64,000 nt of DNA from Elephas maximus indicus (lineage: Eukaryota; Chordata; Mammalia; Proboscidea; Elephantidae), in contig NC_064821.1 in the NCBI RefSeq assembly GCF_024166365.1, forward strand, positions 52,417,093-52,481,092, written 5' to 3'. The notes under the pieces were generated by a model. That model saw only the letters and a program-made list of their open reading frames with translations. It made no database searches and was not told the DNA's origin. Position numbers and translations under genes: made by a program. Shown piece after piece: positions 1 to 64,000 of this stretch (positions are counted from its first letter, which is position 1; each line of letters begins with the position of its first letter).

Positions 1-596
1 TGTTCCTGTGTCACCTGGTGCCTCAGGCCCCATGAGGGCGACCGTATCTCAGGGCTGTGGGGTGTCGAGGAATGAGCCCTACCTTAGAGGCAGAAGACTG
101 AAGGGTTGAGTCCTGCTCCATTCTTTTTCTTTTCTATTTTTCTGCTTTTACTTGTAAATGCCTTTTATTTTATGCTGAATTTATCCCCAGACCATACGTT
201 GTTTCTTGCATTTCTTTTGGGATCTTTTTTTCTTCCATGCAAGCTGGTATAGGAACAAGTTATTCTTTTTCAGTAAGGATCACCTCAGTGTGGCAGGGGA
301 AGCGCATGTATGGTTCACACAACCATGAGCTGTGTAAGTCCGGCATCACATCTCAGGGGTTCTGTCCCCCTGGATGTGTTCAGTGACCAGTGTTTACATC
401 AAGACCCTCCAGTTCAGCATTACACCCTGCCTTTTTAAGCATGTGCAGCAAAAACTCAGCACACTTTTTGGGCCACCGACCCTGTGTGACCACCTGCGCT
501 GTTTGGCCTGGGTGCACCTACCAACTCCACCATTTTACACATCGCTTCCGCAAGGTCACATCTTTCAGATCCTTGGTGGCTTTTTGGATTTGCACA

Positions 597-1180
597 CTGT
601 CTTAGTTTCTTAATGCTGCTGCAACAGAAATACCACACATGGGTGCGTTTCACGAACAGAAATTTGTTTTCTCACTGTTAGGAGGCTAAATCCAAAAAAA
701 AAAAAAAAAACCCAAACCCCTTGCCGTCAAGTCGATTCCGGCTCATAGCAACCCTATAAGACAGAGTAGAACTGCCCCATAGAGTTTTCAAGGAGTGCCT
801 GATGGATTTGAACTGCTGACCTTTTGGTTAGCAGCTGTAGGTCTTAACCACCAGGGTTTCCACTAGGAGGCTAGAAGTGCGAATTCAGGGCACCAGCTCT
901 AGAGGAAGGCTTTCTCTCTCTGTCAGCTCTGTCTCAGCTTCTGTTCCTTGGTGATCTTCATGTGATGTGCGTTGTCCTCTCTGTTTGTGATTCCTTCTCT
1001 GTGCCTGATCAGCTTGGTTTATATCTCAAAGGTGGTTGGGTTAAGAACATCCTACACTGGTATGGTACATTAACATAACAAATAAAGTCCTATTCCCAAA
1101 TGGGATTACATCCACAGGCATAGGAGTTTAGGATTTACAACACATATTTTGGGGGGCACAATTCGATCTGTAACACATTC
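597..1180 (-). mobile_element. LTR-like interspersed repeat, copy 1
   Basis: On the minus strand it starts GAATTGTGCCCCCCAAAATA and ends GGTATTTCTGTTGCAGCAGC...CTAAGACAG, resembling a MaLR-type LTR. It shares both ends with copies at 12821 and 51391. An AfroSINE splits it at 690-863. Family name not assigned. Confidence 0.6.
690..863 (-). mobile_element. AfroSINE, GGAGCCCTGG form
   Basis: Typical 3' end (GTTGCCGTCGAGTCGATTCCGA-like) after an A-run. Perfect duplication TAGGAGGCTA at 680-689 and 864-873. Confidence 0.92.
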
Positions 1181-1268
1181 CCTTTGTGGCCTGGGCAGTT
1201 CTATAGGTATTCTTAAAAGGGACCTGAAGATTTACCTCATGATTTGCACGATGTTGTGGGGTTTTCAA

Positions 1269-1482
1269 GGAGCCCTGGTAGGTCAGTGGTTAAAGCACTT
1301 GACTGCTAACCAAAGGTCAGTGGTTCAAATCTACCAGCTGCTCATGGGAGAAAGATGTGGCAGTCTGCTTCCGTAAAGATTACAGCCTTAGAAATCCTGT
1401 GGGGCAGTTCTACTCTGTCCTATAGGTTTGCTATGAGTCAGAATTGACTCCACGGCAATGTTACTATTATTACTATTATTTT
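1269..1482 (+). mobile_element. AfroSINE with internal extension
   Basis: GGAGCCCTGGTAGG head, then an added segment (AGATGTGGCAGTCTG...TACAGCC) before the common CTGTGGGGCAGTTCTAC body. ATT-repeat tail. Confidence 0.88.
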
Positions 1483-1794
1483 AATGGGTGGGGTTTTCTG
1501 AAGGGTGATCCATTTTCAGAGATGCCCTAGGGCGGCTTACAGGAGGAGGAAGGGAGTCCTGCTCCATTCTTATCTGCTTGCTCTGTGTGGTGTCCACTCC
1601 CAGAATCCTGACTTCTTCCTCCCTCAAATGGAAACCAACCCGGCCTCACACATGTGGTGGGAAGGGAAGCTGCAGGAGTGGAAACCCGGAAGTGCTATGT
1701 GAACATCAAAGTACAGTAGAAACACTGTGAGTTATTATTGTGACATCCTGCTCTGCCTGGAGCGGGGCTGGCGGGGCCCTCCATCACGTACACA

Positions 1795-1850
1795 CAGGTC
1801 CGGATTAAGGCATGTGTGGGCCCTAAACACTATAATCTGTGGTGCCCCCT
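1795..1850 (+). repeat. Possible hAT terminal sequence
   Basis: CAGGTCCGGATTAAGG, followed by a GGGCCC-containing stretch, resembles terminal inverted repeats of hAT elements of the CAGGGSCGGATTAA type. It lies beyond the C-terminal transposase fragment and could be that element's 3' end. I could not find a convincing inverted partner near 12.4 kb. Confidence 0.35.
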
Positions 1851-1887
1851 CCTCTGTTTACTCACACATTTGAATGGGATACATGAG

Positions 1888-1966
1888 TTGTTTTTTAGGT
1901 GCCGTGGAGTCGATTCCGACTTACAGTGACCATATGTACAACACAATGAAACACTGCCTGGTCAGG
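1888..1966 (-). mobile_element. RTE/BovB-like LINE 3'-end fragment
   Basis: GTGCCGTGGAGTCGATTCCGA joined to GTACAACACAATGAAACACTG, the RTE-specific body rather than the SINE body. Confidence 0.7.
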
Positions 1967-1970
1967 CATC

Positions 1971-2150
1971 AAAAAAAAAAAAAACACAAAAAACAAAAAA
2001 CGTTGCCTTGGAGTTGATTCTGACTCACAGCAACTCTATAAGACAAAGTAATCTTCTCCATAGAGTTTCCAAGGAGTGCGTGGTGGGTTCAAACTGCCAA
2101 CCTTTTGGTTAGCAGCCATAGCTCTTAACCACTAGGCCACCATTGTTTCT
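1971..2150 (-). mobile_element. AfroSINE
   Basis: A-rich tail at the left, then the GTTGCCTTGGAGTTGATTCTG motif and the tRNA-like end in CTTAACCACTAGGCCACC. Confidence 0.88.
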
Positions 2151-2165
2151 GAGTTAGATATATAC

Positions 2166-2201
2166 ACAGGTATATATGTGTGTGTATGTGTGTGTGTGTG
2201 T
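2166..2201. repeat. TG/TA-rich microsatellite
   Basis: Alternating TGTGTGTATG units in plus orientation. Confidence 0.7.
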
Positions 2202-2628
2202 TAGCTATCCACGATGTAACTTCTTTTTGAATTCAACTATAACGTTAGTGATTGAACTCAAAAGTGGACTATGTCATTTTAGCAGAATGAGGTGAACTGG
2301 ATTATAAAATTTTTAGTGGGTGCAGGGTACTAAGATTTTTACTATATACCACGTTTTCCACAAAAAGGCTATTCCACAGATTCCACAACAAAGAAAATGA
2401 GTCAGTGAACTTAGTGGTTTCAACCATTCATGTAAAATTCTGTTGATCCCCCACAACAAAAAATTGACTTTCACCATTTTGCTTTAAATGGCTTATATTT
2501 CAATTTTGATGCTTGTTTCATAATAAATGCCACAATTATAAATGAACACACGAAAAGATGTCATTAAAGACAGTTTAATATCAAAACAAATATTACAACA
2601 AATTACTATATTTTATTTTGGTTAAAGT

Positions 2629-2806
2629 GTTCAATTGCTAACCAAAAGGTCAGTGATTCAAACCCACCATTGACTCCTTGGGAGAAAGATGTGGCAGTCT
2701 GATTTCATAAAGATTTACAGCCTTGGAAACCCTATGGGGGCAGTTCTACTCTGCTCTATAGGGTTACTATGAGTCGAAATTGACTCGACTGCAATGGATT
2801 TGGTAG
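2629..2806 (+). mobile_element. AfroSINE with internal extension
   Basis: 5'-truncated head GGTTAAAGTG, the AGATGTGGCAGTCTG extension as at 1269, then the GGGTTACTATGAGTCG 3' end. Confidence 0.87.
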
Positions 2807-2849
2807 ATGTATTTTTAGATAGTTCTTTCACCTCTAACATGTTAAAATT

Positions 2850-4174
2850 AAAAACATTTCTTTCTATTCTTTGCTCTTAGAAATTCTTCCAAGATTTTGT
2901 CACAAGCTGCCAAACAACATCTATTTCCATACATAATAAGGATAGTGAATTGATTCTTTCTTGAATCATCGTTGTACACTGAGGATTTTTGAGTCTCTTT
3001 ACAGTTGCTGTGAGTAGGAATTGACTTGACAGCAACGGGTTTGGTTTGGTTTGGATGGATGAAAATGAGCATTCTGTCACGCAGTTTGTGATCATTAAAT
3101 TTAGGAAGACGCATAAAGTAATTTCAACATTGGGAAATATGCATCGTATTTTATCTTCTATTTTGGCTCATCCATGCCTACATGAGTAAAATTTGTCTTT
3201 CCTGGATCCGTCAACTTAGTTCTCATGTAAGAATGAAACCGTCCCACTTCTCTGCGCCTGCACTAATTTCTCGGAGGCCTTCGTACACTCTTCATCTGGT
3301 ATATCTACATTGTTTAAGAACGAAAATCTACTTGAAAGAACTTCATACACTTCCACCCCTCTTTTCATGCAAGATTCAAGTGTGTCAATGATGGTGTGAT
3401 ATGGGGTTAGGAGAAACTGACCTCTGGCCCTCATTGATACCTCTGGACCACTTACATCATTTACTTATGTCTTTCTAATGCTTCTGCGATGGCGAACTGC
3501 TTGCTAATCAGTATTTGGCAGTATTTGTTTTGTTGTGTTTTCAAAATCTCTTAAATTATGTAAATGCCCTGTTAATGATTGGTAGAAATCTGTGCGTATC
3601 TTTAAATTCTGAATCTTGGGGAGTTTGACTTGTCTGATGAAAATGCTGCAATATATTATTCCACATGACCAACATAAATACATACCCTAGTGCCTGCATT
3701 TTGTTGGCGAGGTTTTCAGCTTCTCTTCTGGTGTCTCCTTTTTGTGTCTGGTCCCCAGCAGTGTTTTCTAAGGCATCTAGAATCTGAGTGTACGATTCCA
3801 GGATTGCACTGGTTGCTACAGCCTGTGCTTCCCAATGTGTATGAGAAAGATATTTTACTACTTGATTATTGCCTGAATATGTTTAAGGAACTGCCCATCG
3901 ATGACTAGAGGTGGCAAAAAATGTGTAGAGCAACTGAACAGTAGAAAAAAAATTAACTGCTTCTGGACAAAAATCTCCTGTGCTACGTCCTACAAGATTA
4001 AGTGAATGCGAAGCGTGTGGTATGAAAATGGCGTATTCATTACATTCTAAAATTTTCTGTTGTGTGTCTTTATAACGCCCTGACACATTGGCAGCATTGT
4101 ATAGGACTGGCCTCCGAACTTAGAAAAATCAAATTTCTCATAAATAGCAAAGTACTTGATTTGCAATTTCTTCA
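2850..4174 (-). pseudogene. Decayed hAT-type transposase, C-terminal part
   Basis: This is the continuation of the copy at 10761-11640 on the far side of the L1. EEIANQVL lies immediately after the insertion point. NAANVSGRYKD and the ASHSLNLVG signature (usually C-x-AH-x-LNL) lie near 4100-3990, then FFSTVQLLYTFFATSSHRW. Further fragments such as LESCMKRGVEVYEVLSSRF near 3390-3300 suggest the helical insertion region. Stops and frameshifts are frequent, and a truncated SINE sits at 3003-3054. Confidence 0.7.
3003..3054 (+). mobile_element. Severely 5'-truncated AfroSINE
   Basis: Only the last 50 or so bases remain: TTGCTGTGAGTAGGAATTGA through (GGTTT)n. It lies inside the dead transposase. 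Confidence 0.75.
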
Positions 4175-4189
4175 CTGGTATGACTTTTT
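4175..4189. repeat. L1 target site duplication, left copy
   Basis: CTGGTATGACTTTTT, identical to 10746-10760. Confidence 0.95.
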
Positions 4190-5203
4190 TTTTTTTTTTA
4201 ATTTTTATTAAGCTTCAAGTGAACATTTACCATTCCAATCAGTCTGTCACATGTAGGTTTACATACATCTTTCTCCCTTCTCCCACTTGCTCTCCCCCTA
4301 TTGAGTCAGCCCTTACAGTCTCTCGTTTCGTGCCAATTTTACCTTCTTCCCTCTCTCTCTATCTTCCCATCCCCCCTCCAGTCAAGAGTTGCCAACACAC
4401 TCTCCCGTGTCCACCTGATTTAATTAGCTCACTCTACATCAGTATCTCTCTCCCCCCCACTGGCCAGTCCTTTTCATGCCTGATAATTTGTCTTCGGGGA
4501 TGGTTCCTGTCCTGTGCCATCAGAAGTTCTGGGGAGCATTGTCTCTGGGATTCCTCTAGTCGCAATCATACCATTAGGTGTGGTCTTTTAATGAGAATTT
4601 GGGGTCTGCATCCCATTGGTCTCCTGCTCCCTCAGGAGTTGTCTGTTGTGTTCCCTGACAGGGCAGACATCGATTGTGGCCGGGCACCAACTAGTTCTTC
4701 TGGTCTCAGGATATTGTAGGTCTCTGGTTCAAGTGGCCCTTTCTGTCTCTTGGGTTCTTAGTTGTCGTGTGACCTTGGTGTTCTTCCTTTGCCTTTGCTC
4801 CCGGTGGGTTGAGACCAATTAATGTATTTTAGATGGCTGCTTGTTGGCATTTAGGACCCCAGGTGCCACAATTCAAAGTGGGATGCAGAGTGTTTTCATA
4901 ATAGAATTGTTTTGCCCATTGATTTAGAAGTCCTCTCAAACCAAGTTCCCCAGACCCCAGCCCCTGCTTCGCTATCCTTTGAAGCTTTCATTTTATCTCG
5001 GAAACCTCTTTACTTTTAATCCTGTCCAATTAGGCTGACCTTCCTTGTTTTGAGTGTTGTCTTTCCCTTCACCCAAAGCAGTTCCCATCTACAGATTGAT
5101 CAATAAAAAGCCCTCTCCCTCCCTCCCTCCCTCCCTCCCTCCCTCCCCCCTTTGTAACCACAAAAGTATGTGTTCTTTTCCGTTTTTTCTATTTCTCAAG
5201 ATC
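4190..5203 (-). other. L1 3' UTR with polypurine tract and poly(A) signal
   Basis: This is about 1 kb after the ORF2 stop. The plus strand carries (CCCT)n at 5111-5150, so the L1 strand is (GGGA)n, a G-quadruplex-capable tract as is typical of L1 3' UTRs. AATAAA on the L1 strand at 4209-4204 precedes the A-tail. Confidence 0.85.
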
Positions 5204-8200
5204 TTATAATAGTGGTCTTATACAATATTTGTCCTTTTGCAACTGACTCATTTCGCTCAGCATAATGCCTTCCAGATTCCTCCATGTTATGAAATGTTTC
5301 AGAGATTCGTCACTGTTCTTTATCGATGTGTAGTATTCCATTGTGTGAATATACCACAATTTATTTACCCATTCGTCCGTTGATGGACATCTTGGTTGCT
5401 TCCAGCTTTTTGCTATTGTAAACAGAGCTGCAATAAACATGGGTGTGCATATATCTGTTTGTGTGAAGGGTCTTGTATTTTTAGGGTATATTCCGAGGAG
5501 TGGGATTTCTGGGTTGTATGGTAGTTCTATTTCTAACTGTTTAAGATAACGCCAGATGGATTTCCAAAGTGGTTGTACCATTTTACAACCCCACCAGCAG
5601 TGTATGAGAGTTCCAGTCTCTCCGCAGCCTCTCCAACATTTATTATTTTGTGTTTTTTGAATTAATGCCAGTCTAGTTGGTGTCAGATGGAATCTCATCG
5701 TAGTTTTAATTTGCATTTCTCTAATGACTAATGATCGAGAGCATTTTCTCATGTATCTGTTGGCTGCCTGAATATCTTCCTTAGTGAAATGTGTGTTCAT
5801 ATCCTTTGCCCACTTCTTGATTGGGTTGTTTGTCTTTTTGTGGTTGAGTTTTGACAGAATCATGTAGATTTTAGAGATCAGGCGCTGGTCTGAGATGTCA
5901 TAGCTGAAAATTCTTTCCCAGTCTGTAGGTGGTCTTTTTACTCTTTTGGTGAAGTCTTTAGATGAGCATAGGTGTTTGATTTTTAGGAGCTCCCAGTTAT
6001 CTGGTTTCTCTTCATCATTTTTGGTAATGTTTTGTATTCTGTTTATGCCCTGTATTAGGGCTCCTAGGGTAGATCCTATTTTTTCTTCCATGATTTTTAT
6101 CGTTTTAGTCTTTATGTTTAGGTCTTTGATCCACTTGGAGTTAGTTTTTGTGCATGGTGTGAGGTATGGGTCCTGTTTCATTCTTTTGCAAATGGATATC
6201 CAGGTATGCCAGCACCATTTGTTAAAAAGACTATTATTTCCCCAATTGACTGACACTGGTCCTTTGTCAAATATCAGCTGCTCATAAATGGATGGATTTA
6301 TATCTGGATTCTCAATTCTGTTCCATTGGTCTATGTGCCTGTTGTTGTACCAGTACCAGGCTGTTTTGACTACTGTAGCTATATAATAGGTTCTGAAATC
6401 AGGTAGGGTGAGGTCTCCCACTTTCTTCTTCTTTTTCAGTAATGTTTTGCTTATCCGGGGGTTCTTTCCTTTCCATATGAAATTAGTGATTTGTTTCTCT
6501 ATTCCCTTAAAGTATGACATTGGTATTTGGATTGGAAGTGCGTTGTATGTATAAATGGCTTTTGGTAGAATAGACATTTTTACTATGTTAAGTCTTCCTA
6601 TCCATGAGCAGGGTATGTTTTTCCATTTAAGTGTGTCCTTTCGAATTTCTTGTAGCAGAGTTTTATAGTTTTCTTTGTATAGGTCTTTTACATCCTTGGT
6701 AAGATTTATTCCTAAGTATTTTATCTTCTTGGGGGCTACTGTGAATGGTATTGATTTGGTGATTTCCTCTTCGGTGTTCTTTTTGTTGATGTAGAGGAAT
6801 CCAAGTGATTTTTGTATGTTTATTTTATATCCTGAGACTCTTCCAAACTCTTCTATTAGTTTCAGTAGTTTTCTGGAGGATTTCTTAGGGTTTTCCATGT
6901 ATACGATCATGTCATCTGCAAATAGTGATAACTTTACTTCCTCCTTACCAATCTGGATACGCTTTATTTCTTTGTCTAGCCTAATTGCCCTGGCTAGGAC
7001 TTCAAGTACGATGCTGAATAAGAGCGGTGATAAAGGGCATCCTTGTCTGGTTCCCGTTCTCAAGGGAAATGCTTTCAGGTTCTCTCCATTTAGAGTGATA
7101 TTGGCCGTTGGCTTTGCATATATGCCCTTTATTATGTTGAGGAATTTTCCTTCAATTCCTATTTTGGTGAGAGTTTTTATCATAAATGGGTGTTGGACTT
7201 TGTCAAATGCCTTTTCTGCATCAATTGATAAGATCATGTGGTTTTTGTCTTTTGTTTTATTTATGTGATGGATTACATTAATGGTTTTTCTGATATTAAA
7301 CCAGCCTTGCATACCTGGTATAAATCCCACTTGATCAGGGTGAATTATTTTTTTGTTGTGTTGTTGGATTCTATTGGCTAGAATTTTATTAAGGATTTTT
7401 GCATCTATGTTCATGAGGGATATAGGTCTAAAATTTTCTTTTTTTGTATTGTCTTTACCTGGTTTTGGTATCAGGGAGATGGTAGCTTCATAGAATGAGT
7501 TGGGTAGTATTCCGTCTTTTTCTATACTTTGAAATACCTTCAATAGTAATGGTGTTAAGTCTTCTCTGAAGGTTTGGTAGAACTCTGCAGTGAAGCCATC
7601 TGGGCCAGGACTTTTTTTTGTTGGGAGTTTTTTGATTACCGTTTCAATCTCTTTTTTTGTTATGGGTCTATTTAGTTGTTCTACTTCTGAATGTGTTAGT
7701 TTAGGTAAGTAGTATTGTTCCAAGAATTTATCCATTTCTTCTAGGTTTTCAAATTTGTTAGAGTACAATTTTATGTAGTAATCTGATATGATTCTTTTGA
7801 TTTCATTTGGTTCTGTTGTGATGTGGCCCTTCTCGTTTCTTATTCGGGTTATTTGTTTCCTTTCCTGTTTTTCTTTAGTCAGTCTAGCCAATGGTTTATC
7901 AATTTTGTTAATTTTTTCAAAGAACCAGCTTTTGGCTTTGTTAATTCTTTCAATTGTTTTTCTGTTCTCTAATTCATTTAGTTCAGCTCTAATTTTTATT
8001 ATTTGTTTTCTTCGGGTGCCTGATGGATTCTTTTGCTGCTCACTTTCTATTTGCTCAAGTTGTTGGGACAGTTCTCTGATTTTGGCTCTTTCTTCTTTTT
8101 GTATGTGTGCATTTATTGATATAAATTGGCCTCTGAGCACTGCTTTTGCTGTGTCCCAGAGGTTTTGATAGGAAGTATTTTCATTCTCGTTGCTTTCTAA

Positions 8201-9019
8201 GAATTTCCTTATTCCCTCCTTGATGTCTTCTATAACCCAGTCTTTTTTCAGGAGGGTATTGTTCATTTTCCAAGTATTTGATTTCTTTTCCCTAGTTTTT
8301 CTGTTATTGATTTCTAGCTTCATTGCCTTGTGGTCTGAGAAGATGCTTTGTAATATTTCGATGTTTTGGATTCTGGAAAGATTTGTTTTATGCCCTAATA
8401 TGTGGTCTATTCTAGAGAATGTTCCATGTGCACTAGAAAAAAAAGTATACTTTGCAGCAGTTGGGTGGAGAGTTCTGTATAAGTCAATGAGGTCAAGTTG
8501 GTTGATTGTTGTAAGTAGGTCTTCCGTGTCTCTATTGAGCTTCTTACTGGATGTCCTGTCCTTCTCCGAAAGTGGTGTGTTGAAGTCTCCTACTATATAT
8601 GTGGAGGTGTCTATCTCACTTTTCAATTCTGTTAAAATTTGTTTTATGTATCTTGCAGCCCTGTCATTAGGTGCATAAATATTTAATATGGTTATGTCTT
8701 CCTGATCAATTGTCCCTTTTATCATTATATAGTGTCCTTCTTTATCCTTTGTGGCGGATTTAAGTCTAAAGTCTATTTTGTCAGAAATTAATATTGCTAC
8801 TCCTCTTCTTTTTTGCTTATTGTTTGCTTGATATATTTTTTTCCATCCTTTGAGTTTTAGTTTGTTTGTGTCTCTAAGTCTAAGGTGTGTCTCTTGTAGG
8901 CAGCATATAGATGGATCGTGTTTTTTTATCCAGTCCGTGACTCTCTGTCTCTTTATTGGTGCATTTAGTCCATTTACATTCAGCGTAATTATAGATAAGT
9001 AAGTTTTTAGTGCTGTCAT
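5204..9019 (-). CDS. L1 ORF2 protein (endonuclease and reverse transcriptase)
   Basis: This ORF encodes 1271 residues from ATG at 9019 (human ORF2p is 1275). I counted the apurinic-type endonuclease residues N14, E43, D145, N147, D205, D229 and H230, all present at the human positions. In the reverse transcriptase, D600 and the FADD box (F700-D703) are intact. The C-terminal cysteine motif C-X3-C-X7-H-X4-C spans 1128-1145. The protein nicks target DNA at TTTT/AA and primes reverse transcription there. No defect is visible, so the copy may still be competent. Confidence 0.97.
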
Positions 9020-9500
9020 TTTGATGCCTTTTCATGTGTGTTGTTGGCCATTTCATTTTTCCACATGCTTTTTTGTGCTGAGACGTTTTTCTTAGTAGCT
9101 TGTGAGATCCTCATTTTCATAATGTTTAACTTTGTGTTTATTGAGTCGTTACGTTTTTCTTGGCTTTTTTCTTGAGTTATGGAATTGATATTCCTTTTTG
9201 TGGTTACCTTTTTATTTACCCCTATTTTTCTAAGTAAAAACCTAACTTGTATCCTTCTATTTCGCCTTGTATCACTCTCCATCTGGCAGTTCAATGCCTC
9301 CTATATTTAGTCCCTCTTTTTGATTATTTTGATCGTTTATCTATTGATTTCCATGATTTCCTGTTGTGTGTATTATTTTGTTTATTTATTTATTTTTTAG
9401 AATTAGTCTTAATTTGTTTGTTTTTGTGCTTTCCCTGTTTGAGTTGCGTTGATATCAGGACGTTCTGTTTTGTGACCTTGTATTGTGCTGGTACCTGATA
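9020..9500 (-). other. L1 inter-ORF spacer with a small basic reading frame
   Basis: The gap between ORF1 and ORF2 is about 480 bp, far longer than the tens of bases in human or mouse L1. It contains an 88-codon frame from ATG at 9282, rich in Lys and Arg, whose TGA overlaps the ORF2 ATG as ATGA (9019-9016). The frame may be chance or may aid reinitiation at ORF2. I know no named domain in it. Confidence 0.6.
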
Positions 9501-10517
9501 TTATTGGTCATCCGGCCAAACAATCTCCTTTAGCATTTCTTGCAGTCTTGGTTTAGTTTTTGCAAATTCTCTAAACTTGTGTTTATCTGTAAATATCTTA
9601 ATTTCTCCTTCATATTTCATAGAGAGTTTTGCTGGATATATGATCCTTGGTTGGCAGTTTTTCTCGTTTAGTGCTCTGTATATGTCGTCCCATTCCCTTC
9701 TTGCCTGCATGGTTTCTGCTGAGTAGTCTGAACTTATTCTTATTGATTCTCCCTTGAAGGAAACCTTTCTTTTCTCCCTGGCTGCTTTTAAAATTTTCTG
9801 TTTGTCTTTGGTTTTGGCAAGTTTGATGATGATATGTCTTGGTGTTTTTCTTTTTGGATCAATCTTAAATGGGGTTCGATGAGCATCTTGGATAGATATC
9901 CTTTCTTCTTTCATGATGTCAGGGAAGTTTTGTGTCAGGAGTTCTTCAACTATTTTCTCTGTGTTTTCTGTCCCCCCTCCCTGTTCTGGGACTCCAATTA
10001 CTCGCAAGTTATCCTTCTTGATAGAGTCCCACATGATTCTTAGGGTTTCTTCATTTTTTTTAATTCTTTTATCTGATTTTTTTTCAGCTATGTTGGTGTT
10101 GTTTCCCTGGTCCTCCAGAAGTCCCAGTCTACATTCTAATTGCTCGAGTCTGCTCCTCTGACTTTCTATTGCGTTGTCAAATTCTGTAATTTTATTGTTA
10201 ATCTTTTGGATTTCTACATGCTGTCTCTCTATGGATTCTTGCAACTTGTTAATTTTTCCACTATGTTCTTGAATAATCTTTTTGAGTTCTTCAACAGTTT
10301 TATCAGTGTGTTCCTTGGCTTTTTCTGCATTTGTCCTAATTTCATTTGTGATATCTTTAAGCATTCTGTAAATTAGTTTTTTATATTCTGTATCTGATAA
10401 TTCCAGGATTGTATCTTCATTTGGGAAAGATTTTGATTCTTTTGTTTGGGGGGTTGGAGAAGCTGTCATGGTCTGTTTCTTTATGTGGTTTGATATGGAC
10501 TGCTGTCTCCGAGCCAT
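9501..10517 (-). CDS. L1 ORF1 protein (RNA-binding chaperone)
   Basis: This ORF encodes 338 residues from ATG at 10517, the same length as human ORF1p. A GTG codon lies directly upstream, but ATG starting MARRQQS is the sensible start. Family layout is visible: a basic N-terminus, heptad-rich coiled coil at about 60-150 for trimerisation, an RRM-like domain with LRVIGVPE near 171-178 and RHIIIKL near 227-233, and a C-terminal domain with the YPAKLS motif near 294-299. The protein coats L1 RNA in cytoplasmic particles together with ORF2p. No internal stop or frameshift was seen. Confidence 0.95.
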   Translation of the reverse strand: MARRQQSISNHIKKQTMTASPTPQTKESKSFPNEDTILELSDTEYKKLIYRMLKDITNEIRTNAEKAKEHTDKTVEELKKIIQEHSGKINKLQESIERQHVEIQKINNKITEFDNAIESQRSRLEQLECRLGLLEDQGNNTNIAEKKSDKRIKKNEETLRIMWDSIKKDNLRVIGVPEQGGGTENTEKIVEELLTQNFPDIMKEERISIQDAHRTPFKIDPKRKTPRHIIIKLAKTKDKQKILKAAREKRKVSFKGESIRISSDYSAETMQARREWDDIYRALNEKNCQPRIIYPAKLSMKYEGEIKIFTDKHKFREFAKTKPRLQEMLKEIVWPDDQ

Positions 10518-10745
10518 CACTGGGAAACTAGATTTTCCAAGTAGTCAGCTGGTGCGCTGGCTCCTAGTTCTGAAAACAGTCGCTGTCTGCCCGTATTTGT
10601 TCGTTTTCTGTCTCTAAGTCTGTGCTTGTTGTTCAGAGTTCGTAGATTGTTATGTATGTGATCGATTCCCTTGTTTTTCCGAGTCTTTGTTGCAAGAGGG
10701 ATCCGCGGTAGCGTCCACCTAGTCCGCCATCTTGGCCCCCCTCTC
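10518..10745 (-). promoter_or_regulatory. L1 5' UTR/internal promoter with YY1 motif
   Basis: This 228-bp leader begins GAGAGGGGGGCC. A YY1-type site CAAGATGGC lies at 10734-10726, within 20 bp of the 5' end as in human L1. The leader is much shorter than the roughly 0.9 kb of human L1. It is flanked directly by the target duplication, so it is the true end of the insertion. Confidence 0.8.
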
Positions 10746-10760
10746 CTGGTATGACTTTTT
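10746..10760. repeat. L1 target site duplication, right copy
   Basis: CTGGTATGACTTTTT, followed by AAGC, which gives a TTTTT/AA endonuclease site in the empty allele. Confidence 0.95.
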
Positions 10761-11640
10761 AAGCTAGTAAATGTGATAAACAGCTCGACAGGTTTCCCAT
10801 CTGTTGGAGATACGTATCTTAAAACAAGACTTAGCTGATCTGTATGAGAAAGAGCAGGAGTGAATTCTACAGACAAGCTGAAATACAAGGCTGTACTGAT
10901 TTCTGAAAATAGTTGATCAAACTTTATCACTTATTAACTTTATTAATTCTTCACACATTGTTTTAGACATATACCATGGGTTGCCCTTTCCTGTGCTACC
11001 ATATTTTGAGATGTGACCTTAAAAATGGATCAAACTGAGCAACAAGTTCAAGTAAACTCCCAAAACTTCCATTTTGTGGGAACCCAAACATTTCATATCT
11101 GCCTCGAAAAGATAGCCCACGTTCAGCGATTGTTACAATGACAGTAACAACGCTTTGCAAAACGGCTTCCAGTACTGATGGTCTTCATTAATTTGTGTTT
11201 CCAGCTCACAAGTTCAGCCAAAACAATGTCTTCGGTTTACATATGACAATATATAATCTCTGTGAACTGAACTGTTTTAATGTTCATCAATCATATTCAA
11301 CTTGTACCGAACATTAAATCCGTAGCAAATCGAGAATTAAATAATTTAGGACTGAACAGTTTGCAAACAAAACAATATACAGAGCCAACTGATGGAGAAT
11401 ACAGGAGCCACACCCTCTTATAATTTTCATCATTAGCTTTCCACCCTAGAAATATGTTCTGGCTTCAGAACCTTGTTTTTTTGCTTACCATCCAGAAATT
11501 TTAGACACGAATATTCAAATGCTCCACTGTGATGCTGACAATTACTTGGCCCTCTTTTGATCCAATAATTGACATCATTTGAAGAAAAATTATCCCACGA
11601 AGTGGGATCTGTATTTCTGTTATTTATGGGGTCTGCAGAG
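10761..11640 (-). pseudogene. Decayed hAT-type (DUF4371/ZMYM1-like) transposase, N-terminal part
   Basis: Minus-strand fragments in shifting frames match the TTF-zinc-finger/DUF4371 transposase family. WLLYSPSVGSVYCFVCKLF lies near 11413-11350, then AERGLSFRG and LLELVAQFDPFL segments, then LSHTDQLSLVLRYVSPTDGK near 10860-10800. Many stops and frameshifts show it is dead. The reading frame runs up to the L1 insertion point and resumes beyond it. It could instead be a retrocopy of a domesticated ZMYM1-like gene. Confidence 0.7.
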
Positions 11641-12820
11641 ATGCAACAATTTCAGATGCTAAAATAGTTTCACTTTCTACACCATTATTTATTTATTTTT
11701 TTCCTACAGCAAGGAATGGATGCAGAATTTGGGACAAATTCTGTTACATTTGGAATTGTATTAGTAATTTCAGCACTAGCAGTACTAGTACAATGATTTG
11801 GACTCATTAAACTCGAGCGTTCAGAAAAGTCTCTTCCGATTTAAAATGGAAGTTAATTTTGGAATTGTCTTTAGGGATTCACAAATCCTTTCTTTTTACC
11901 TTCTGTGGGCTTTCATTTTTTTGTGCTCCACTCAGTTGTTGCTATTTCATTGTACCTGGATATAAAATTGTCACTTTTTAAATTTTGGCTCTACCACAGC
12001 AAATAAATTTGAATAATTGAAAATCAATAAAATTCACAAAAGAAGTAAAATTTACTTAAAAATTTTTATATTCAAAATTGGACATTAACACAAAAATTTG
12101 TATTTGAAAATTAGTAATTAAAAAAAATAATTTGGAACATGTAATTTTGTCCTCCTGGTCTCAGATAGTCAAACGAAATAGTACTTACAAAAAAAAAAAA
12201 AGCAGTTGGAAATAGTTTCATTCATTTTTCATACAACGCTTGTTGGTGGGCCTTCTGCAGATCTCCAAGAGTGTTTTTTGTCTTAAAATAATACTTAAAA
12301 ACTTGCGCACTCACCTTATGTCTTTTGATGCTGCATCTTCACAGTTCATTGGACGACTGCTGATACCCAAAGGGGCTGAGAGCAATTGCAAAGAGCGTGA
12401 TACAAATAGAAGGGTGTGCTCAATCTGAAGACACATTTTTGTTCACTTTGCACAGCACAGGACCAGATATGTCATGAGTCAAGTGAGTGTAGTGCTTAGT
12501 GCATTCTTACGTGGCTGATGAGAAAGAAATGAATGTGAAGTTATACCTGATCAGTCTGAAATGAAAAGGAAAACATAATTGTTGTCGAATACAAAATTGA
12601 TAAAATAGTATCAGTTTCATTTAGTGCCCTGCCACTTTCCTTCCACTGCAGTGCTGACTTTTCCTTGTGTCCTGTCTGCTTGGCATCTATGGGCCAGCTG
12701 GTGCCCCTGTTTTGTTGATGCCTTAACCAGGTGCTTGTCTTGATTACTGGGTAATCTGTCCCTGCACACATGGACCCACAGCTATCCACGGTGTCCCCCC
12801 AAGGGAGGGGACTACCTGCT
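11641..12820. other. AT-rich intergenic stretch, no gene seen
   Basis: It may include the 5' part of the decayed hAT element. I see no open frame of interest and no clear terminal repeat. Confidence 0.5.
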
Positions 12821-13348
12821 TGTCTTAGTCATCTAGCGCTGCTATAACAGAAGTACCACAAGGGGGTGGCTTTAACGAAGAGAAATTTGTTTTCTCACAG
12901 TCTAGTAGACTAGAAGTCCAAATTCAGTGAGTCAGCTCCATGGGAAGGCTTTCTGTCTCTGTTGGCTCTGGAGGGAGGTCCTTGTCATCAATCTTCCTTT
13001 GGTCTAGGGGCTTACCCATGCAGGAACCCTGGGTCCAAAGGATGTGCTCTGCTCCTGGCACTGCTTTCTTGCTGGTCTGAGGTCCCCCTGTTTCTCTGCT
13101 CACTTCTCCTTTTTATATCTCAAAAGAGATTGGCTCAAGACAAAATCCAATCTTGTAGATTGAGTCTTGCCTCATTTGACATAACTGCTGCCTATCCCAC
13201 CTCATAACATCATAGAGGTTAGGATTTATAGTCTATAGGAAAATCATATCAGACACCAACATGGTGGACAATCACTCAATACTGGGAATCATTGCCTACC
13301 CAAATTCATACACATAATTTCTGGGGACACAATTCCATCCATGACACT
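12821..13348 (-). mobile_element. LTR-like interspersed repeat, copy 2
   Basis: Same family as 597-1180 and 51391-51853. The minus-strand 5' end is GGAATTGTGTCCCCAGAAAT and the 3' end ATAGCAGCGCTAGATGACTAAG. It is the least interrupted copy, about 530 bp. Confidence 0.6.
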
Positions 13349-13559
13349 GCCGTTCCCCATTTTACTCTCACTGACACTTTCTTCCCTGCCCTGGGGCCGG
13401 CCTCTTACTACCCAGCATGGGGACTCTTTCCTTCTCCTCAGGTGCTTCCCTGGCCCAAGGGGTTAGCACAGAGCACAAGTGCAGATGAAGCAGGCCCTCA
13501 CCCTGATGGCTCTTGCCCTTAGGGGAGAACCATCTTCTTCAGCTGCTGAGCCATCCCAG

Positions 13560-13905
13560 GGTTGTCATGCCTCCTCTAGTGATCTCTCAGGTTCACCCCT
13601 TCTCTGCATCTGCCCCTCTGTTCCCAGCTACTCTATCTCCCATATGGGTTACTGAACAGCTCCCTCCTCTGCTCCCCCCACCAGTGTCACAGTCAGCTGT
13701 CCTTCCTGAACCCAGAGCCATCTTCCTTAAATACAAATTAGATCATGTCACTGCCTTGCTCTAAGGACTTCTCCTTTGGGAGAAGTTTCGAAATCCTTAC
13801 CAAGGCCCATCCTGTCCTCTGTGATCTGGCCTCGCCAACTTCCAGAGCTGCTGGCTGACTCCTAACCTGCACACCTCCCCCTCCAGATCCTGTATTCTTC
13901 TTTCA
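13560..13905 (+). mobile_element. L2-like LINE fragment
   Basis: Contains ATCATGTCACTGCCTTGCTC and GGCCTCGCCAACTTCCAGAG, the usual L2 3'-region wording. Ancient and diverged. Confidence 0.6.
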
Positions 13906-13914
13906 TTTCCTGTT

Positions 13915-14298
13915 GTTCTTGTTAGTTGCCATCAAGTCAGTTCTGACTCATGATGACCCCACATTCAGTAGAATGAAATGTTGTACCATCTTTGTGATTA
14001 TTGGCATGCTCAAGTCCATTGTTGTGGCCACTGTGTATTTTGAGTGCCTTCCAACCTAGGGGGTTCATCTTCCAGCACTCATTTGGACCGTATTCTGTTG
14101 TGATCCATAGGGTTTTCATTGGCTAATTTTCAGAAGTAGATCACTAGGCCCTTCTTCCCAGTCTGTCTTAGCCTGGAAGCTCCACTGAAACCTGTCCGTC
14201 ATGAGTGACCCTGCTGGTATCTGAAATACCCGTGGTATAGCTTCCACATCATAACAACATGCAAGCCTCCACAGTACGACAAACTGACAGACGGGAGG
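13915..14298 (-). mobile_element. Long RTE-tailed afrotherian SINE or RTE fragment
   Basis: Starts GTTGCCATCAAGTCAGTTCTGA, then GTAGAATGAAATGTTGTACC, CATAGGGTTTTCATTGGCTA and AGCAACATGCAAGCCTCCAC-like blocks. The same block order occurs at 21101, 53235 and 62491. Confidence 0.75.
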
Positions 14299-14613
14299 TT
14301 GTTTTGCTTTTGTCTTTTTCTACATTTCCTTAGATACTTCTTAGCTCGGCCTTCACTCTCCTCTCTTCCCACTGCAGCCTGGCCTTGTCTCAGCCACTGC
14401 CCCCCCCCACCCCCACCTAACATGCATCACATACCTAACCTGTCATTACACAAGGTCTCTCTCCCCTGATGGGCTGAAACCTCATGAGGGACAAGCCCTG
14501 CCTATTTTGGTCACTGTCGCATCCTTCAGCACCTGACCCAGAGTAGGCCTTTAAGAAATACTTGTTAATGGCCAACAAGCACATGAAAAGATGCTTAACA
14601 TCATTAGCCATTA

Positions 14614-14652
14614 AACAAACAAACAAACCCGTTGCCACCGAGTTGATTCGGA
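14614..14652 (-). mobile_element. Minimal 39-bp AfroSINE insertion
   Basis: Only (AAAC)n plus CCGTTGCCACCGAGTTGATT of the SINE 3' end is present. It is bounded by perfect 14-bp duplications ATCATTAGCCATTA at 14600-14613 and 14653-14666. Confidence 0.9.
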
Positions 14653-15363
14653 ATCATTAGCCATTAGGGAGATGCAAATCAAATCCACAATGAGGCACCA
14701 CTTCAACCCCAATAGGATGGCTAAGATTCAAAAAAAAAAAGGAAAACAACAAATGTTGGCAAGGATGTGGGGAAATTGGAACCCTCATCCATTGCTGGTG
14801 GGAATGCAAAATGGGACAGCCGCTGTGGAAAACAGTGTGGCAGTTCCTCAAAAGGTTAAACATAGAACTACCATATGACTCAGCAATCCCAACCCTAAAT
14901 ATATACCCAAGAGACCTGTAAGCGGCCATGCAAACAGACACAGTACACCAATGTTCATTGGAGCGATATTCACAGTAGTTAGAAGGTGGAAACAACCTAA
15001 ATGTCCATCAACAGATGAATGGGTAAACAAAATGTGGTATACACATAAATGGAATATTTCTCAGCCATAAAGAGAAATGAAGTCCTGGTATGTGCCACAA
15101 TATGGCTGAACCTTGAAAGCATTATTCTGAATGAAGTAAGTCAATCACGAAAGGACAAATATTGTCTGATCTCAATTATATGAAATATCTAGAATACGAA
15201 TATCTAGAAATCAAAGCTTATTAGTGGTTACCAGAGGTGGGAGGGAGTGGGGAAGTGGGAGTCACTGTTTAGGAAGCATTGAGCTTCCACTTACGGTGAT
15301 GGGAAAGTTGGCAACAGATATTGGTAACAGCGCACAACTTGATCAGTGTAATTGCTCTCACTG

Positions 15364-15539
15364 AAAAAAAAAACAAGAAAAAAAACCCTTTGCCCTTGAG
15401 TCAATTCCTACTCATAGCGACCCTATAGGACAGGGTAAAACTGCCCCATAGGGTTTTCAGGGAGCCGCTGGTGAATTCAAACTGCGGTCCTTTTGATTAG
15501 CGGCCCATAGCTCTTAATCACTGCACCACCAGGGCTCCC
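15364..15539 (-). mobile_element. AfroSINE inside old L1
   Basis: A-rich tail, TTTGCCCTTGAGTCAATTCC, and tRNA-like end CACTGCACCACCAGGGCTCC. Confidence 0.9.
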
Positions 15540-15600
15540 TCACTAAATTACACATGTGAAAAACATCGAATTGGCAAATGTGTTATAAATATTTTTGCAA

Positions 15601-16279
15601 AAAGAAATACTGAATACTGAAAGTTGAGGGACTCCCAATAAGCAGGGTCCTGCTGGCCCCAAGTGGCCTCTTGTTCCTTATCTCCTAGGCATGAATTTGT
15701 TCTCATCTGGACAAGGGCTCCCGCTACAAAGACTGTCCCTCTGCACCCAGAAGTCCTCTGCTTGGAGGCAAGGACAGAGGCTTTTGTAAGCAGCCCTGGC
15801 TTCCCCACTGCCCCCTAGCCCCACTTTCTCTTCCAAGATGGGGGTCAGTGATATGGGGCTGCTTCCATCCCTGCTTGGAGGGGCTGAGGCAGAGGGGGAT
15901 GGGTAGAACCCGAGAGATCTCCCCTTCCTGCCTCAGGGCAACCTGTTAGGGCAGCCAGATAGGACTGGCCAACTGCCAAGCATGGTGCGGGCCAGCTGCC
16001 CACCAGGGAGCCTACTGCCTGCCTGTCAGGAGGGGCTGCCAACTGCCCATCACCACACTGGCCAACTGTCACTCAGGACAGGCCAAAGTCTCACTCTGGG
16101 AACTCACCCACTGCCCATAAGAACATCAGCCAACTGTCACTCTGAAAGGCCCAGTGGCAAGGCAGGGAGTCACCAGTGGTCATTTTGCTGACGGCTGTTG
16201 TTTGTGTTACCCAGCATCCTTTCATTTCTCTACTGGCAAGGGCACCCAATTTGGACTTCCCAACACTCAGTCCAAGTGT
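15601..16279. other. Intergenic sequence, no gene or repeat recognised
   Basis: Contains repeated CCAACTGCC/CCAACTGTC phrases (15970-16140) that look like a decayed local duplication. No supported ORF. Confidence 0.5.
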
Positions 16280-16690
16280 TTCAATGGGCTTGATTCCCTT
16301 CCTGGCTGGAGGATGAACCAATGACTTGGGCCTGGCCAATCAGAGCATTGCATTCCTCTGGCTGTTGTGATTGGTTCACATGTAGACATGTGACTTAAAC
16401 CAAGCCAACCAAGACCAATCAGAACTAACTTGAGTGACTGGGAAGAAAGGCCTCTCTTTTCCCACTGTCCTTGAACCTGAGAGAGTATGAGGCTGGAGAA
16501 GCAGCAGCCATCTTGTCATCACTGGAGCAAGATGTCTAAGAATGAAGCCAGCCTAGAGGATGTGGAACTGAAGGACAGAGAAAGAGAAACTGGGTTCTGA
16601 GCTGGGTCCTGGAAAAACAGCTTGAACCCCTGGATCCAGCCATACCTGAAACCATTACTGCTGGGCTTTCCAGTTCTGTAAGGCAAAATG
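16280..16690 (+). mobile_element. Old LTR-like repeat, copy 1
   Basis: Carries three CCAAT/ATTGG motifs (near 16335, 16370 and 16415). It ends CTTGAACCCCTGGATCCAGC, a block shared with 57640-57960. Probably an ancient LTR. Family not assigned. Confidence 0.45.
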
Positions 16691-16701
16691 TTGCCTAAGC
16701 A

Positions 16702-16902
16702 GGAGCCCAGGAGTCGCAGTAGTTAAAAGCTCAGCTGCTTTCCAAAAGGTCAGCAGTTTGAATCCACTGGCCGCTCCTTGGAAACTCTATGGGGCGGTTC
16801 TACCCTTTGCTATAAGGTCACTATGAGTCGGAATCGACTAAAAAAATTGCTATAAGGTCACTATGAGTCGGAATCGACTAGATGGCAAGAAATTTGGTTT
16901 TA
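16702..16902 (+). mobile_element. AfroSINE with internal 34-bp tandem duplication
   Basis: Head GGAGCCCAGGAGTCGCAG. The 3' module TTGCTATAAGGTCACTATGA... occurs identically at 16807-16840 and 16847-16880, separated by A6. Duplication CCTAAGCA at 16694-16701 and 16903-16910. Confidence 0.9.
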
Positions 16903-16910
16903 CCTAAGCA

Positions 16911-18074
16911 AGAATTCCGTGGGTGGGGCCAGTAATCACTCAGGGAGTCTACCAGTGTCTCATGGAGAACATCCGTGGCTTAGGGTGGCTCTAGCGGAAC
17001 TTCTGACAGACACCCTTAGACAAAAACCAAATGGGCTCCATCTTTGCACTCCTTGCCCCTGGCTGCTGGCTTGGGCATGTGGTCTTGACTCATCCAATCA
17101 TATGCTCTCCCCAGCCTTTGGCTCAAAGTAAGGCAGAGAAGTGGGTAGGGACTTTAGCTGTAGTCGTGGCTGCAGGACGTGACCAGGTCCAGCAGTGATA
17201 GCAATAAGTAGCCGAGGCAGCTGTGTCCTCACCAGAGTGTCCCCTGGCAGGATCTGGAGGCTGTGGTCCAGCTGTGTCCCTGGGTTCCTGCCCAGTTCTC
17301 GAGCCTGGTTTTGTGGTCTGCCAGGCAACGCTGTGAGCTCTCAACACCCATGCCAGAAATTCCATTTTCTGCAGAAAGCAGTTAGAGTTGGGTTCTGCTG
17401 CTGGGGACAGGGACAAAGAACCCAACCCACATTTCAAGCCCTCAGAGAGGGGCTGCTACCCCGCTTGGGGCCGGGGAGGGCAAGCCTGGGGCAAACAGGG
17501 GAGGAGAATCTCGGCCTTAGGCTGCACATTCTGCCTCCCTCACCAGTGTTGGTGCACAAAGCTGCACTCCCTGAATGCCGCTTCCTCACTCCTCAAGGCT
17601 CCTGACAGAGTGCGGGGCATATTTTAGGGGCTTGGAGCATCGGTGAGGGGGAGCAACCTGCCCATTGGCACCAGCTGGAGAACGTGTATGTGTGTGTGCG
17701 TGTGTGCACGTGTGCATGCGTGTGTGTACATGCACATCTGAAGAAGAGTTGGAGCACTGAAGAAGTGGCCACTCTGCTCCCTCCAGGGCTAGGCAGAAAG
17801 GGCAGGGCTGAACCCAGACAGCTCTGGAAGGAGACCTGAGAGCACCTCTCATCCCAGAAGGGTGACAGCCACCAGGTAAGGCTGCCCATCTTGACCCACC
17901 TGCAACCAGGGAGCAAGCAGCTGAACCCAGAAGTGTTGTAATCTGGCAGTGACACCGAGATGGTTTGGCCAGGAAGAGGCCAGGCCCAGAGGCTGGATAA
18001 CACTACTGGTGAACCCTGGCAAGTATTGTATTCCATCCTCTGTACGTACCAGGCTCCTCATTCAAGAAGCCATG
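16911..18074. other. Intergenic sequence without recognised genes
   Basis: Overlapping ORFs near 17.2-18.0 kb on both strands are GC-rich, lack start or splice support and resemble no family I know. A purine-pyrimidine alternating tract lies at 17686-17745. Confidence 0.5.
17686..17745. repeat. Degenerate (GT)n alternating tract
   Basis: GTGTATGTGTGTGTGCGTGT and following GCAC/GTGC units. Alternating purine-pyrimidine, so Z-DNA prone. Confidence 0.75.
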
Positions 18075-18084
18075 AAAGCCAAGA

Positions 18085-18290
18085 TTTAAAGCATATGGGC
18101 TTTGCAACTAAACTCTGGAGTTCAAATCCCAGTTCTACCAATTATTAGCGGTGCTATACTTCATCTCTCTCTGCCTCTGCTTGTTGTCAGGTGTGTGTGG
18201 GGGAGGCGGTTAATTATTAAATGCATATAAAGCTACAAAGTGCTTAGGGCCTGGTACATACCAAGCATAAGCAAAAGCACTAATTTATTA
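18085..18290 (+). mobile_element. MIR SINE
   Basis: GGGCTTTGCAACTAAACTCTGG...GTTCAAATCCCAGTTCTACC (core 5' end) through GCTTAGGGCCTGGTACATA. Confidence 0.7.
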
Positions 18291-18440
18291 TTATGTGTAT
18301 TACTTCTTTGATTTTCACAACAACTCTTCAGGGGCAGGGCTATCGGCCCCATCCTACAGATGTGGAAACTGAGGCTCAGAGCGGTTAAATGATCTGCTCA
18401 AGGCCCCACAGAGCTGGGATCTGGAATCTCAGCCCAGATC
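18291..18440 (-). mobile_element. MIR SINE, opposite orientation
   Basis: GATGTGGAAACTGAGGCTCA followed by CTCAAGGCCCCACAGAGCTG, the reversed MIR core. It is adjacent to the plus-oriented MIR at 18085. Confidence 0.75.
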
Positions 18441-19199
18441 TGGCTGGCTCCAAAGTCCAGCTTCTTCCTTTCTCTCTTTGCTGAGCTCCCAGCTGGACCA
18501 GCCATCTCCCTGAGCCCTCAGCCCCCTCAGCTCAGCTCCCCAGCCAGCACAGACCGAGAACAAGGTCAGCCTAGTGGGCAAAGAAGGTGTGAGTCAGCCA
18601 GAACCTCCCCCTGCCCACACCCAATGAGAAGCCCACTTCTACAGAGAACTCATGGTGGCATTTGCCGGATGGTTAGCCTCATAGCCATACTCAAAAATTC
18701 AGGGCTGTCGAAGGGCCCACGGCTGGGTCATAGGCCAGGGTTCTGTCTGCTGAGTTCTCCCTGTGACCTTGACCAGCAGGATCCAGTTACATCAGAGCAG
18801 CAGCTCTGAAGAACAAGCACAGCTTGTCTCTTCCTCCAAGTATTTATTTCTTTGTCTTGTGAACACTGAAAAATGAAAGGAATGATAAGGATTTGGGAGG
18901 TGGTAGTGGTGGGGGGACAGGCCAGAAAATTCTGCAGAGCTGGTGTAACTCACCAAGAGGGCAGCGCGAGGGAGTTTTCAAGCCACATCAAAAGAAAGAA
19001 TAACTCCAGTGGAGACAAGGAAGGCACCAGGGGCTTGAGGTCTCCTTGGTTTCCACCTCCTCCCGGGGTGGCCAAGAGCTCAGCTCTGGGGGCAGAAGGT
19101 TTACTGCTGACCTTGCTGTGGTCAGGCCACTAACCTCTCTGGGCCACAGTCTCCTCAGCTCTTCAGCGCCAATAATGCTGGCTCCCCCTGCTCTGGGTC

Positions 19200-19492
19200 G
19201 TTAGGGAGATGAATACGACGTATTCAAGTTACTATAAACCACTTTTATGGCCATCCATTTTTTTATGATTTGTGTATTTTTTCATTCATCTATGTATTAA
19301 AATATATCTGTAAGTTTATATTTAATATTTCCAATCTCCAAAGACAAAAGATTGGGGTTATTAAGATACTGATAATAAAAAGCAATCATAACAAAAACTA
19401 AAAAAAAAAAAAAAGTATTCAACTTACGTCGGAACTCATTTACAATGGAATTGTTAGAATGGAACCCCATCACAAGTCAGGGACTACCTGTA
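19200..19492. mobile_element. Possible Tigger-type DNA transposon remnant
   Basis: Right end ACAAGTCAGGGACTACCTGTA resembles the CAGGTAGTCCCCGACTT terminus of Tigger-like elements. The interior is AT-rich. The left end is unclear. Confidence 0.4.
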
Positions 19493-19497
19493 TAGAC

Positions 19498-19731
19498 CAG
19501 GGGATCTCAACCAGGGGCAATTTAGCTCTCCAGGGAACACTTGCCAATGTCTAGAAACTTTTTTGTTTGTCACTACTGGGAGGAGATGGTGCTACTGGCA
19601 TACCAAGCATAAGCATACCCAGATGGTAGAGACCAGGGAAGCTGCTAAACATCCTACGAGGCACAGGACAGCCCCCCACCACAATAAAGAATTATCCAAA
19701 CTGTAGATAGTGTCATGACTGAGAATCCCTG
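19498..19731 (+). mobile_element. MER20 (hAT-Charlie) DNA transposon
   Basis: CAGGGGATCTCAACCAGGGG start, GCTGCTAAACATCCTACGAG interior and GAATTATCCAAACTGTAGAT near the end match MER20. Flanked by near-identical 8-mers GTATAGAC/GTATACAG. Confidence 0.88.
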
Positions 19732-19832
19732 GTATACAGCATTGAACGTTTTATAACAAATATTGGTTTTTATTATTCAGAGGGCCCAAGCCATGGTATT
19801 TTCAATTGCCTCATATGCACGTGGAAACTAGA

Positions 19833-20268
19833 CAATGAATAAGGAAGACCGAACAATTGATGCCTTTGAATTGTGTTGGCAAAGAATACTGAATGTACCA
19901 TGGACTGCCAGAAGACTGAACAAGTCTGTCTTAGAAGAAGTACAGCCAGAATGCTTCTTAGAAGCGAGGATGGTGAGACTTTGCCTCACATACTTTGGAC
20001 ATGTTATGAGGACAAACCATTCCCTGGAGAAGGACATCATGCTTGGTAAAGTAGAAAAAAAAAAGAATTTTTTTTTTTTTTTGAAAGTAGAGGGTTATCA
20101 AAAAAGAGGAAGACCCTCAATAAGATGGGTTGACACAGTGGCTGTAACAATGGGCTCAAGCATAGCAATGATTGTGAGGATGGCGGAGGACTGAGCAGTG
20201 TTTCATTCTGTTAAACACAGGGCCTCTATGAGTTGGAACCAACTCGATGACACATAACGACAACAAGA
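19833..20268 (+). mobile_element. RTE/BovB-like LINE 3' end with ORF remnant
   Basis: Translates NKEDRTIDAFELCWQRILNV then PWTARRLNKSVLEEVQPECF, LEKDIMLGKVE and GRPSIRWVDTVAVTM, with a poly(A)/poly(T) interruption at about 20055-20085. Ends in the shared GAGTTGGAACCAACTCGATG motif and a CAACAA tail. This is the C-terminal tail beyond the reverse transcriptase. Confidence 0.85.
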
Positions 20269-20489
20269 ACATCTGGGAGTGTGAGGGAAGGTGGCAGGGA
20301 GAGTGGGGTATGTTGAGAAGAAGGCGAAGTGCCGATGTTATCCTTCAGATAACAAATATTTGCCAAGACTGTGCCAGGCACTGTTCTAGGTGCTGAGCAA
20401 ATAAGGACCCACTCCTCCTTGTGGAGTTTCTGGTTTAATGGGGGTGAGAGAGAGACAGACCAAGTAAGCAGGTCAATAATAACGGCCCC

Positions 20490-21100
20490 AATATCTATCA
20501 AATGATGAATGGGTGAACAGAATGTGGTCTATCCATACAATGGAATATTATTCAGTCGTGAAAAGGAATGAAGTCCTGGTACCTGCTATAATGTGGATGA
20601 ACCTTGAAAACATTATGCTCAGTGAAAGAAGCCAGTCACAAAAGACCACCTATTGTATGATTCCAGTTATATGAAATGTCCAGAAGAGGGAAATCCATGC
20701 AGACAGAAAGTAGTTAGTGGTTACCTGGGGCTGAGGGGAATAAGGGAGTTGGGAGGTGATAGCTAAATGGTATAGGGCTTTTGGGGGGGGGTGATAAAAA
20801 TGTTCCAAAATTGTTTGGGGTGATGGTTACACAACTCTGTACCCATTGCCATTGAGTTGATTCCGACTCATAGTGAACCTGTTGGACAGAGTAGAACCGC
20901 CCGAAGAGTTTTCAAGGTTGTAATCTTTACAGAAACTTGGAGTGGCTGAAGGGCTTAAACCGTCAACCTTTCAGTTAGCAGCCAAGCACTTAACCACTGC
21001 ACCACCAGGGCTCCTTGCACAACTTTGTAAATATGCTAAAAACCATTGAATTCTACACTTTAAATGGGTGAATTGCATGGTATGTGAATTATATCTGAAT
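20490..21100 (+). mobile_element. Old L1 3' end
   Basis: CAATGGAATATTATTCAGTC, GGATGAACCTTGAAAACATT and, past a SINE, the CTACACTTTAAATGGGTGAA terminus of old L1. Interrupted at 20842-21017. Confidence 0.85.
20842..21017 (-). mobile_element. AfroSINE inside old L1
   Basis: CCATTGCCATTGAGTTGATTCC start and GCACCACCAGGGCTCC end. Duplication CACAACT[C/T]TGTA at 20830-20841 and 21018-21029. Confidence 0.92.
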
Positions 21101-21560
21101 TGTTGTTAGCTGTTGTCAAATTGACTCCTACTTGTGGTGACCTTATGGACAACAGAATGAAACGTCGCCCTGCCCTATGCCATCTGCACAATCACCGGCA
21201 TGTTCTAGCCCATCATTGCGGCTGTCGTGCCAATCTATCCTACCAAGGGTCTCCTGCACCTTCATTGGTCATCTCCTTCACCCAACACGATGTCCTACTC
21301 TAGCGATTTATTCTCCCTGATGATGTATCCAAAGTAAGCAAGTTGGACAATCTTCTGTTGTGATTCACAGTGTTTTCATTGGCTAATTTTTGGGAATAGA
21401 TTGCCAGGCCTCTCTTACTTGTCTGGCTTAGTCTAGAAACTCTGCTGAATTCTGTCCACCATGGGTGACCCTGCTGGTATTTGAAATACCAGTGGCATAG
21501 CTTCTGGCATCACAGCAACATGCAAGCTACCACAGTACGACAAACTGACAGACAGGGTGG
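21101..21560 (-). mobile_element. Long RTE-tailed afrotherian SINE or RTE fragment
   Basis: Longest of four copies. GTTGTTAGCTGTTGTCAAATTG and ACAACAGAATGAAACGTCGC at one end, GCAACATGCAAGCTACCACA at the other. The central GTCCTACTCTAGCGATTTAT section is missing from the shorter copies. Confidence 0.75.
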
Positions 21561-22072
21561 TGGTATATGTGAATAAAAGTTATATAAATAATAATAGTCA
21601 TCGCAAATGGTGAAATCAGAAATGAATGAAATAAGTAAAAGGCTGAGATGGAGCAACCCAGACTGCTGTGGCCTAGGAGACACCTCTGGGAGGTGTCACT
21701 GAGGTGGGGTGTGCAGGCTGCGATGAAGATGATGAAGACAGTTCAGGCAAAGGGAACAAGTGTGCAAAGAGCCCTGGGTTGGGGAGAGCTGGTGTGTTCC
21801 TGGAAGGGAGATAGCCTGTGTGCCAGGGAGTATGAGCCACCTAGACGGGTGGAGAAGGCTGTAGGCCTCGTCACGAAGTTGAGCGGGCTTAGTGACCTGG
21901 TATCTATGCTCGGGACAGTGCAGAAATATCACCGGACAGCTGCTTGATGGCTGGGCCAATAGCCCAGCTTGGATGTAAAGGATTTGCAAAGTGCATTTTC
22001 ATTGTTCTTCTCCTGAGTATCCTTGGAATCCCCGGGAGGAAGAAGACGGTATTGAGGACCTCCAGGTAGTTC

Positions 22073-22133
22073 TGTTGTAAGTAGGGTCGCTATGAGTTGG
22101 AACCGACTCAACAGCACCTAACCACAACAACAA
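22073..22133 (+). mobile_element. 61-bp RTE 3'-end insertion
   Basis: TAGGGTCGCTATGAGTTGGA...CAGCACCTAACCACAACAACA only. Duplication GTAGTTC at 22066-22072 and 22134-22140. Confidence 0.85.
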
Positions 22134-22157
22134 GTAGTTCAGTCCGGAGAAATCGCT

Positions 22158-22180
22158 CCCCCCCCCCCCCCCCCCCCCCC
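22158..22180. repeat. (C)23 homopolymer
   Basis: 23 consecutive C on the plus strand, 18 bp downstream of the RTE insertion's right duplication. The other strand is G23. Confidence 0.9.
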
Positions 22181-23536
22181 GCTGCACCAGGCCACACAGC
22201 TGTGCAGCCAGGACAGTGGTTAGCCTCTCGGGCCAAGCTGAGCCACCCTCCACGCTTTCCCTTTCATTTGGATCAGCTAGTTTGGGATGGGACCACTCTC
22301 AGGGCCCTGTCTCTGAGGCCTCTGCCACCCATCCAGGCACCCACAGGCCGAAAATAGCTTCCTCGCAGGGCGGTGGCCGTTCTGCCACTCTGAGCAGTGC
22401 CTTCCTGGGAACGGCTAGGTTTATTTTCTCCCTGAGCCACTGAGAGGCTTGGGCGTAAAGGACCTGCCTAGAGTCAGTGATGGCAGGGGCACCAGAGAAA
22501 GGGCCTGCCTGCCCCACCTGGTGCTGGAGGACAGCAGCGGGTTCCTCAGGAGATACTTCCTGCCTGCGGGGACCCCTTCACTCTGGCCTCCCGGGGGCTG
22601 TCCCAACCCTGCCCAGGCACCAATGTTGGGGTCTTCTACAGCTAGAGCCTCATCCATCCCAACCACGAGGGAGCCGGCCAGTCTTGTGATCAGGGGCCAG
22701 GCCATGGGGGTGACCCTGGCCTGCAGCTGTAGGAGCCGGAGTGTCCCTCCATCCTCATGTTCACTTGGCCTCCTTAGGCCTAACTCACATGCAGACTAAA
22801 CCCAACCCTGGGAGGCTGAGGGCAGGAATGTCCTACCATTCTGCACATATAGGTGGCAGAGTCAGGATTCAAACCTGGGCCGGTGAGCTCCAGAGCATGG
22901 ACTGTTTCCCCCAAATGCAGGTGCCTCCCACCTCTTGGGGATCCTTCTGGGCACGAGGCCCTCATGGTGGGGGGGGGGGAACCCGGGCACTCAGGCGGGC
23001 TCCGAGCCTCCGTTCTGCTAGGTGATCGAAACGGAAGGCCTCAGGGGAGCCATGAGAGGCGGGTCGGGGGGAAGGAGTACTGGACTCTTTGCTGCTGAGG
23101 GATGAGCAGCCCCTGGGTCCAGGTTAAGCCAGCTCTGGTTGACAACCAGGGCCATCGGTTTATGAAGAGGAGTGTGGAACTACAGGGAGCTCAGAGTAGC
23201 TGGGGCGCCACCATCGCTCTAGGGCCTGCCTTCTGTGTAAGGGGCACTGTCGCCTACAGAATTTGCCTCACTCGAGTGGTTTCTCTCTATAGATCTCTTC
23301 AGAAGCATGGACCTCTGGGCTGTTATCAAAGATCCAGTCCCCTGGGGAAGGCCCTCCTGAATACTGCAGAAGCCCCCTCACAGGCAGAAGGCCCAGATAC
23401 CCTGTGGTGGGAAGGGGGTCTCTTCTCTCCTTAAATGACCACCCCCGCAACTTGGCAACTGTTCTCTTCCCTCACGCATCTCAGCACTTGGGCAGCTGGA
23501 TTCCTTTGTTTGTGATCTGGCTCCTTTACTGTCTTC
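22181..23536. other. GC-rich intergenic sequence, no supported gene
   Basis: Several overlapping ORFs of 70-116 codons on both strands, none with recognisable domains or conserved start context. Treated as noncoding. Confidence 0.5.
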
Positions 23537-23915
23537 CATCAGGCTGGGACCTCCCCAGGAGCAGGAACTGCCTCCCCCATCAGACTGTGACCTCCCCAGG
23601 ATCAGGAACTGTCTCTCCCCATCAGATGGGGACCTCCGCAGGAGCAGGGACTATCTCTCCCATCAGACTGAGACCTCCCCAGGATCAGAGACTGTCTCCC
23701 CCATCAGGCTGGGACCTCTCCAGGAGCAGGGACTGTCTCCCCCATCAGACTGGGAACTCCCCAGGGGAAGGGACTGTCTCTCCCATCAGATCAGGGACCT
23801 CCCTACAGACAGGGGCTGTCTCCCTCATCATATAGGGACCTCCCCAGGGGCAGGGACTGCCTCCCCCATCAGATTGGTACCTCCCTAGGGACAGGAACTG
23901 CCTCTCCCATTAGAC
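23537..23915 (+). repeat. 41-bp minisatellite, about nine units
   Basis: Units start CATCAG/CATTAG at 23537, 23578, 23620, 23661, 23702, 23743, 23784, 23826, 23867 and 23908, so the period is 41-42. Unit wording (CATCAGACTGGGACCTCCCC plus AGGAGCAGGGACTGTCTCC) resembles an L2 3'-end phrase, suggesting expansion from an L2 fragment. Confidence 0.92.
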
Positions 23916-25318
23916 ATGGCTGTCTGAGAGCTGAGGCAGAGCTGCCAGTCAGCCTTGGCCCCAGGAGCTGGGTGATGGCCACAGGACTGCATTCTTGATC
24001 ACTCCCCAGGCCATTTTCCCTATTCCTGGAACCATGTCAGTATGGGGCTGCAGTCTGCGCCTCCCAGGATCAGGGCCCACCCCCAATCTGGTTCTCTCTT
24101 GGGATGGAGATGGATCCCAGGTATGGCAGCTGAGTCCTCTCCCAGGGACCAAGCTGTCTTCCCACGGCAGGCAGGCCTTGTCCTGCCCCTGGCGGGTCAG
24201 GGTGACTGGAGCTGGGCCCCTCTGGCTCTCCTCCCATGGGCCACACTGAGGACCAGAATTAGCTCTCCGCGCTCAGTCTTGAGGTTCTTCACGTGCCAAA
24301 ACATGTGGGAGAGACCAGGATGAGGCCTCCTGGGAATCTGCCCAAGGCCTTTTCCCCTGGTTCCTCTGGGAAAAAGTCCAGAAAAACACTCAGTGACCCT
24401 GCTGATAGGGAGGCAGTGGGTGGGACTGGCCTGCCTGCCTGTCAGGAGAGACCCACTCAGGCCCTGGGAAGCTGAGAGGTTCCACTGCAGCCAAGACAGT
24501 GGTTCTGTTCCCAGTTGGCCCTGGGCAAGGCGACCTGGGCCTGCCCGCTCTCAGTGCCCAATCAGACCCCTGGGATTCATACTGCGGTCCTGGCCTGCAG
24601 ACCAAATGCAATTTCATGGAAATCTTGAGAATCAAATCTTCTCCAAATGGTTGGCCTGGAGCCTGATGTTGAGCACAGAAATCCATTGCTCAAGGAAGGG
24701 CAGAGCCATTCCAACTGGTAGGCAGGACTCTCCACTCTTCTTCTTCCCCTATCCCTGACCACCAAGCTGTACCCACCTAATCTATCTCCTGTGAGAGCCA
24801 GTGAGGGGCAAAGGCACTTGCCCTGGGGTGCCGGAACAGCAAGGGGGCAGGCGGAGCCCAGCAGACTCACCCACATTGTCCAGACACACCAAGGTGGGGT
24901 GATAGACGTAGGTGTCGGTGTCCCAGCCCTGGCCCCACCAGGTGGCAAGGGTGCCAGGAGAGCCCTTTTACCAAATGTACCCTCCCCACTTTGGTGACAC
25001 ATGTCTCTGCCCATGTCTTCTGGCTGAAACTTTCCCCAGTGATTGAGATCACACCAATGTCTTCTGCCACTCCAGACCTCCCCCTTGTATTCTATCCTAA
25101 GTCTCTCCCCTGCAATAAAATCTGACTGCGGAGTGCATGACACCGCTTTAGCACTGGCCTTATTTTGATGAGTTGCCACTAAGTGTTTCCAGCAACTCAA
25201 CAGACTTCTCAGTCAAATTATGGGCATCTTGCTCTTTTTTCGCTATACTGGTGATCTTCAGAGTTCTGGCTTCTCAGCAGTGTTCCCCTCTCAGCACCCT
25301 GTACGTACTGAGTAGACA
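23916..25318. other. Intergenic sequence, no supported gene
   Basis: A 207-codon minus frame (25200-24577) has no recognisable domain. AATAAA occurs on plus near 25117 without a gene to end. The DHRS3 3' end is about 0.7 kb to the right. Confidence 0.5.
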
Positions 25319-25490
25319 GCTGTTGTTAGGTGCCATCTAGTCTATTTCGACTCATCGTGACTCCGTGTGGGAGAGCAGAACTGCCCCACAGGGTTTTCTA
25401 GGCTAATCTTTATGGGAGCAGGTCACCAGGTCTTTCTCCCGTGGAGCCACTTGGTGAGTCTGAACCACCAGTCTTTTGGTTAGCAGCTGT
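25319..25490 (-). mobile_element. AfroSINE/RTE hybrid-type SINE, 5'-truncated
   Basis: GTTGTTAGGTGCCATCTAGTC at the RTE-like 3' end, then CCCCACAGGGTTTTCTAGGC and TCTTTTGGTTAGCAGCTGTA. Truncated before the tRNA-like head. Another SINE landed at its edge. Confidence 0.8.
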
Positions 25491-25500
25491 ACCAGACATT

Positions 25501-25657
25501 CAAAACCAAAAACCAAACCTGCTGCCATCGAGTCGATTCCGACTCATAGCGACCCTATTGGGCAGAGGAGAACCACCCCATAGGGTTTCTGGTGGATTTG
25601 AACTGCTGACCTTTTGGTTAGCATCCAAGCTCTTAACCACTGTGCCAGCAGGGCTCC
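25501..25657 (-). mobile_element. AfroSINE abutting another SINE
   Basis: Near-consensus CTGCCATCGAGTCGATTCCG. Perfect 12-bp duplication GTACCAGACATT at 25489-25500 and 25658-25669. Confidence 0.94.
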
Positions 25658-25984
25658 GTACCAGACATTAGGATTAGGTGCTCAATAAAGACTGGCCCTG
25701 TTCTCCTGAGTTGGTGCCTGGTGGGTGATGGGGCCATGGTAGGGCAGACTAGTTCATGATGGTCATACCAGGGAAATAAGAAGAGGAGCATAGTGGCCCA
25801 CCCCGAGGGGACTGGTGGAGCCTGGGCTCCAATGTCTGCCCTGACCTCTGCCCCCTTCTTGCTCGCTGTGCTCCTGGCTACCGGGACCCTGAGCAGACCA
25901 ATCCTCTCTCAAAAGATGGGGCTTTGTAGTTGGAACTGGCACCCTCTCAGTGCCCACTAAGGTCAGGATATTGAAGAAAGAACT

Positions 25985-26407
25985 CACAAATGCCATTGCT
26001 CTTTATTTTTCATTCCTGCCGTTCAACCAGTCTGTGTAAGCTGAGGGTGAGTGGATTGTGGAGGGGAAGGAAGGGCCTCTGGGGACAGCCCCTCCCAGGA
26101 AAAGTCTATGCACACTGCTGAGGCTGGTTAGAATTGAGAAGCAATTCAACAATAAACTCTACCAAATTAGAAATGTACAGTGTCCAGGTGGCTGTTGGCT
26201 GGTTTCTTGCCTCCCCATGAGGGTCAGAGTTACGCATGTGCAAAGGTCCTGGGGTTGGCCTGGGAGGCAGCCGGATTCTCCCTCTGGGCAGACGCAGTTC
26301 TGGTTACCTAGCAGAAGTGTGCCAAGGGACAGGCCTGCAGGTGGGTGCCCAGGTGCCATGGCCTCTCAGGCTCCGTGGCTCCTCCAGTGCGTTTCTGCGT
26401 CCTGCCT
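25985..26407 (-). other. DHRS3: DHRS3 3' untranslated region
   Basis: This stretch runs from the TAG to just past the only well-placed AATAAA on the gene strand. No recognised repeat interrupts it. The exact cleavage site is inferred. A UTR of about 0.4 kb is plausible for this gene but not proven here. Confidence 0.6.
26002..26007 (-). terminator. DHRS3: DHRS3 polyadenylation signal AATAAA
   Basis: The plus strand reads TTTATT, so the gene strand reads AATAAA, about 400 nt after the DHRS3 stop. The downstream gene-strand sequence (GAGCAATGGCATTTGTGAG) offers CA/GT-rich context for cleavage. Confidence 0.6.
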
Positions 26408-26492
26408 CTATGTTCGCCCTTTAAAAGTGTTCATGCAGGTGTAGGTTCCTGAGAATCTGTGGATCTCCTCGAGGGCAGCCTGGGGGAGTATG
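26408..26492 (-). CDS. DHRS3: DHRS3 coding exon 6 (last, with stop)
   Basis: This exon carries 85 coding nt: one base completing the split serine, 27 codons ([15 protein letters not shown] to MNTFKGRT) and TAG at 26410-26408. The acceptor is CCCCAG. It supplies residues 275-302. The upstream polypyrimidine tract is C/T-rich. Intron 5 is about 2.7 kb. Confidence 0.95.
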
Positions 26493-29400
26493 CTGGGGAG
26501 TGGGAGGGAGGAAGGGAGACGGTCAGCAGGAGGGACGAGCAGCCAGATGCTGGTGGCCACAGGAGGTGGGGCAGTGGAGCGAGGTTTCCCATAAGCGCTC
26601 CCTACCCCTATACTCCCCTCCAAGTCACACACCAGCTTCCCTCCCACAAGCCACCCCCAGTCCCTGCACGGCAGAAGGGCTTTCAAGTAAGTGGAAAAGC
26701 AGCTGCTTATAAGGTAAAGGGTGGTAGGAACAAACTTCCAAAGCCACATTCTTAGCATTTTTAGGGCCCATAAGTATGTCCAAGATAAATCAACTCCAAC
26801 CTCCACCTATTCAACAAGTATTTACCGTGTGGGACTGTGGAGACAGTACAACTGGGGTCACTTCCTTCAGGGAAGCTCCCCAGATCTCTCCTTTGTGCTC
26901 CCCAGAGCCACTGCGCTTCCCATCAAGACCTGGTATTGTCTTTGCCTGTTTACCTGCTAAGCCTGCGGGGGCCTTAGAGGCACGTATTTCATCTCTGACC
27001 CTGGGCCTAGTACAGGGCCTGGCATGAGAGGGCCCTCAGTGTATTTGTTGAATGAAATTGAAGGTCCGTGGCCTGTTGTAGGCACAAGACGGGAAAGGTT
27101 CATTTCCAGTGGAGCAATCTGGAAGCCCCAGCACTAGAGCTGAGCCTCTAAGGATTTCTCCTGAGGAAGGTGAGGAGAGGGCACAGAGCTGGGAATGAGA
27201 AGGGAATAGTCTCTGTTTCCTGTGGGCAAGTAGTGGGGTCAGGACAGGAGATGTAGGCTCGGGTCTCCCTGTGGAGAGTGCTGAGATGTTCTAGACAAAC
27301 TAGTGTTTATCTAGAATGTTCTGAGAAGCTTCTAAACAGCTCCCTGGACGTGCAGCTGGGCCTCAGTTAGGGCAGGAGTCCCTGCTCACCCAGGGAGATT
27401 CACTGAGGCAGCCAAGGAGCGCCTCAGAACAATGGTCAGGGTGGACCGAGGGCAGCTGGGAGTGTCCCAATGCCCCAGTACCCTCTCCAGCCCTCTGCTT
27501 TGGGTCTGCGAAAGGGCTTTGAGTTTGGAGGAGAAAGGACCGAATGATGTTATCCCCTCGTTTACAAGGTTTCCTGTGCCCACTGACTGCTGGAGCGGTT
27601 CCTTGCTGTGTTCATGGCAGCCAGAGGGGAACTCGGGCTTCCTGGACATCAACGTTTGATAAAAGCAGGGACCAGCCTGGAATCTGGGTGCTTCACTTCC
27701 TGAAAAAGCCTTCCAGGTCAAAGGGTTTAGTCAGTTGGGAGCCAGGGTCTGAAGATGGACAGAGACCCAGAAGAGCCAAGAGTCCACGGTCACTTCATGG
27801 CCCCTGGACAAAGCTCTCAGAGTCCCTGGGTGATGCAAATAGTTAATGTACTCAGTTGCTAAATGAAGGGTTCAAGTCCACCCAGAGGCACCTTGGAAGA
27901 AGGGCTTAGTGATCTATTTCTGAAACGGAGCTATTGAAAACCCTATGAAGCACAGTTCTACTCTGGCACACATGGGGTTGCCATGAATTGGAGTGGACTC
28001 AACAACTGGCTTTTTTTTTTTTTATTATATAAGAAGCCCATGGAGCCCTTGAGGCAAAGTGGTTAAGAGCTTGGCCGCTAACCAAAACATTGGCAGTTCA
28101 AATCTACCAGCTGCTCCTTGGAAACCCTATGGCGCAGTCCTACTCTGTCCTATAGGGTCGCTATGAGTCTGCACACAACAACAACAAGAAGCCCATGAAA
28201 CCTGTGCTTAAGCAACACCTAGAATAGCTCCTTCAGGATGGGGGTGCCGAAACAAAGCCTGGAAGGTTTTAGGGGAATATGATGCTGGGCAAATTCTGGA
28301 GAAGGGCCATCTCCATCAAGCCAACATCTGAGAAAGTCTGCCCTGGTAAGCCCTGCCCAACTCCCACCCGACCACAGCTGAATGAATCTTACTGTGACAT
28401 TTCTGTGAATCCTAAGCCTTTGGCATCGAGATCCCTGTCTTCCCCATTAGATTAAGCCTCCTGAGGGCTCGGGCTGTGTCTTCTAATCTCTAGAATAGCA
28501 GCTCTCAAAGTGGTCCAGGAACCTCTGGGGGTACCTGACAATTTTTCATGGGTCTGCAAGGTCAAAAGTATCTTTCTAACAATACTAAGCCATTATTTCC
28601 CTTTTTCCCCCTTGGTCTCTCATGGGTGTACAGTGGAGTTTTCTAGAGGGCACTTGATACATGACATCACAACAGACTGAAATCAGAAGCAGATACAAGA
28701 ATCCTGCTACCTTCCATTAAGCCAAGCAATAAAGAGATTTGCAAAAATGTAAAACTATGCCACTCTTCTCACTACATTTATTTCGTTTTGCAAAAGGTAA
28801 TTACTTTTCACAAAACAATACTGAATGTATGTTAACATGTAGAGAGTTTGTTATTGTTCTTTTTAAATAACTAAATATTTCTTAATATGAACAAATGTAT
28901 AAATATTTGTAAAATTTTTCTCAGTTTTAATTTTTCATATAGTAATTAGTGATAGATACAAGTCACATAAACAAACGCTCTTTGGGTTCCTCAACAATTT
29001 TTAAGACTGTAAAGAGGTCCTGAGACCGAAAAATTTGAGAGCTACTGGCCTAGAGTAAGGATAGTGAATCCATGGCAGACACGCTTCCACCCCTCATTCT
29101 CATGCCCACAGCAGACATGACTAACCAATTACATGTCTACTTTCTATCCACCTGCTGCCTCTTCTCCACCAGGGGAAGTGGTTGGCAGAAGCTGGACCCT
29201 GCACTTTCTCGCCAGCTCCATACCTTTTCAAGATAATGAGGGCATGCATCGTCCACGGAAGCAGGAGTAGGGCCTGGTTGAGCTGCACAGCTTCCACCGT
29301 CCTCCGGGCCACCGTCTCAGGCTTCAGCGGGGGGAAGAGGTTGGGAAACCTGAAAGCAGAAAGAGACATGGTGGGTTTCTGCTAGAGAAGAGAGTGCTTC

Positions 29401-32400
29401 TGCTGAAAGCCTCTAGGTGCTCACATGTCTGGGTCACTATGTTGACTTCTCCTGTTTGGGATACTCCCCGCACCCCCAGACTTGTCAGGAGTCCTCATTC
29501 CCTTCACTCCTTCCAGACCTCGGCGCCTGTGAGTGGGAGCTCCTAGCCGCATATGGGAGCACTTCTTGAGAATCAAGGACTTCCAGCCTACCAGACATGG
29601 GTCCTTTCTCAAAAGCATTTCAAAGGGCTCATTTAAAACTGTCAATCAGATTGTATCGCTGCCCTGCTCAAGACCTTCCAGGAGCTCCCAGTTCCTGGGA
29701 TTAAACCCAGCCTACAACCCTGCCGACCCTTGCAATTACCCCTCTGCCCTACTCATTCTGCTCCAGACACACTGGCCAATCTTTCTGCTCTTATCACCTT
29801 CAGATCTTTCCCGCCTCAGGGCCTTTTACCAGCGGTCTCCTCTGCCTGGTTCACTCCTCCCAGCTCCTCCTCAGGGAGGCACCTCAGCCCCGTCTCCGAA
29901 AAGTGCCCTCTGATCTCGTCCCCCTGCTCATTTCCTCGACCACATTGACATCTAGAATGGCCTTGTCTGTTTGTATGTTTCCTTGTTAATGGCTGTCTCC
30001 CTGACCAGACTATGACTCTCATGAGGGCAGGAGGATGCCTGGGTCGTCTCCCTCCCTGTTATATCCCTAGCATCTGGCACAGTGTCCAGCATTGTAGGTG
30101 CTCAGTAAACACTTACTGAGTGGATGAATACTGAGCAACCTGCCATTCCCCCAGTGCGTCCTACTTATCCCTGTTTGGAGGCCAGGGCTTAGCCGAGAAT
30201 ACCCTTCTCTACCCAGCTTGCTCCTTCACTCACTCATTCACTTCTTGATTCACTAATTCATTGAATCATTCGTTGAAGTATTTATAAGGTGCTTTCCATG
30301 GGTTTAACAAATGAATGAATGATTGAATAAGCAAACATCAGGGGCTTCTCAGGCCCCATTTGGAGGCATCAGTCCTGTGACCTGTACAATAATGAAGACA
30401 GGGAGAGGTGGAAGTCCCTCGTTGCAGCCTCAGCTCCCTAAGTGGCAGGGCTTGGCTAAATGCTCAACACGCATCTTTTTCTCCAATTCACAGACGAGGA
30501 GGCTGAGGCTTGGGCAAGTCGGTGAGGTACTAGGTGTTCTAACCAGGCCTGCATGAGTTCCAGGCCAGTGTTCTGCCCACTGCCTTTGTTTGCTGCTCTT
30601 CCTGCCCCTCCTAGGCCTGTAGGCACAGGGTTATGCTGCTGGCTCCGACCCCAATCCCACAAAGGGCTCCTGATCTGTTCTGGCACCAGCAGGATTAAGG
30701 GTGATGAGTCACCAGGTCTGATGTCACTCCTGAGCCTGGGCAACTCTCGGCCCCCAGAATGGGCTTGGCCTCTGAGAGTCCACGGATCTCAGACAAGACC
30801 TTCCCCCACCCCCCGCTTCCTTGGCCATCACCATGGGGCTTCTAAGGTGCCTGCACCCCTGTAGTCTGGAAGGGCCAGCAGCCTGGGTACTGCAGAGATG
30901 AATGTGTTGGGGCAGCTCACAGGTTTTGGAATCCTACAGACACAGCCGACAGTCTGGATTCTCCACCAGCTCCATTTCTTGGGGGAAGGAAGGTAGGAGA
31001 GATAGACCAAGCTCCATGGATTTGTGGGGGACCCTTCCTGCCAAGATCCCAACAGGGGAATCTGACATGAAGCCACAAGCAAGTCTGCTGATGGGACTTT
31101 CTCTTTTTCTCTCTGCAGGAGGTGGGATGAGTGTATGGGGAACTGGTAGAGCTATTAACTCCCATGGAGGCAGCACAAACGAATGGAAAAGGCGTGAGCT
31201 CCAATCTCTGCTCAGCCATTTTCTAGCTGTGTGGCCTTAGGCAAGTAACTTCACTTCTCTGAGCCTTGGTTCCATCATCTGTACAATGAAGATAGCAGTT
31301 CTCTTGTGGGGTTGATGTGAGGCTCAAACGCAGGAGTGTATGTAAAGTGCCTGGTGATGTGAACTTAGAAGGAACTCATTCAATAGTGATTTCAAAACAA
31401 CAGCACCCACCTGCAAGACCACTCTTGCTGGGAAATCTATCAATTTTGTCCTAAACATCTGTCTCCCACCCTTGACCTCAGGAAGCTGCTAAGCATGGTT
31501 GGGGAGGAAACCAATAATTGTACCCCCTCAGAAAATGGGAGTTAGTTATGTACCCCGTATCCTTCTACTACTCTCTCTGCCAAGCCTTTGGAGCTCATCC
31601 TACACATTCCCAGGTAACTAACAGTCACGAATACTTACTATTTGCCAAGCACACACTAGTTGATTCACACACGTACGCTCATCTACCCAGCCCAACAACC
31701 CCGTGGAGTAGGGGGCACTATTATCAATCTCTTTTTATAGATGAGGAAACAGACGCACAGAAAAGTCAAGTAACTTGCCCAAGGTCACAAAGAGCTGGGA
31801 TTTGGGCCTATACTTCAAACTACTATAGAAAAATCAGTCTGGGAACCTTGTCTTTCTGTCTTAAAGAAGGGGAGAGAAAACAAGGCTAGAAAGTGAAATA
31901 GACACCCAAATGTGATATCCTGCCCACTTCTGTGCTCAGGGTGCTCAGTTAAAACTGGGACTTGCCACAGATACACTTTCACCCAAAACACATTTACTGA
32001 GTACCACCTGTATGCCTGGATGAAAAACAAACCAAGTTGTCTTGGTGGAAAACGACAACATGGAACATTCATTAAAAAAAAAAAAAAAATCAAACCCAGT
32101 GCCGTCGAGTCGATTCTGACTCATAGTGACCCTATAGGACAGAGTAGAAGTGCCCCATAGAGTTTCCAAGGAGATCCTGGAGGATTCGAACTGCCAACTT
32201 CTTGGTTAGCAGCTGTAGCTCTTCACCGCTATGCCACCAGAGTTTCCTGGAACATTCATAGTCATTAATAATTCAATGTCTTCTAAATTCAAAATTTATG
32301 ATAATTTGCACACAAATTGTATATCTGTTGGAATATATACCTCTGTGACAAACTCGGAAGATACCATCTGCTAGGAAAATTAATAACGTATGCATTTAGG

Positions 32401-35400
32401 AAGATGTTTATCATTAGTAAAAATAAGAAAGGCAGCAGCTATTTATCAAGCATCTAGAATGTCCTGGGCTTTGTGTTAGATGCATTACTTGTATTATTTC
32501 CAATTCTCCCAATAATCTTCCCCCCAAAAAAAAAAAAATCCTATGACGTAAATATTATTTCTACCATTTTTCAGATAAGCAAAGTAAAGCTCAGAGAGGT
32601 AATAAAACCAGCCCAAGTTCTCACAATTAAAGAGTAGCTGAGGTGTGATTCAAAATGAGGTAGTTTTGATTCTCAAACACCAAAGCCACACCAGTCCTTT
32701 TAATAAGAAGTAAAGTGTACTGTCGGAAACCCTGGTGGTGTAGTGGTTAAGAGTGATGGCTACTCAACAGAAGGTCAGCAGTTCAAATCCACCAGGCACT
32801 CCGTGGAAACCCTACGGGGCAGTTCTACTCTGTCCTTTAGTGTCTCAATGAGTCGGAATTGACTCCATGGCAACAGAGTTAGTTGTTTTGGAAAGTGTAC
32901 TGTGTGGTTACCACATGCCCCTACTATGCTAATCACCTTCCATGAATGGTCTCATAGAACCCCTGATGACCTGATCAGGTACACACTCTTCTCACCCTCA
33001 TTTTTGAAAGGAGAAATTGAAGCATATACTTAAGAAAGCAAATCTATCACTAACTCATGTGTTGCATTGCAAAAACCAAGGAAAAGGAGTTTTTGGAGAA
33101 TTCCCCATTTTCATTTATTTTTTTTTAATAGCCATAGGCCCCTTTGTGATGGCACACAATTGTAGCACCATTTATTGATACAGGGACTATGTATCAAGTA
33201 CTGTGCTGAGTGCTTTTGTATGGGATCTCATTTTACTCTCACTACCTATGATGTGAACATTCTCATCATTCAGTTTTACGAACAAGCAAAGGAGGTCAGT
33301 GTGGTAACTGACCTGACCCCAGGTCACAAAGTGCACCATAGGTACAAGGGTGAGCTTTCACCCCAGGTGCCTTGCTCCAAAGTATGTATTCTAAATCAGT
33401 AGTCCCCATTCCTGGTTGCACCTAAGAGATGCTGATTTAAATTCGTCTGGGGAAAAGAGTGGAGCCCAAAAGGTCAGCAGCTCAAATCCACCAGATGCTC
33501 CTTGGAAACCCTATGGAGCAGTTCTATTCTGTCCTATAGGGTTGCTATGAGTTGGAATTGACTTGCCAGCAATGGGTTTTTTGTTTGTTTGTTTGGGGAA
33601 AAGGGTGGTTGAGTCTTGGTATTTCTTGAAATTGAGCTATAATTTGTGTTCAATAAAAGGCATAAATCTGAAGTTTACTGCTTGATTAATTTTTACCTAT
33701 GTAACCACCACCTAGATCAAGAAGAGAGAACATTTCTAAAAGCCTAGGAAGTACCTTGGTGTCCCCTCCCAGGCTGCATCCCCACCCCTCTAGGCATAAA
33801 ATAAGGTGTAGTGTTCTGTTTTGTATCACCATAGCCTAGTTTTGCCTGTTCTAGAACTTCATATAAATGGATTCATGCAGAATGTGCTCTTTTGTCTCTG
33901 ACTTCTTTTGGTCAATATAATCTTTTTGAAACTCACCCATGTTGCTCATGTATCAATAGTTTGTTCTCTTTTTATTGTTGTATAGTATTCTACTGCATGC
34001 ATATAGCATTGTATTTTGTAAAAGTTCCCTGAATTGAGACGCAGGACCTTAAACAGCCATAGTATGCTACTGCCTTGTAGATGGAGAATCAGATATGAGA
34101 CTGCAAAGCCAAAGATAAAGGGCTTCTGGGTCATTTGTGGAGTCCCTGGGTGGTACAAACAGTTAACGTGCTCAGCTACTAACTAAAAGGTTGGAGGTTT
34201 GAGTCCATCCAGAGGCTCCTCAGAAGAAAGGTCTCATGATCTAATTCCAAAAAATCAGCCATTGAAAGCCCCATGGAGCACAGTTATACTCTGACACACA
34301 TGGTGTTACCACGGATCCGTGCTGACTCAACGGCGAGTGATTTGGTCTTCGCTTGGGTCATTTTTATATTTTAGCTACCTCTGTGCATGAGACGCTTCTC
34401 CACTGGTTCGGTCAGCTGGCTGGGCTAGGCGTAGGGGAGCCGGGTGAGGAGGCCTGTCCCTGAAGGCAGGGGAGAGCGGTTCTGGTCACTGACCTGACCC
34501 TCATGCCCTGGAACATCTCGGTGCTGGTGTGGAAGGGCAGCACGGTGGTGGCACTGACGCCGGGACAGTCCAGTAGCCCCAGGGTCAGGCTCTCCATGAA
34601 GGCGAAGGCTGAGGCTTTGGATGTGCAATAGTCGATGGCGCCAGGGATGGCAGACAGCGCCAGCACAGAATTGAGGCACACGATGTGGCCGTTCTGCAGC
34701 TCCAGCATGCGCGGCAAGAAGGCTTTGGTGGTCTGAAGGTGGAGGGAAGGTCAGTGTGGAGCAGCCACAGCTCCCAACAACCCCTCTACCCCTTCTTCAG
34801 GGACAGCAGACCACCCTGGATACCACAACTCCACCAGAGATGGAGGCTTCCCAGGAGAGGAGGTGGGCTAAGGGCTCTCTGGTGTGGGACACTGTGCTCC
34901 ACATTTCATAAGGTCATTCCACCTGTCTGGGCACCTTGTCCTTGGATATTCTTGCCTGCATGAACTCAACCCTGGTGAGCCTCTCCCTCCTTCCCCTCCC
35001 CCTTGCCCAGGCTCTCGGAGGCATATGGGTGGGAACGTGTCATTGTCACACCCAGGGGTGGCTCTGACACAGGACAGCCCTTACCCAGAACTGGCCCAGG
35101 GTGTTGATATGCTGGGACTTAAGGAGGGCGTCATCGTCGCTGTCCATCAGGCTCCTCCCGTGGACCACGGCAGCATTGTTCACCAGAATGGTGATGTCGC
35201 CCACCTGTGGACGAGACGGCACCACAGGGCTGTTAGGGCTGCTAGCCCTAGTCCAGGGGCAGGGACTCGGCCCCACCACTCATGGGCAGCGTGGTCCTCA
35301 AAAACTACCTTGCTGCTGTAAGCATCAGTCTTTATTTGTAAGATGGGGCTAATAACCCTGCCAGCGCTGTTCTGAGGATAAGAAACAGTTTATGGCATAT

Positions 35401-36011
35401 AACATACCTGGCACATAACACACTTACAATAAATAAGGTTACAGTTACATAAAAACAGTTAGCATTTACCATGCACCAGATACTTAATAGGGTGGTTTGT
35501 GTTCCCTTGGAGCTCACTGACATACTCCATCAAATAAATGGCTGGAGTTAGGATACTCTTTGTCCCAGAGGGCAAGGGAACATTTGCCCCAGTGTCTAGG
35601 AAAGAAACCTGTAACTTCTATACTTTCAACGGGAGAATGGACAACAACTGATACTCAGTAATCAAGCCACATCCCTAACCCCTGCACCTCAAAACACGTA
35701 CACACAGCCAGAGCCAGCTTCATGGGAGAGACCCTGCAGGCACCCTGGATAAAGCTGTTCTGTCAGCTTTCTGCAAAGCTCTTTTCCAAGTTGCCTGAGA
35801 ATGTTCTCTTTGCCTGACAGTGCCCACATCCAACTAAGCTGAGGACAAAGCCTCCCAGGCCACCTACCTTCTCCCGGACAGCTTTGGCTGTCTGGTATAC
35901 CTCCTCCCGGTTGCCCACGTCGCAGATGAAGTAGTGGCACTCTGTGCCCATCTGCCGGATCTCCTCCGTTGTCTCCTTCAGGCATTTCTCAGTCCGGCCC
36001 CATAGGACAAT
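26408..36011 (-). CDS. DHRS3: DHRS3, retinal short-chain dehydrogenase/reductase, exons 2-6 (5'-incomplete gene)
   Basis: This is a five-exon coding join on the minus strand: 36011-35868, 35204-35085, 34732-34494, 29349-29224 and 26492-26408. Together they give 714 nt, or 237 codons plus TAG. I recognise the product as DHRS3, an NADPH-dependent SDR that reduces all-trans-retinal to retinol at the ER or lipid-droplet membrane and partners with RDH10 (family knowledge). Every intron begins GT and ends AG, and phase is kept throughout. Assuming the usual 65-residue exon 1, the residues seen fall at NNA (122-124), Ser175, Tyr188 and Lys192 (YxxxK), the SDR catalytic set. The first exon, carrying the hydrophobic N-terminus and the glycine-rich cofactor motif, is not visible in this window. 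No frameshift or stop was seen, so the gene looks functional. Confidence 0.96.
27819..28025 (+). mobile_element. AfroSINE, GGAGTCCCTGG form
   Basis: AGAGTCCCTGGGTGATGCAA head, CCACCCAGAGGCACC and GGAGTGGACTCAACAACTGG end, T-rich tail. Confidence 0.9.
28043..28185 (+). mobile_element. AfroSINE with CAACAA tail
   Basis: GAGCCCTTGAGGCAAAG head. Tail ACACAACAACAACA instead of GGTTT. Perfect 12-bp duplication AAGAAGCCCATG at 28031-28042 and 28186-28197. Confidence 0.94.
28498..29049. mobile_element. Nonautonomous hAT (MER1-type) DNA transposon
   Basis: Terminal inverted repeats CAGCTCTCAAA and its complement in TTTGAGAGCTACTG. Flanking 8-mers CTAGAATA/CTAGAGTA match at 7 of 8. AT-rich interior of about 550 bp. 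Confidence 0.8.
29224..29349 (-). CDS. DHRS3: DHRS3 coding exon 5
   Basis: This exon is 126 nt. It starts with one base completing the arginine codon and ends with two bases (AG) of a serine codon. The acceptor is TTTCAG and the donor GTATGG. It encodes [16 protein letters not shown] through MHALIILK, residues 234-274, the substrate-side C-terminal region including a hydrophobic LLLLPW stretch. Intron 4, between this exon and exon 4, is about 5.1 kb and full of repeats. Confidence 0.95.
29636..30130 (+). mobile_element. L2 LINE fragment
   Basis: AGATTGTATCGCTGCCCTGC, CTCAGGGCCTTTTACCAGC and GGTGCTCAGTAAACACTTAC are L2 3'-region hallmarks in order. Confidence 0.8.
31165..31375 (+). mobile_element. 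MIR SINE
   Basis: AGCTGTGTGGCCTTAGGCAA, CTCTGAGCCTTGGTTCCATC and CTTGTGGGGTTGATGTGAGG. Confidence 0.82.
31630..31830 (-). mobile_element. MIR SINE
   Basis: TAGATGAGGAAACAGACGCA and AACTTGCCCAAGGTCACAAA, reversed core. Confidence 0.8.
32073..32247 (-). mobile_element. AfroSINE
   Basis: A-tail then AGTGCCGTCGAGTCGATTCT. Perfect 12-bp duplication TGGAACATTCAT at 32061-32072 and 32248-32259. Confidence 0.95.
32430..32700 (-). mobile_element. MIR SINE
   Basis: GCAGCTATTTATCAAGCATC, TTTTCAGATAAGCAAAGTAA and CTCAGAGAGGTAATAAAACC. Confidence 0.78.
32724..32891 (+). mobile_element. AfroSINE
   Basis: GGAAACCCTGGTGGTGTAGT head. Perfect 12-bp duplication AAAGTGTACTGT at 32712-32723 and 32892-32903. 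Confidence 0.95.
33160..33395 (-). mobile_element. MIR SINE
   Basis: CATTTATTGATACAGGGACT, GTACTGTGCTGAGTGCTTTT and ATCTCATTTTACTCTCACTA. Confidence 0.7.
33463..33594 (+). mobile_element. AfroSINE with internal deletion of the A-box region
   Basis: The head GAGCCC jumps straight to CAAAAGGTCAGCAG, losing the CTGGTGG...GCTAAC part. Duplication GGGGAAAAG[A/G]GTGG at 33449-33462 and 33595-33608. Confidence 0.92.
33615..34015 (-). mobile_element. Old L1 3' fragment
   Basis: AGATCAAGAAGAGAGAACAT and TTCTTTTGGTCAATATAATC blocks. Reversed translation contains [13 protein letters not shown], the L1 ORF2 C-terminal phrase. Confidence 0.7.
34137..34353 (+). mobile_element. AfroSINE, GGAGTCCCTGG form
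   Basis: GGAGTCCCTGGGTGGTACAA head and GCTGACTCAACGGCGAGTGA end. Duplication TGGGTCATTT at 34127-34136 and 34354-34363. Confidence 0.93.
34494..34732 (-). CDS. DHRS3: DHRS3 coding exon 4 (catalytic exon)
   Basis: This exon is 239 nt, entering in phase 0 and leaving with two bases (AG) of a split arginine codon. The acceptor is CTTCAG and the donor GTCAGT. It begins [10 protein letters not shown] and contains the active-site Ser175 in LNSVLAL and YCTSK with Tyr188 and Lys192 (numbering assumes a 65-residue exon 1). It is the key evidence that the enzyme is catalytically intact. It ends with MFQGMRV plus the split codon. Confidence 0.96.
34733..35084 (-). other. DHRS3: DHRS3 intron 3
   Basis: 352 bp, donor GTAAGG, acceptor CTTCAG. 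No repeat recognised. Confidence 0.93.
35085..35204 (-). CDS. DHRS3: DHRS3 coding exon 3
   Basis: This exon is 120 nt (40 codons, phase 0). The acceptor is CCACAG and the donor GTAAGG. It starts [16 protein letters not shown] and ends NTLGQFW, residues 114-153. It carries the SDR NNA motif that stabilises the central sheet of the Rossmann fold. It sits only 662 bp from exon 2 and 352 bp from exon 4, forming a compact exon cluster. Confidence 0.95.
35205..35867 (-). other. DHRS3: DHRS3 intron 2
   Basis: 663 bp, donor GTAGGT, acceptor CCACAG. The middle (about 35.33-35.52 kb) is MIR-like (CATAACATACCTGGCACATA). Otherwise no feature. Confidence 0.93.
35868..36011 (-). CDS. DHRS3: DHRS3 coding exon 2
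   Basis: This exon is 144 nt (48 codons, phase 0 at both ends). It is preceded by a pyrimidine-rich tract ending CCCAG and followed by a GTAGGT donor. It starts [10 protein letters not shown] and ends AVREK, corresponding to residues 66-113. This is the second strand and helix of the Rossmann fold, with the cofactor-discriminating arginine in WGRTE and the conserved CDVGN acidic turn. The upstream intron 1 runs to the end of the window. Confidence 0.95.
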
Positions 36012-36604
36012 CTGGGAGAAGACAATAACAGCACCCAACAGGTGGTCATTAAGAAAGCCACCATGATACAATGTCATCATCAGAATCAGTATTCAAAGTC
36101 ATTTGTCCAAAGACTGCCCTCCTTGATTCCATCCAAAGATCAAGTATGCGAAGCAAATCAGCAATATGGTTTTTTAGAGATTCATAGCCTACTCTTAAGT
36201 GAACCAATAGTTCTAAGCCCACAGCCCTTCCAGCAGGATGCCTGCTGCTGGCCCAACTCCAGTTATCCTATGTGTTTGGAAGCAATAGCAGAGCTGTTTC
36301 TGTATCACAGAGATTCTCACTTGCGAACCACCTGACCTTCTCACCAATTAGCTCCAGAGCCACATTCATTCACACCGTTAGGATAAGCTGAGAGGTTCCA
36401 GCCATCAGGCCCACGGATGCTGCCTGGAGCCTTGGACCTAGCTTTGATCATACTCCAAAGGCAGGCCAAAAGAGAGGCATCTAGGCTCCATGGAGAAGAT
36501 GCCACTCTCCCACAGAGCAGGTAATAGATGCGGGGCTCATTATGCCAAGAGGGGATCTTGTTAAGACCAGTAAATGGATTTTAAAAGGGTCTGGGCAAAT
36601 TTAT

Positions 36605-36933
36605 CAATGTCGCTGCTGTTGTTAGGTGCCGTCAAGTCGGTTCTGACTCTTAGTGACCCTCTGTACAACAGAATGAAACACTGCCCAGTCCTGTGCCATC
36701 CTCACAGTTATTGTTATGCTTGAGGTCATTGTTGCAGCCACTGTGTTAATCCATCTCGTTGAGGCTCTTCCTTTCTTTTGCTGACCCTCCACTTTGCCAA
36801 GCATGATGTCCTTCTCCAGGGACTGGTCCCTCCTGGTAATCTGTCCAAAGTATGCGAGACGAAGTCCTGCCATCCTTGCTTCTAATAAGCATTCTGGCTC
36901 TACTTCTTTCAAGACAGATTCGTTCGTTCTTCT
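36605..36933 (-). mobile_element. 5'-truncated RTE/BovB-like LINE
   Basis: Minus-strand translation has KEVEPECLLEARMAGLRLAY, SLEKDIMLGKVEGQQKKGR and STRWINTVAATM with no stop. Ends at the shared RTE 3' motif. Duplication GGCAAATTTAT at 36594-36604 and 36934-36944. Confidence 0.92.
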
Positions 36934-37632
36934 GGCAAATTTATGACTGGCCAGCCCTTAAAGGCTCAGAAGAGAAGGCCAGTTAATTTTCAACCTTGAC
37001 CTAAAAGAAGAAGGCACGGCACACCTCCCCACAATGCGTTGTTTGGTCACACAGAGGACTCAGATGGCAAAAGAGCCCAGGCTTGGATGTCTAAGGGGTC
37101 TAACTAAGAATAAGGTTAGTCAGCACAGAGCAGGGAAGGCTGGGGGTGGACACCAATATCGCTTGGAAGGATGGAGTCAGAGAAAGAGCTCAAAGGCTCC
37201 TGAGCGATTAGTCCAATGGGCTTCTATTTTAGTTTCTTTTATTTTTTTAAAATAATGAATAAAAATTCCCCCTTTAAAAAACAAAACCCGATATGGAAAC
37301 CGCATGAAGGAAACCAGTAAAAGGAATAAATGTATATGTCCAACTCTGTAGTGTTTTTTTACTTAAAAAGCAAACAATGAGAATAAACAGACTATTTTGG
37401 GAGTGTAGATATTTTAAACTGGGGGTTAGAGATGGTAACTCCAATCACATCAGCCAAAGAATACAAATGATTTCTGTATTTTGCTTTGTAACACTGTATA
37501 GACAAAGTTGCTAATGGCAACAGATTATCAACTATTTATCTTGAAATCTCATAACCGTCCCTTAAACAGAAAAGGCACTAAAGAGATCAGCTGGCTGGAC
37601 ACACAAATATGCTGGTGGTTCCCAATGAAGTG

Positions 37633-37656
37633 TATATATATATATATATATATATA
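37633..37656. repeat. (TA)12 microsatellite
   Basis: 24 bp of perfect alternation in an AT-rich, otherwise featureless stretch (36945-38090). Confidence 0.95.
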
Positions 37657-38096
37657 AATTAAATTACGGCTTTTAAAATAGTTTTAAAATATTTAAAAAA
37701 CAAAATTAAAATATAAATGTTCTCTCGACCCCGGAAACATCTGTGAAAGTCCAGCTGACAACTTCATCTAGTCCAACCATCCTACTTAAAGACTTAAAAC
37801 ACAGGAAAGGATTTACGAGGGAAGATTCCATCAGTTGCTTTCCATGACCACATAAGTCCATCAAGGACAAAAAGACTAAAATTAGACAGGCTCCAAGGGA
37901 CACTTCTTATCTGATGAAGTAGAAGCAGATTTAGACTGTGTTCCTCTAGGGGAGGCTAGGGAGATTCAGTTCAAGGAGAAGAAAAGAGATAAACATCTGT
38001 TCTAGTAAGGCAAGTATCCTCTACTCCACCAGACCCTCACCCTTGCCATGGGCTCACTGTCATTCAGGCTTCTTTCTAAACTCCCTTGTCACGCCA

Positions 38097-38340
38097 TCCA
38101 TCTGTCCGTCCGTCCGTCTGTCCGTCCATCCATCCACCCATCCCACCCACCCCATCCATCTGCATCTTCCTTTTTTCTTTCTTCCTCCCATTCCTTTCTT
38201 TCTTCCTTGCTTCCTTCCACTCCATCCATCCTTATTTCTATCCACCTACTTAATCACCCCATCCATCTGGATCTCTACTTCTTCTTTCCCTCCCTCCTTC
38301 CTTCTACCCCATCTATCCATTCATGTACCCATCCAGCTTT
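38097..38340. repeat. (TCCG/TCCA/TTCC)n degenerate tetranucleotide tract
   Basis: TGTCCGTCCGTCCGTCTGTC followed by CATCCATCCACCCATCC and TTCCTTCC variants. The two long overlapping plus frames here are repeat artefacts. Confidence 0.93.
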
Positions 38341-38344
38341 TGAG

Positions 38345-39338
38345 TAGGTCAGCCTAGCCTCCTTTCTGGTCCCTGCCCAACACCATCTTACCTCCATCCA
38401 ACTCATATGGGTAATAGGACCATAGGGCTTGCACTGTTCTCTAGGGTCTGGCTGAGGCTAAGAGAGGTGTCTTTCAGGACTCTGAAAATTTCTGGGCAAG
38501 TCAACAGAGAGGGGAGGCTTAAAGCTGCAGGGGCTTGTTGGAGGGTGCAGGAGTCCAGGTGCTCGGAGGGCAACTGGTAGCCCTCAGAGGGGTGTGGAGC
38601 AGTGGCCCAGATGGGTGAATTTCATCCTGGGAACGCTGGGTGCTACTCAGCACAAACAGGTTGTGCATGGAGTTCCCTCGGAAGGGGCACCAAGGGCCTG
38701 GGTGCTCTCTGGCCCCAGACTAACTCTTTCTGTCCCCTGGCTCTTTGGTAGAGCAAGGGGGGCAGGGGTTTAAAGTTCCATGGCCTGGTGGGGTCACCTA
38801 CAGACAGGGAACTAGGGAGGCCAGCACTTCTCCTTGGCTGCAAAAGCCCCAGAGGGGAAACGGCCTGAAGCTGGAAGAGGAAGTGAGGTCAAAGGCATTT
38901 ATGTTCGGGGGCTTATGGCCTGGCCCATCTTCCTGGGCAGGGAAATATACCCATGCCGGACCCCAGGTTTGGCTATTTCCTTTCAAGAGTCTGTTGAGGA
39001 AGCCCCCATGGGCTGGGGGAGTGGCCTCCTCCTGCTCCGTGTTCAGAGCCCCCACCTCTCCCAGGGCATCTGTGAGATGTTTGCATTCCCTCTGCCCCCA
39101 CCCCCCTACCCCAGGGCTTCTGTCTTGTTCATTTTGTATCCAGCCTGGTATGTGCTGTTTATTGACTGAATAAATAAAAGTTCAGGACCACAGGTAGGAT
39201 GATGGGGTGGGAGGTGGTTAAACCACCTCTCTAAGGTGAGAGACCATGCTTCCCACCATGACTGAGCGGTTTAGAGTACCAGAGCCTTCAAGACAAGGGT
39301 TTACTTGGACCAAGAGTCAAGAGACCCAGGGTTGCCCA
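38345..39338. other. Intronic sequence, no gene seen
   Basis: GC-moderate, nothing recognised. AATAAATAAA on plus near 39170 has no supported transcript upstream. Confidence 0.5.
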
Positions 39339-39340
39339 AC

Positions 39341-39499
39341 CAAACCCGAAACCCATTGTTGTCCAGTCTATTCTGACCCACAGTGACCCTACAGAACAGA
39401 GAACTGCCTCACAGGGTTTCCAAGGTGCAGCTGGTGGATTTGAACTGCCGGCCTTTTGGTTAGCAGGCGAGCTCTTACCCACTGCGCCACCAGGGCTCC
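39341..39499 (-). mobile_element. AfroSINE
   Basis: CCATTGTTGTCCAGTCTATT start and CACTGCGCCACCAGGGCTCC end. Confidence 0.92.
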
Positions 39500-39599
39500 G
39501 CCTCAAAATCATTCTAGAGGCAGAGCTGGGGGTGAGGAGCAGGTGGGGGCTGCAGCGCTTGGAGTGGGCAAGGATCCAAGCTCAAAGGAGAGTCAGACC

Positions 39600-40062
39600 C
39601 GGGCTGGGGTGGGTGTGCGGCTCTGGGAGGGCGTCTGCGAGGGTGCACCTGAGTTGCTCTGTGAGGGTGTGTCTCTGCGTGTGCATCTCTGTGAGTGTGT
39701 GCTTCTGCTTGTCTCTGTGCATGTGTGTGTGACTGTTTCTGCAGTGTGCCCGCAAGTGTCTCGACGAATGTGTCTCTCTGTCAATGTATGTCACGGAATA
39801 CGTGTGTCTGCGAGTGTGACTGTGTGTCTGTCTGTGATTGTGTCTGCATGTCTGCATGACTCTGTGTCTGTGCGTGCACACAGGCCCATGTTCTATGTGT
39901 CTGTGAGTTTGTGTGTGTGTGTGTGTGTATGTGTGTGTGTGTGTGTGTGTGCAGGCTGGTGCTCTGTGTGTCTTTGTGTGTGTGTGTACACAGGCCCGTG
40001 CTCTGTGTGCCTGTGGTTGTATGTCTCTGTGTCTGTGCATGTGTGCAGGCCGGTTCGCTGTG
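39600..40062. repeat. Long TGTG/TGTCTG-rich simple tract
   Basis: About 460 bp of GTGTGTCTGTG-type variants with a purer (GT)n core at 39907-39951. It yields long ORFs of Val/Cys or Thr/His repeats on both strands that are artefacts. Confidence 0.92.
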
Positions 40063-40079
40063 TGTCCTCAGGTCCTCTG

Positions 40080-40960
40080 ATGGGTGCCCTGATGTCCCCA
40101 GGGAGCTGTGCTGGACACATCTGTCTTTTTTTTTTTTGGCACATCTGTCTTTGATAGCTGCTCCACCAGTGGCATGTTGCTGGTCACTGGTGGCTGCAGG
40201 GACAGTCCTGGCTGCAGCCCTCCCTTGGCCATCACAGGCCACACCCAGTGCCCTGCCTGAGGGAGCCAGCTGGTAGAGGAGATGGGAGCCCTCCTGGTCA
40301 TTGATGCCCAGCAGGAGTTGCTCCAGCCACTGTTTCTTCCTGGCTTCCCCTCCTCCCTCAGTCCTCCCTTCCTCAACCCCTCTGGTGAACCCCAGAGTTT
40401 TGCAGGAAACTGTGGCAGGGACAGGTCAGCAGGCCAGCCCAGGTGGCTCTTGCCCAGGATGACCTGGAGGTGACCCCTGACAGCTGACAGGACAAGAGTC
40501 CCACCCAGGCCAGGATGAGGGTGAGAACAGAGCAGGCCCGAGGCCAGGGGGTCTGAATGGAGTGTGGGGCCAAGGAGCCGGGCGGGATGAGGAGATTTAC
40601 AACCTCAGAAGCTAATACGGCCACTGTTTAATTAACTCCCAGGACAAGGAGCAGCTGGAGAGGGTCAGGGCGCAGGGATTTACTCCTAAACTGGGTTTAT
40701 AAAAGAAGGGCGGGGGTGGCTGATGCCTCTGGCCTCCCCTCCCCTCTGGGCAAATGGTTAGCTTCTGCCCCTGCCCCTCCTGTGATGGGCAGCGAGGGGA
40801 GAAATACCCCTGTCCTCCAAGGAGCCCACACCTGCCATGGGCTACCTGCCCAGCCACGGCCTCTTCTCAGCCAAAGGCCTGGCGCTGCCGCCTGTCCCCC
40901 AGAGCTGCCCTCGAAGCAGCTCCGGCAAGCCTGACCTCCCAGCAACCCTAACCACTATGG
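40080..40960. other. Unique intronic block around the DR5 motif
   Basis: No repeat recognised. Besides the DR5 at 40460 it has TTTAATTAACTCC near 40630, TTTATAAAAG near 40695 with GGGCGGGGG following, and several half-site-like TGAC motifs (40460-40490). It looks like a regulatory region. Conservation cannot be judged from one sequence. Confidence 0.5.
40460..40476 (-). promoter_or_regulatory. Candidate DR5 retinoic acid response element in DHRS3 intron 1
   Basis: On the gene strand it reads GGGTCA-CCTCC-AGGTCA. This is an exact match to the RGKTCA-N5-RGKTCA consensus bound by RAR/RXR heterodimers. It lies in sequence I do not recognise as a repeat (40.08-40.96 kb), about 4.4 kb upstream of exon 2. 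DHRS3 is known to be induced by retinoic acid. Function at this site is inferred. Confidence 0.55.
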
Positions 40961-40964
40961 ATTA

Positions 40965-41080
40965 TTATAATCCATATTTTATAGCTGAGAAAACTGTTGC
41001 TCAAGAGATTAAGTAACTTGTCCAAAGCTACACTCACAGTAGGTGGTGGAAGCAGGCTTTGAACTCAGAGCCTTTGACCT
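40965..41080 (-). mobile_element. MIR SINE fragment
   Basis: GCTGAGAAAACTGTTGCTCA and AAGTAACTTGTCCAAAGCTA. Confidence 0.7.
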
Positions 41081-41342
41081 TCCCCATTCCTCTATGCCTT
41101 CCACAGATGCACCCTGCACCCACAGCACGATGGTATATCCTGAGCTTTGAGATTTCTAGTCCAAATCTCTTGCTCCCTCACTCTCAACTTCATCCCCACC
41201 AATGCGTCCTTCCTATACTTTATCTCAGTGTCTGCAACAACCCCCTCTGTCCGCTGGCCAGATTGCACGGAGGGTCTGGGCTGGGGCCTGTGCCTAGTGT
41301 TGCGTTCCAATGGAGAACAAATCAGACATGGTCCCTGCCTCG

Positions 41343-41452
41343 GTGATCTGCTTCCGAGAAATGAGCCACTGAAAACCCTGTGGAGCACAGTTATACTCTG
41401 ACACACATGGGGTTGCCTGAGTCAGAGTCCACTCAACAGAAGCTGGTCTTAA
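41343..41452 (+). mobile_element. 5'-truncated AfroSINE, GGAGTCCCTGG form
   Basis: GATCTGCTTCCGAGAAATGA through GGAGCACAGTTATACTCTGA. The head is missing. Confidence 0.82.
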
Positions 41453-41756
41453 TTCAGCAGTGTGGGTCCAACCCATGCCTCTGGGCGTCGGGGGCACCCA
41501 CTGTGGTGTGACTATTTGCATCTCTTCCCCCATTAAATGTAAACTCAGGAACTAGGTCCTTGTTGAGTGAATGATAGAGCTAGAGAGCTCACTGGGGCTG
41601 CAGAGGTCCTGTTTGCTTAGCTATTATTGTTGACACACTCACTCACTGCACAGTGCACTCAGCCCTGTGGTTGATGGGTCATTTGGAACCTGCATCCTGT
41701 CTCTTTGAGGCCCAGGACTACCCCTCACCCATTTTGGGTTCCCTTTGATTGATGCT

Positions 41757-41774
41757 TTTTTTTTTTTTTTTTTT
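41757..41774. repeat. T18 run
   Basis: Homopolymer, possibly a remnant tail. It sits between two GATGCT copies (GATTGATGCT and TTTTGATGCT). Confidence 0.8.
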
Positions 41775-41924
41775 GATGCTAACTAGTGCCCAGCACAGGT
41801 TGCGTCTCTGTTTTGAATGCCATGTTTACTCATGGACTCCTAGTCATGCAGAACCGTGCTTGGGTGTCCCATCAGCTCCAAAGCTTCCCTGGCTGCTCCT
41901 TCCATTTTCCTTATAACAACAACA

Positions 41925-42165
41925 GTAAAATATTACAATGGATAATATCTACTGAGTGCTTGACATAGGCCAGGCACGACCCTGAGTACCTCCGACATGT
42001 CCTCTCCTTGAATCCACACACCAACATGAGGTGGGTATAGTTAGTTACTCTCCCCATTTTATAGGTGAGGCTCAGGCAGGTAAAGCGAGTTTTTTAAGGT
42101 CACACAGCTCATAAACACCAGAGCTGGGGTTCGACCCACACCAGTGCAACGCCATGTTCCTCATG
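41925..42165 (-). mobile_element. MIR SINE
   Basis: TACTGAGTGCTTGACATAGG, CCCCATTTTATAGGTGAGGC and AGGTCACACAGCTCATAAAC. Confidence 0.85.
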
Positions 42166-42169
42166 GCCA

Positions 42170-43015
42170 ACACAAGCCCTTGTTCGTACCTCCTCCAGTG
42201 CGTGGATGAGAGCCTGCTGGATCTATTTGTGAACACTCCTCTCTCCCACGAGCTCATGAGGTCCTCTGGGGAGTCTTATTCATCTTGTAACCCCAGTATC
42301 CGGCACGCGGCCAGGCACAGAGCAAAAGGCTAGCTTTCCAAGTTGTCACATGCAAAGGCCCCAGGAGATCTCTAGAAAAATCTGCTGATGAGAGGATGCC
42401 AAGTGCCTCTTCTCCACCCAGCCTCGCCTTCCTCACCCAAAGGGACTCACACTAATGACTGGAGTTCAACTGCGGAGCACGGTCCCACCAAGGACATGAG
42501 CTGGGTGGTCTCCGGGCGGGTCCCAGGAGGAGCATCTGTTTATAATTGGCAGCCCTGGAAAGATCCAGATAGCTGGGCAGGTCTTTGGCAGGCCAGCTCA
42601 TGTCCCAAGGGCCCCCGCATTTTGGTGTTGAATCTGCTTCTCAGAAGGAAAATACCCAACTGAGACCCTGAACCACAGCAAGGGTGGGCGGGAGGGAAGG
42701 TCACAACTTGGAGGGCTTATAGCTCTCTCCTGGTTTCGTCACCTCCATCAGGGTCATGGTAATAAAAATCCTTCCTTGTGGCCAGATGGGAAACAAGCAA
42801 ACAAGAGTTCAGTCTGTAACGTTCTGGTTTGAGCAGGTGCTAACTTGAAGTGGGTGAGTAGACGTCTGTATGGGGGAGCAGGTGATATTTGAAACATGGA
42901 TACAACACGCCCTCTCTTAACAGCTATAGGTACATTCGTTGTATCAGTTAACCCTTGGGCTCTCCCCCTTCATTCACAACCTTGCCCATTTCCAAAAGGG
43001 GACCCCATCTCTTGA
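42170..43015. other. Intronic sequence without recognised features
   Basis: No ORF, RNA gene or clear repeat that I can support. Confidence 0.5.
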
Positions 43016-43019
43016 GTAG

Positions 43020-43379
43020 AGTGGCTTAGAACATGGGCTCCGGAGCTAGGCTGCCTAGGTTCAAATCTCTGATCTACCACATACGAGTTACACCAGTTTG
43101 AAAACCCACTTACCTCTCTATACATTAAGGCTATTAAAGCATCTACTTCAAAGGGGGAAACCCTCGTGGCATAGTGGTTAAGTGCTACTGCTGCTAACCA
43201 AAAGGTCAGCAGTTTGAATCCACCAGGTGCTCCTTGGAAACTCTGAGGGGCGGTTCTACTCTGTCCTATAGGGTCACTATGAGTCGGAATTGACTCGATG
43301 GCAATGGGTTTGGTTCGGTTACTTCAAAGGGTCTTTGGGAGGTATAAAAAAGCGCACAATAAATGTTAGCTGCTATTAG
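43020..43379 (+). mobile_element. MIR SINE split by younger insertions
   Basis: Left part AGAACATGGGCTCCGGAGCT and GGTTCAAATCTCTGATCTAC, right part GCACAATAAATGTTAGCTGC. An AfroSINE at 43156-43319 lies within, and an RTE piece follows at 43380. Confidence 0.82.
43156..43319 (+). mobile_element. AfroSINE inside MIR
   Basis: GGAAACCCTCGTGGCATAGT head. Perfect 12-bp duplication TACTTCAAAGGG at 43144-43155 and 43320-43331. Confidence 0.95.
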
Positions 43380-43693
43380 GATAACAAATTAGTCTTAGAA
43401 GAAATACAACCAGAATGCTCCTTAGAAGCGATGATGGTGAGACTTTGGCTCGCTTAAACTGAACATGTTATCAGGAGGGAACCAGTCCCTGGAGAAGGAC
43501 ATCATGCTTGGTAAAGTAGAGGGTCAGAGAAAAAGAGTGAAACCCTCAATGAGATGGACTGACAAAACAGCCACGACAATGGGCTCAGACATACCAACGA
43601 CCATGAAGATGATGCAGGACCGGGCCATTTTGTTCTGTTATACATAAGGTTGCCATGAGTCACAGACTACTCGATGGTAACTAGCAACAACAA
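43380..43693 (+). mobile_element. 5'-truncated RTE/BovB-like LINE
   Basis: Contains the LEKDIMLGKVEGQRKR frame and ends CGATGGTAACTAGCAACAAC. Duplication GCTATTAG at 43372-43379 and 43694-43701. Confidence 0.9.
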
Positions 43694-43701
43694 GCTATTA
43701 G

Positions 43702-44574
43702 TATTATTATTCCTATTAACATAGCAACAGAAATAGATCCCCCTTGCTCAGAGAAGATCACTCTACCCTACAAGACTGGGGTTGCTGGAGTGATGGCTGC
43801 CTGGAAAACCCCAGCCTGGGGCTCCAGGTCTCCCCTCTCCTTTCACACACACCCCTGAGGCTCTGGCCACACCCCCACACCACAGACACAGCCTTGACTG
43901 GGGCGGAATCAGACTCTTAAAGATGACTCAGTCCCCATCCTTCCACCTCACTTACAAGACCCTCCCTGTCCACACTCCTGGCCTGGGAAGGTAGAGATGG
44001 GCCCTCAGAACTCTCCCACCACAGACGGTGCTGTGTGGGTCATCTAGTAGGAGGATTTCTCCAGTGAAGAGTTGTAAAGTCCAGCTCTGGGGAACCCTGT
44101 GGGTTCCAGTTAGGCCTCCAGGACTGCTGCAGGGTGGGGGCTTGGCAGACAGTGCCCCAGGCCCCTGGCTCATGTCGTCTAGACCAGTGGCCCTTTCATT
44201 GGGCTTCTGGCACAGTCCTGTCTACAAAGATTCTGTTGCTACAAAAAAAAGTTCGAAGGCTACTTCTTTTTATCTGCAACCCTTTCTTCTCCAGGACACA
44301 ATGTTTGAAAGTACTTTGTTTTCTAGCTTCGTCAAATAGCCTCTCGCTGGTCCCAGTCCCCGGCTTGGCTGGCTGAGAATGTTTTGGCTACCGACTCAGC
44401 TGTTGCAGAGGGCTGTTAGGGTGATCCTCACATTAGATCAGCCAGCAGCCTCCTCCCACGAGGCCCTGACCACAGCCTGGAGCAGGATAGAGACTTCCTC
44501 CAGGCTGTGGACCAGCCAGGGGACATGCTGCCTGGGTGGAATGGGCATAACAACAAGCTCTGACACCTAGAGAT
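43702..44574. other. Intronic sequence, no gene recognised
   Basis: GC-moderate. Small ORFs only, none recognisable. Confidence 0.5.
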
Positions 44575-44765
44575 GCTTGCTACCTATGAGCCCCGTGCTT
44601 GGCACCTGCTGCGGTATCTTACTGAGTCCTCATAACAGTGCTAGAAGGAAGGTATCGTGCCCATTTTCTACACCAGAAAACTGAGGCACAGAGGGGCTAC
44701 GGGAGTTACCTGGTGGAGCCGAACTCTAATCTACACAGCCTGATTCCCAAGCCTGTGGGCTCAAC
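44575..44765 (-). mobile_element. MIR SINE
   Basis: CCCGTGCTTGGCACCTGCTG and CCAGAAAACTGAGGCACAGA. Confidence 0.8.
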
Positions 44766-44879
44766 CATTACACTTCACCTGCAAAAGTAAAGTGAGCCTG
44801 TAAAATAATATGCTCATTCATTCCACAGGTGTTCCTTGGCTGTTTGCCAGTGACACAATGGGAGGCTCCCTGTCTTGCC

Positions 44880-45575
44880 CAGAGTGAAATCTAGTCTTTA
44901 CAGTGACCATAGGCTCTTCTGGATCTGTCCCTACCTCTCTGCCCCCCGCCCCCCACTTCACCTCCCCTGGGCTCCCTGGTGTCTCCTTGCTTGCATAATC
45001 ACCAGGCCTATTTCTACTCCAGGGCCTTTGCACTAGCTGTTTGCTGTCCTCTTCTCCCAAGTGGTTCTCTCCTTTTGCCCTCTTTCCTTACAGGCTCTGC
45101 TCAGGTGTCTCTTCACCTGAGAGGCCTTCACTGACCACCCCATGTAAGATGCCCCCCAGCCCCACAAACTCTAGCTTCCAACCCTGTCCCTGCTTTTTCA
45201 CTGCCTAGCACTTTTGCCATCTGGCCCTTTATATAATGACTCTATTTTTAAATTTATTGTCCATCTTCCCCCACTGGAAGGTAAGTTCCATCAGCACTGT
45301 TAGGACCTAGACAGTGCCTGGCATGTAATAAAAAACAGCTGCCGTTGAGTCGATCTCAAGTTGACCCCACATGTGTCAGAGTAGAACTGTGCTCCATAGA
45401 GTTTTCAATGGCTGATTATTCAGATGTAGATCTCCAGGCCTGTCTTCCGAGGTGCCTCTGGGAGGACTTGAACAGCTAACCTTTTGGTTAGCAGTGGAGT
45501 GCAGTAACTCTTTTGCACCACCCAAGGCTCAATACATAGTAACTGAATAAACGAATAAAGGAAAGTTCTACTTAA
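44880..45575 (+). mobile_element. L2 LINE fragment split by a SINE
   Basis: CTCTGCTCAGGTGTCTCTTC, GAAGGTAAGTTCCATCAGCA and ACAGTGCCTGGCATGTAATA. It resumes with CATAGTAACTGAATAAACGA after the SINE at 45329-45531. Confidence 0.82.
45329..45531 (-). mobile_element. AfroSINE, GGAGTCCCTGG form, inside L2
   Basis: CAGCTGCCGTTGAGTCGATC, TGTGTCAGAGTAGAACTGTG and GAGTGCAGTAACTC. Confidence 0.88.
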
Positions 45576-46010
45576 CTGGCTTGTTTCATTAAATGTGTCC
45601 CGCAGGCCATCAGATATGGGGTCAGAAGTCTTCCCTCTGTACCCAGGGCTTTCCTGGATACATTTTGCTCATGGAGTCATCCTCAATGGTTGGACAGCAC
45701 TTTGTGCTGGTTGAGTGACACACCATTCACACTAGTGGTAATTTGACATGCTCCTGAGTCTGGCTCCTAACCAGGGAAGCAACTCTTTGAGAGCAGATTA
45801 ATTTCTTCTTCCTGTCTCTCTCCACAGCCCTGGGCCCACGGCCTGACCACCAGAGGCAAGAGGTTCCTGTTTACAGGCTGCAGGGCTGTTTCCAATAGCC
45901 CAGAGCGATCTTCTTCCCCTCCCTTGCATCTCGGGCTCAAAGTTGTCCTCAGGGTTGGCTTTTGGGGACAGTGGTGGAAAATATCACTCCTGTGTTCTCT
46001 CCCAAACAGT

Positions 46011-46224
46011 AAAAAAAAAAAAAAAAGTTGCTATCAAGTCAGTTCTGACTCAAGGCGACCCCAGGCGTCAGAGTAGAACTGTGCTTCACAGGGTTTTCAA
46101 AGGCTGATTATTTGTAAGGAGATCACCAGGCCTTTCTTCCGAGAGAACTCTGGGCAGACTCAAACCTCCAACCTCGCAGTTAGCAGCCGAGCGTGTTAAC
46201 CCTTTGCACTACCGAGGGACTCCA
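46011..46224 (-). mobile_element. AfroSINE, GGAGTCCCTGG form
   Basis: A-tail, GTTGCTATCAAGTCAGTTCT, GCGTCAGAGTAGAACTGTGC and CACTACCGAGGGACTCC. Confidence 0.92.
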
Positions 46225-47332
46225 GTCACTTACAAATGAGCTCCGTAGCAGCGGTGACCTTGGAGGAGTCAGAACTCGGGGATATTCACTGTGTTCTTCA
46301 CACACACCTGCACTATGGACATTTTTTTTTTTTTTTCACAATGAGCATGCCCTAATTCTGTAATTTAAACAATAAACCCTTGAGACTCAATTTCCACCCC
46401 ACCCCAGCCCTAGAACCCGCCCCAATCTGACAACACTTTTGGGTTGGTTGGGATTTTCTTTTTTTCCAGTGGCTGAAACATGCGTGTCCGCCTTTGTAAT
46501 GGACGCCTCATGTTCCCAGGGACAGAGAACATCCCTCTCCAACTCTAAAACCACCCCTGCCTGGAGTCACACTTTCAGCAACCACGGTGAGGACTGGCCT
46601 GAGGCCACACTAATTCCTGTGCAGGCCAGTGGTTCTTTTTAACCTTTTCAGTTCTGGGGCTACTAAGAAAACCCCCCAGAGAAACAGGCGCAAAGACTGA
46701 TGCTGAGGAACAGCAGACCAACGTCTCACTTCCAGCCAGAAACCCAAGGGCTGAAGCTCCTTCTCACAAACATTAACAGCCTACGAGACTGGCCCAGGGG
46801 CTGGCCCTGACCTCCGCATCCTCCCCTGGCCGCACTTGGAAAAACACAGGGGTGGAGAAACTCAAGCCAGAGACACTGGCTGCAGCCCCAAGATCTTTGT
46901 GTCAGTTCCTCCAACTGTACCTTCTGGTGGCAAAGGCCAGGTGACTTTAGGGTGGGGGTGCTCAGGAGGGGAGAGGGCAACGGCATTCACAGACCCTCCT
47001 TGGGTACAGTGGAGCGTCATTGCTTCGGCCTTCTTTATATGGTCCTGTGAGGTGGGAATCCTAAGTCCAGTGTAGGGATGAGGCTCAGACAGGCTTAGTC
47101 ACTCCTGCAGGTGGCAGCTCTTCTGCTACCGCTGTCCTGCCTCATTTATTCATTCGTTCACTCATTCATTCAAGAAGTACTGATTCAATGAAGACTGCCC
47201 CAGGGGCTGTTGGAAGCCCTGGAATATAGCAGTAAATAGATTCATCCCTGTTTTTGTGGTGTTTACCTTCGTGTGTGTGGGTGGGTGGGGGTGCGAGCAA
47301 CACAACAAAGAACACAGGGGGCTCCGTAATAT
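46225..47332. other. Intronic sequence with a faint ancient repeat
   Basis: CATTTATTCATTCGTTCACTC near 47.15 kb followed by CCAGGGGCTGTTGGAAGCCC is an old interspersed-repeat phrase. T17 at 46321. Nothing coding. Confidence 0.5.
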
Positions 47333-47333
47333 G

Positions 47334-47537
47334 TTGTAGCTGGGTGCTGTCAGTCAATTCTGACTCAGCAGCCCCGTGTGACAGAGTAGAATTGCCCCAA
47401 AGGGTGTTTTTTTTGACTGTAGTCTTTATGGAAGCAGATCACTAGGTCTTTCTCCCTTGGAGGTGCTGGGTGGATTCAAACTGCCAACTTTTTTGGTTAG
47501 CCACTGAGCGTTTAACCATTTGCACCAACAGGGTTCC
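47334..47537 (-). mobile_element. AfroSINE/RTE hybrid-type SINE
   Basis: GTTGTAGCTGGGTGCTGTCAG, AGTCTTTATGGAAGCAGATC and TTTGCACCAACAGGGTTCC. Confidence 0.88.
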
Positions 47538-47546
47538 TGTATAATA

Positions 47547-47685
47547 GCGACTCTATAGGACAGAGTAGAGCTGCCCCCTAGGGTTTCCAAGGAGCGCCTG
47601 GTGGATTAGAACTGCCGACCTTTAGGTTAGACCTTTAGGTTAGTAGCCATAGTAGCTCTTAACTACTATGCCACCAGGGTTTCCA
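47547..47685 (-). mobile_element. AfroSINE lacking its 3' end, next to another SINE
   Basis: Starts inside the element at GCGACTCTATAGGACAGAGT and ends CTATGCCACCAGGGTTTCC. Apparent duplication TGTATAATA at 47538-47546 and 47686-47694. Local 14-bp duplication of GACCTTTAGGTTA. Confidence 0.88.
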
Positions 47686-48140
47686 TGTATAATATGTAGG
47701 TGGCCAAAAGTGCACAGAAGGAAAAAGAAGCTTCGCAAGGGGGCTGGATGGCACGATCATGGGGTGAGAGCAGTATTTAGATGGGGCGGGGGAGGGCAGG
47801 AGTGAGCTCTGCAGGTATCTGGGGAAAGAGCATTCCAGGCTGAGAGAACAGCAAGTGCAAAGGCTCTTAGGTGGCAGTGAGCTTGAGGGGCAGCAAGGTG
47901 GTGCTGAAGGAGACAAAGTAGAAATGAGTTCTCTTGCCAGTAGACGGGATGCCTTTTGGTGGTGGTGGTGGGGTTGTGAGCAGAGAAATGGCAGGCTTGG
48001 AATGGGGTGGGGAGCAATGTACCTGATAGTTGGAGGTAGCTGGGCTGGGGCACTGGGTGGGGGGCGGGGGAGGTAGGCTCAGGACAGCTGCAGGATTGGA
48101 TGCTGGCTGACAGAGAAACAGGGAACAAAGAGAAGTCAAA

Positions 48141-48351
48141 GGAGCTCTAGTGGCAAAATGGTTAAGTGCTCAGCAGCTAACCTAAAGGTCTGCTGTTCGA
48201 ACCTACCTAGCGGCTCAATGGGAGAAAAGACCTGCCATCTGCTTTGGTAAACCCTATGGGGCATAAAAAAAAAAAAAAAAAATTTTTTTTTATGGGGCAG
48301 TTCCACTTTGTCACATATTGTTGTTATGAGTCTCGGCACACAACAACAACA
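48141..48351 (+). mobile_element. AfroSINE with A/T-run insertion and CAACAA tail
   Basis: GGAGCTCTAGTGGCAAAATG head. The body phrase TATGGGGCA occurs on both sides of a 30-bp A/T block (48256-48295). Ends GGCACACAACAACAACAAA. Confidence 0.9.
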
Positions 48352-48559
48352 AAGTGGACTCAAACGGTGTGACCTGAGAAAACTGAGCCCCAGCGACTTC
48401 CTCTCCAGGGCAGGTTAGCAGCTGCCAGTCCCAGGTATAAGCGCAAGTGTCTTAGATCCCCAGGTCCCTCCAGCTTCCAGAACAGTCAGGGCTGGCAAAG
48501 GCAGGGGGAGGGGTGGCGGTGTGTGAGAAAATAGTTCCAGGTGGCAAAGGCAGCCTCCC

Positions 48560-49720
48560 TAGGAAGAGGGTGCCTGGCCACGGGCCAAAGAGGCCAGCTA
48601 CCCACCTAGCGCCGCGTTTGTAAACACATCGGTTTCCAATAACAAAGTGGCGGGCCGTCCCAGCCCGGCCCTGACAGTAATGAGCTGCAGCCCCGCGCGC
48701 GGGAGGCCAGTCTGCGCTCACATGACGGGGTGAGGGGGTGGCAGGAGGAGCCGCTGCCGAAACCTCGGCGGGCCCGGCAGGAGGCTCCAGGAAGTCTTTC
48801 GGAAAGTGGGCCCGGGGTGGCGGAGGGTGGGGCTAGGGCGGGAGTGGGGTTGGGCCAGGTCCTGGGTGGGGGCTGAGCTAGGATCCCATTTGGCGAATGG
48901 GAAGGGGGTGGGAGGTAGATAAGGGCCGCGGGGGGTCGGGCAGGACTGGGGTAGGAGAGGGAGGGGTTGGAGTCCCTGCAAAGGATGGAAGGGGAACCAG
49001 GTTAGGGTCCTGGGCAGGGGCTGTGGAGGGGGGCTGGGCTGGGGTCCCAGGCAGGGGAGGGGTAGGTACTGGGTAGGGGTAGGTTGGCAGAGTTGGGGAC
49101 TCTAGGGGAGTAGAGTTTAGAATCCCGGGTGGTGGTTGGGGCGGGGGGAGAGGGGCTGGGAGGTAGATGCAAGGGGAGGTCCCGGGCGCGGAAGAGGGTG
49201 TGCGGGTCTGGGGTCCCGGCAGAGAGGTCGGAGCGGAGCGAGTCTGGGGTCCCAGGGGAGGAAAGGGTGGGAGGTGGGAGGGTCTGAAGTCCCTCTCCCG
49301 CGCCGGCCCGCCCGCACTTCCTCCCGGGCGCGCGGTAAACAAACGCCATGATGTCAGGGCCGCTGACCCGCGGCTGAACCCAGAGCTGTAAATGAGATGC
49401 GAGGTGCCAGCAGCCTCCGGGCCGCACGGCCTGCCAGACACACACGCTCCTCCGCGCCGGCCTGAGGTTACCCCAGCTGCGCACACCGACAGGATGCTGC
49501 AAACGCCACCAGACATTGCAACACGCAGCCAGTCTGCTGGCCGCCGCGTGAACCGTCCCGACCGCCCGCCTCCGTCCCCCCCGCTGCAGGCACCGTCCCA
49601 GCTGGAGCGGCCGCGCATCCCGCGGCGCCGCCGTTCCCACCCCTCTGGGGCTGCGTCCCACCAGGGACCTCGCCCCCCAACCCAGGGGCCTGCAGACCCG
49701 AGGGCTGGGCGTCTGGGGTC
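48560..49720. promoter_or_regulatory. CpG island within DHRS3 intron 1
   Basis: CpG dinucleotides are dense here against a CpG-poor background, with clusters such as CGCGCGGG near 48.7 kb and GGGCGCGCGG near 49.33 kb. It also holds a CCAAT motif near 48.64 kb, G-rich boxes and the DR5 at 49364. No DHRS3 exon 1 reading frame is found in it. It may be an alternative or antisense promoter or an intragenic regulatory island. Confidence 0.7.
49364..49380 (-). promoter_or_regulatory. Candidate DR5 retinoic acid response element in intronic CpG island
   Basis: On the gene strand it reads GGTTCA-GCCGC-GGGTCA, another exact RGKTCA-N5-RGKTCA match. The first half-site is the same one used in the well-known RARB element. 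It sits inside the CpG island and has no repeat annotation that I can see. Receptor binding is inferred. Confidence 0.6.
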
Positions 49721-50756
49721 AGCTCCGGAATTCTGCTGAACACACTGGGGACAAACCTGAACTGGGCTTTCTGGGAAGCGCTTTCCAGTTCCCTCTTGCC
49801 CAGGGACCTCTTCAGCGAGGCGGGGATGCTGGAGGGCCTGCCTCCAGGTAGAACCAGATGCCAAAGTTTCCCGCTAGCCGCCCACCAGCCTCCATGCCCC
49901 CAAGCAGGGGCCACGTTTATTCCAAGAAGCTCCCACAGCTAAGCTCCCAGAGGAGCCCTGGACTGCGAGCCCTTGGCAGGGCCCTTTGGAATGAAAAGCT
50001 GCTGGACTCTGCTCTGTTGTTGATCTGCTGTGTGGCTTTTGGATGAGTCACTTGGCGTCTCTGGGCTTCCCCCATCCCCATGTGGGGACGAGGGGGGAGA
50101 ACTGAAACAGGCCATCCTGTGCTGGTGTGGGGACGGTCAAAAGTGCAAGGAAAGGTCACTGAGTTGAGAGGGTAAGCCTAATCTTCTAGAACTGGCACAG
50201 GAGGACTTTAAGATGCCCAGAGAAATCACAGCAGCCCCTCTCCTCACCCACCTGACCCCCAAACTCAGCCTTCTGGTTTACTGCCAGAAGCTGTGGCTCT
50301 GGGGGACTTAAGGGTAAATAGTCCCCTAGAAAGGAGAAAGCAGACCTGGGCCCAGGAGCCGCCCCCTACTGGCTCTCTTTCTTGGACCTCACTAACTTGG
50401 GTCTTCCCTGCCTTGTGGCTAAAAATAGGGGGGGTGGGAAACCTGTAAACTACTCCGGATCTTTACAAGTGACCCTTGTAGGGGACAGTTTAGCAAGGCA
50501 CAGTTTAGCACACACTGAAGCTAATATTTAAGTCACTCTCCCTCATATCACCCTACTTTATTATCTTTACAGTACTTTGTCACTATCTGAAATTATAATA
50601 GTTATTTGTTTGCTTGTTTATTGTCTAGCTGTCTATCCTTCCATCTCCTCCACACACACATTCTAGAATGTAGGCTCTCAGGCTAAATTCCCAGCACGCT
50701 TTTCAGTAACCAGGTGCCTGGTGAATGTTTGTTAAACACTGTTACCTCCCCTATGT
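49721..50756. other. Intronic sequence flanking the CpG island
   Basis: CpG density falls off quickly. No exon, repeat or ORF of note. Confidence 0.5.
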
Positions 50757-50759
50757 GAT

Positions 50760-50933
50760 AACCTGAGTCCCTGAGTGTGCGAACTGAAGAGTTGGAGGTT
50801 TGAGTCCACCCAGAGGCATGTCAGAAGGCAGGCCTGGCAATCTACTTCTGAAAATTCAGCCGATGACAACCCTACAGAGCACAGCTCTACCCTGGGGCTG
50901 CCATGAGTTAGAGCGGACTTGACAGCAACTGGT
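50760..50933 (+). mobile_element. AfroSINE, GGAGTCCCTGG form, diverged
   Basis: CTGAGTCCCTGAGTGTGCGA head, GAGTCCACCCAGAGGCATG and GCGGACTTGACAGCAACTGG. Confidence 0.88.
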
Positions 50934-51390
50934 CTCTGGTTATGCAATAACTTCTCTTGAGGGGTTATTGTGAGGGATGAAATTGAGAACCCACGCAGAT
51001 GACTCTCACGAGGACCAGCCACATAACTGGTGGGGCTCTGTGCAAAGTGAAAACGTGGTCCTCTTGTTCAACAATTGTTAAGAATTTCAAGATGATGACA
51101 GCAAGAGCATTCAACCAAGCTTGAGGCTCTGCTGAGCATGGGGCTGGCAAGGCCATCACACAGAGGGTACCCAGAGGGTGCTCAATGGCAACACCCAGTG
51201 GGGCCTGAGTCATGAGGCTTCAAGCCTTCCGCCCTTCCCTGGGCAACAGGAAACGGCTCCAACAGAGAAACCCCCGTTCTATGATGTCAAACGTGCGGCA
51301 CATTTTAAACAGACACCGGTCATCTTCCTAATTAAGAGCAGCCTGCAAACCCGTTCTCTACACACACGCAGGGAAGCAAAAGTAGTTGAT

Positions 51391-51853
51391 ATGAAAATGG
51401 CATGGATTGAATTGTGTCCCCCCAAAATACGTGTCAACTTGATTAGGCCATGATTTCCAGTATTGTGTACTTGTCCTCCATTTTGTGATTGTAACACCCT
51501 TACTAAGGTCACATCCCTGATCCAATGTAAAGGGAGTTTCCCTGGAGTGTGGCCTGCACCACCTTTTGTCTTATAAGAGATAAAAAGAAAGGGAACCACG
51601 CGGGGGTGGGGGTGAGGGGCATTGCCTCACACAACCAGGAAAGCAGAGTGGTTCCTGCACGGAGAAGCTCCTGGTCCAGGGGAAGATGGATGACAAGAAC
51701 CTTCCCCCAGAGCCTATAAAGAAATCTGTCCCCTGAAGCAGATGCCTTGGATTTGGACTTGTAGCCTACTAGACTGTAAGAAAATAAATTTCTCTTTGTT
51801 AAAGCCACCTACTTGTGGTATTTCTGTTACAACATCACTGGATGACTTAGCAT
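51391..51853 (+). mobile_element. LTR-like interspersed repeat, copy 3
   Basis: GAATTGTGTCCCCCCAAAAT start. AAAATAAATTTCTCTTTG carries a likely LTR poly(A) signal. End GGTATTTCTGTTACAACATC...GATGACTTAG. Same family as 597 and 12821, opposite orientation. Confidence 0.65.
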
Positions 51854-51968
51854 TTCGATCAAGCTCCCTGTGGACTAAATTATGACATAGGACTAGAGAG
51901 TTAATATGGCCCTAGAAAGTATATCAGATTTAGAGGAAAGTAATAACAATTCCAGTATTTACTCATGA

Positions 51969-52139
51969 GGGAAACAAAGGTGGTGTAGTGGTTAAATGCT
52001 ATGGCTGCTAACCAAAGGATTGGCAGTTTGAATCCCAGGCACTCCTTGGAAACTCAATGGGGCAGTTCTACTTTGTCATATAGGGGTACTATGAGTCAAA
52101 ATCGACTCAATGGCAATGGGTTTGGGTTTTTGGTTTTTA
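51969..52139 (+). mobile_element. AfroSINE
   Basis: GGGAAACAAAGGTGGTGTAG head, GGGGTACTATGAGTCAAAAT and (GGTTT)n tail. Confidence 0.92.
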
Positions 52140-52399
52140 TTCAGGGGCTTTGTAGAGTGCGGTAGTGAGTCCTAAACCTCTTATCCTCCATTCTAAAATT
52201 GAAAAAGCTCTAAAATCTCTCTTCCCTGCCTCCCTTAATTTTGACACATACTTTTGGGGGCAAGCCCTAATCTGAACTTCCATGAGGCTATGTCTGATCT
52301 CTTTATCCCCCTGCTGTGGGTATCACTGTGTTCGATTATGGGAGGCTGCCCCAGACTCTCCTGAGGACTTGACTAAGTGTATGGTCTATGTGTTGTATT

Positions 52400-52575
52400 A
52401 AACAAAAACAAAAACAAACTAAACTCTTTGCCATGGAGTCAATTCCGATTCATAGCCACCCTACAGGACAGAGTAGAACTGTCCCACAGGGTTTCCAAGG
52501 TGCGGCTGGTGGATTCAAACTGCTGACCTTTTGGTTAGCAGCTGAACTCTTACCACTGTGCCACCAGGGCTCCAT
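52400..52575 (-). mobile_element. AfroSINE
   Basis: ACAAAAACAAACTAAACTC tail, CTTTGCCATGGAGTCAATTC and GTGCCACCAGGGCTCC. Confidence 0.93.
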
Positions 52576-52859
52576 CTTATATTACATTTCTAAAAAGTCA
52601 GAAAATCTGAATTCAGAAGGACAACTAGCTTCAAGGGTTTCAGGTTAGGTGTTGTGGACCTGAACTATGAGCCCATTTTGGAGATGGGTCCTTGAGGCCT
52701 AAAAGTGTAAGTAATCAGCCAAGGGCACAGCCAGGAAGGGGCTCCGGGAACTGCTGGTAGAGGTGAGAACACGGCAGTTGTTTTGGGAAAGGAAAGACAA
52801 ACTTTTTTCTAAGGGTAACTCTTCCAGCATCCCCTTCCTACCTCAATCTGAAATCTGCA

Positions 52860-53110
52860 GGTCACTGAGGTGGTGTGTCCAAATAAGACCTTTGGCTAAT
52901 TAAGGATAATTTATGGACCAGCCTCCAGAAGACAAGCCTTAAATTACTTGCAAGCTGTGCCAATGTAACGATCTACAGGCTATTAATTAAGAATTGGTTT
53001 AATCTCTGCTGGGACAAAGGTCAAACGCTATGGCATTGACCCTCCCGGCTGGCTGGCGTCCTGCTATCAAGCGGGGGATCTGGGCCCCGAGTGCTGGGGG
53101 ATTCTGGGGC
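52860..53110. promoter_or_regulatory. Candidate homeobox-site-rich intronic element
   Basis: No repeat recognised. Contains GGCTAATTAAGGATAATT, CTTAAATTACTT and CTATTAATTAAGAATTGG within about 130 bp, then an AAAGGTCAAA nuclear-receptor half-site. Enhancer role is a guess. Confidence 0.35.
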
Positions 53111-53234
53111 AGTGACAGGACATTGCAACGGGAAATGGCCAAGTCACCACATCCTGCAGAGGCCGGGCTGCTGGGAGCAAACCCGAGCAGGCCTCTGTCC
53201 AGGGCGTCAGCAAGCAGGTTTTCCCTCAGCACTG

Positions 53235-53561
53235 TTGTTATTAGCTGCCTTTGTAGAGTCACCTCGCCATTCCCATGCCCTGATTCATGGCAACCCCATG
53301 CACAATGCAACAAATCCCTCCGGGTCCTCTGGTTTGGACCATTGTGGTCCATGGGGTTTTCATTGGTTGGCTTCCAGAAGTAGATCACTGGGCCTTTCTT
53401 CGTAGTCTTTCTTAGTTCGGAAGCTCTGCTGAAACCTGTTCAGCATCACAGCAACACGCAAGTCTCTGCTGACGTACGGGTGGTGGCTAAGCATGAGGTG
53501 CATTGGCAGGGAATCCAATCTGGGTCTCCTGAACGGAAGGTGGAATTCTACCAGTGAACCA
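53235..53561 (-). mobile_element. RTE-tailed SINE with tRNA-Gly-like head
   Basis: Perfect 11-bp duplication CCTCAGCACTG at 53224-53234 and 53562-53572 defines its limits. Minus strand starts TGGTTCACTGGTAGAATTCC (A-box-like), then GAGACCCAGATTGGATTCCC, and ends at an RTE-like 3' module with GTGACTC. Confidence 0.88.
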
Positions 53562-53679
53562 CCTCAGCACTGCAGAACAGTGATTCAGAGGTCCTCCCTC
53601 TAACTTCAGAGAATTCTGCTGGGAAATCAGGCTGCCTTCACCCTCTGTTAACCCAGTCCAGTCATGGACCCTGTAGAAA

Positions 53680-53945
53680 GTCTTCAGTGGCACCCTAGTG
53701 CTCTCCCAATCAAATCCAAACTCCACCCCATGGCCACCAAGCTCTGTGAAACCTGGCCCTGCCCGACTCTCACCATTCCCCGCCTCACACTCGTATTCTG
53801 GCCCCAAACTCTCTGAGGTTCTAAAGGAACCAAACCCTCTCAATCTCCCATTTTCCAGACACACTCTTCCCATCTGCCTGGGAGTTTTCCTTGTGCCACC
53901 TACACCTCCACCTTCATGCCTCACCTTAGACCCCAATCCCAGCGA
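53680..53945 (+). mobile_element. L2 LINE fragment
   Basis: CTCTCCCAATCAAATCCAAA, CCAAGCTCTGTGAAACCTGG and CATTCCCCGCCTCACAC are L2 phrases. Confidence 0.72.
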
Positions 53946-53974
53946 TAACTAGAACTAGACTTCTTTCCCCAGAA

Positions 53975-54380
53975 GCCAGACTGCCTGCATTCAAATCCCG
54001 TAGCTATAGAGGTACTGTGTGATCTTGGGTAAGTATTTAACCTCTCTGAACTTCAGTTTCCTCATCTTTAAAATGGGGACAGCAATAGTACCCAGGTGTC
54101 TCTGGGTGGTGAAAACAGTTAATGCGCTAAGCTGCTAACCAAAGGTTGGAGGTTCAAGTCCATCCAGAGGCAACTTAGAAAAAAGGCCTGGCAACCTACT
54201 TCTGAGAAATCAGCCACTGAAAACCCTGTGGAGCACAGTTCTGTTCTGATACACACAGGGTCCCCGTGAACTCACTAGACTAGACAGCAACCGGTCAATA
54301 GTACTTACCTCATGGGGTTGTCCTGAGGATCAAATCAGATTGTCCGTGCAAATTGCTTTGCACATGGAAGCACTTTATTC
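53975..54380 (+). mobile_element. MIR SINE split by an AfroSINE
   Basis: GTGTGATCTTGGGTAAGTAT and CAGTTTCCTCATCTTTAAAA on the left, CATGGGGTTGTCCTGAGGAT on the right of the insertion at 54092-54295. Confidence 0.87.
54092..54295 (+). mobile_element. AfroSINE, GGAGTCCCTGG form, inside MIR
   Basis: GTGTCTCTGGGTGGTGAAAA head and CTAGACTAGACAGCAACCGG end. Duplication CAATAGTAC at 54083-54091 and 54296-54304. Confidence 0.94.
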
Positions 54381-54989
54381 ACAATGACAATGTCAGAGAC
54401 TGGGTTAGGAGCCCTACTCTGTGCTCACAGTGGCCTTCCCACGGGTCTCCCCATCAAAGCACTGACTGCACCACAGTGGCACTGTGGACTACTGGTCCAT
54501 TTCCCCAACAAGACCTAGGATGGGGCCTAGGACCCTGTGTCTTTGTCTCTACCACACTTCAGTGGCTAAATGAATACTTGGACAATGTCCACCCTGTGAC
54601 CTAGGAGGGCCCCCCCCATGCCCTTCCCTCCTGTCTCATCTAGCCCTTTAGGAAGCCCTCTGGGATGACTCAGGGTTTTCCCCTCTGTGGAGCAGCTGGC
54701 CACCCAGCACAGGTACAATTAATGTCCCCTGTTTCCCTCTCCAAGGGCAAGCCTTCCCAGTGGTCATACCACCAGATGCTCTGCAGCAGGGACCATGCGT
54801 GGTGCCTCCTGTCCCTGCAGCTCTGTGTGCCAGCAGTACGTGTGTTCAGTAGGTGCTCAGTGCAGACTCAACCAACATTCTCGGAGCCCCTGCCCACCAT
54901 GCTCGACATTCTCGCGGAACCCTTCCAAGGGCCCTGGAGGTCAGGACTAGCACTGCCACTTTACAGATGAGAAAAGTGAGCATGTGGCT

Positions 54990-55706
54990 GGTGGAGTGAT
55001 GGCCCCAAAGATGTCCACGTCCTAATCCCTGGAACCTATGAATGTCACCTTACATGGCAGAGGGGGATTAAGGTTGCTGATGGGATTAAATTTGCTAAAA
55101 TAGAGAGATTATCTCTGATTGTCCCGGGGGGAGGCCAATGTAATCACCAACCAACCAGTTAACCAGTTGCCAGTCAAGTTGATGCTGATTCATCATGACC
55201 CCATGTGTGTCTGAGTAGAACTCTGATCCATAGGGTTTTCAAAGGCTGATTTTTCAGAAATAGATCACCAGGCATTTCTTCCGAGGCACATCTAGGTGGA
55301 CTTGAGTCTCCAGCCTTTCTGTTAGCAGCCAAACATGTTAACCATTTGCACTACCCAGGGGTTCTTGAAGTAATCACAAGGATGCTTTAATGTGGAAAAG
55401 GGGAGCAGAAGAAGAAGTTGGAGGGAGATGAGACTACGGAAGAATAATCAGAGAGATTAAATGTTGCTGGCTTTTTAAGATGGAGGAAGGGGCTGTAAGC
55501 CAAGGAACGTGGGCTGCAGCTAGGGGCTGGAAAAGGCAGGGAAATGGGTTATCCCCTGGAACATCTGAAGGGAGTACAGCCCTGTCAATCAAGGGCGCTA
55601 CACCTTAGCCCAATAAGACCCGTGCTGACCTCCAGAATTGTAAGACAGTAAATTAGCCACTGATTTTATGGCAATTTGGTATAGCAGCCATAGGAAATTC
55701 ATATAA
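54990..55706 (+). mobile_element. MLT1-like MaLR LTR split by an AfroSINE
   Basis: GTGATGGCCCCAAAGATGTC, GGCCAATGTAATCAC on the left. GGAGGAAGGGGCTGTAAGCC, CCTCCAGAATTGTAAGACAG and ATAGCAGCCATAGGAAATTC on the right. Confidence 0.82.
55148..55369 (-). mobile_element. AfroSINE, GGAGTCCCTGG form, inside LTR
   Basis: CAACCAACCAGTTAACCAGTT tail region, CCATGTGTGTCTGAGTAGAA and CACTACCCAGGGGTTC. Duplication GTAATCAC at 55140-55147 and 55370-55377. Confidence 0.93.
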
Positions 55707-55919
55707 AGAGGTTAAGGGACTTGTCCCAGGCCTCCAGGCAGAGGAACTGGGATTGAAACCCACGTCTGTCAGCTCCAAAGTTTGTCATCTATCAATGGCA
55801 TAACAGCCCCTCCTCATGCTAACCTATCAGCTTTATGGTTTCCAAGAGATGCCCTGGAGACTTCTGCAGAGGGTGTGGGAGAGGGGCTGGGTAGGCAGTC
55901 AAACTGATCCGTATTCTCA

Positions 55920-56115
55920 CCAGCATGGCCAACACTTATTGAGCATTCATTCTGTGCTTCGGCCCTATAGACATTATCTCGTTTTATCTTTATTTTACAT
56001 ATGGAAAAACTGAGGCTCAGAGAGGTTCAGCAACTTGCCCAGGGTCACACAGCAAGTGAAGCGAAGAGCCTGTATTTGAACCTTGGGGCGCCTGACTCCT
56101 GAGCTAACAATGTTA
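55920..56115 (-). mobile_element. MIR SINE
   Basis: CACTTATTGAGCATTCATTC, AAAACTGAGGCTCAGAGAGG and AACTTGCCCAGGGTCACACA. Confidence 0.88.
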
Positions 56116-56119
56116 ATTG

Positions 56120-56741
56120 CTACACTATACTGGCTCCCGAAGAAAGAAAAAAGCCATACATGGGTGAATACACTCACACACCCACTGACTCAAAGACTTG
56201 GGTGGTGTCCCCAAAGCCAGGGCAATGAATCTGCCAGCCGAGAAGATGTGAGCCCCACTGACCCTGGGCCTCTGTTACCCCTGAAGCACCCCCACCTCCT
56301 TTGCTGTGTTCACAGGGGAGTGGCCTGGAGAGTGAAGTCAGAGTTACCCCCTCTGCCAAATGAGATGTGAGGACATGGGGTGTGGAAGCCAAGGGTGGAC
56401 TGACTCCAGGGGGTGTGTCTGGCAGGGCTGCCTGCCTGCAAGGAGGTCACGCTGCCCTTTGTGGTCACACTGGCCCCGGCTCCCCATGATGACCTGCTAC
56501 TGGACCTGTGGGAGAGGCCATGGTGTGCTGGGCCACCAGGCTGGGGTCAACTGGGTCCCTCTTGGTCCTGGACGTTCTAAAAAGAGACACTCTAGGGCTG
56601 AGAGCCCTGCCTTGGAAAGGAGCCGTACCAGTACTGTCCTGCTTGTGGGCCTGCAGCATGAGAGGAGGGGGAGCTGGCTTCTCACACCCAGCAAACATTA
56701 CTAGGAGCTAGCTTGAGGCTCCCTCCACTCTCCTGCCACCA
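56120..56741. other. Intronic sequence, no gene recognised
   Basis: GC-rich short ORFs in several frames. None is convincing. Confidence 0.5.
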
Positions 56742-57064
56742 TAAAAAAAGACTCACTGCTGTCTGAGTTGATTCTGACTCACAGCAATCCTATAGGCCAG
56801 AGTAGAACTGCCCCATAGGGTTTCTAGGGAGCGGTTGGTGGACTTGAACAGCTGAACTTTTGGTTAAAACCCAAAAAAAGAAACCCGTCGCTGTCAAGTC
56901 AATTCCGAGTCAGAGTCAACCCTATAGGACAGGGTTCTACTGCCCCATACGGTTTCCAAGGAGTGCCTGATGGATTCCTACTGCCAACCTTTTGGCTAGC
57001 AGCTGTAGCTCTCAACCACTATGCCGCCAGCGTTTTATTTAAACCACTGCACCACCAGGGCTCC
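56742..57064 (-). mobile_element. AfroSINE interrupted by a second AfroSINE
   Basis: Outer copy is CTGCTGTCTGAGTTGATTCT to TTTTGGTTAAAACC, resuming as AAACCACTGCACCACCAGGG at 57041-57064. Confidence 0.9.
56871..57040 (-). mobile_element. AfroSINE nested in AfroSINE
   Basis: CGTCGCTGTCAAGTCAATTC start, CTATGCCGCCAGCGTTTT end. Short duplication TTAAAAC/TTTAAAC at the junctions. Confidence 0.9.
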
Positions 57065-57345
57065 ATATTTAAAAAAGCTTCCGAAGAAAGCCCCTTGACA
57101 ACGTCCTAGACTACCCCAGTGGCTGTTCATTTTGCCTCTTTGAACTGCAGACTCTTTGATGGCAGAAAGATTTCAGCTCAGTCTTGAAAAGGCCATTCTG
57201 TCCTTATCCCCTGTGGGTATCAGTAAATGACTGGACTAGACCCGGGAGAGCTAATATAGGCAGGTTCTAGCAGGTTCGTCTCGGGTCTCTTGGCAGGTTC
57301 TGCTTGAGATGACTGAAAACTGAATGTTGTCCTTCCAATAGGAGG

Positions 57346-57513
57346 AGCCCTGGTGGTGCAATGGGTAAGAGCTTGGCTGCTAACCAAAAGACTGGCAGTT
57401 TGAATCTACCAGCCGTTCCTTGGAAACCCTATGGGGCAGTTCTACTCTGTCCTATACGGTTTCTAGGAGTCAGAATTGACTCAATGACAACAGGTTTGGT
57501 TTGGTTTTTGGTT
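57346..57513 (+). mobile_element. AfroSINE
   Basis: AGCCCTGGTGGTGCAATGGG head and (GGTTT)n tail. Duplication TTCCAA[T/C]AGGAGG at 57333-57345 and 57514-57526. Confidence 0.94.
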
Positions 57514-57639
57514 TTCCAACAGGAGGTGTATTGGATGTCTGCACCCAACCTCCTTGCTCCTGATAACGGCACCCCAATTTTCCTTGAGGATTCCCTCCAT
57601 TCCACTCTCACACCCAGAAGTTTAGATTGGGGTGGTATA

Positions 57640-57960
57640 TCCCAGGCTCAGGGACTGGCCTGTGACCTACAGCTGCCCAATCAGAGAATCATTTCCAGTC
57701 ACAGCCAGTGAATCAATTCCTGGACTCTACCAGAACTATAGAGCGAAGGACACGTCTGCCCATTCGACTTGGGAACTGGGAGGATTTAAGTTTGGAGCAG
57801 CAAGGGCAGGTGTGAGCAGCCCCATGGCAGAGAGGGCCCACTTAAAAGTGGAGGGAAGAGGAGAAGAACAAAGTAGAGAGACAATCCTGACGACATTGTT
57901 TGAACCCCTAGATCCAGCCATGCCTGAAGTTCATCCTACCCATGGTGTAACAACCTTGTT
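57640..57960 (+). mobile_element. Old LTR-like repeat, copy 2
   Basis: CCCAATCAGAGAATC and TTGAACCCCTAGATCCAGCC match blocks of 16280-16690 in the same order. Confidence 0.45.
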
Positions 57961-58134
57961 ACACCAGTCACTAGAACAATCTGAAGAACATCTACAGACC
58001 CACCATCAGGATAGCTGTTCAGTGTTGTTTGATCCATGTAGGCTCCCTGGCTGCTAAACACACACTGCACTCAAACTCTGCAGGGGCTGTCATTGTGGGC
58101 TCTTGCATAGAAAGATTAACTTAGAGGCAGCAAA

Positions 58135-58350
58135 GCTTACTGGTTAACAGCAGATGCCCTGGGTTCATATACAATTGTCACTTACTTGCTGTGTGATTTT
58201 AAGTTACTTGACTCTCTCAGAGTCTTGTTCAGTAAAATAGGATGATAACTGTATCTATGGGGATTAAACCTGTAGGAATTAAATTACTTTATTACATGTA
58301 AAGAATTAAGAATGGTTCCTGGCACATAGTAGGTCCTTGAAATACTGGCT
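58135..58350 (+). mobile_element. MIR SINE
   Basis: GCCCTGGGTTCATATACAAT, TTGCTGTGTGATTTTAAGTT and GGTTCCTGGCACATAGTAGG. Confidence 0.87.
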
Positions 58351-58369
58351 CTAACTAGCTATGATGGGT

Positions 58370-58545
58370 CAGCCATGCATTCATTCAGGCAACAAACATT
58401 TATTAAGCACCTACCATGTGCCAAGCGCCATGTCAGGTGCCCAAGACACCTGGTGAGTAAGAGGAACACAGCCCCACAACCATGGGGATCTTCCAACCCT
58501 TTGGAGAAGAGACATATCAACAAGCAGTCACAAAGCATGGTGAGT
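58370..58545 (+). mobile_element. Ancient interspersed repeat (CATTCATTCA...CAACAAACATTTATTAAGC type)
   Basis: CACCTACCATGTGCCAAGCG and GAGTAAGAGGAACACAG are typical of a widespread old mammalian repeat. I do not assign the family. Confidence 0.55.
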
Positions 58546-58549
58546 TGCC

Positions 58550-59094
58550 ATGGTAACCTGCAGGTTTGGCCTCACCACAGCCCAACCCTGACCAACTGAG
58601 CTGCTTGGATGACAATGACTAATGCTGGTGGGGGCGGGGGGGTGGTGGGATGTGGATGAGGGTGGAGGCTCGTCTTCTGACCAGCCTCTCCTTCCTCGGC
58701 TCCTTCTCCAGTTCTGACCACAGAAGGGCCTGCACTGGACCGGCCCTTGCTCATGAAGAAAGGGGCTGTTGTCACCAGTGATCTCAACAGGGCTTGAGGT
58801 CTCAAGTGGGAGGAAGACTCCAGTCTCTTCATCTTCCCTATGGGGAGAGCAATTCCCTCCCACTGATTTTTAAAAAGGGTCGAGGGCTGACATTCCCCAA
58901 GGGCTTCTGTGGCAGGGGACATTCTTCCCTTCCAGAGGAATCCCAGATGCCCTGACCAGGGCCTCAGGCCAGCAGGTTCTCTGCCTCTCCACCTCATGTC
59001 CAACCTACAAAGGCTGGCATGGAGGGTTGTCCACCGTCCCCTGCAAACCTCCACTGGAAGGAGCAATTATATCCTGCAAATGCTGTTGCACTGA
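58550..59094. other. Intronic sequence, no gene recognised
   Basis: GC-rich. The minus frame at 59066-58572 has no domain. Confidence 0.5.
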
Positions 59095-59235
59095 ACTGGG
59101 AGGTTTGTGTAAGTTATTTCACTAAATCTTCACATCTTCATTTCTCAGATGAGGCAATTGAAGCCCAGAGAGGTAAAGTCACTTGCCCAAGGTCACACAG
59201 CAGGCCGCTGGGAGAAGGTCACACAGTAGGTCATG
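59095..59235 (-). mobile_element. MIR SINE with a 25-bp tandem duplication
   Basis: GCCCAGAGAGGTAAAGTCAC then AAGGTCACACAGCAGG. The AAGGTCACACAG block repeats about 26 bp later with GGGAG following both copies. Confidence 0.82.
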
Positions 59236-59538
59236 GGAGGTCCCTCATGATTTATGAGATTGGCAACCAGTTCCTAGCAGCCCTGGTGGCATCAGGAATT
59301 GCAAGAGTGCTTTGGCAAGTGAGCTGGCCTCTACCCTCCAAAGACTTCAGCTGCTGAGACACTGCCTATGTGCCAGCCCTGGGCTTTGAGTCTGGGGGCC
59401 ACCAAGTCACACTCTCCCAGGGCTGGGTGCTTTTGAGGCAGAGAGGGACCAGCAGAAGTCTCTAGAAACACCTTGGGGCAGCTGAACTTGAGCCGGGTCC
59501 TCTTATTGGGGCTGTCTCAGAGCCAGCTTGGTGTTTAA

Positions 59539-59745
59539 GGGAGTCCCTGGGTGGTACAAACAGTTAACACACTTGACTGCTAACCGAAAGGTTGAGGTTT
59601 GAGTCCACCCATAGGCACCTAGGAAGAAAGGCCTGGTGATTTATTTCCAAAAAATCAGCCATTGAAAAACCTGTGGAACACAGTTCTACTCTGACACCTG
59701 TGGGGTAGCCATGAGTCGGGACTGACTGGACGGCAACTGGTTTAG
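59539..59745 (+). mobile_element. AfroSINE, GGAGTCCCTGG form
   Basis: GGGAGTCCCTGGGTGGTACA head, GTCCACCCATAGGCACC and CGGGACTGACTGGACGGCAA. Confidence 0.94.
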
Positions 59746-60206
59746 CTCTCTTGGCCTCCCCTGTGGAGAAGGAGAGGCCCTGGCCGAGGGCTGAGCAGGG
59801 CCTGGCGTTCCACACCTGGGGTGCGAGTGGGAGCCCCTTCCTGAGGGGCAAAGACACAAGCTAAGTGGGGGTGCTTTTCAGTCCACTGGCTTTATCACCT
59901 TGGAGTAAAGAGCCAAAAGCTAAGGAACCAATGCGGTGTCACTCAGCAGATCCAAGTCGGGATCAACTGGGGAGAGGCGTCCTGAGTAATTTCCTGGAAC
60001 AGTTATTTTCAAGACTTATTATTTTTCTTAGAGCAATGGCATCTTTCAAAACGCAGATGCAAACCTGACAAGGAATCCTAAGGAACAAAACAGCTAGAAG
60101 TGAAGCTAATCTAGTCAAATGGAGGTGGGGTCCTCCAGAACCCTACCGGCTCTGCCTCCAACTTGTGCCCACCTTCTCGGCATCCCTAGGGTGCTTTGGG
60201 ACCCAA

Positions 60207-60373
60207 CCAAAAAAAAAAAAATCCGTTGCTGTTGAGTTGATTCCGATTCATAGTGACTCTACAGGACAGAGTAGAACTGCCCCATACGGTTTCAAGGAGT
60301 GACTGGTGGATTCAAACTGCCCATCTTTTGTTTAGCAGCTGAGTTCTTAACCGCCATGTCACCAGGGCTCCAA
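60207..60373 (-). mobile_element. AfroSINE
   Basis: A-tail, CCGTTGCTGTTGAGTTGATT and CCATGTCACCAGGGCTCC. Confidence 0.94.
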
Positions 60374-60465
60374 TTGAAAACTTGGTCCTAAAATGAGGTC
60401 TGTTTTGGGGACTATTGGGTCTTAGATGAGCCAGAAGTCAACACGAGGGGGCCCTGCAGACAGAT

Positions 60466-60690
60466 ATTGCTCTTGGGTGCTGTCAGAGATTGCTCTTGGG
60501 TGCTGTCGGGTCAATTCCAATTCATACAGACCTCATGTGACAGGGAAGAACTGTCCCATAGGGTTTCCTAGGTTGTAATCTTTATGGGAACAGAGTGCCA
60601 GGTTTTCTTCAGTGGAGCTGCTGGTGGGTTCGAACTGCCAAACTTTTGGTTAGCAGCTGAGCACTTAACTGTTGCGCCACCAGGGCCCCT
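60466..60690 (-). mobile_element. AfroSINE/RTE hybrid-type SINE with 23-bp tandem duplication
   Basis: ATTGCTCTTGGGTGCTGTC occurs at 60466-60484 and 60489-60507. Then TTGTAATCTTTATGGGAACA and GTTGCGCCACCAGGGCCCC. Confidence 0.9.
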
Positions 60691-60711
60691 CAGACAGGAG
60701 ATACCAAAACA

Positions 60712-60792
60712 TCAAATCTATTGTGGTTGAGTGGAATTCCAACTCACAGCGACCCTCTAGGAGAGAGAAGAACTGCCTCATAGTTCTGTATA
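60712..60792 (-). mobile_element. AfroSINE 3' fragment
   Basis: TGTGGTTGAGTGGAATTCCA and CCTCTAGGAGAGAGAAGAAC only. Confidence 0.75.
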
Positions 60793-60836
60793 AATACCTC
60801 CCCAGGAAAAGAAGAATGCTTTAGCGTAGACATATG

Positions 60837-61006
60837 GAAGCGCTGGTGGCAGAGCGGTTAAGTGCTACGGTTGCTAACCAAGAGGTCAGCAGTTCGAATT
60901 CACCAGGCACTCTTTGGAAACTCTATCAGGCAGTTCTACTCTGTGCTATAGGGTCGCTATGAGTCAGAATCGACTCGACGGCAGTGGGTTTGGTTTTCGG
61001 GTCAGT
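60837..61006 (+). mobile_element. AfroSINE
   Basis: GAAGCGCTGGTGGCAGAGCG head, GGGTCGCTATGAGTCAGAAT and GGGTTTGGTTTTCGG end. Duplication GTAGACA[T/A]ATG at 60826-60836 and 61007-61017. Confidence 0.94.
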
Positions 61007-61017
61007 GTAGACAAATG

Positions 61018-61715
61018 ATGATATGGTCCACTGATTAAACTGCATTTCTAGTTCCTTCCCTGAAAGACCACCCAGAAGGGGATTCGAGGCCGTATGCCCC
61101 AAATCAAGGGTTGTCAGTGGAGTCAGGAAGGCTTGGCCCTTTGTGGCCTTTGCCAGGCTGACCGCTACCATTAAACACCAAGCCAGAAATCCACACTGCC
61201 CACCCTGGCCTTGGCCCTGACTTTGGGTCCTGGAACACCAGAGCTTCCCCTCCCTCCGACCTGGGCTCCAGTCCTGGATCTGATGCCTGTGTAGCCTGTG
61301 GCCTTGGATGGGTCTTGATCGGATCTAGTCCAAGCCTTCACTTGGCATCTAGGGTAGGATTCGTGGGAATGCAAGGACCCCTTAAAAATTTAACGTATGT
61401 ATCTTTGCGCATTTTTCTTGGACCAGGCTTTATACTTGCTTTGGATCTTCAAAGGGCTCTATAACCAATGTATTCCTGCAACCCCCTCACCTGCTCCCTC
61501 CTTCAAGAAGCCTTCTAAGATTCCCCCTAATTCATAGTGATCTCTCCCTTCACTGTACTATCAAAGCTCTCAGGTCACTTCCCAGGATCCAGTCTAGTGA
61601 GCGGAGGTTTAGCTGGAGTGAGCTCTCACTCACTCATCCCTCCTCGGCTGGGGCCTTGCTTATTTAAGTTGCTACACCTGATGTGTCAAATGAATGAAAC
61701 TCAACTGTGCTCTTC
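61018..61715. other. Intronic sequence, no gene recognised
   Basis: Nothing supported beyond faint old-repeat wording near 61.5 kb. Confidence 0.5.
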
Positions 61716-61955
61716 TCCAGCTTGGAGCCCTTGGTTGGTACAGACATTAAGGTGCTCGGCTGCTAACCCAAAGATCGGAGATTCGAGTCTACCCAGAGGC
61801 ACCTCAGAAGAAAGGCTTGGCGATCTACTTCCAAAAAATCAGCCATGGGAAACCCTACGGAGCACAGTTCTACCTGGCACATGTGGGGTTGTCATAAGTA
61901 GTGTTGTTGGTATGTCGGAGTCCACTCCACGGCAGTGGTTTGGTTTCAGTCTCTA
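61716..61955 (+). mobile_element. AfroSINE, GGAGTCCCTGG form
   Basis: GGAGCCCTTGGTTGGTACAG head, GTCTACCCAGAGGCACC and CGGAGTCCACTCCACGGCAG. Confidence 0.92.
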
Positions 61956-62490
61956 GCTTATCAGTTAGCTCTTTAAACTCTGGTAATTAATGACTACTTT
62001 AATCCTTTGGCAGTTACCCCATTCATTGTATGCAAATAGTGCTACTCAGTGCTTAAAAAAATGTTTTCTTAAAGTCAATTTAATGACATCTCCGCCCCCA
62101 TCCTGCTGACTCACATACACCTTATCAAACCTCTCCCCAGATCCCTGTGCATACTGGGCCCCATTATTTAACAGTGTGTCTCTTGACCTCTCCATAACCC
62201 TGGAGGAGATGGGCGGGCCAGGCTGAGATGACTTGTGCCAGTGGGAAAAGCCCTAGTTTTGAAGCTGAGGATCCAGGACTCAGAAGCCCACTTCCAGCCA
62301 AGCATCTTTGAGAAACTCACCTTACCTGCATCTCTGCAATGGGGCTGTGCATCATACCTGCTTTGAGCATGGTCAAGAGGGTCAGGTAAGACCATGGATG
62401 CAAAACAGAACAACCCAGTCAGGCTTATTACTAGAGCCTAAAGAAGTCACTAGCTTCAAGTTCAGGTGCGAGGAGTCAAAGTTAGTACTT

Positions 62491-62829
62491 CTTGGTGTCA
62501 GCTGCCATTGAGCTGGCCCGACTTACAGCAACCCCATGCACAGTGGAATGAAATGCTGCCCAGTTCTATGCCGTTCCCATGCGGGGTTGTGGAGTGGACC
62601 ATTGCAATCCATAGGGTTTTCACTGACTCATTTTTTGGAAGTAGATTGCCAGGCCTTTCTTCCTAGTCTCTCTTAGCTGGATGCTCCACTAAAATCTGTT
62701 GACCATCATAGCAACGAGCAAGCCTCCACTGACAGATTGGTGGCTGCGCATGAGGTACATTGGCTGGGAATTGAACCTGAGTCTCCTGCCTGGAAGGTGA
62801 GAATCCTACCACTGAACCACCAATGCCAA
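62491..62829 (-). mobile_element. RTE-tailed SINE with tRNA-Gly-like head
   Basis: Minus strand begins GGCATTGGTGGTTCAGTGGT, with A-box TGGTTCAGTGG at 62819-62809 and B-box GGTTCAATTCC at 62777-62767. The RTE-like portion follows (TTCAGTGACTCA-type blocks) down to 62491. The anticodon-like triplet reads TCC. A transposed copy, not a tRNA gene. Confidence 0.87.
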
Positions 62830-62834
62830 GCTAG

Positions 62835-64000
62835 TAACTTAGTCCCCAGTTTCCAGAGCAATGGTTATGAGCATGCGCCTGCCCTGTGCCCTCCCACCTC
62901 CTGCCTCCTCTCCTCTTTCCCACATCCTGAAAAACCCGGACACAGGACTGACATAACCGCTGAAGGACCCCAGTGAGTTCATGATGAGAAGGGTTGTCTT
63001 CTTTTTATTTTAAAGTGTTGGTTGATTGATGCTGGTGTCCTCTCCTCCTCCTCACCCCCTGACCCTGGCCTGGCTCGTTGTTCTCACTGACATCACTCTG
63101 GGAACAATGACTTCAGGACCTAAGGGTTGGAAGGGACCTGGGAGGGGGTCATCGGGAACTTAGCCTCCCCCCCTTCCCGATGCAGGAATCTCTATAACAA
63201 GCACAACTAAAGAGCAGCTGGTTCCTCTGCAGAAGGCTCCAAAGGGCAGGAGGGTATTCCTGTTGCAGGGTGAGCCCTCCCCATGGTCCTGGTGCAGCCT
63301 CCAGAATGACCTGGAACAGGTCCACTGCCTCTGCAGAATTGGAAGGTGCTGATAACCACCACCCACCCTGTAAGTGGCCACCAAACTCCCAAAGATTTGC
63401 CTCCCAACCATTTCCCCTACTTCTTTGTCATCCTGAGCCTGGACACCCTCCAGAGTGCTCAAGGACCCTCTCAAAACATTGACCAATACTGACCACAATG
63501 CTCCAGAAGTCCTTTGGCAAAGCAGAACGAAAAGGCATCTCCTTCATTCTGGGCACCAATACAGTGGGCTTTATTTCATATCTGGGGGGAGTTCAACTCT
63601 ACTGCCGCTAAAAGTCATCTCCTTGGGGTCAACTCACCTTTCCAAAGCATCAGGGGCCTTCTCAAGCCAGACATGGTCATCACACCAGAACCTAAGTGCC
63701 ACGAGGAGAGAGCCTGGCCTGTCTGGTTCCCTGCTGCACCTCCAAGGCCCAATGTGATGAATTAAAAGATGGATTTGACTGACCCACAGTCCCTCAGATC
63801 TGTGTCATCCTCTAGTCAGTTGACATTCCTCCCCCAGTCACAAGGAAGAATAGATCAGGACCTGGCTGAAACCCTGGAGTCCTGGGTCCCAGGTGACTCC
63901 TACCCTTTCTGAGGGTGGCACACCAGCCAGTCAAGACCACTCTTCAGCCCACAGGCTCCATTTTGACTGTAAAGATATCGGAGGAGACTGTCGGTGCCTT
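62835..64000. other. Intronic sequence to window end, no gene recognised
   Basis: Several short frames on both strands, none with domains. DHRS3 exon 1 is not here by inspection. Confidence 0.5.

Follow-up and report, generated by a model that had tools for sequence, protein, structure and literature searches.

A candidate DR5 retinoic acid response element in a CpG-rich stretch of intron 1 of elephant DHRS3

DHRS3 and its first intron

The whole stretch of 64,000 nucleotides that was analysed, here called the window (C3:52417093-52481092 in a genome of 3.40 Gb and 64 contigs), contains exons 2-6 of DHRS3, which span 36014 to 26411 on the minus strand. These were located by tblastn at 93-98% identity, with a human DHRS3 protein as query. 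A search of the genome placed exon 1 beyond the window, with a counted identity of 50% that is lowered by unread bases (E 2.8e-11).

71563-71366 (window coordinates, beyond the window), minus strand: DHRS3 exon 1, from the genome search
35856-36014, minus strand: DHRS3 exon 2 (approximate) and end of intron 1, from tblastn bounds and the sequence as read
35085-35213, minus strand: DHRS3 exon 3 (approximate), from tblastn
34493-34741, minus strand: DHRS3 exon 4 (approximate), from tblastn
29226-29351, minus strand: DHRS3 exon 5 (approximate), from tblastn
26411-26500, minus strand: coding part of DHRS3 exon 6 (approximate), from tblastn

Because exon 1 was found at 71563-71366, intron 1 is ~35.4 kb long by the tblastn bounds, and the DR5 motif at 49364-49380 lies ~22 kb inside it, with exon 1 ~22.0 kb and exon 2 ~13.3 kb away; the assignment of this motif to DHRS3 intron 1 in the preliminary description was thus correct. 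The Val110 codon of the elephant gene is 35.7 kb from the start codon, and arithmetic on published coordinates puts Val110 of human DHRS3 37.0 kb from the edge of a 5'-UTR deletion; by published variants, human intron 1 falls inside chr1:12,580,534-12,617,576. Two CpG islands, at 71061-71440 and 72081-72980, lie beside exon 1.

DHRS3 is described as a main brake on retinoic acid (RA) in embryos, and its deficiency as leading to a human RA embryopathy. That the gene is RA-induced, as had been claimed, holds for its orthologues in published work, which also reports RAR peaks at or near the gene. In mouse collecting-duct cells no validated RAR-dependent gene was reduced more strongly than Dhrs3, its induction by RA was observed in mouse neural differentiation, and an RA-dependent acetylation (H3K27ac) peak with a DR5 lies near it in mouse embryonic trunk. 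RAR peaks were found at dhrs3a in zebrafish endoderm, and likewise at or near DHRS3 in human THP-1 and squamous carcinoma cells. The passages concerned give no intron 1 position for these peaks or inductions, a literature search covering titles and the starts of abstracts found no intron 1 DR5 of DHRS3 named, and a 2022 review regards a functional RARE for DHRS3 as not yet demonstrated (sources for DHRS3, RA and RAREs, collectively: PMC8608873, PMC12774775, PMC8950952, PMC11959543, PMC3091300, PMC3634737, PMC3458940, PMC12753499, PMC10636885, PMC4197269).

Exact DR5 motifs and their expectation by chance

Two exact DR5s occur in the window, both of them in intron 1.

49364-49380, minus (gene) strand: exact DR5, GGTTCA-GCCGC-GGGTCA, from a pattern scan with 0 mismatches
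40460-40476, minus strand: second exact DR5, GGGTCA-CCTCC-AGGTCA, from the pattern scan and matrix score

The first had been claimed as an exact DR5 on the gene strand, and its sequence, coordinates and strand were all recovered by the scan. The minus strand reads GGTTCAGCCGCGGGTCA and fits RGKTCA-N5-RGKTCA exactly, with two RGKTCA half-sites in the same direction and 5 bases between them, in a gene whose RA response is that of its orthologues as given in papers. Spacer and junction together carry two CpGs. A 1400-base query (48601-50000) had itself as its sole match in the genome. A position within a repeat was not borne out, the 17-mer having a single exact copy in the 3.40 Gb genome by a search that skips very common words. 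Viral contigs, scanned once for the 22 bases beside the motif, gave no matches.

The second DR5 was absent from the preliminary description. It lies 8.9 kb from the first, contains no CpG, and a 500-base query around it likewise matched only itself in the genome. Both were scored with a matrix made from 11 distinct conserved DR5s (PMC7259794, Table 2, 12 rows with one repeated), leaving the spacer unscored. These 11 yardstick sites score 14.3-20.3, values that are flattered because the matrix was built from the same sites. The DR5 at 40460-40476 scores 19.6, which no other DR5 equals, whether in the window or across the 134 kb surrounding the gene, and it may share or do the regulatory work. 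The motif at 49364-49380 scores 16.3, which is inside the yardstick range; an inexact site at 56490 has the same score, and the two share second place in the window. The 3' half-site of the motif at 49364-49380 begins with G, as in just 1 of the 11 yardstick DR5s, the other 10 beginning with A.

This departure is one point in favour of a quite different reading, in which the 17-mer fits a permissive pattern by accident, with no effective receptor binding, and the surrounding island exists for other reasons, being left from an old promoter, a poised developmental element or a product of GC-biased conversion. Such a reading is a serious possibility, a little short of even and rated almost as probable as use of the site by RAR/RXR. 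The genome as a whole speaks for it: exact DR5s number 11,236 (6103 + 5133) against 11,268 for the reversed pattern, which is no excess, so that most DR5 matches presumably arose by chance, and an exact DR5 was rejected as good evidence by itself. Published counts of DR5s are 5,786 for human and 8,846 for mouse (PMC1785376). At the genome rate 0.21 exact DR5s are expected per 64 kb, with a probability of 0.019 for two or more, and dinucleotide shuffling of the window gave an expectation of 0.23, with 2 of 100 shuffles reaching the observed 2. The mean over the 40 other spacings in DR0-DR40 was 0.475 per spacing in the window, two of the 40 reached at least 2 (DR2 with 4, at least three of them inside SINEs, and DR34 with 2), and DR4, DR6, DR9 and DR12 occurred once each. 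By this control the pair of DR5s is unremarkable.

Against chance, a single intron of a strong RA target gene carries two exact DR5s, where the genome rate predicts 0.117 (nominal P 0.0063, uncorrected for the choice of region). The 134 kb around DHRS3 holds the same two, both in intron 1, for 0.44 expected (P for two or more 0.073), and 334 kb around the gene holds 5 for 1.10 expected (P 0.0055); all of these regions, the 64 kb included, were picked after the motif had been seen. The same applies to the stretch 48501-49750, for which a Markov model expects 0.0018 exact DR5s and which was singled out after the fact. A DR5 with the same CpG-rich CGC-GG junction occurs once genome-wide and 10 times in the reversed control; there is therefore no sign that CpG-rich DR5s are kept, and the rarity of this one is no signal.

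Several further motifs were seen in passing. Additional exact DR5s lie on the 3' side of DHRS3, at window coordinates -35848 (+), -125758 (+) and -148910 (-). An exact DR4 is found in intron 1 at 39374-39389 on the minus strand, and overlapping ER1/ER6 half-sites at 33309-33326 between exons 4 and 5. Elsewhere in the genome, what is likely a tandem array bearing the DR5 GGTTCAGGTTAGGGTCA on one strand extends over at least ~35.687-35.723 Mb of contig C1, with a period of mostly 1.94-1.98 kb among the matches listed, and may account for part of the strand imbalance of DR5s (6103 against 5133).

The intronic CpG island and the control of DHRS3

The DNA around the first DR5 is CpG-dense, in agreement with the preliminary description, and its composition is that of a CpG island, different from its surroundings.

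48501-49780, unstranded: intragenic CpG island in two adjoining blocks, 48501-48960 and 49041-49780, from a composition scan
49335-49356, unstranded: FOX core at 49335-49341 (minus) and CRE-like TGATGTCA at 49349-49356, from a word scan

The block 49041-49780, which holds the motif, has a GC content of 0.69, a CpG o/e of 0.67 and 59 CpGs, and the block 48501-48960 a GC content of 0.67, a CpG o/e of 0.60 and 28 CpGs. The words at 49335-49356, which we take to be a FOX core and a CRE-like element, are 22 and 7 bases respectively from the island DR5. Across 48501-49780 there were two FOX cores for 0.02 expected, one SOX core and one CRE-like word for 0.07 each, and one MEIS core for 0.46. GC boxes were at chance level (4 for 4.04), as was CCAAT (1 for 1.14); ETS words (0.45 expected), CTCF-like words (0.35), E2F words (0.05) and NRF1 words (0.03) were absent from the same interval, few ETS, E2F and NRF1 words being expected. 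The FOX and SOX excess is a mere lead because the words were chosen after the sequence was read, and the content would fit an island of enhancer type a little better than a promoter of housekeeping type.

The island had also been put forward as a possible alternative DHRS3 promoter, an idea that the analysis did not support. What is proposed is a tissue-specific promoter, giving a short DHRS3 or non-coding transcript, on which RAR/RXR would act. The composition of 48501-49780 is of the kind required, and mouse Dhrs3 has an intragenic CpG island of tissue-variable methylation, its location within the gene not being given (PMC7470969). That island belonged to a validation set taken from the ten pairs whose transcription went most closely with premature termination of the host transcripts. 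Brain, lung, heart and stomach differed in its methylation, and it was the only one of the set to vary between the tissues compared. The elephant island resembles these intragenic islands in being a CpG island within an intron. Against an alternative promoter stand the main exon 1 and its CpG islands at ~71-73 kb, the absence of any match to a strict splice-donor pattern on the gene strand over 48000-49900, the GC boxes at chance level and the missing NRF1, ETS and E2F words. In addition, according to PMC12167057 an alternatively spliced promoter of human DHRS3 has yet to be described, and in blood and in lymphoblastoid lines that have lost the main promoter, expression of the gene is reported to be 90-98% lower. 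A promoter within the island is considered very unlikely.

Other identities of the island were tried. It was rejected as the first exon or main promoter region of DHRS3, since both lie at ~71-73 kb. A coding island was not borne out, as no Pfam family was found in the 3 of its 11 listed ORFs that were scanned, nor was an Rfam RNA, there being none at the gathering threshold in 48001-50500.

In this species RA may control DHRS3 mainly through other elements, with the island DR5 redundant, an account that is compatible with the other readings and is judged improbable, but well above a mere outside chance. The elements in question would be the DR5 at 40460, promoter-proximal degenerate sites, or something more distant on the lines of the mouse DR5 pair. 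The first of these is the best-scoring DR5 of the window and of the 134 kb. For the others, two DR5s conserved to frog sit in a mouse H3K27ac peak that drops when RA is missing, and a conserved RAR:RXR DR5 has been predicted no more than 5 kb from the start of mouse Dhrs3. The pair, at chr4:145034810 and 145034847, reads GGGTCA-TTCCA-AGTTCA and GGTTCA-TCGGG-AGGGCA (PMC7259794), and is ~140 kb from a Dhrs3-linked H3K27me3 peak at chr4:144893360-144895562. It is credited to the same gene as the elephant candidate, from which it differs in sequence and place.

Searches of the elephant genome did not recover the mouse pair. The exact pair, in its printed order and orientation, was absent genome-wide, and no pair with up to 3 mismatches per site was present in the 334 kb around DHRS3, where the best pair at the mouse spacing had 12 mismatches in 34 positions. 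The first mouse site alone, at up to 1 mismatch, had 11 matches in the genome and none on the DHRS3 contig. Of the 334 kb, ~301 kb lie 3' of the start codon and 32 kb lie 5' of it; in mouse the pair is presumably 3' of Dhrs3, and it may have been missed here. Nor was there a strong counterpart of the DR5 predicted near the mouse start, the best matrix scores in the estimated region around the elephant start (67200-77200) being 11.8 for DR5, 12.1 for DR1 and 10.1 for DR2.

The site at 49364-49380 is tentatively regarded as a candidate DR5 RARE, part of a CpG-rich regulatory stretch within the DHRS3 intron, an assignment held with confidence just short of even. The motif is real and well placed, and a plausible candidate, but it is weak evidence alone since such words are common genome-wide. 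It resembles the RARB/Hoxa1-type DR5 (GGTTCA-CCGAA-AGTTCA, PMC7259794) in the GGTTCA 5' half-site, the spacing and the fit to RGKTCA, and differs in having GGGTCA rather than AGTTCA as its 3' half-site and in lying ~22 kb into an intron.

RXR/RAR exchange corepressors for coactivators when ligand arrives. Use of the island DR5 by RAR/RXR, in whatever tissue, is inferred, and each step from binding to RA response to feedback is put forward on the same footing. Without ligand, RXR/RAR on the DR5 would retain corepressor; with retinoic acid they would change to coactivator, and the intronic stretch would serve as an enhancer of the DHRS3 promoter ~22 kb off. The extra DHRS3 reductase would then convert retinaldehyde to retinol, and RA would drop.

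A more elaborate version, which makes the intron 1 island a retinoid sensor gated by methylation, is highly speculative and improbable. It is prompted by the two CpGs of the DR5 together with the tissue-variable methylation of the mouse Dhrs3 intragenic island, possibly another island. Only tissues without methylation of the island would allow RAR/RXR to use the DR5, the gain of RA feedback would thereby be set tissue by tissue, and the CpG-free DR5 at 40460 would be the ungated partner.

Two exact intronic DR5s, one of them in a CpG island, offer defined places at which to probe DHRS3 feedback. Should one of them be used, variants in that part of the intron would be candidates in RA-excess disease; if neither is, the case illustrates how little an exact DR5 alone tells. 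Varshosaz 2025 is said to be the likeliest paper to describe a DHRS3 RARE, and the intron 1 DR5s are already known if it names them.

DR2 motifs carried by SINEs

The DR2s of the window, borne largely by SINEs, constitute a larger finding than the island DR5.

809-822, minus strand: exact DR2 AGGTCAGCAGTTCA in a tRNA-like SINE, context read
25599-25612, minus strand: the same DR2 in a tRNA-like SINE, context read
32772-32785, plus strand: the same DR2 in a tRNA-like SINE, context read
1314-1327, plus strand: fourth exact DR2, AGGTCAGTGGTTCA, from the pattern scan

The SINE concerned looks, as we assume, afrotherian. Its DR2 word occurs genome-wide in 40,541 exact copies (20,035 + 20,506) against 3 in the reversed control, the SINE context having been seen in the window copies, and the general pattern RGKTCA-N2-RGKTCA in 72,916 against 9,807. 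DR1, with 12,022 against 10,686, is near its control, like DR5. A literature search on Afrotheria, SINEs and retinoic acid yielded, by titles and the starts of abstracts, nothing on a SINE DR2. Human Alu repeats are reported to have gained DR2s by CpG decay, with 108,582 DR2s in human against 26,717 in mouse (PMC1785376), and by analogy the elephant expansion looks like an independent one, convergent with the primate Alu-DR2. Among 83 SINE matches in the 334 kb, 57 had the full 14-base word, which was a consensus DR2 in 11 of the 57. CG, CA and TG forms were present at both CpG places of these words, as expected if CpG decay creates the DR2, and decay at the two sites seems, from the sequences, to be how the SINE DR2 is made. 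Words of the form AGGTCRGCRGTTCG occur 37,864 times genome-wide against 22 in the control.
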